Below, piece by piece: positions 1 to 23,407 of a DNA stretch of 23,407 bases. How positions within the stretch are numbered: position 1 is the stretch's first letter; every line of letters begins with the position of its first letter. The DNA is from Pseudomonadota bacterium. GTDB taxonomy: Bacteria; Chloroflexota; UBA6077; JAJPHF01. A model generated the notes under the pieces. It saw nothing but the letters and a program-made list of their open reading frames with translations, was not told where the DNA came from and searched no databases. The position numbers were made by a program, and so were the translations under genes. The stretch lies in assembly GCA_021325365.1 (NCBI GenBank), contig JAJPHF010000075.1, positions 1 through 23,407 on the forward strand. Reading direction: 5' to 3'.

Positions 1-1331
1 GCCGGCGTGCCCCCCTTCGTGTGGACGACCCACCGCGGCGCGTCGCCGCCCAGCGCCGCGGCCAGCTCCTTCGGCCCGTCGGCCAGCAGGTTGCCCAGCC
101 AGCCCTCACGGCGGGCGCACCGCTCCAGCAGCGCCTCGGCCGCGGCCAGGTTGCCCCAGACTAGCTCCAGGCCGTCGGTCCGGTCGGGCCCCAGCAGCCT
201 CTTCTCCCACGCCTCGAACGCCAGCCCCGCGCCGTTCGCGTAGTGGCTGCACTCGATGCCCAGGTCGTTGATCCGCTCGGCCAGGTAGAGCACGTCGTTG
301 CCCTGGAAGCCGAGGTTATAGAAGGTGTCCATCCACTCGCTGCCGCCGTTGAAGTGGACCACCGTGCCCTTGTGCGGCCCCTCGCCGATCTCGGCGTCCC
401 AGGGGCACAGCCGCGGGCACTGGAAGCAGGGCCGCAGCGTCACGCGGTTCTGGTCCAGGCCCCGCGCCTCGTCGGTGATCACCGTCGCGCGCCAGTTCAG
501 CCGCGTGATGGCGCCCCAGTCCTCCCCGTGGCCGGGGCTGTGCAGCCGCTTCTGCACGGTGTACGTGCGCGGCTTGAGCGCCCCGCGCCAGCGCTCGCCC
601 GCGTCGATCAGCGCCGCCTTGTCGCGGATCGGCGGCCGCCGGCTGCCGCGCGCCACGATCGCCTTCAGGTTCTTCGACCCCATCACGGCGCCCACGCCGT
701 GCGCCGCGGTGTGGTTGTAGTCGTTCACCAGCATCGCCGCGTGGACCAGGTGCTCGCCCGCCGGCCCGATGCAGGCCACGCGCGCCTCGGGGTGCCCCGC
801 CTCCGCGCGCAGCCGGTCCTCGGTGGCCCGCGTGCCCAGCCCCCACACGTGGCGCGCATCGCGAAGCTCGACGCCGTCCTCGTCCACGTAGAGATACGTC
901 GGCTGCGGCGCCGCGCCGGTGACGATGACCCCGTCGTAGCCGGCCGCCTTCAGCGCCATCGCCCAGAAGCCGCTGGTGGCGGCGCGGCCGAGCGTGTGGT
1001 GGGTGGCCGGGCTCAGGTATACGGCCGTGGTCTTCGTGCCGCCCGGCGTGAGCCCCGTGCCCGCCACCGGCCCGGTCATGATGACGATGACGTTCTCCGG
1101 CCCGAGCGCGGTGGCGTCGAGCGGCAGCAGCTGGAGCAGGATGTAGGTCGCGAGCGCCTGCCCGCCCCAGAGCTGTCGCAGCAGCGGCTCCTCGGGCAGG
1201 TTCACGTCCCAGCAGCGGCCGGCGCTCAGGTCCACGCGCAGCAGCTTGCCCATGTAGCCGCCGGGCAGCGGCGTCCGCCGCACGGCGGGGAACAGCGCGC
1301 CGGCCGCCGGCGCGGCGTCAGTTGTCGCCAT
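1..1331 (-). CDS. Aldehyde:ferredoxin oxidoreductase family protein (tungsten enzyme), 3' end cut by window edge
   Basis: Seen: an open frame enters from the window edge and reads 443 codons from an ATG at 1331, with GGAGGG about 10 bases upstream. After an 18-residue lead it begins GGYMGKLLRVDL, the typical AOR N-terminal motif. It carries C302-x2-C305-x3-C309 (CFQCPRLC), the first three cysteines of the family's [4Fe-4S] site, followed by a GGSEWMDTFYNLG segment and an NDLGIE segment as in AOR domain 2. The last codons read HTKGGTP, a conserved family motif. Family knowledge: these cytoplasmic enzymes use a tungsten bis-pyranopterin and ferredoxin to oxidise aldehydes to acids. The usual length is about 600-650 residues, so the C-terminal third with the fourth cysteine lies outside. 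The substrate cannot be told. No ferredoxin or cofactor genes are visible nearby. Confidence 0.93.
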   Translation of the reverse strand, partial: MATTDAAPAAGALFPAVRRTPLPGGYMGKLLRVDLSAGRCWDVNLPEEPLLRQLWGGQALATYILLQLLPLDATALGPENVIVIMTGPVAGTGLTPGGTKTTAVYLSPATHHTLGRAATSGFWAMALKAAGYDGVIVTGAAPQPTYLYVDEDGVELRDARHVWGLGTRATEDRLRAEAGHPEARVACIGPAGEHLVHAAMLVNDYNHTAAHGVGAVMGSKNLKAIVARGSRRPPIRDKAALIDAGERWRGALKPRTYTVQKRLHSPGHGEDWGAITRLNWRATVITDEARGLDQNRVTLRPCFQCPRLCPWDAEIGEGPHKGTVVHFNGGSEWMDTFYNLGFQGNDVLYLAERINDLGIECSHYANGAGLAFEAWEKRLLGPDRTDGLELVWGNLAAAEALLERCARREGWLGNLLADGPKELAAALGGDAPRWVVHTKGGTP

Positions 1332-1473
1332 CCTAGCACGTCCCTCCGCGGCAGCCGGGCGGCGCCCGCTACCCGGCCCCCGCCCGCGCGATCCCTGCCC
1401 TGCCCGGTCCCCTGCCACTCCCGAGAACGCTTCACCGCGTCCGGCTCACACCGACGCCGGCGAAGGCTCCCAC

Positions 1474-1503
1474 GCTCCCCGGGAGAGGGCTGGGGTGAGG
1501 GCG
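1474..1503. repeat. Intergenic repeat-like element (CTCCCCGGGAG..GGGGTGAGGG type)
   Basis: The gap between the Asp-box gene and the AOR gene holds CTCCCCGGGAGAGGG followed by CTGGGGTGAGGGCG. This resembles the short intergenic elements with a CCTCACCCC..CCCTCTCCC core found dispersed in many bacterial genomes. The first half can fold into a small hairpin. Only one copy is in this window, so repeat status rests on resemblance. Confidence 0.4.
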
Positions 1504-1539
1504 CGCCTCGGTAAGCGGACCCTCGGGCCGGAAGGGGTT

Positions 1540-2631
1540 TCAGTCGGCGGCGGCCCAGAGCACGCGGTCGGCGGGCAGCGTCAGCGGCAGCCGCTCCCAG
1601 GTGTCGCCGCGGTCCCGCGACAGCAGCAGATCGCCGGGCGTGTCGATGAGCGCCGGCGAGCCGTTGCTCGGCGTGTCCACCGCCTCGCCGCGGTTAACCG
1701 CGCCCACGCCGCCGAACACGGCGTTCGGGTCCGTCGGGTGGGGCGTCAGCGCCCACATGAAGCTGTCCATGTCGTCGGCCAGGTTCCGGCCCACGCGGTA
1801 CCACGACTCGCCGCAGTCGTCGCTGCGGAACACCGCCGCCTTCGCCCCGCGCGACTCGCGCCGCCAGAAGCCCGGCGACCCGTCGCCCGCCGAGATGAGC
1901 ATCTGCGGCGTCCTGTTCGCGCCCACGGGCGGCAGGAACAGGAAGTCGTGGAAGTAGTTGCGCGTCAGCCCGTTCTCGGCGCGCACCCATCCCTGCGCCG
2001 GGTCCTCGCTCGTGAAGAAGCCGCGCGCCGAGGTGACGTAGTAGCGCCGCGTGCTGCCGGGCAGGTTCGTCAGCAGGTGCATGTCCACGTAGTCGATGCC
2101 GCCGCTGACGTCTTCCCAGCTGGCGCCGCGATCGAAGCTCCGCACCACCCCGCCGTGCTCCAGGCACAGGTACAGGACGTTCGGGTCGTCGGCGTGGACG
2201 AAGATGTTGCGCACGTGGCCCGTGTGCGGCGGGTAGGGCGTCCACCACTTCTTGCGCACGTCCTCCGGCATGGCCGGCAGCGCGGTCAGCTCCTCCCAGG
2301 TGTCGCCGCCGTCCTCGCTGCGATACAGGTGTACCGGCTCCGTGCCCGCGTACACCACGCGGTCGTCGGTCGGGTCGATCGCCACGGCGCGCACGTCGCC
2401 CTCCGGCATGCTGAACACCCGCGTCCACGTCTGGCCGCCGTCGGTGGTGCGATACACGCCGTCGAACGCCACCGTGGTGAACACGCGCTCCGGATGCTGC
2501 CGGCTGCCCGCGATCGAGTCGAACACGTTGCTCTCGAAGCCGCGGAACACCTCCTCCCAGCCGCCGTTCCGCCCGCGCCACACGAACAGCCCGTGCTGTG
2601 TGCCCGCGTACAACCGCACGCCCTCACCCAT
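1540..2631 (-). CDS. Asp-box (BNR) repeat beta-propeller protein, sialidase/photosystem-stability-factor-like fold
   Basis: This is a 363-residue protein. The ATG at 2631 is preferred over the upstream in-frame start at 2691 because GGAGGTGGAGCG lies directly before it. Five Asp-box motifs are visible: TTDGGQTW (62-69), SEDGGDTW (105-112), SFDRGASW (165-172), SDDCGESW (270-277) and SRDRGDTW (338-345). This spacing is that of a repeated propeller blade. No N-terminal signal peptide is apparent, so it is probably cytoplasmic. No sialidase arginine triad or RIP motif could be recognised, so an enzymatic role is not supported. It is often annotated as an exo-alpha-sialidase or glycosyl hydrolase on fold alone. 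It lies between the class II aldolase and AOR genes on the same strand but with gaps of about 200 bases on each side. Confidence 0.85.
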   Translation of the reverse strand: MGEGVRLYAGTQHGLFVWRGRNGGWEEVFRGFESNVFDSIAGSRQHPERVFTTVAFDGVYRTTDGGQTWTRVFSMPEGDVRAVAIDPTDDRVVYAGTEPVHLYRSEDGGDTWEELTALPAMPEDVRKKWWTPYPPHTGHVRNIFVHADDPNVLYLCLEHGGVVRSFDRGASWEDVSGGIDYVDMHLLTNLPGSTRRYYVTSARGFFTSEDPAQGWVRAENGLTRNYFHDFLFLPPVGANRTPQMLISAGDGSPGFWRRESRGAKAAVFRSDDCGESWYRVGRNLADDMDSFMWALTPHPTDPNAVFGGVGAVNRGEAVDTPSNGSPALIDTPGDLLLSRDRGDTWERLPLTLPADRVLWAAAD

Positions 2632-2670
2632 CGCTCCACCTCCGCGCCTTCCAACCAGCGCCCGTGGTCC

Positions 2671-2711
2671 CGTAGGGGCGCGATTCATCATGGCCGCGGC
2701 ATGGCCGCGGC
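2671..2711 (-). repeat. CGTAGGGGCG element plus 2 x 11-bp tandem repeat
   Basis: The sequence CGTAGGGGCG (2671-2680) recurs identically at 2776-2785 in the same orientation. It is followed by two tandem copies of ATGGCCGCGGC (2690-2711). This type of CGTAGGGGCG..ATTCAT element is a dispersed non-coding repeat known from several high-GC genomes, including Chloroflexota. It lies between the class II aldolase and Asp-box genes. Confidence 0.5.
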
Positions 2712-2775
2712 CGTCGCGGCCGCAAACCCGCTCTGCCCGCCACCGGCCCGCCGCACGCTGCCGGCCCGGACGCCT

Positions 2776-2801
2776 CGTAGGGGCGGCTCTCGTGGCCGCC
2801 C
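2776..2801. repeat. CGTAGGGGCG stem-loop element, second copy
   Basis: CGTAGGGGCG begins at 2776 and runs into a perfect 7-bp hairpin, GGGCGGC (2781-2787) and GCCGCCC (2795-2801), with a 7-base loop. It has the same 10-base head and orientation as the copy at 2671. A related, diverged stem-loop occurs at 8163-8188. There is no T-run, so it is more likely a dispersed repeat than a terminator. Confidence 0.5.
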
Positions 2802-2859
2802 GCGGCCTGTGGCGCGGAATACTGCAAGCGCCACTGGCCGCAGCCCTGGTCCCTCGTCG

Positions 2860-3579
2860 TCACACCCCGTGCAGCGCGCCCGTGGCCCGCTGGCGGTCCC
2901 AGCGGCGCTCGTCCGCCGCGAGATACGCCCAATGCGCCCGCGCCCGCGCCTCCGGGTAGCCCCCCTCCAGCGCCAGGCACTCCTCGCGCGTCAGCGGCTG
3001 TACCGCCCCCAGCGGCAGCGCCTCCAGCAGCTTGCGCGCATTGTCCTCCAGGATGAACGCCGTGTGCAACATCGCCTCGATGCTGCTGCCCACGCTCACC
3101 GTGCCGTGGCAGCGCAGCAGCAGCGCCAGCCGGTCGCCCAGCGCCTCCACCACCCGCCGCCCGGCCGCCAGCGTGTCGATGAACTCCACCCGCGGATACA
3201 CCGGCACGCCGTCGGCGAAGATCGCCCCGCTCATCGTGACCGGGCGTAGCTCCCGCTGGGCGATGGCGAACAGCGTCGACTCGTGCGCGTGGCAGTGCGC
3301 CACCGCCCGCGCGTCGGGCCGCGCCTGGTGTAGCTCCGTGTGGATCGGCCACTCGCGGGGAATCGTGTGGTGACCCGCCAGCAGCGTGCCGTCCAGGCCG
3401 ATGACGAGCATGTCCTCAGCCTGCACGTCGCACTTCGCGGCGCCCGAGCCCGGGCAGATCACCACGCGCCGCGTCTCCGGCAGGTACACGCTGATGTGGC
3501 CGAACATGCCGAGCAGCCCGTGCATGGCGAAGATGCGCGTGCAGCTGGCCAGCTGCTCGCGCGCGGCGTCCTCGTTCAC
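2860..3579 (-). CDS. Class II aldolase/adducin family protein
   Basis: This is a 239-residue protein starting at GTG (3579) behind GGGAGG, 5 bases upstream. Family residues are in place: the catalytic Glu in PREWPIH (E76), the zinc-binding HxH in VAHCHAHE (H95, H97) and the third zinc histidine in LLLRCHG (H158). GHIS (27-30) and the PGSGAAK loop (43-49) form the phosphate/substrate-binding region. Family knowledge: zinc-dependent class II aldolases such as L-fuculose- or L-ribulose-phosphate enzymes, and related decarboxylases, cleave or epimerise sugar phosphates and related acids in the cytoplasm. The substrate cannot be assigned. The gap of 228 bases to the downstream Asp-box gene holds two repeat elements, so co-transcription is uncertain. 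Confidence 0.9.
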   Translation of the reverse strand: MNEDAAREQLASCTRIFAMHGLLGMFGHISVYLPETRRVVICPGSGAAKCDVQAEDMLVIGLDGTLLAGHHTIPREWPIHTELHQARPDARAVAHCHAHESTLFAIAQRELRPVTMSGAIFADGVPVYPRVEFIDTLAAGRRVVEALGDRLALLLRCHGTVSVGSSIEAMLHTAFILEDNARKLLEALPLGAVQPLTREECLALEGGYPEARARAHWAYLAADERRWDRQRATGALHGV

Positions 3580-3685
3580 GGTGCGCCTCCCGGGCAGTAG
3601 CCCGTCGGCCGCATCCTACCACCGCCGCCGCCCCTTGTCGACCGCCCCGCCCGCCGCCCGCCGCCCAACCCGCCGGCACGGCTCG

Positions 3686-3708
3686 CGCGCCGGCGCCGCG
3701 CCGGCGCG
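3686..3708. repeat. Perfect 10-bp GC-only inverted repeat
   Basis: CGCGCCGGCG (3686-3695) and CGCCGGCGCG (3699-3708) pair perfectly around a 3-base loop. It lies in the 202-base gap between the kinase gene end (3782) and the aldolase start (3579), both on the minus strand. It could end kinase transcription but lacks the T-run of an intrinsic terminator. Chance palindromes are common in such GC-rich sequence. Confidence 0.3.
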
Positions 3709-3781
3709 ATCAGCCCGCCTGATCGCCCCGCCCGCCATACCGCCCATCCCCGGCTGGCCGGGCGTGCCCAGCCCCGCGCGA

Positions 3782-6061
3782 TCAGCCTTCGCCGCGCGCC
3801 CCCGCGCCCGGCCGGCGCCCGTCCACGGCGCGCGCCAGGCCGGCGGCGATCTCCTGCAGGCCGTACTCGTGGTAGTAGCCGGCGCTGCCCTCGACCACGA
3901 TCAGGCGGGGCGTCGCCACCAGCTCGTACCACTGGAGCGGCCGCTCGTCCAGCTCCGCGCCGATCAGCCGCAGCCGCGTCTCGAACCGCTCCGTCGCGGT
4001 GGGATCGGCGGCGGGGCCTTGCCCCCGCAAGACCGTCCGGGCCGCCACCTGCTGGCTCAGCTCGAGCCAGCCCAGGTCCAGGCGCCCCGCCTCGCCAAAC
4101 ACCTGGAGCTGGGCGCGGCCGGGTGTGACGCCCAGGTACGCCCCCCGCCCCCCCGCCTCGTCGACCAGCCCCCCGAGCGTCCGCAGCGTCTGCTGCAGGC
4201 TGGGCGGCGCGGTCGCGGCCGCCTCGACGTAGCCCTGCGCCCACGCGCGCTGCAGCACGCGCGCGGCCGCGGCCATCCGCGGCCGCGCGTCCGCGCTCGC
4301 CTCGTGTAGCAGATCGCCGAAGGCGTCGGGCGCGGGGTCCATCTCGATGAAGTACGTGAGCACCATCTGCAGGTACGGCACGCCCGGGCCCTGCGCCATC
4401 CGCCGCCTGAGCGACGTCAGGATGCGGTCGCACCATTCCCTGGGAGAGAGCGCGGCCGGCGCCCCGGCGCTCGCCGTGCGCCCCGACGGTCCCGCCGTCG
4501 GAGAGAGTAGGCGCGGCCCGGGCGGCGCGTCCAGCGCCTCACGCACCTTGCGCGCCAGCGCCTCCGTCGTAAACGGCTTCTGCAACAAGACCATCTGCGG
4601 CTCTAGTACGCCGTGCCGCGTCATCGTGTGGGCGGTATACCCCGACGCATAGAGTACGCGCAGGTCGGGGCGCGTCAGGCGCAGCCGCCGGACTAGCTCG
4701 CGGCCGTCCATGCCTGGCATCACCACGTCGGTTACCAGCAGGTCAATCGCGCCCGGATGCCGCTCGCTGACCTGCAACGCCTCATCCCCCCCGCTCGCGA
4801 CCAGGACCGTATACCCCCGCGCCTCGAGCACCGCGCGCACCAGCGACCGCACGGCGTCCTCGTCATCGACCACCAGCACCGTCTCGGTGCCCTCCAGCCT
4901 CACCGCCGGCGCCGCGCGGGGCGCCGGCGGTGTCGCGGGCGCGTCGACGCGCGGCAGGTAGACTTTGAACGTGCTGCCCTGTCCAGGCTCGCTGTACACC
5001 CAGACGTAGCCCCCGCTCTGCTTCACGATGCCGTAGACCGTCGCCAGGCCGAGCCCGGTCCCTTTCCCGTGCTCTTTCGTCGTGAAGAACGGCTCGAAGA
5101 TGCGCGCCTGCGTCGCCGCGTCCATCCCGTGACCCGTGTCGCCGACCGCCAGCATCACATAGTGCCCGGGCGGGACGGGCACCCGACGCGCCGTATACGT
5201 CGCATCGGCCTCGAAGTTGTCGGTCTCGATCGTCAGCGTGCCGCCCCGCGGCATCGCGTCGCGCGCGTTCACGACCAGGTTCAGGATCACTTGCTGAAGC
5301 TGGCTGCGGTCCGCCTGCACGTGCCCGAGCGCCGCGCCCGGCGCGATGCTCAGCGCCACGCGCTCGCCGGCCAGCCGCTGCAGCAATTCCCGCATCTCCG
5401 CGAGCAGCGCGTTGAGGTCCAGCACCTCGGGGGCCAGCACCTGCTGGCGGCTAAAGGCCAGTAGCTGCCGCACTAGCGCCGCCGCCCCGTCGGCCGCGTC
5501 GCGGATCTCCTCGACGAAGCTCCGCCGCGGGTCGTCCGCGGCGAGCCGGTCGGCCAGCAGCTCGCTGTTGCCCAGGATCACGGTCAGCAGGTTGTTGAAG
5601 TCGTGCGCCACCCCGCCGGCCAGGCGGCCCACGGCTTCCAGGCGCTGGGCCTGCTGCAGCTGCGCTTCCAGCCCCTTGCGCGCCGTGATGTCTACGAAGG
5701 TGTACACGAGCAGCTCGCCGCCGCCCGGCGGCGCCGGCAGGGGAAGGCGGTCCATCTGCAGCCAGCGCTGGGAGCCGTCCGCACGCAGCACCGTCATGGT
5801 GCAGCGGTGCAGCGCCAGCTCGTCCCGCGCTGCTCCCGCCCCGTCGTCGCCCGCCACCAGCGGCACGCCATCCGGCCGGATCACCGGCCATAGCGCCTCG
5901 GGACGCTTCCCCAGGAGCCGCGCGAGCGGGAAGCCCAACAGCTCCTCGGCGGCCGGGTTGGCGTCCACGATCGCGCCGGTGGCATCACACAGCGCCACCC
6001 CGCACGCCACCGCCGCGAGCAAGCGAGCGCCCTCGGCGCCAATCAGCCGGCGATCCGTCAT
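3782..6061 (-). CDS. Hybrid sensor histidine kinase/response regulator (PAS-HisKA-HATPase-REC) with unknown C-terminal domain
   Basis: A 759-residue cytoplasmic protein with no transmembrane segment. A PAS domain spans about 10-130, ending FVDITARKG. HisKA carries the phosphoacceptor in VAHDFNN (H153). The HATPase has the N-box NLVVNARDAM (N265), G1 box GDTGHGMD, F-box FEPFFTTKE and G2 box GKGTGLGLA (about 333-341). A receiver domain (about 393-510) has VVDDED, phosphoacceptor D445 and K495. Residues about 535-750 match no family I recognise and lack an HPt HxxKG motif or DNA-binding helix-turn-helix. The ATG at 6061 follows GGACAG. It is transcribed divergently from the di-iron protein gene across 247 bases. 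No separate response regulator adjoins it; the built-in receiver may be the output. The stimulus is unknown. Confidence 0.93.
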   Translation of the reverse strand: MTDRRLIGAEGARLLAAVACGVALCDATGAIVDANPAAEELLGFPLARLLGKRPEALWPVIRPDGVPLVAGDDGAGAARDELALHRCTMTVLRADGSQRWLQMDRLPLPAPPGGGELLVYTFVDITARKGLEAQLQQAQRLEAVGRLAGGVAHDFNNLLTVILGNSELLADRLAADDPRRSFVEEIRDAADGAAALVRQLLAFSRQQVLAPEVLDLNALLAEMRELLQRLAGERVALSIAPGAALGHVQADRSQLQQVILNLVVNARDAMPRGGTLTIETDNFEADATYTARRVPVPPGHYVMLAVGDTGHGMDAATQARIFEPFFTTKEHGKGTGLGLATVYGIVKQSGGYVWVYSEPGQGSTFKVYLPRVDAPATPPAPRAAPAVRLEGTETVLVVDDEDAVRSLVRAVLEARGYTVLVASGGDEALQVSERHPGAIDLLVTDVVMPGMDGRELVRRLRLTRPDLRVLYASGYTAHTMTRHGVLEPQMVLLQKPFTTEALARKVREALDAPPGPRLLSPTAGPSGRTASAGAPAALSPREWCDRILTSLRRRMAQGPGVPYLQMVLTYFIEMDPAPDAFGDLLHEASADARPRMAAAARVLQRAWAQGYVEAAATAPPSLQQTLRTLGGLVDEAGGRGAYLGVTPGRAQLQVFGEAGRLDLGWLELSQQVAARTVLRGQGPAADPTATERFETRLRLIGAELDERPLQWYELVATPRLIVVEGSAGYYHEYGLQEIAAGLARAVDGRRPGAGARGEG

Positions 6062-6098
6062 CCGCTGTCCAGGCCGGCGGCTCCCGGGAGCTGCCGGG

Positions 6099-6131
6099 GC
6101 TATACTGCTAATCTGTTACCTGCAGCATAGC
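6099..6131. promoter_or_regulatory. Inverted repeat in divergent promoter region
   Basis: GCTATACTGC (6099-6108) and GCAGCATAGC (6122-6131) form a 9-of-10 inverted repeat around a 13-base spacer, 38 bases upstream of the kinase start. The arms contain -10-like hexamers on both strands (TATACT on plus, TATAGC on minus). It could be an operator or overlapping promoters for the divergent genes at 6061 and 6309. Function is inferred from position only. Confidence 0.4.
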
Positions 6132-6195
6132 AGCCCGGGCATCCCGTGCGCTCCGCCTGCCCACCGCAACCCCACCGCCAAACGAGACGCGGCGC

Positions 6196-6226
6196 TATAA
6201 TCCGCCACGCCGCGCCCGGCGCGGCG
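6196..6226 (+). promoter_or_regulatory. Consensus -10 TATAAT followed by a 9-bp GC hairpin
   Basis: TATAAT (6196-6201) is a perfect sigma-70 -10 box. No good -35 box lies at the expected distance. Directly after it, CGCCGCGCC (6208-6216) and GGCGCGGCG (6218-6226) form an inverted repeat that would fold at the very 5' end of the transcript. The predicted leader to the ATG at 6309 is about 100 bases. I looked for TPP riboswitch consensus blocks in this leader and did not find them. Confidence 0.5.
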
Positions 6227-6308
6227 GGCGCCCGTCACCCGCCGGCGGGCGGCCCGGCTACCTGTAGTGGACGCGTGAGCGCCCTTGTCGCCACCAGGGA
6301 GGCTACCG

Positions 6309-6998
6309 ATGACCGCGGTCAGCACGTTCCGCAAAGAGCTGGAAGACGCGGTGCTGGAGCGCCACTGCGCGCACCATCCCATGACGCAGAAGTGGGCGCG
6401 CGGCGAGCTGAGCCGCAACGCCCTCATGGGCTGGGGCGTCGAGCACTGGCACTGGGTCAGCAACATGTCGCCGGTCACCTTCTACAACATGGCGACGGCG
6501 CCCGCCGACGCGCGCCAGGCCATTCTGGAGAACTATCTGGAGGAGAACGACCCCGACCGGCCCCACCTGCCCATCGTGCTGCGCTTCGCCGCGGCGAATG
6601 GCGCCGACGTCGAGGCGGTGCAGCGCGGGCGCGGGCTGCCCACCACCGAGTCCTGGGTGGCGTTCCTCACGCGCGCCGCCAAGGAGCACGGGTGGATCGC
6701 CGGGGTGGCGGCGACCAACATCGGCACCGAGTCGCAGTCCCCCCTCCTCTACAGTACGGTGCTCCCCGCGCTGCGCGAGAAGTACGGCTTCGACGAGCAC
6801 ACCATCGAGCACTTCTGGCTGCACACCGAGGCCGACACCGAGCACGGCGGCCGCGCCTTCGAGCTGCTGGAGCGCTACTGCACCACCCGCGAGCAGCAGG
6901 AGCAGGCGATCTGCTGGGCGCGCGAGAGCGCGAAGATGCGCTGGTTCTACTTCGACGGCATCTACCTCCACTACGAGCTGGGCTACCCTCTGCGCTAA
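6309..6998 (+). CDS. Heme-oxygenase-like di-iron protein (CADD/PqqC/TenA superfamily)
   Basis: A 229-residue helical protein. The ATG at 6309 is chosen over an in-frame start at 6285 because AGGGAGG lies 6 bases before it. Visible candidate metal ligands are E79 and H86 (YLEENDPDRPH), E141 (IGTESQ), and H172, D176, H179 (LHTEADTEHGG). Order and spacing closely match the six di-iron ligands I recall for chlamydial CADD (E81, H88, E142, H174, D178, H181). No cysteine lies at the thiaminase II position, so a TenA thiaminase role is unlikely. It is also unlikely to act like CADD on its own tyrosine, since the first tyrosine is Y59. The family includes PqqC, UndA and SznF-type oxygenases; the substrate here is unknown. 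It is followed, 52 bases later, by an NMT1/THI5-like binding protein. Confidence 0.82.
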   Translation: MTAVSTFRKELEDAVLERHCAHHPMTQKWARGELSRNALMGWGVEHWHWVSNMSPVTFYNMATAPADARQAILENYLEENDPDRPHLPIVLRFAAANGADVEAVQRGRGLPTTESWVAFLTRAAKEHGWIAGVAATNIGTESQSPLLYSTVLPALREKYGFDEHTIEHFWLHTEADTEHGGRAFELLERYCTTREQQEQAICWARESAKMRWFYFDGIYLHYELGYPLR

Positions 6999-7050
6999 TC
7001 CGCCGGCTGCTGCCTGCAACCCCGCGGCTGCACGTAGGAGGGAGCCTCCG

Positions 7051-8118
7051 ATGACGGCACTACCGCCCGCCCACGCGCGTGGCCTGGCCGGCCGCCTGCC
7101 CGGCACGCTCGTCCTGCTCGCGCTCGTCGGCGCCTGCGCGGCCCCGACCGCCAGCCCCCCGCCCGCGGCGGCGCCACCGGCCGCGGCCGCCCCCGCCCAG
7201 CTCGCCTCGCCGCCGCCGCTTACGCACGTCACGGTAGCCTACCCGGCGCGCGCCGTCACCATGACCGGCTTCGACATCGCCATCGAGCGGGGCTACACGC
7301 GCGAGGAGGGCCTGAACGCCGAGATGGTGCAGATGAACGGCACGCTCAGCGCCCAGGGCATCGTGGCGCACCAGGTGGACTTCGGCATGTCCGCCGGCGC
7401 GCTCCTCGCGGCCCACCTGCGGGGCGCCCCCATCCGGAACGTGTTCGTCCAGATCGACAAGCCGTTGTTCTCGATGTTCGCCCAGCCCGACGTCCACACC
7501 TGGGCCGACCTCGTCGGCAAGCCGATCGGCATCGCCGCCGTGGGCGACAGCACCCAGCTCGCGGCCGTCGCCGCGCTCGGCGCCAACGGCGTGAGCGCCG
7601 ACCAGGTCACCTTCATCGCCAACCTCAGCGGCAGCGAGGTCGCGGCCGCGCTCCAGGCCGGCTCCGTGGCCGGGGCGGTCACGTCGCCGCCCGTCGACAT
7701 CGCCGCCGAGCAGCTTGGCTTTCGCAACCTCGGCTTCCTCGGCGACTACCTCGACTACCTCACCGCGGGCCTGGCGACGCACGAGGACACGATCCGCGAG
7801 CATCCCGAGCTTGTGCGGGCCGTCGTGCGGGCGGAGCTGAAGGCCCACCGCTTCATGCAGCAGGACCGCGACGCCACGATTCCGCTCATGGCCGAGTTCC
7901 AGCAGGTCGAGCCGGCCGACGCCGCCACCGCCTACGACCGCTATCTGAAGTACCTGACCAAGGATGGCCTGAGCACGCCGCAGCAGCTCGAGGGCATCCT
8001 GCGGACGGCCCGCCAGGAGATCCAGCTGGACAAGCCAGCCAGCGTGGACGAGGCGTTCGACCTCAGCTTCGCCCGCCAGGCCGCGGCGGACCTCGACCGC
8101 GAAGGCTGGCATCCCTAG
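7051..8118 (+). CDS. ABC transporter substrate-binding lipoprotein, NMT1/THI5/SsuA-like
   Basis: A 355-residue protein with AGGAGGG 8 bases before the ATG at 7051. A hydrophobic signal segment (about 20-28) ends in the lipobox VGAC, with the lipidated cysteine at C29, followed by a long Ala/Pro linker to about residue 60. The mature domain begins VTVAYPARAVTMTGFDIAIERG and continues as a type 2 periplasmic-binding fold (GIVAHQVDFGMSAGALL, LVGKPIGIAAVGDS, AGAVTSPPVD) as in NMT1/THI5 and aliphatic-sulfonate binding proteins. Family members bind thiamine precursors, sulfonates, nitrate or similar small solutes; the ligand here is not evident. No permease or ATPase gene follows. Its position just after the di-iron protein suggests one operon and a linked substrate. 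Confidence 0.9.
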   Translation: MTALPPAHARGLAGRLPGTLVLLALVGACAAPTASPPPAAAPPAAAAPAQLASPPPLTHVTVAYPARAVTMTGFDIAIERGYTREEGLNAEMVQMNGTLSAQGIVAHQVDFGMSAGALLAAHLRGAPIRNVFVQIDKPLFSMFAQPDVHTWADLVGKPIGIAAVGDSTQLAAVAALGANGVSADQVTFIANLSGSEVAAALQAGSVAGAVTSPPVDIAAEQLGFRNLGFLGDYLDYLTAGLATHEDTIREHPELVRAVVRAELKAHRFMQQDRDATIPLMAEFQQVEPADAATAYDRYLKYLTKDGLSTPQQLEGILRTARQEIQLDKPASVDEAFDLSFARQAAADLDREGWHP

Positions 8119-8162
8119 CCGCCGCGCCCGCGCCGCTCACGCTGACCAAAAAGCCCGCCAGA

Positions 8163-8188
8163 CGTAGGGCAGGGGCTTGTCCCCTGCC
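8163..8188. repeat. CGTAGGGC stem-loop downstream of binding-protein gene
   Basis: CGTAGGG (8163-8169) leads into a perfect 8-bp hairpin, GGCAGGGG (8168-8175) and CCCCTGCC (8181-8188), with loop CTTGT. It begins about 45 bases after the stop at 8118, so it may double as a transcript end, although no T-run follows. The head matches the CGTAGGGGCG elements at 2671 and 2776, and the AGGGG..CCCCT stem resembles the longer hairpin at 11266-11298. Confidence 0.5.
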
Positions 8189-8291
8189 GCCCAGTCGACG
8201 CTGCCTGACTCGATGGTTCTGATGACCGCTACTCAAGACGCGGAGCCGCCAGGCTGTCGCGCGCGTGACGGCCGGCGGGGAGCTACGGGCG

Positions 8292-8297
8292 TATACT
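8292..8297 (+). promoter_or_regulatory. -10-like TATACT upstream of Tat lipoprotein gene
   Basis: TATACT lies 39 bases before the ATG at 8337, in the context GGGCGTATACTGG. The same hexamer sits upstream of marR at 22014. No convincing -35 box is at 16-18 bases. It supports separate transcription of the second binding-protein gene. Confidence 0.4.
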
Positions 8298-8336
8298 GGC
8301 GGCAACCGAATTGTGTAGCCGCCACCGAGGATCGCC

Positions 8337-9341
8337 ATGGCCGCCGCTCCCGGGCTCCCGTTCAGCCGCCGCGGCTTCGTCCGGGCCGCGGGCCTGGCCA
8401 GCCTCGGGCTGCTGGCGGGGTGCGGGCGGCTACCGGGCCAAGAACAGCACTCGGTGCGGATGCCCGTGGTCGGGGTGCTCACCGCCGCCACGTTCTGGCT
8501 CGATAGCTTCCGGCAGGCCTTGCGGGACCACGGCTACGTGGAAGGCCAGAATGTCGTCGTCGAAGTCCGCTCCTCGGAAGGGCAAGAAGAGCCCCTCGCG
8601 GACTACGCGCGCGAACTGGCCCGCCTACCGGCTGACGTGATCGTGGTCGGCGGTCTGCCCGCCATTCGCGCGGCGATGGCGGCGACGAGCCGCATTCCGG
8701 TCGTCATGGTAGCTGGCGGCGCGGACGCCGTCCGAGCGGGCCTGGTGGCCAGCCTGGCACACCCCGGCGGGAACGTGACCGGGCTAACCGATTTTGCCGA
8801 GCAATTGACGGCGAAACGCCTCGAGCTCATCTGCGACACGGTCCCCGGGGTCCGCCGCGTGGGGGTCGTCCGGGTGCCCGCGGCTACCGCCGAGCAATGG
8901 CAGGAAGCCACGGTCGCCGCGCAGCAGCTGGGCATCGCGCTGGAGGCGTTAGACGTGCAAGCCCCGCAGGATCTGCCTACGGCCTTGTCGATCGCCGCCC
9001 AGAACGAGTATCAAGCCATCCTGCTGCTGCTCGACCCCCTGACCGTGCTCCACCAGGCTCAGCTTGGGCAGCTGACGTTGGCGAACCACCAGCCGGCGAT
9101 CCATAGCATGAAGGGGTTCGCGGCCGCGGGCGGTCTGCTCGCCTATGGTCCGAGCATAACGGACCTGGCGCGCCGAGCCGCGGCCTACGCGGACAAGATC
9201 CTCAAGGGCGCCAGCCCCGCCGACCTCCCCGTCGAGCAACCTACCACCTTTGACTTCGTCATCAACCTCCAGACCGCCCAGGCGCTCGGCCTCACCATCC
9301 CCCAGCACGTGCTGCTCCAGGCCACCGAGATGATCCCGTAG
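8337..9341 (+). CDS. ABC transporter substrate-binding protein of the ABC_sub_bind (PF04392) type, Tat-exported lipoprotein
   Basis: A 334-residue protein; ATG at 8337 with GAGG 6 bases upstream. The N-terminus carries a twin-arginine motif SRRGFVRAAG (10-19) and then a lipobox LLAGC (C29), so it is probably exported folded and lipidated. The body has the family pattern VGVLTAATFWLDSFRQALRDHG, YARELARLPADVIVVGG, AHPGGNVTGLTDF, KRLELICDTVPGVRRVGVV and DKILKGASPADLPVEQPTTFD. This matches the PF04392 family, whose members bind amino acids such as tryptophan or related solutes. The usual partner permease and ATPase genes are absent, so it is an orphan binding protein or uses a transporter elsewhere. 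It has its own -10-like box, so it may not be co-transcribed with the 7051 gene. Confidence 0.9.
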   Translation: MAAAPGLPFSRRGFVRAAGLASLGLLAGCGRLPGQEQHSVRMPVVGVLTAATFWLDSFRQALRDHGYVEGQNVVVEVRSSEGQEEPLADYARELARLPADVIVVGGLPAIRAAMAATSRIPVVMVAGGADAVRAGLVASLAHPGGNVTGLTDFAEQLTAKRLELICDTVPGVRRVGVVRVPAATAEQWQEATVAAQQLGIALEALDVQAPQDLPTALSIAAQNEYQAILLLLDPLTVLHQAQLGQLTLANHQPAIHSMKGFAAAGGLLAYGPSITDLARRAAAYADKILKGASPADLPVEQPTTFDFVINLQTAQALGLTIPQHVLLQATEMIP

Positions 9342-9492
9342 CCCGGCACGGATACCGTCGATCGTTCCCCGTTCCAGCCAAGACGATTCTCGCTGTCCAC
9401 ATTGTGCGAGTCAGCTTCGCGGGGATAGTCGGCCAGAGTCGGCCTTCGCCGTGGACGGCGCGGCGCCGCGAGCGCTTGGCGAGCGCGGTATC

Positions 9493-9598
9493 CTAGGGCA
9501 CTAGCACGACCTTGCCCGTCGCCTCGCCCGCCTCCACCAGCTCGTGCGCCTCGCGGGCACGCGCCAGCGGCAGCACCGCCGCGATCAGCGGCCGGATG
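9493..9598 (-). pseudogene. 3' remnant of a zinc-type MDR dehydrogenase gene (duplicate of 14510-14615)
   Basis: This 106-base stretch matches 14510-14615 with 5 mismatches (about 95% identity by my count), same orientation. It keeps the last 34 codons and the stop (from IRPLIAAVLPLA to KVVLVP) but has no upstream gene body: similarity stops abruptly at 9598/9599. The five changes fall in four codons, three silent and one changing Gln to Arg. This pattern suggests the fragment came from a coding paralogue rather than from a neutral copy of the gene at 14510. It could also be one end of a duplication made by island integration into the 3' end of the gene. Confidence 0.85.
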
Positions 9599-9605
9599 AA
9601 CGCAC

Positions 9606-9707
9606 CTACTCTTGAGATGCGGACGAGAGGGAGTCAAGAAGAGGCCGTATCCTGTCCCAATCTACACCGGCTGAGCGAAACGAGGGAGCGTTCCCTTCAA
9701 AGACATA
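9606..9707 (-). pseudogene. Out-of-frame 3' continuation of the 9697-10221 gene
   Basis: One base out of frame with the end of the 9697-10221 frame, the minus strand continues for 33 codons (YVFEGNAPSF to SSASQE) and stops at 9606-9608. The YVFEGNAP segment aligns with YVFDLRLGAP in the paralogue at 11326-11898 and AYIF in the one at 10243-11238. Removing one base from the AA near 9708-9709 would join the frames as RPQHILYVFEGN. So the gene is frameshifted, either truly or by sequencing error. The restored stop lies only 8 bases from the dehydrogenase remnant. Confidence 0.6.
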
Positions 9708-10221
9708 TTAGGATGTGCTGCGGGCGGTCCCCGCTCGGCGACAGAAAATCGCCCTCCAAGATCACGAGTGTCAGAGGATGCACCGTGCGGGGAGTCGCGT
9801 AGGGGCCACTCGCTATAACCCCGCCCGAGCGGGTCCACGGTGGGGGCGATGGCAGTGGCTCGTAGCATCCCCCAACCGGAATCGCCAGAGTGCGAAGATC
9901 GCAATCTGTCACGGCCCGGGCGACAATAATTCTCGGGCTGCCACTCACTACCCTATACTCCATGAGGACTTCGGTGAGCGCGTGCCGAGCGAGTTCATAC
10001 TGCCACGACGACGTGACACCCTCTCCAGAACACTCTTGGGCTTCCACGTGCGTCGCCATGGTCAGATTGGTCGCTAGCAGCAAGCTCGCAACCGCTATAT
10101 GCCGCACGATATCCATCCGTACGGAATCTGCACGCTTCAACCGGCAACCCGCTATCTCCAACGTCGCCGCCAAGGCAGCCAGGGGGCGGTAGACCCGCGC
10201 GGGCACCTCCTCAATGCTCAT
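9697..10221 (-). CDS. Hypothetical secreted-type protein, paralogue A of a local three-gene family, 3' frameshifted
   Basis: A 174-codon frame. The ATG at 10221 has GGAG 6 bases upstream and lies 21 bases after the stop of the 10243 gene, suggesting an operon. An internal ATG at 10116 would give a cleaner signal peptide (MDIVRHIAVASLLLATNLTM.., possibly cleaved near VEAQ), so the start is uncertain. The region YRVVSGSPRIIVARAV..DLRTLAI..LTLVILEGDF aligns with FRSVNGTPEVKLARPV..LPSLGL..LMLVILHGDF of the gene at 11326 and with the gene at 10243. It ends early after GDF because of a frameshift; the rest of the domain is in another frame (9606-9707). GC content is visibly lower than in flanking genes. 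Function is unknown. Confidence 0.6.
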   Translation of the reverse strand: MSIEEVPARVYRPLAALAATLEIAGCRLKRADSVRMDIVRHIAVASLLLATNLTMATHVEAQECSGEGVTSSWQYELARHALTEVLMEYRVVSGSPRIIVARAVTDCDLRTLAIPVGGCYEPLPSPPPWTRSGGVIASGPYATPRTVHPLTLVILEGDFLSPSGDRPQHILICL

Positions 10222-10242
10222 CCGAATCTCCGGCGTGACGCA

Positions 10243-11238
10243 CTACTGGCTAGTGACCGTCAGCCGGCCGCGCCACCGAGTCGAGCTATCTGAGGCAGCA
10301 TAGTCGTAAGCGCCAGGGAGGTTGAAGATCACTGACCAGCGCCCAGCGGGCGTGATCGGTCCAGAACCCCAACCACCAGACGCCCCCCCTACTGGCGCGA
10401 TTGCGACGGGCATTTCGCTATCGTTCACCCAGGTCACTTGTGTGCCAACTGGTACTGTAATCTCCGGCGCCTGTACACCGCGCTCGTCAATATGCAATCG
10501 TACATACTGCATAGGTCCAGTAGTGCCACAGACGGTGGGGATGAAGTAAGCACTCCTTGGGTCACAGAGCGTCGGCCGCATCACTCCGCACGTATCAACC
10601 TCAGTCACCAGGGCCGTCTCGGCACAGCTCGGCGGCACCACGGAGTAGTTTCCCTGCCCCGGAAATACTGGTTGCCCCGGTCTACGGCCCGGTGGGGGTA
10701 GTGTGGCAAGCCCTGGTGGGCTTACCGGTGACATGCCCGTGGATGTTGAGAGATGATCGTCCGGCAAATCGGGGTTGCTGAGCAGCGTCCGGAATGAACC
10801 GCCGCGGCGGGACGCTTGCCACGCCAGTAGGCTCTCCGAGCGAGGATGGAAGATATATGCTATGTAGCGCACTCGAAACCGCTCGGCGTCTGGCCCCAGG
10901 CTGTCATACTTTGAACTATCCCACCACGGGATAAGCCCGAGATCTCCTCCGATCACAACCACCACAAGCGTGGTATCCTCATCCGACTGAAGCCAATCCA
11001 TTAGGCCAAAACTGGATAATTCCGATGTCTTGAGTATCCGGACCAGGGCCGTTTGTAGCTCCCCGCTAAGGATGCGAAAGTGCCTCTCAGTGTAGTCGAG
11101 CGCGGTTTGCTGCATCGAGTCGAACGTGCCATCGGCGCTATGGTCCACTCCGCTTGCTGGGCTTATCGTCCCACTTGCCACCGTTACGTGAGAGAAGAGT
11201 CCGAGGAGCGCCAAGATTCCCAGCACTTCCTTCCGCAT
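10243..11238 (-). CDS. Hypothetical exported protein, paralogue B: family domain plus cupredoxin-like domain without copper ligands
   Basis: A 331-residue protein from ATG 11238. An N-terminal signal peptide is visible (MRKEVLGILALLGLFSHVTVASG). Residues about 42-160 form the domain shared with the genes at 9697 and 11326 (FRILSGE, LSSFGL, LVVVVIGGDL, YIAYIF, RRGGSFRTLLSNPDLP). A Pro/Gly-rich linker (about 165-203) and four cysteines (C205, C217, C225, C237) follow. Residues about 258-329 resemble a plastocyanin-like domain (ITVPVGTQVTWVN, GSGPITPAGRWSVIFNLPGAYDYAAS, RGRLTV). The usual His, Cys, His and Met copper ligands are all replaced, so it probably does not bind type 1 copper. Two sampled 60-base lines are 58% GC, against 73% in the 7501 line. 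The function is not known. Confidence 0.75.
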   Translation of the reverse strand: MRKEVLGILALLGLFSHVTVASGTISPASGVDHSADGTFDSMQQTALDYTERHFRILSGELQTALVRILKTSELSSFGLMDWLQSDEDTTLVVVVIGGDLGLIPWWDSSKYDSLGPDAERFRVRYIAYIFHPRSESLLAWQASRRGGSFRTLLSNPDLPDDHLSTSTGMSPVSPPGLATLPPPGRRPGQPVFPGQGNYSVVPPSCAETALVTEVDTCGVMRPTLCDPRSAYFIPTVCGTTGPMQYVRLHIDERGVQAPEITVPVGTQVTWVNDSEMPVAIAPVGGASGGWGSGPITPAGRWSVIFNLPGAYDYAASDSSTRWRGRLTVTSQ

Positions 11239-11265
11239 CGCTGGACCTACCCCACTGGTGAGATT

Positions 11266-11298
11266 GGCAGCAGGGGCCTCTGCCCGGCCCCTGCTGCC
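11266..11298. terminator. Perfect 13-bp stem-loop between paralogues C and B
   Basis: GGCAGCAGGGGCC (11266-11278) and GGCCCCTGCTGCC (11286-11298) pair perfectly around the loop TCTGCCC. It lies between the stop of the 11326 gene and the start of the 10243 gene, both on the minus strand. It could reduce read-through from C into B or protect an mRNA end. There is no T-run, so it is not a classical intrinsic terminator. Confidence 0.55.
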
Positions 11299-11325
11299 TG
11301 CCTACACATGGTTATAGCGCCTAGC

Positions 11326-11898
11326 CTAGTGAGGAGGGAGGGTCGGCATCGCTGCTGGAGACGCAGGGAGCGTAGCGCCGTACGGTCCGCGATAGGGCGG
11401 CGCCGTCGGCGCAGGCGTCAGAGCATAGCCAGCGGGCAGCGGTGGTGCCGCGACCGGGGTCGGGTCGAGCGGGAGGCTGGGATCATTGAGAGCCTGACGG
11501 AAGCGGCCGCCTCGCGGAGAGGTCGCTATTAGAGTCGGCGCCCCTAACCGCAGGTCGAACACATAGGCGACGTGGCTCACCTGTATCTTCCGACCAGGCG
11601 TGATATTACGATCCCAGCCGGGAAAGCCCCCGGCTATATCGAAGTCACCGTGCAGGATAACTAACATGAGTGGTGGGTCATTGTCAGCGTAGGGCACTCC
11701 GTAAAGACCGAGCGATGGCAGTTGTGAGGCCAGCACCGGCCGAGCGAGTTTCACTTCGGGAGTGCCGTTCACTGAGCGGAAATTAGCGCGGCTGAACTCA
11801 ATTGCTCGCTGCGCCACGTCCTGAGCGGACGCGCCTACTAATGGTGCCAATAGTGTAGTATAGGCAGCACGGTATTCTGGTATGGTGGCCTCGACCAA
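11326..11898 (-). CDS. Hypothetical protein, paralogue C of the local family, 5' end uncertain
   Basis: The annotated frame has 190 codons from a TTG at 11898, with no ribosome site seen. The frame stays open upstream to a stop at 12091-12093 and reads like protein (for example FGYDGATFSPATAPGWGHL), but has no ATG, GTG or TTG before 11898. The true start may be lost or shifted. The shared domain is clear: FRSVNGTPEVKLARPV, LPSLGLYGVPY, LMLVILHGDFD, HVAYVFDLRLGAP, SPRGGRFRQALNDPSLP. A proline-rich tail follows (about 145-190), with no cupredoxin domain, unlike paralogue B. A sampled 60-base line is 53% GC. Export is not shown for this copy. Function is unknown. Confidence 0.6.
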   Translation of the reverse strand: MVEATIPEYRAAYTTLLAPLVGASAQDVAQRAIEFSRANFRSVNGTPEVKLARPVLASQLPSLGLYGVPYADNDPPLMLVILHGDFDIAGGFPGWDRNITPGRKIQVSHVAYVFDLRLGAPTLIATSPRGGRFRQALNDPSLPLDPTPVAAPPLPAGYALTPAPTAPPYRGPYGATLPASPAAMPTLPPH

Positions 11899-12028
11899 GT
11901 AGAGATGGTCAGATAGAGCATGATCGGATAGATGCCCCCATCCCGGAGCCGTCGCGGGTGAGAACGTGGCACCATCGTAGCCGAAAGTGCTCGGATTGGC
12001 AATCGGAAGAAATTCGGAGTTTTCAACC

Positions 12029-12058
12029 AGAGACCCCCGAATTTTTTCGGGGGTCTCT
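12029..12058. terminator. Perfect 13-bp stem-loop downstream of the response regulator gene
   Basis: AGAGACCCCCGAA (12029-12041) and TTCGGGGGTCTCT (12046-12058) pair perfectly around a TTTT loop. On the minus strand it lies about 110 bases past the response regulator stop and before paralogue C, so it fits a transcription end. The bases after the stem are not T-rich in either direction, so efficient intrinsic termination is not assured. The open frame upstream of paralogue C runs through it. Confidence 0.6.
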
Positions 12059-12167
12059 ACAAGGCTGCGGTAGGCGGAGCGGAGCGCAGTCTAGATCCAA
12101 GCGGGTTGCTTGACTGGGCGGCCGACGTTGCTGGGGTGCAGTCGGGGTCCACCGGAGACGTGCATGA

Positions 12168-12926
12168 TCATGCCACAGAGATCCTGTTTCCATCCGTGGC
12201 CGGTAGGGTGAGGAGACCGCTTTGGAGAGCCTGGACCACCACGCCCATGCGTGAGTGCACGTGGAACTTCTCGATGAGATGGGAGAGATGATCCGCCGCC
12301 GTCTTGGCTGACAGACCAAGAGCGGCGGCGATTTCGTCGTTGCTGTGATCGAGGACCAACAACTGAAGGCTCTCGCGTTCCCGTGGAGTGAGGTGCTCTC
12401 GGGCAATGCTCGTAGCCGGCTCTACGTGGAGGTCCACTTGGACCGTGGACCCTATGCCCGTCCGTCCGGTCTCGACGACTTGCACCGCCTGGCCCTGCGC
12501 CACGAGACGGACCGCCTTGGCGAGCTCCGCGGCTCCCACCGTCTTGGGTAGATACCCCAGGGCGCCCATCTGCCGGAGCGTTCGCTCGTCACCGCTGTTG
12601 GGATCGCCCGTAATGGCCAGGACGGCCACCTCGGGCGCGCGGCGGCGTACCTGCCGGGCTACCTCGATGCCGCTCATATCCGGCAGCCGCACATCCAGCA
12701 GCAGGACATCGGGGCGATGCGCCTCAACCAGCGGCAGCGTCTCGGCGCCCAGCATGGCCGTGCCCACTACCTGGACCCCGCCGGCTCTCTCCAGCCACGT
12801 CTGCATCCCGGCCAGAACCATGGGATGGTCGTCCACGATCACGACGCGGATCGAGGCTGGACAATGCGCCCACACCTTCGCGCGCTCCCGCATTGGCCCA
12901 GCGGCCTGGTCCCCATCTGTCGCCAT
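12168..12926 (-). CDS. NarL/LuxR-family response regulator
   Basis: A 252-residue protein. The ATG at 12926 is chosen because GGGAG lies 8 bases before it; a longer frame from 12998 lacks such support. The receiver domain (about 26-142) has acidic pair D32/D33, phosphoacceptor D78 in LLLDVRLPD and K128 in YLPKT. The LuxR-type helix-turn-helix (about 178-235) reads LTPRERESLQLLVLDHSNDEIAAALGLSAKTAADHL. On phosphorylation it should bind DNA as a dimer. The double-PAS protein gene (13154-14281) lies upstream on the same strand, 227 bases away, but that protein has no ATPase domain, so the phosphodonor is not evident. The 12-bp palindrome GCATGATCATGC overlaps its stop codon. Confidence 0.93.
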   Translation of the reverse strand: MATDGDQAAGPMRERAKVWAHCPASIRVVIVDDHPMVLAGMQTWLERAGGVQVVGTAMLGAETLPLVEAHRPDVLLLDVRLPDMSGIEVARQVRRRAPEVAVLAITGDPNSGDERTLRQMGALGYLPKTVGAAELAKAVRLVAQGQAVQVVETGRTGIGSTVQVDLHVEPATSIAREHLTPRERESLQLLVLDHSNDEIAAALGLSAKTAADHLSHLIEKFHVHSRMGVVVQALQSGLLTLPATDGNRISVA

Positions 12927-13153
12927 TGGTCTGCTCCCCCACGCTGGGCAGTGGTGCCCCAGCCGAGCGCAGCATCCGGCAGCCGGTGTATGGATCAAAC
13001 GATGGGGGAGGCAAAATGTTACACGAGACGCAGGTGCCGGGCGCAGCCGACCAAGCGCGCCCAGCCGGAGAGGTGGTGCAGGGCACAGGCACCAGCGGTC
13101 CTCAGCGCTTACTGAGGCGGCACCGGGCGGGCGCCGGCGTGCCGTCCGCCGGG

Positions 13154-14281
13154 CTACTCGCTGGATCGGTCGAGGTCCAGGACGGGACCCACCACGGTGT
13201 CTTTCGTGGCGACACGCACGACCCGCCGGAGCTTCGCGACCCCCTCGAGCGCCGTGTAGAGGCTTTCCCGCGCGCCCTGCAACAGCTTAGCCAGGTCTGC
13301 CGGCACCGCCACTTGGTGGGGCACCCACTCCAAGATGCTCAAGGCTGCCACCATGTTGTTGTTCAACAGGTCGGCCAGCTCGCGGCCCGCGAGGACCACC
13401 CCTTCCAGCCGGGCCTCCTCCTCAGCCTTCTTGAGTAGCAGCTCTTGCGCGTGCTTGCGTTTGGTGATGTCCCGGAAGTTGCCCACGACGGCCTGGACGC
13501 TGGGCTCCGCCAGCCGATTGGTCCAGACCGTTTCCAGCCAGCGCCAGGTGCCATTGCGGTGCCGGACCCGCATCTGGCCCGTCACGCTGCTGCCGGGCCG
13601 CTGGAGCACCGCCTGGAACAGCCTCCAGGCCTTCTCGCCGTCGTCCGGGTGCATCCGCTCGAAGACGCTCCGTCCCGTCCGCTCCTCGGCCCGGTAGCCG
13701 AGCATACGGGTCATGGCTGGGCTGACGTACTGAATCGTGCCGCTGGCATTTACAAGCCCAATAGCATCCGCGCTGTGCTCGACAAGAGCGCGGAAGCGCT
13801 GCTGGCTCTGGCGCATCGCCACCTCCGCCTGGCGGCAGGCCGAGATATCGCGCGCGGCCACGATGAGCCGCTCGGCGCCTCGCTGATCTGAGCTGAGCGA
13901 GAGCTGTACGGTAGCAAGGATGTGCTCCCCGGTCTGGCGAAGCAGGCGCCACTCTCCGCTGTAAGCAGTACGGTCGGCAAGCACGGCCTGGACGGCGGCC
14001 CGCGCCTGTGGGAGATCGTCAGGGTGAATCCGATCGAAGAGCGTAGTCTGGATGAGCGCATCCGGCTGGTAGCCCAGCACGCGGGAATGCGAGGGAGACG
14101 CGTAGAGGATCGTACCCTCCCGATCGAGCAGTGCGACCAGATCCAGCGAGTTCTCGGCGAGCAAGCGGTAGCGCTCTTCGCTGAGGCGGAGGGCGTGCTC
14201 CGTAGCGTGCAGCCGTGCGAGCACGTCCCGGCCTGGTTTGTGGCCGCCTCGCGCCGGCCTTGGCCGCCGTCCCATCGCCAT
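13154..14281 (-). CDS. Double PAS-domain protein with degenerate histidine-kinase-like C-terminus
   Basis: A 375-residue cytoplasmic protein. The ATG at 14281 is preferred to the GTG at 14284 because GGAAGGGTG ends just before it. Two PAS/PAC units are visible: about 37-155 (ERYRLLAENSLDLVALLDREG to VAARDISACR) and about 160-282 (FRALVEHSADAIGLVNASG to GNFRDITKRK). The C-terminal about 90 residues contain LAGRELADLLNNNMVAAL, which resembles the dimerisation helix of PAS kinases but has no histidine at the expected place. No N-, G1- or G2-box ATPase follows; the protein ends DLDRSSE. It is therefore probably a sensory partner or a kinase remnant, not an active kinase. Its neighbour downstream is a NarL-type regulator. 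Confidence 0.85.
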   Translation of the reverse strand: MAMGRRPRPARGGHKPGRDVLARLHATEHALRLSEERYRLLAENSLDLVALLDREGTILYASPSHSRVLGYQPDALIQTTLFDRIHPDDLPQARAAVQAVLADRTAYSGEWRLLRQTGEHILATVQLSLSSDQRGAERLIVAARDISACRQAEVAMRQSQQRFRALVEHSADAIGLVNASGTIQYVSPAMTRMLGYRAEERTGRSVFERMHPDDGEKAWRLFQAVLQRPGSSVTGQMRVRHRNGTWRWLETVWTNRLAEPSVQAVVGNFRDITKRKHAQELLLKKAEEEARLEGVVLAGRELADLLNNNMVAALSILEWVPHQVAVPADLAKLLQGARESLYTALEGVAKLRRVVRVATKDTVVGPVLDLDRSSE

Positions 14282-14509
14282 CACCCTTCCGCTGACCTAG
14301 CGGCCCGGTGCGCTGAGCAGCCCAGCCTATCAGCGCGCTGGTTATCCACTAACGCATCTAGAATAAACCGGTCCGCGGACAGCGTGTTACAAGGACGCGC
14401 CTCACGCTGGCTGACCGCAGCGCAGCGCTGAGAGTGGTCGCGCGCGGGGCCGTTCCACAAACGATCGAGGTTGGCGGTGAACGCGCAGAGGCAGGAGGCC
14501 GCCGGGCGA

Positions 14510-15541
14510 CTACGGCACCAGCACGACCTTCCCCGTCGCCTCGCCCGCCTCCACCAGCTCGTGCGCCTCGCGGGCCTGCGCCAGCGGCAGCACCGCCGCG
14601 ATCAGCGGCCGGATGTGCCCCGCCGCCGCCTCCCGGAGCGCCCGCTCCACATCCTGCGGCTCCCCGTGCGCGCCGCCGATCACCGTGATTAGCTCGAAGT
14701 ACAGCCGCCGCACGTCCAGCGGCACGATGCCGCCGCCGTGCGCCCCAATCGTGATCAGCCGCCCCTGGTAGCCAATGCTGTCGAACGCCCCCGGCCAGAG
14801 CGTCGGGTCGCCGATGTTCTCAAACACCACGTCCACCCCGCGCCCGTCCGTCAGCCGCCGGCACTCCGCCGCCAGGTCCTGCGCGCGGTAGTTCACCCCG
14901 TGGTCCGCGCCCAGCGACCGCGCCAGCGCCACCCGGTCGTCCGCTCCCGCGCCCGCGATCACCGTCGCGCCCACCTGCTTCGCCGCCTGCACCAGCGCCG
15001 ACCCGAGCGCCCCCGCGGCCCCCATCACCAGACACGTCTCGCCCGCCTGGAGCCCCACCCGCCGGATCTGCGCGTAGGCCACCGGGAAGTGGCGCACGAT
15101 CACCGTCGCCTCCGGGAACGGCAGCCCGTCGGGGATGCGGTACAGGCCCCGCGCCGGCACCACCACGTACTCCGCGTAGCCGCCCCAGCGGTGTACGCCC
15201 AGCATCCGCGGCGTCGGGCAGCCGCGTCCAGCGCCGCTCAGGCACGCCGGGCACGTCCCGCACGGGACGGTCGAGCGCGCCCCCACCCGGTCGCCCACCC
15301 GCACCCCCTCCACCTCCGGCCCGACCTTGACCACCTCGCCGGTCGGGTCCACGCCCAGCACCAGCGGCAGCGTCACGCCCCGCCGGTTGCCGTCCTGGCG
15401 CACCATCAGGTCGAGCGTGCGGTTCACCGATACCGCGTGGACCCGCAGCAGCACCTCGCCCGGCCCGGGCGAGGGAGTCGGCACGTCTTCGTAGCGCAGT
15501 ACCTCGGGGCCGCCGAACTCCCGCACGACAATCGCCTTCAT
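14510..15541 (-). CDS. Zinc-type medium-chain dehydrogenase/quinone oxidoreductase
   Basis: A 343-residue protein; ATG at 15541 with GGAG 6 bases upstream. It has the GroES-like N-domain and the Rossmann signature GAAGALGS (174-181), followed by AKQVGATVIAGAGADDRVALARSLGADHGVNYR. The structural-zinc cysteines are present (C94, C97, C100, C108 in CGTCPACLSGAGRGC). The catalytic-zinc cysteine is replaced (VNRTLDL, about 39-45) and the GHE motif reads LGVDPTGE. This fits an NADPH-dependent quinone or enone reductase more than an alcohol dehydrogenase. Its last 34 codons and stop are duplicated at 9493-9598, so its 3' end marks the border of the block to the left. Substrate unknown. Confidence 0.9.
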   Translation of the reverse strand: MKAIVVREFGGPEVLRYEDVPTPSPGPGEVLLRVHAVSVNRTLDLMVRQDGNRRGVTLPLVLGVDPTGEVVKVGPEVEGVRVGDRVGARSTVPCGTCPACLSGAGRGCPTPRMLGVHRWGGYAEYVVVPARGLYRIPDGLPFPEATVIVRHFPVAYAQIRRVGLQAGETCLVMGAAGALGSALVQAAKQVGATVIAGAGADDRVALARSLGADHGVNYRAQDLAAECRRLTDGRGVDVVFENIGDPTLWPGAFDSIGYQGRLITIGAHGGGIVPLDVRRLYFELITVIGGAHGEPQDVERALREAAAGHIRPLIAAVLPLAQAREAHELVEAGEATGKVVLVP

Positions 15542-15589
15542 CCGCCACTCCAGCGCCCCCCCAGGGTACGCCTCGCTTTCTTACTCTCT

Positions 15590-15595
15590 GTCATA
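15590..15595 (-). promoter_or_regulatory. -10-like TATGAC upstream of the dehydrogenase gene
   Basis: On the minus strand GGCGCTATGACAG lies 48 bases before the ATG at 15541. The context GCGC plus TATRNN recurs before the genes at 6309 and 21691. No strong -35 box is seen. Confidence 0.3.
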
Positions 15596-15731
15596 GCGCC
15601 TGCGCCCGCCCGCCGCCAGCACCCGCCAGTTCCCACGGCAAGCCATGCGCTGACGATTTACTAGAGAGCCGCGGGGCGCGTGGCGGGCGGTGGAGGCACA
15701 AGCCCGTGAGATCCCACCGCGCGAATGCGAA

Positions 15732-16154
15732 TCAGGTTTTAAAGGGATTCTGGATGATCAGCCCCTCGATTCGCTGGCCATGCTGCAAGTCCTCGCTGTA
15801 CAGCCGGGTGCAGCCCGCCGCGAGCGCGGCGGCGACGATCAGCGCATCGTAGAAGCTGAACTGATAACGGGCCTGCAAGTCGAGCGCGCGGTCATACAGC
15901 GCCTGCGTGGGCATGACGTGCCACAGCGGCACCAGCACGTCGTTCAAGAGGTCCCGGGCATCGTCAAGGGTCACCGGGGTCTGGAACTTGCGGGTGACCA
16001 CGTTCAGTGTCTCTTGAACTACCTGGAAACTGATGTGCGCATTGCCGCTGCGAAGCCCATCCATGACCAGCCGGCGCGCCGTGGCTTGTTTCGCTGGATG
16101 GCTCGAGTCGACCAGACAGACAAGAACGTTGGAGTCAATAAAATCAGCGCTCAT
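15732..16154 (-). CDS. vapC: PIN-domain toxin ribonuclease, VapC-type
   Basis: A 140-residue protein. The ATG at 16154 overlaps the end of the antitoxin gene by 11 bases, the usual translational coupling, and is preferred to the GTG at 16166. PIN acidic residues are in place: D7 (ADFIDSNVL), E48 (FQVVQETLNV), D103 (FSFYDALIVAAAL) and D122 (YSEDLQHG). Family knowledge: VapC toxins are Mg-dependent RNases that cleave tRNA or rRNA and are held inactive by VapB. Here the partner is the ribbon-helix-helix-like protein at 16144-16368. The system is chromosomal, next to the dehydrogenase gene. The RNA target cannot be told. Confidence 0.92.
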   Translation of the reverse strand: MSADFIDSNVLVCLVDSSHPAKQATARRLVMDGLRSGNAHISFQVVQETLNVVTRKFQTPVTLDDARDLLNDVLVPLWHVMPTQALYDRALDLQARYQFSFYDALIVAAALAAGCTRLYSEDLQHGQRIEGLIIQNPFKT

Positions 16155-16368
16155 TCGTCTCGTCACGGGTGAACGTTCGCCCCCCTGAGGTCGCGTAGCT
16201 GCTGATTCGCTCGATCGCCGCCATGGCCTTCTCCACCCGCTGCTCGCGCCCCGTATAATCGGCCAGCCAGCGCCGGAACGCCTCGTTCAGAGTCGTGTGC
16301 TCGGCACGCGCCCGCGCGCGGGCAGCCTCGATAAGCCTCTCGTCAGCGCTCAACGTGATGTTCTTCAT
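16144..16368 (-). CDS. vapB: Ribbon-helix-helix-type antitoxin, VapB-like
   Basis: A 74-residue protein; ATG at 16368 with AGGAG 8 bases upstream. The N-terminal half, MKNITLSADERLIEAARARA, and the following HTTLNEAFRRWLADYTG are typical of a ribbon-helix-helix DNA-binding antitoxin. The C-terminal tail (about 45-74) would wrap the toxin. It is the first gene of the pair with the PIN toxin, overlapping it by 11 bases. A 30-bp dyad at 16394-16423, 26 bases upstream of the start, is the likely autoregulatory site. Confidence 0.88.
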   Translation of the reverse strand: MKNITLSADERLIEAARARARAEHTTLNEAFRRWLADYTGREQRVEKAMAAIERISSYATSGGRTFTRDETNER

Positions 16369-16393
16369 GCCCGTGTCTCCTGTCCTGGGCGCT

Positions 16394-16423
16394 ACACGAA
16401 CTCAGTGTACACAATGATCGTGT
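16394..16423. promoter_or_regulatory. 30-bp dyad operator upstream of vapBC
   Basis: The core palindrome GTGTACAC (16405-16412) and flanking arms ACACGA (16394-16399) and TCGTGT (16418-16423) share the same centre (16408.5); 11 of 15 base pairs match. It lies just upstream of the antitoxin start, where VapB or VapBC complexes typically bind to repress their own promoter. A -10-like TACACT on the minus strand overlaps the core. Confidence 0.65.
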
Positions 16424-16521
16424 GGCCTGCTTGCCCGCTATCTGCGTCCCTAGCCCCTCCCCCTGCTCGTCGAGCACGCCAGGGATCCGCGGTCAGCCCC
16501 CGCGGCGCCGCCCCCCGCCCG

Positions 16522-16551
16522 TTGACGCCCGCGGCGCGGCGTGCCTATCAT
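16522..16551 (+). promoter_or_regulatory. Sigma-70-type promoter for the amidohydrolase gene
   Basis: TTGACG (16522-16527), an 18-base spacer and TATCAT (16546-16551) lie 48 bases before the ATG at 16600. Both hexamers match the consensus at 5 of 6 positions. This is the best two-box promoter in the window. Confidence 0.65.
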
Positions 16552-16599
16552 CGGGGCAGCAGGGCGAAGCGGCGCGGCAGCGCGAAGGAGGGCCGGAGC

Positions 16600-18297
16600 A
16601 TGGACTACGATCTGCTCGTGCGGGGTGGACGGGTCGTCGACGGGTCGGGGCTGCCGTCGTATCTCGGCGACGTCGGCGTGCGCGACGGCAAGATCGTCGC
16701 CATCGGCCGCCTGCGCGGCACCGCGGCGCGCACCATCGACGCCGCCGGCCTCGCCGTCGCGCCCGGCTTCGTCGACCAGCACACCCACCTCGACGCCCAG
16801 GTGCTCTGGGACCCCTACGGCACCTCCTCGCCCCAGCACGGCGTCACCTCCGTCGTTATGGGCAACTGCGGCCTCACCCTCGCGCCGGTCCAGCCCGGCG
16901 GCGAGGACGCCATCGTCGGCAGCTTCGTGCGCGTCGAGGCCATGCCCCGCCCGGCGCTGGAGCAGGGCGTGCCCTGGGGCTGGCACACCTACGGCGACTA
17001 CCTCGACGCGCTTGAAGGCAAGGTCGGCATCAACGTCGGCGGGCTCGTCGGCCACATCGCCGTGCGCCACTACGTGCTCGGCGCCGAGGCTGTCGAGCGC
17101 GCCGCTACGCCCCCCGAGATCGCCCAGATGCAGGCGCTCGTCCGCGAAGCGCTCCAGGCCGGCGCGCTCGGGCTCTCCACCAACCGCAACGAGCGCCACA
17201 TGCGCGAGGACGGCAAGCCCGTCGCCAGCCGCCTCGCCAGCGAGGACGAGTACTTCGCCCTCTGCGACGTGGCCGCCGAGCTAAGCGCGGGCGTGCTCCA
17301 GGTCACGCTCGGCCTCCAGCGCATCGAGCACATCCCCTGGCTCGACCGCCTGGCCCGCCGCACCGGGCGGCCGGTCGTCTGGCAGAGCATCCTCCACCGC
17401 TGGAACGCGCCCAACTTCTGGCGCGAGCAGCTCGATGCCATCGCGCCCACCTTCCGCGACGGCTACCGCGCCTACGGCCTCACCAACACGGTGCCCATCG
17501 TCAACCGCTTCACCCTCAAGAACGCCCAGGTGTTCGATGAGTTCCCGCTCTGGAAGACCGTCATGTTCCTGCCCGAGCCGGTCCGCAAGCAGGCGTTCGC
17601 CGAGCCCGAGACGCGCGCCCTCCTGCGCGCCGACATGGCGGCCCCCGAGAAGACCACCTTCCACCGCCGCTGGGACCTCGTGCGCGTCATCAAGGTGGCG
17701 CGGCCCGAGAACGCGCGCTACGTCGGCCAGAGCGTCGCTCAGATGGCGGCGGCGCGCGGCCAGGACCCGCTCGACGCCCTGCTCGACCTGTCGCTCGAAG
17801 AGGACCTGGAGACGACGTTCTGGAACGCCAACAACGGCGGCGATCCCGAGGCGGTGGGCCAGATCCTGAACAGCCCGTACGTGCTCGTGGGCCAGTCGGA
17901 CGCCGGGGCGCACGTGCAGTTCGACGCCGCCTACGGCTACGGCACGACCCTTCTCGGCCTGTGGGTCCGCGAGCGCGGCGTGCTCAGCCTGGAGCAGGCG
18001 GTCCACAAGCTGACGTTCCAGCAGGCCTCCGTCTACGGCCTCGCCGGCCGCGGCCTGCTCCGTCCCGGCTACGCCGCCGACCTGGCGATCTTCGACCCCG
18101 CCACCGTCAACGCCTGCGAGCCCGAGTGGGCTGCCGACTACCCCGCCGGCACCCGCCGCCTGGTCCAGCGCGCCGAGGGGATGCACTATACGGTCGTGAA
18201 CGGCCGCGTCGTCCAGGAAGACGGCCGCCTCAGCGGCGACCTCCCCGGCGACGTCCTGCGCGGCGCCGCCTACCAGCGCCAGCCCGCCGCCGTGTAG
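16600..18297 (+). CDS. Amidohydrolase of the N-acyl-D-amino-acid deacylase family
   Basis: A 565-residue protein. ATG at 16600 is preceded by AAGGAGGG and a second GGAG; an in-frame extension back to 16297 crosses the promoter and is rejected. Family marks: the composite N-terminal strand YDLLVRGGRVVDGSG, metal-binding HTHLDAQ (H61, H63), the GNCG motif with bridging Cys (C90), QSDAGAHVQFD late in the barrel, and the C-terminal GLLRPGYAADLAIFDP and YTVVNGRVVQEDG. Family knowledge: zinc enzymes that remove acyl groups from N-acyl-D-amino acids in the cytoplasm; related dihydropyrimidinase-like activities occur. The exact substrate is not readable. It has its own promoter and converges with the toxin-antitoxin pair on its right. 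Confidence 0.92.
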   Translation: MDYDLLVRGGRVVDGSGLPSYLGDVGVRDGKIVAIGRLRGTAARTIDAAGLAVAPGFVDQHTHLDAQVLWDPYGTSSPQHGVTSVVMGNCGLTLAPVQPGGEDAIVGSFVRVEAMPRPALEQGVPWGWHTYGDYLDALEGKVGINVGGLVGHIAVRHYVLGAEAVERAATPPEIAQMQALVREALQAGALGLSTNRNERHMREDGKPVASRLASEDEYFALCDVAAELSAGVLQVTLGLQRIEHIPWLDRLARRTGRPVVWQSILHRWNAPNFWREQLDAIAPTFRDGYRAYGLTNTVPIVNRFTLKNAQVFDEFPLWKTVMFLPEPVRKQAFAEPETRALLRADMAAPEKTTFHRRWDLVRVIKVARPENARYVGQSVAQMAAARGQDPLDALLDLSLEEDLETTFWNANNGGDPEAVGQILNSPYVLVGQSDAGAHVQFDAAYGYGTTLLGLWVRERGVLSLEQAVHKLTFQQASVYGLAGRGLLRPGYAADLAIFDPATVNACEPEWAADYPAGTRRLVQRAEGMHYTVVNGRVVQEDGRLSGDLPGDVLRGAAYQRQPAAV

Positions 18298-18350
18298 CGC
18301 CCGGCGTGCCGGCTAGCGCATGGGAGACGCGAGCGGCAAACAGGCAAGCG

Positions 18351-18725
18351 TTAAGGTGGCGGCCTCGTGTCCAGCCACAGCAAGAGATCGTCCTGGGCGT
18401 CGGGCGAATAGGTGTCGAGGTGACGAGCCACCGCGCGAAGAAGGACGCCGAGGTCGGATATCTGGGGCGCTACGACGATGCCTCGGTGCATACGGCCGTG
18501 GGCCTTCCACTCGGCGTCGAGAGGGCAGAAGTCCGTGGTGTTGAATGTGAGGATGGCCCGGCCGGCTCGCGTCGCGTACGCGAGCTGGTCCTCATCTGGG
18601 ATTCGCTGATTCGCTCGTCCTGCCTCCTCACAACTCTCGGCATCGTAGCCTCGGCGTCGGAGGGATCGAGCTAGCTCAGGCGGGATCATCTCGTCGGTGT
18701 ATAGCCGGATGCCTAGCCCGGCCAC
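18351..18725 (-). CDS. DUF5615 PIN-like toxin
   Basis: A 124-residue protein. A GTG start at 18725, with AGGG 7 bases upstream, overlaps the end of the DUF433 gene by 13 bases and gives the typical N-terminus GIRLYTDEMIPPELARSLRRRGYD. The longer frame to 18794 lies inside the partner gene and is rejected. Acidic PIN-like positions are visible: D11 (YTDEM), D44/D46 (IPDEDQLAYA) and D65 (ILTFNTTDF). Family knowledge: DUF5615 proteins are Mut7-C/PIN-like presumed RNases commonly paired with DUF433 antitoxins. It converges on the amidohydrolase gene with 53 bases between. Confidence 0.88.
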   Translation of the reverse strand: MAGLGIRLYTDEMIPPELARSLRRRGYDAESCEEAGRANQRIPDEDQLAYATRAGRAILTFNTTDFCPLDAEWKAHGRMHRGIVVAPQISDLGVLLRAVARHLDTYSPDAQDDLLLWLDTRPPP

Positions 18726-18985
18726 GGACGGCCCTGAAGCTGGGCGAGCGTACGGGCATTGCGCTCCCGGTCCTCGTCCACGCGCGCGGGGCAAGCCGCG
18801 TAGTAGTCGAGCGCATCTTGAAGCTGCGAGCGCTCCAAATACGGGAACAACTCGTGTACCCGCTCTAACGAGCCAAGATCACGATAGTAGCTCACCAGCA
18901 CCCATACAGGGATGCGAGTCCCGCGCACCTGCGGATACCCGCCGCCCACGCCGGGAATCTCGTCTACCAGCTGCCGCTTGATCAT
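18713..18985 (-). CDS. DUF433 antitoxin
   Basis: A 90-residue protein; ATG at 18985 behind AGGGGA. The core has the DUF433 pattern: a start strand with PQVRGTRIPVWVLVSYYRDLGSLERVHELFPYLERSQLQDALDYYA, including GTRIPV and the helix-turn-helix-like stretch. The usual partner, DUF5615, overlaps its 3' end. Family knowledge: DUF433 proteins are MerR/HTH-like antitoxins that probably repress their own operon. A 10-bp palindrome at the presumed promoter (19013-19022) supports this. Confidence 0.9.
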   Translation of the reverse strand: MIKRQLVDEIPGVGGGYPQVRGTRIPVWVLVSYYRDLGSLERVHELFPYLERSQLQDALDYYAACPARVDEDRERNARTLAQLQGRPWPG

Positions 18986-19012
18986 GCGTCCCCTGCCAGT
19001 ACGACTGCCTAC

Positions 19013-19027
19013 TCTACGTAGATAATA
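19013..19027 (-). promoter_or_regulatory. Promoter/operator of the DUF433-DUF5615 pair
   Basis: On the minus strand a -10-like TATTAT (19022-19027) runs directly into the perfect 10-bp palindrome TCTACGTAGA (19013-19022), 28 bases before the DUF433 start. It lies just after the stop of the 19033 gene. A repressor bound here would cover the transcription start. Confidence 0.5.
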
Positions 19028-19032
19028 CCCAC

Positions 19033-19392
19033 TTACATCTCGATGAGGTCGAACTCCTCGTTGTCGAGGGGGTGGCGCTCGCGCAGGACGCGGCGCTTCC
19101 AGCGCTCCAGCTCCGGCACGGCGTAGGGCAGCAGCCGCAGCGAGTAGTAGGGCGGCAGGACCGGCAGGCCGAGCATGTCGCCGAAGACGAGCGCGAGCAG
19201 CAGCGTCTCGCGCTCGGCGCGCAGCTGGCGGGCGTGCTGGGCGAACTCGTAGCCCGTCATGCCGTAGAACAGCTCGCGCAGCGCGCCGAGCCAGCCGCGC
19301 AGCCGAGCGCCGAGTGCGGAGCGCTGAGTGCTGAGTAACGCGCCCTGTCTAGGGACGCCGCTGGGCGCGCCCTCCGCGTGCTCCGCACTCAT
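19033..19392 (-). CDS. Small conserved-looking hypothetical protein following cstA
   Basis: A 119-codon frame 16 bases after the cstA stop, so part of that operon. ATG at 19392 has GGAGT close upstream. The first about 30 residues are encoded by repeat-rich sequence (19312-19390) and look low in information. The rest, from LRELFYGMTGYEFAQHARQL to DNEEFDLIEM, is protein-like, with a hydrophobic stretch LLLALVFGDMLGLPVLPPYYSLRLLPYAVPE. No family is recognised. Position suggests a partner of the CstA carrier, as small proteins often follow cstA. A later start near LRELFYGM is possible but no better ribosome site was found. Confidence 0.65.
   Translation of the reverse strand: MSAEHAEGAPSGVPRQGALLSTQRSALGARLRGWLGALRELFYGMTGYEFAQHARQLRAERETLLLALVFGDMLGLPVLPPYYSLRLLPYAVPELERWKRRVLRERHPLDNEEFDLIEM
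19312..19390. repeat. 79-bp segment bounded by 10-bp inverted repeats GAGTGCGGAG/CTCCGCACTC
   Basis: GAGTGCGGAG (19312-19321) and CTCCGCACTC (19381-19390) are exact reverse complements. Inside lie GCTGAGTGCTGAGT and the palindrome GGGCGCGCCC. A third copy, CTCCGCACTC, is at 21324-21333, at the other end of cstA. The segment encodes the N-terminus of the 19033 protein. It resembles a small dispersed intergenic repeat. No target-site duplication is obvious. Confidence 0.5.
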
Positions 19393-19408
19393 GACTCCGC
19401 ACGCCGCG

Positions 19409-21301
19409 CTACGAGTGAGCCGGGGCGGTCTGCGGCTCGCCCGCGGGGTGGCCGCGGTAGCGCTGGTAGGCCTGCCAGCCGTCCCAGCCGATGAACGCCG
19501 CGGCGACGAACAGCAGGATCGACACGAGCACCATCGCCACGGCGCCGCCGACGGCCACGCCCGCGCCCGGGCGGCCCAGGTTCGGCACGACGACCGTCTC
19601 CCACAGGTTGCGCGCGATCACCAGCGTGGCCGCCATCGTGGTCACGTACATGAACAGCATGGGGATGCCCGCGTACGCCGGGTTGCGGCGCGTGGCCGCC
19701 AGCCACACCGTTACGATGAGCAGCGACAGCGACGCCATCAGCTGGTTCGACGACCCGAAGAGCTGCCACAGGTACACCCACGTGCCGCTGAGCACCAGCA
19801 GGCACATCAGCACCAGCGAGATGATGATGCCGACGTGCGGGTTCCGGAAGATCGGCAGGTGCTCCGCCAGCCCCTCGGCCAGCGTCACCCGCATGATGCG
19901 GATGACCAGCTGCACCACGGTGATGACGATCACCACGAAGGCCGCGAAGCCGAGCGCGGTGCCATACGGCAGCGGCAGCCCGAACACGCTGAGGAAGCGG
20001 CCGATCCCCGCGGCGAACGCCGGCGCCCCGGCGCCGGTGCCCGCGACCGTGACGGCCAGGAGCGACAGCAGGCCGAGCGCCATCTCGGTGAACATGGCGC
20101 CGCCACCTACCGGCAGCATGTCGGTCTCGTTCTCGATCTGGCGGGCGGTGCCCACCGAGCCGATGAGCGCGTGCCAGCCCGAGATCGCGCCGCAGGCGAT
20201 CGTCACGAACATCATCGGCCACAGCGGCTGCCACGCCTGGCCCGCAACGGCAGTGAAGCCGAGGTCAGCGCTCTTGAGCGCCGGCAGCTTGAAGCTGGCC
20301 ACGTCGGGGCTGAGCACCACCGCGACGGCGGCGCCCAGGAAAGCAAGCACGATGGTGATGAACGAGATCCAGAAGCCGATGTAGTTCACGGGCTGCGCGT
20401 AGCGCCAGATGGGCAGGATCGCGCCCAGGTAGCTGAACAGGCACAGGAAGAGCAGCCAGAAGATGAAGCTCGGCTTGAAGTTCACGTTGGCGACGACGGC
20501 GGCCGGCTGCGGGCCGGCGGTGGGGGGCGCCAGCGTCGGGTCGTAGTAGGAGATGACCGGCTGGTTGCCGGTGATCGCGTTGAAGCCGCCGTTGACGGCG
20601 TCCACGAGCGCGCCGACCGGCCCCTGCGTGACCTGCGTCTGCGGCTGGCCGTTCGGCCCCGTCACCGTCTGCGACGACGCGCCCACGGGCCCAAGGAGGA
20701 TCACCAGCAGCGTCACGCCGACCGTGATCGCCGTGACGGCCAGAAGGTCCATCCGCCAGCGGTAGAGCATCTGGCCGCCGAGCAGGCCCATCACCATCAA
20801 GGCGACGATGGCGAGGGGCACCTGGGGCTGGCCGTCGAGGATGCCGGCCACGATGTAGCCGAACGCGCCGGCCACGAGCAGCAGGTAGAAGAAGATGAAG
20901 ACGAGCAGGATCGTGCGCGTGCGCGGCGCGATGAGGCGGTGGGCGATGGCGCTGATGCTGTTCCCGTCGTTGCGCACGGACACCATGATCGCGCTGTAGT
21001 CACTCGCCCAGCCGATGAACATGACGCCCAGGAACAGCCAGACGATCGACGGCAGCCAGCCCCAGATGTTGGCGGCCGTGATGGCGCCGACGATCGGGCC
21101 GGCGGCGGCAATCGACTTGAAGTGGTAGCCGTAGAGCACGTTGCGGTTGGCGGGCACGAAGTCCACGCCGTCCATGTAGAGCGTGGCGGGCGTCGCCCTG
21201 CGGGCGTCCGCCTGCACTACGTCGCGGTCGATGCGGCGCGCGTAATAGTGGTAGCCAACGTAGATCACCAGGCCCGCGAGGATCATGGCGACAAGAGTCA
21301 T
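19409..21301 (-). CDS. cstA: CstA family peptide/pyruvate carrier
   Basis: A 630-residue polytopic membrane protein; ATG at 21301 with GGAGGTGAGG upstream, inside the end of the preceding gene. Many hydrophobic segments span the whole length. Family motifs: VPANRNVLYGYHFKSIAAAG near residue 50-70, WLFLGVMFIGWASDYSA, CGAISGWHALIGSVGTARQ and GGGAMFTEM, plus QLFGSSNQLMASLSLL near the C-terminus. Between about 210 and 270 there is a hydrophilic insert (TVTGPNGQPQTQVTQ), probably a loop. Family knowledge: CstA/BtsT carriers take up peptides or pyruvate during carbon starvation in a proton-coupled manner. It is the middle gene of a three-gene operon. Confidence 0.95.
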   Translation of the reverse strand: MTLVAMILAGLVIYVGYHYYARRIDRDVVQADARRATPATLYMDGVDFVPANRNVLYGYHFKSIAAAGPIVGAITAANIWGWLPSIVWLFLGVMFIGWASDYSAIMVSVRNDGNSISAIAHRLIAPRTRTILLVFIFFYLLLVAGAFGYIVAGILDGQPQVPLAIVALMVMGLLGGQMLYRWRMDLLAVTAITVGVTLLVILLGPVGASSQTVTGPNGQPQTQVTQGPVGALVDAVNGGFNAITGNQPVISYYDPTLAPPTAGPQPAAVVANVNFKPSFIFWLLFLCLFSYLGAILPIWRYAQPVNYIGFWISFITIVLAFLGAAVAVVLSPDVASFKLPALKSADLGFTAVAGQAWQPLWPMMFVTIACGAISGWHALIGSVGTARQIENETDMLPVGGGAMFTEMALGLLSLLAVTVAGTGAGAPAFAAGIGRFLSVFGLPLPYGTALGFAAFVVIVITVVQLVIRIMRVTLAEGLAEHLPIFRNPHVGIIISLVLMCLLVLSGTWVYLWQLFGSSNQLMASLSLLIVTVWLAATRRNPAYAGIPMLFMYVTTMAATLVIARNLWETVVVPNLGRPGAGVAVGGAVAMVLVSILLFVAAAFIGWDGWQAYQRYRGHPAGEPQTAPAHS

Positions 21302-21307
21302 GGCACC

Positions 21308-21691
21308 TCACCTCCGCTTAGTACTCCGCACTCGCCTGTCGATCTCCTGGTCGAGCGCTGCGTAGTCCGCGCCCTCACGCCAGACCACGCCGCCGATCAC
21401 AAACACCGGGAACTGGCGGCTGCGATAGCGCAGGCTCTTGTAGACGCCTTCCGGCGACGCCGCGTCGACGATGCGCACGCGCACCCGGTCGGCGTGGCGG
21501 GCGACCACGCCGCCCACCCAGTCGGCAAGCGCCGTGTACTCGGCCTGGAGGTCGGGCGGGAAGGCCGCCGCGCGCTGCTCGCGGTGGACCCGCTGGCCGA
21601 GGCCCACGCTTTGGAAGACTACCTCGCAGTGCAGGCAGTGGAAGAACTCGGTGGGGGCGTAGGTCAGGATCTCGATCTGGAGCGACTCCAT
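21308..21691 (-). CDS. Thioredoxin-like CxxC protein preceding cstA
   Basis: A 127-residue protein; ATG at 21691 behind GGAGG. The N-terminus reads IEILTYAPTEFFHCLHCEVVF with a C19-x2-C22 pair at the place of a thioredoxin active site, and later RSRQFPVFVIGG contains the cis-proline-like FPVFV stretch. So it has a thioredoxin/glutaredoxin-type fold. It may carry a redox or metal-binding role rather than general disulfide reduction. The gene ends 6 bases before cstA and holds its ribosome site, so the two are translationally coupled. The specific function is unknown. Confidence 0.72.
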   Translation of the reverse strand: MESLQIEILTYAPTEFFHCLHCEVVFQSVGLGQRVHREQRAAAFPPDLQAEYTALADWVGGVVARHADRVRVRIVDAASPEGVYKSLRYRSRQFPVFVIGGVVWREGADYAALDQEIDRRVRSTKRR

Positions 21692-21747
21692 CGTCGGGCC
21701 TCCAGGCGCCGCGCACGACGGTACCGCACTATCCTTACCTGCCGCCT

Positions 21748-21776
21748 AGCATAGCGCGCTCGCTGCCGCCCCGCAA
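21748..21776 (-). promoter_or_regulatory. Probable promoter of the cstA operon
   Basis: On the minus strand TTGCGG (21776-21771), a 17-base spacer and TATGCT (21753-21748) lie 56 bases before the ATG at 21691. The -10 context GCGCTATGCT resembles GCGCTATAAT before the 6309 gene. Confidence 0.4.
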
Positions 21777-22013
21777 GCGTCATGACGGCTCGGGAGCACG
21801 CGCCAGCATCGTGCGGCCGGCCCGGTGCCCCTGCCCGGGGCACGCCCGTCCGGCCCCGCCCCCGCCCGCGCCGCGGCCCCGCGCCGGCCGACCGTCCCGC
21901 GCTCGCCCCCACGACGCCGCGACCCGCGCCCCGCCCGCCCGGCTCCACTGCCCCAAGCCCTAACGCGACAGCCGAGTCGCGCCGCGAGCCGTGCGTGGCG
22001 CGGCGCAATGCGG
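21777..22013. other. GC-rich non-coding gap between divergent operons
   Basis: The 403 bases between the thioredoxin-like gene (start 21691) and marR (22095) hold the two promoters at their ends. The middle part is very GC-rich and contains one perfect 7-bp hairpin, GTGCCCC (21825-21831) and GGGGCAC (21837-21843). I see no gene, RNA or known element there. Open frames across it have proline/arginine-rich shadow composition. Confidence 0.5.
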
Positions 22014-22048
22014 TATACTGTCGGCGAATAGTTCGAAATGCGAACTAT
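22014..22048 (+). promoter_or_regulatory. marR promoter with 21-bp palindromic operator
   Basis: A -10 box TATACT (22014-22019) is followed after 8 bases by ATAGTTCG (22028-22035), spacer AAATG and CGAACTAT (22041-22048), a perfect 8-bp inverted repeat. The site covers the expected transcription start and early transcript, about 46 bases before the ATG. MarR proteins bind such 20-odd-bp palindromes, so autorepression of marR and the downstream efflux gene is likely. No good -35 box is visible. Confidence 0.72.
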
Positions 22049-22094
22049 GTAGTCTGTGAAGCACATCCGCGTTGGCGATGCCGGGGGGCATGGA

Positions 22095-22589
22095 ATGTTA
22101 GATGAAGTCGTGTCGGCCGAGGCGCCCGAGGCGGTCGGGCGGGGCGTCGTGCGTGTGTTGCCGCGGCTGATCCGCATGCTGGCGGCCGAGATGCACCGTG
22201 CGCCCGGCACGCACGATCTCACGCTGCCGCAGTTCCGGGTGCTCAGCCGGCTGAGCGAGCGGGATTATCGCGCGGCCGAGCTGGCGGACGCTCTCGAAGT
22301 GGGCCGGCCCACGCTCACCTCGACCGTGGACGGGCTCGTCCGGCGCGCGCTGGTCGAGCGCCAGCGGGATCTGCCGGGCGACCGGCGCGGCGTGCTGTTG
22401 CGGCTCACGCCAGCCGGGCGTACCCTGCACCGCGCGCTGGAGGCCCGGGCCATCGCGGGCGTGGCGGCGTTGCTGGCCGACGCCAGCCCGGCCGAGTGCG
22501 AGGCGCTCGCCGTGGGTCTGGCCGCGCTGGAGCGCGGGCTGCAAGACGCCTGTCGGACCGCGCGACTCGACGCCGCGGAGGTGAGCTAG
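22095..22589 (+). CDS. MarR family transcriptional regulator
   Basis: A 164-residue protein. ATG at 22095 (MLDEVVSAEA) follows GGGGGG 8 bases upstream and is preferred to a GTG at 22056, which overlaps the operator region. The winged helix-turn-helix (about 42-108) reads LTLPQFRVLSRLSERDYRAAELADALEVGRPTLTSTVDGLVRRALVER, with the wing motif DLPGDRRGVLLRLTPAGR typical of MarR proteins. Helices on both sides would form the dimer. Family knowledge: MarR regulators are small-ligand-released repressors of efflux and stress genes. The stop codon directly abuts the ATG of the EmrA-like gene, so the two are co-transcribed and coupled. Confidence 0.93.
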   Translation: MLDEVVSAEAPEAVGRGVVRVLPRLIRMLAAEMHRAPGTHDLTLPQFRVLSRLSERDYRAAELADALEVGRPTLTSTVDGLVRRALVERQRDLPGDRRGVLLRLTPAGRTLHRALEARAIAGVAALLADASPAECEALAVGLAALERGLQDACRTARLDAAEVS

Positions 22590-23407
22590 ATGCGCTCGTC
22601 CGCGCCGCGCTCGCCGCGTCCCGGCAGTCGCCCGCTGCGTCTCGACCGCGCCGCCGAAGGCCGCTCCCACCGGCACGACGGCCATACTGCCGCGCCCGCC
22701 CCTGCCGACAGCGCCGCGGGCGCCGCGCCAGCGGCTGCCGTCGGGACCGCCGAGGCCCCGCCCGCGCCCACGCGCAAGCGGCGGCGCCTGCTGCTGCTCC
22801 TGCCGATCCTCGCCGTGGTAGGACTGCTCGGGCTCTACTTCGGCCTGCGCTTCTGGTACGAGTCCACCTTCTTCGTCATCACCGACAACGCCCAGGTGAC
22901 CGGCGATCTAGTGCAGGTCGGATCGCTGAACGCCGGCCGCGTGATCGACGCCAGCCTCGAGGTGGGCCAGCAGGTGGCCCGCAACCAGGTGATCGCTACG
23001 GTGGCCGTGCCGCAGCAGGTAGGCACGGTGCCCTTCGGCGACACCCCGCTGCTCGACCAGACCGGCAGCCTGAACACCCAGGTGCCCGTGCGCTCGCCGA
23101 TCGACGGCGTCGTGGCCGCGCGCCTGGCGAACGTCGGCGGTACGGTGACCGCCGGCCAGGCGATCTACGCCCTCGTCAACCCGCGCCAGATCTGGGTGAA
23201 CGCCAACATCGACGAGGACAAGGTCCAGCGCGTCGCGCGCGGCCAGGGCGTCGAGGTCCACTCCGAGGCGCTCGGACGGTCGTTCGACGGACGCGTGGAG
23301 GCGGTCACGCCGGCGAGCGCCGCCACGTTCTCGCTGCTGCCGGCGCAGAACGTCTCCGGCAACTTCAACAAGGTGACGCAGTGGGTGCCGGTCAAGATCC
23401 TCGTCGA
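22590..23407 (+). CDS. EmrA/HlyD-type membrane fusion protein, 3' end cut by window edge
   Basis: 272 codons are visible from the ATG at 22590, which directly follows the marR stop; GGAGGTGA lies 5 bases upstream, inside marR. A long disordered Ala/Pro/Arg-rich N-terminus (1-66) precedes one transmembrane helix (about 67-88). Then come the EmrA-like TDNAQVTGDLVQVGS strand, a biotinyl-lipoyl-like hairpin closed by VPVRSPIDGVVAARLANVGG (165-184), the beta-barrel part IWVNANIDEDKVQRVARGQ, and TFSLLPAQNVSGNFNKVTQWVPVKI, typical of EmrA. The usual long coiled-coil hairpin between the lipoyl halves is missing; only about 25 residues join them. That would fit a cell with one membrane and no TolC. 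An EmrB-type exporter is expected downstream. Confidence 0.9.
   Translation, partial: MRSSAPRSPRPGSRPLRLDRAAEGRSHRHDGHTAAPAPADSAAGAAPAAAVGTAEAPPAPTRKRRRLLLLLPILAVVGLLGLYFGLRFWYESTFFVITDNAQVTGDLVQVGSLNAGRVIDASLEVGQQVARNQVIATVAVPQQVGTVPFGDTPLLDQTGSLNTQVPVRSPIDGVVAARLANVGGTVTAGQAIYALVNPRQIWVNANIDEDKVQRVARGQGVEVHSEALGRSFDGRVEAVTPASAATFSLLPAQNVSGNFNKVTQWVPVKILV

Follow-up and report, generated by a model that had tools for sequence, protein, structure and literature searches.

A dehydrogenase-tail direct repeat flanking a low-GC gene block: a possible islet insertion at a gene's 3' end

A second, isolated copy of a gene's end lying some kilobases from the gene itself raises the question of which event placed it there, and of where the DNA between the two copies came from. 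Insertion of an element at the end of a gene, with the gene left unbroken, is a type of event already known, and it was the original prediction for a locus in contig JAJPHF010000075.1 (assembly GCA_021325365.1), of which a stretch of 23,407 nucleotides, here called the window, was analysed. The gene concerned (14510-15541, minus strand) is intact and encodes a zinc-binding dehydrogenase or quinone reductase-like protein of 343 aa with ADH_N and ADH_zinc_N domains and a GC3 of 0.96. Its 3' end, 14510-14615, recurs in the same orientation at 9493-9598 (minus strand) with the five mismatches first described (101 of 106 bases identical, 95.3%), the repeated unit being 34 codons, the stop codon and one base. 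By BLASTN of the window against itself this is by far its strongest direct repeat (E = 7e-43), the runner-up being a 32-bp palindrome (E = 5e-7), and the similarity of the copies ends sharply on both sides. The right copy completes the intact gene, as the direct repeat at a 3' end does in integrative islands, and is a putative attL-like site; the left copy, a putative attR-like site, is the dehydrogenase tail alone. The division into a whole gene on the right and a bare tail on the left is confirmed by tblastn within the window, where no further dehydrogenase remnant was found (tail E = 8e-14, next non-self match listed E = 0.07).

The block between the repeats (9599-14509) has 4,911 bp and a GC content of 0.639, compared with 0.728 and 0.706 for the two flanks; 170 overlapping stretches of the same size taken from the flanks go down to 0.690 at the lowest. 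In all five block genes GC3 (0.61-0.83) lies below that of seven flanking genes (0.86-0.97). A change-point scan, run on stretches chosen by us, placed the left compositional break at 9595 in both stretches tried (support 9564-9635 and 9564-9636) and the right one at 14481 (14365-14840) in one of two, while a scan of 12400-16500 has its strongest break at 15723, past the dehydrogenase. When the repeat bases were left out the edges became loose, at 8947-9635 or 8891-9611 on the left and 14364-14908 on the right, and in one of five settings 3 of 300 block shuffles matched the change-point signal. As a single low-GC segment, 9580-12440 fits the window best; it does not cover the whole block, and the composition splits at about 12,440. 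The right edge is less clear than the left, and since its position depends on the stretch chosen, we gave slightly less weight to the reading of the block as an inserted islet and slightly more to two of the alternatives.

All five block genes lie on the minus strand. The gene at 9697-10221 (GC3 0.69) belongs to no known family; that at 10243-11238 (GC3 0.64) is an ORFan of 331 aa with a weak cupredoxin-like C terminus, for which a search of 5.8 billion proteins gave itself as the sole match at E <= 1e-3; and that at 11326-11898 begins with TTG as its first start codon, though its frame is open to 12090. These three had been taken as paralogues, which is clear for 10243 and 11326 (score 167, against at most 70 in 300 shuffles), agrees with a resemblance of 9697 to 11326 (60 versus 50 from shuffles), and does not extend to 9697 and 10243, where no similarity was detectable (36 versus a shuffle mean of 33). 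A frameshift suspected by eye in 9697 was dropped, the alignment score of 31 being equalled by 24 of 500 shuffles, and an alignment-free structure prediction for 10243 was set aside (mean pLDDT 36). A perfect inverted repeat with 12-bp arms and a 4-nt loop (12030-12057) separates 11326 from a NarL/LuxR-type response regulator with Response_reg and GerE domains (12168-12998), which had been called host-like in composition; measured over the gene, its GC (66.4%) and GC3 (0.765) are both below all seven flanking genes. The fifth gene, which the original prediction did not mention, adjoins the right repeat and encodes a double-PAS protein (13154-14284, GC3 0.83) in which no kinase domain was found; its next match is 31% identical, and among the 120 listed of its 566 matches the top identity, itself aside, reaches 54%, across 35% of the protein. 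With the GC3 of five genes, and with no close relatives for either of the two proteins searched, the block looks foreign, as far as sequence can tell. PHROGs matched the response regulator to 12 families and the PAS protein to one, which we read as common domains (none is described as an integrase, most carrying no description); in PADLOC the response regulator has two weak matches, the better at E = 6e-8, and Rfam gave no match at gathering scores.

The best explanation, tentative and somewhat short of an even chance, is that the block is a foreign islet which became inserted at the dehydrogenase gene's 3' end and now, in the manner of a CIME, lacks an integrase. CIMEs are cis-mobilizable elements, decayed remnants of ICEs or IMEs that keep attL and attR. 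A small islet would have entered at the gene's end and brought along a variant of the final 106 bases, thereby keeping the gene at 14510-15541 whole, the displaced host tail remaining at the far edge (9493-9598). Site-specific recombination is the most likely route, with the integrase since lost or supplied in trans; what remains would be a CIME-like remnant of att-site copies and cargo, namely the response regulator, the PAS protein and the genes of no known family. The repeat, the intact gene, the foreign composition, the want of close relatives for two block proteins and the failure to find an integrase are observations; arrival in a single insertion, the agency of an integrase and the relative age of the two repeat copies are inferences. 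Geometry, composition, relatives and the e14/icd comparison given below agree with the predicted integration and restoration of the gene, and the missing integrase speaks against it. This objection, raised at the outset, stands: a Pfam scan of every block ORF of at least 100 aa and about half of the flank ORFs of that size found no integrase, transposase or relaxase, and thus neither the tyrosine nor the serine integrase by which an integrative island is recognised. Viral contigs gave no match to the tail pattern, and the stretches obtained there for 10243 (3) and for the dehydrogenase (39) were in no case confirmed; 10243 had no match in phages and plasmids either. Two weak plasmid matches to a query of the PAS gene plus tail were rejected, as they cover the tail region only, inside near full-length dehydrogenase relatives 34% identical.

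The details of the two copies bear on other explanations. Unbroken identity runs over stretches of 44 and 38 bp. A longest exact match of 44 bp is short for a false join, which argues against an assembly artefact in which contigs of two related strains were joined at their common tail; a probable metagenome origin would favour such an error, and the 10243 and PAS clusters, each of five contigs with the longest at 143,321 bp, weigh against it to the extent that these contigs span the repeats. We regard an artefact as very improbable. The mismatch-free first 38 bases were given no weight, the changes being too few.

The mismatches fall in four codons, of which three, as originally counted, are changed silently and one encodes Arg in the left copy and Gln in the right. 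This had been held against integration, and it suits a duplication followed by deletion, in which a tandem second dehydrogenase gene diverged under selection, hence the silent changes, and was lost except for its tail, the foreign genes being gained separately in at least one event. Two coding copies would predict the four of five mismatches at third codon positions; the two-part composition of the block suggests more than one event, and one locus among distant relatives (L065) does hold two dehydrogenase genes, about 3 kb apart with a 23-base match between them. The silent pattern is, however, no argument against integration, because the true displaced tail left by e14 at icd shows silent changes in 9 of 11 changed codons. 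Three of four silent codons, taken alone, have P ~ 0.08 under random changes. This history takes no fewer than three steps, namely a duplication, a large deletion whose edge must adjoin foreign DNA, and a foreign gain, and the tblastn matches listed hold no other piece of the lost gene. On balance we consider it unlikely.

The two tails differ in one of 35 residues and are nearer to each other than to any of 39 relatives compared. If the block was captured by homology, the donor would therefore be close kin: a related strain's block plus dehydrogenase tail would have been added by RecA-type recombination, through a circle or through one homologous and one illegitimate end, leaving two tails at a locus where an integrase never was. 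The unbroken stretches of identity are present and an integrase is unnecessary, yet the donor must already carry the foreign block precisely where the gene ends, so that the question is shifted to the donor, and close relatives of the two block proteins searched were not found. Such a capture appears improbable.

For the preferred reading, an islet inserted at the gene's end, an empty site would be informative. The dehydrogenase protein has its closest relatives at 90-91% identity (P0002-P0012 span 75-91%), all of them proteins without DNA context. Among genome contigs 216 relatives were found, with a top identity of 60% in the best 80, and the genome collections searched returned none above 60%, an identity range in which these searches had no positive control. 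A close dehydrogenase was found in none of the genomes around G006 (0/297), G001 (0/95) and G007 (0/148) at E <= 1e-130, nor around G002 (0/400) and G015 (0/246) at E <= 1e-135, in sets that overlap in part and in which, for many genomes, first-look candidates were scored only in part; the class of G006 gave one of 148 genomes at E <= 1e-120, 59% identical. With a close dehydrogenase in none of the genomes searched, no uninterrupted attB was found. On plasmids, relatives of the gene occur in 3,686 records, with identities under 60% in every record except one (best among the matches listed, 55%). The loci of distant relatives (80 of 81, L074 stopping short of the gene's end) give no sign of a recurrent hotspot at this site: none has a second tail of similar length, at least 5.2 kb downstream being available in only 53 of the 80, and locus L058 has pieces of 42 and 38 bases. 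Elsewhere in the window, the amidohydrolase is 66-71% identical to proteins in 4 of 15 genomes, titled Deltaproteobacteria (two), Binatia and Proteobacteria, and among 59 genomes surrounding one of the four, that genome alone was recovered; CstA reaches at most 61% identity, in 4 of 23 genomes.

A more specific version, which we consider rather unlikely, is a stand-alone mobile islet without integrase that has the 3' end of the zinc-binding dehydrogenase gene for its attachment site, restores the enzyme when it enters and brings a sensory pair, the PAS protein and the response regulator, together with a new protein family of which one member has a cupredoxin-like tail, all this in a lineage for which the genomes searched gave no close dehydrogenase. 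Should the insertion be true, a metabolic dehydrogenase gene would join the protein-gene 3' ends used by integrating elements, with an example from a lineage seemingly ill covered by the genome collections searched, and the block genes of no known family would be marked as cargo.

Among known systems, the block may be set beside genome islands, for which one survey treats calls below 5 kbp or without integrase as probable false positives (PMC10936790); here the size comes to 4,911 bp, rising to 5,017 bp when one copy of the repeat is counted in. IMEs with tyrosine integrases use the 3' ends of protein genes, and those IMEs and mobile islands found at guaA, rpsI, trmE and yicC likewise keep a protein-gene target whole by a direct repeat, with the difference that they encode an integrase and that a zinc-binding dehydrogenase is not among the tabulated targets seen (PMC5704250). 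Many attP sites complete their target gene (PMC12884075); identity blocks within the target gene reach about 250 bp, the replacement end being carried by attP (PMC10111431). The attL- and attR-like copies kept here, with no recombination or transfer genes found, resemble the frequent CIMEs of Streptococcus salivarius, 1.2-13 kb long, with att sites kept, recombination genes lost and PAS/PAC proteins encoded in eight (PMC7563491). Only CIMEs arranged tandemly with ICEs or IMEs were detectable in that survey (PMC7563491); no parent element or tandem partner was seen for our block, whose mobility is putative. A direct comparison was made with the prophage e14 at icd in E. coli K-12, where an intact gene and a same-orientation orphan 3' tail likewise enclose the element. 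The e14 tail has 165 bp at 92.7% identity. In both cases the sequences upstream of the tail have little in common, and the changes within it are mostly silent. The e14 element is larger (15.2 kb) and has genes annotated as integrase and excisionase, neither of which was found in the block, and scattered similarity persists downstream of the icd tails where none is evident here. The comparison also offers a practical rule, that silent changes in an orphan tail are no argument against integration.

The 106-bp direct repeat claimed by the original prediction is real: positions 9493-9598 and 14510-14615 are identical at 101 of 106 bases in the same orientation, which leaves the 5 mismatches claimed, and they form by a wide margin the strongest self-match of the window (E = 7e-43), the second best being a 32-bp palindrome (E = 5e-7). 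The similarity ends sharply, with the stop codon at one side and 34 codons at the other. The right copy is the 3'-end of an intact gene (14510-15541, minus strand) for a quinone-reductase-like, zinc-binding dehydrogenase of 343 residues, whose relatives P0002-P0012 show 75-91% identity, while the left copy consists of the tail alone, as had also been proposed; in tblastn at low threshold the tail scores E = 8e-14, and the following non-self match among those listed for the window has E = 0.07.

Foreign origin is probable for the block between the two copies (9599-14509, 4,911 bp), or at least for its left half. The GC content of the block is 0.639, the minimum over 170 overlapping flank stretches as long as the block being 0.690, and GC3 is 0.61, 0.64, 0.69, 0.77 and 0.83 in its five genes (the gene at 11326 being taken up to 12090); the seven flanking genes measured have 0.86-0.97. 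The codon-adaptation index also puts the five block genes below the seven flanking ones, which it favours because its reference set included six of them. When one low-GC segment is sought in the whole window, the best is 9580-12440; the strongest signal thus begins at the left repeat and gives out midway through the block. Change-point scans over stretches of our own choosing set the left break at 9595 in both stretches tried (support 9564-9635 and 9564-9636) and the right one at 14481 (14365-14840) over 12400-15500; over 12400-16500 the strongest break was 15723, beyond the dehydrogenase, where GC drops again. Since the tails are GC-rich themselves, the scan was repeated without them, and the breaks were still compatible with the repeats but with wider support (8947-9635 or 8891-9611 at the left, 14364-14908 at the right); block shuffles reached the signal in 0 of 300 cases in four of five settings and in 3 of 300 in the other. 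A break also falls within the block at 12443 (GC 0.606 vs 0.683). Thus the left edge stands out more clearly than the right one, and more than one source may have contributed to the block.

Two features of the right flank were observed as well. Just past the dehydrogenase start, change point 15723 marks a local GC dip (about 0.63) at 15690-16172 with a 160-aa ORF, for which no Pfam family match was found. At 18351-18985, in a GC dip, a DUF5615 PIN-like gene follows a 90-aa ORF of the same strand (18713-18985) that presumably resembles a DUF433-type antitoxin, and the two are a possible toxin-antitoxin pair.

All five block genes lie on the strand of the dehydrogenase. A double-PAS protein gene (13154-14284) adjoins that of a NarL/LuxR-type response regulator; the remaining three, named here by their left-hand coordinates 9697, 10243 and 11326, belong to no known family. 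The last three had been taken as paralogues, which is clear for 10243 and 11326 and holds in part for 9697, with likeness to 11326 only. A search of about 5.8 billion proteins at E <= 1e-3, dependent on shared five-residue words, returned no homologue of 10243 but itself; its C terminus has a weak, sub-threshold cupredoxin-like match (amicyanin model, 29 bits versus a cut-off of 110). For the PAS protein, the next match after itself is 31% identical, and the 120 listed of its 566 matches, itself again apart, peak at 54% identity with 35% of the query covered; neither HisKA nor HATPase was matched in it. Upstream the frame of 11326 stays open to 12090, the first ATG, GTG or TTG in it being the TTG at 11898, and this gene may therefore be 5'-truncated. 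Between it and the response regulator gene lies an inverted repeat (12030-12057) whose 12-bp arms pair perfectly around a 4-nt loop; the surrounding 91-nt region has a fold z of -4.1, and a terminator scan there found none. No integrase, transposase or relaxase was found in block ORFs of at least 100 aa or the shorter ones scanned, nor in the flank ORFs scanned (likely genes and some others, about half of those of at least 100 aa).

Insertion at the dehydrogenase gene end is the simplest single-event account and our preferred one: the block would have entered there and restored the gene on entry, most likely by an integrase since lost or acting in trans. We give site-specific insertion slightly less than an even chance, with homology-assisted capture as a live rival. 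The tails are nearer each other than to any of 39 relatives compared, and differ at one residue, Arg at the left (also in the three nearest relatives P0002-P0004 and in P0011) and Gln at the right (also in P0005-P0008 and P0010), with other residues in P0009 and P0012; judged by this one residue, the left tail would fit a displaced native tail. Genome searches with the dehydrogenase, at the cut-offs applied, gave no match above 60% identity, hence no empty or filled site for comparison. None of 80 distant relatives, only 53 of which have at least 5.2 kb downstream, showed a second gene end of similar length, and the viral contigs gave no match to the tail pattern and none confirmed as encoding the dehydrogenase.

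The other live rival is duplication plus deletion, and the original prediction held that silent tail changes favour such a decayed paralogue. Our yardstick here is a single case, e14 of E. coli K-12, an annotated cryptic prophage that starts within icd and has the pseudogene icdC after it. Over 165 bp the end of icd and icdC are 92.7% identical, and 9 of the 11 codon changes are silent, much like the dehydrogenase tails (95.3%, 3 of 4). Silent differences are to be expected in an incoming tail, since it derives from a functional gene in another lineage. The comparison takes away the objection without proving integration, because two coding paralogues would also differ by silent changes; the excess of silent changes alone has P of about 0.08 under random change.

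The separate parts of this mechanism have published parallels. The 3'-ends of tRNA and protein genes are common targets of tyrosine-integrase IMEs (PMC5704250), icd is a target of prophages besides e14 (PMC12803456), many attP sites complete the target gene (PMC12884075), and integrases cutting within a gene bring a new end for it, the blocks of identity reaching about 250 bp (PMC10111431). A limited literature search for integrase islands at alcohol dehydrogenase genes met, in the text covered, mention of an IS5-bounded gene, and such a target may be reported already. One genome-island survey discards calls lacking an integrase or below 5 kbp as probable false positives (PMC10936790); the block fails the former filter and is borderline for the latter (4,911 bp, or 5,017 bp if one copy of the repeat is counted), and the same survey states that old islands stripped of these features escape its comparative approach. 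CIMEs, decayed remnants of ICEs or IMEs, keep att sites, have lost recombination and transfer genes and span 1.2-13 kb, and eight of those found in one survey carry genes for PAS/PAC proteins (PMC7563491). If the insertion is true, the islet would be one more case of an already known kind of insertion.
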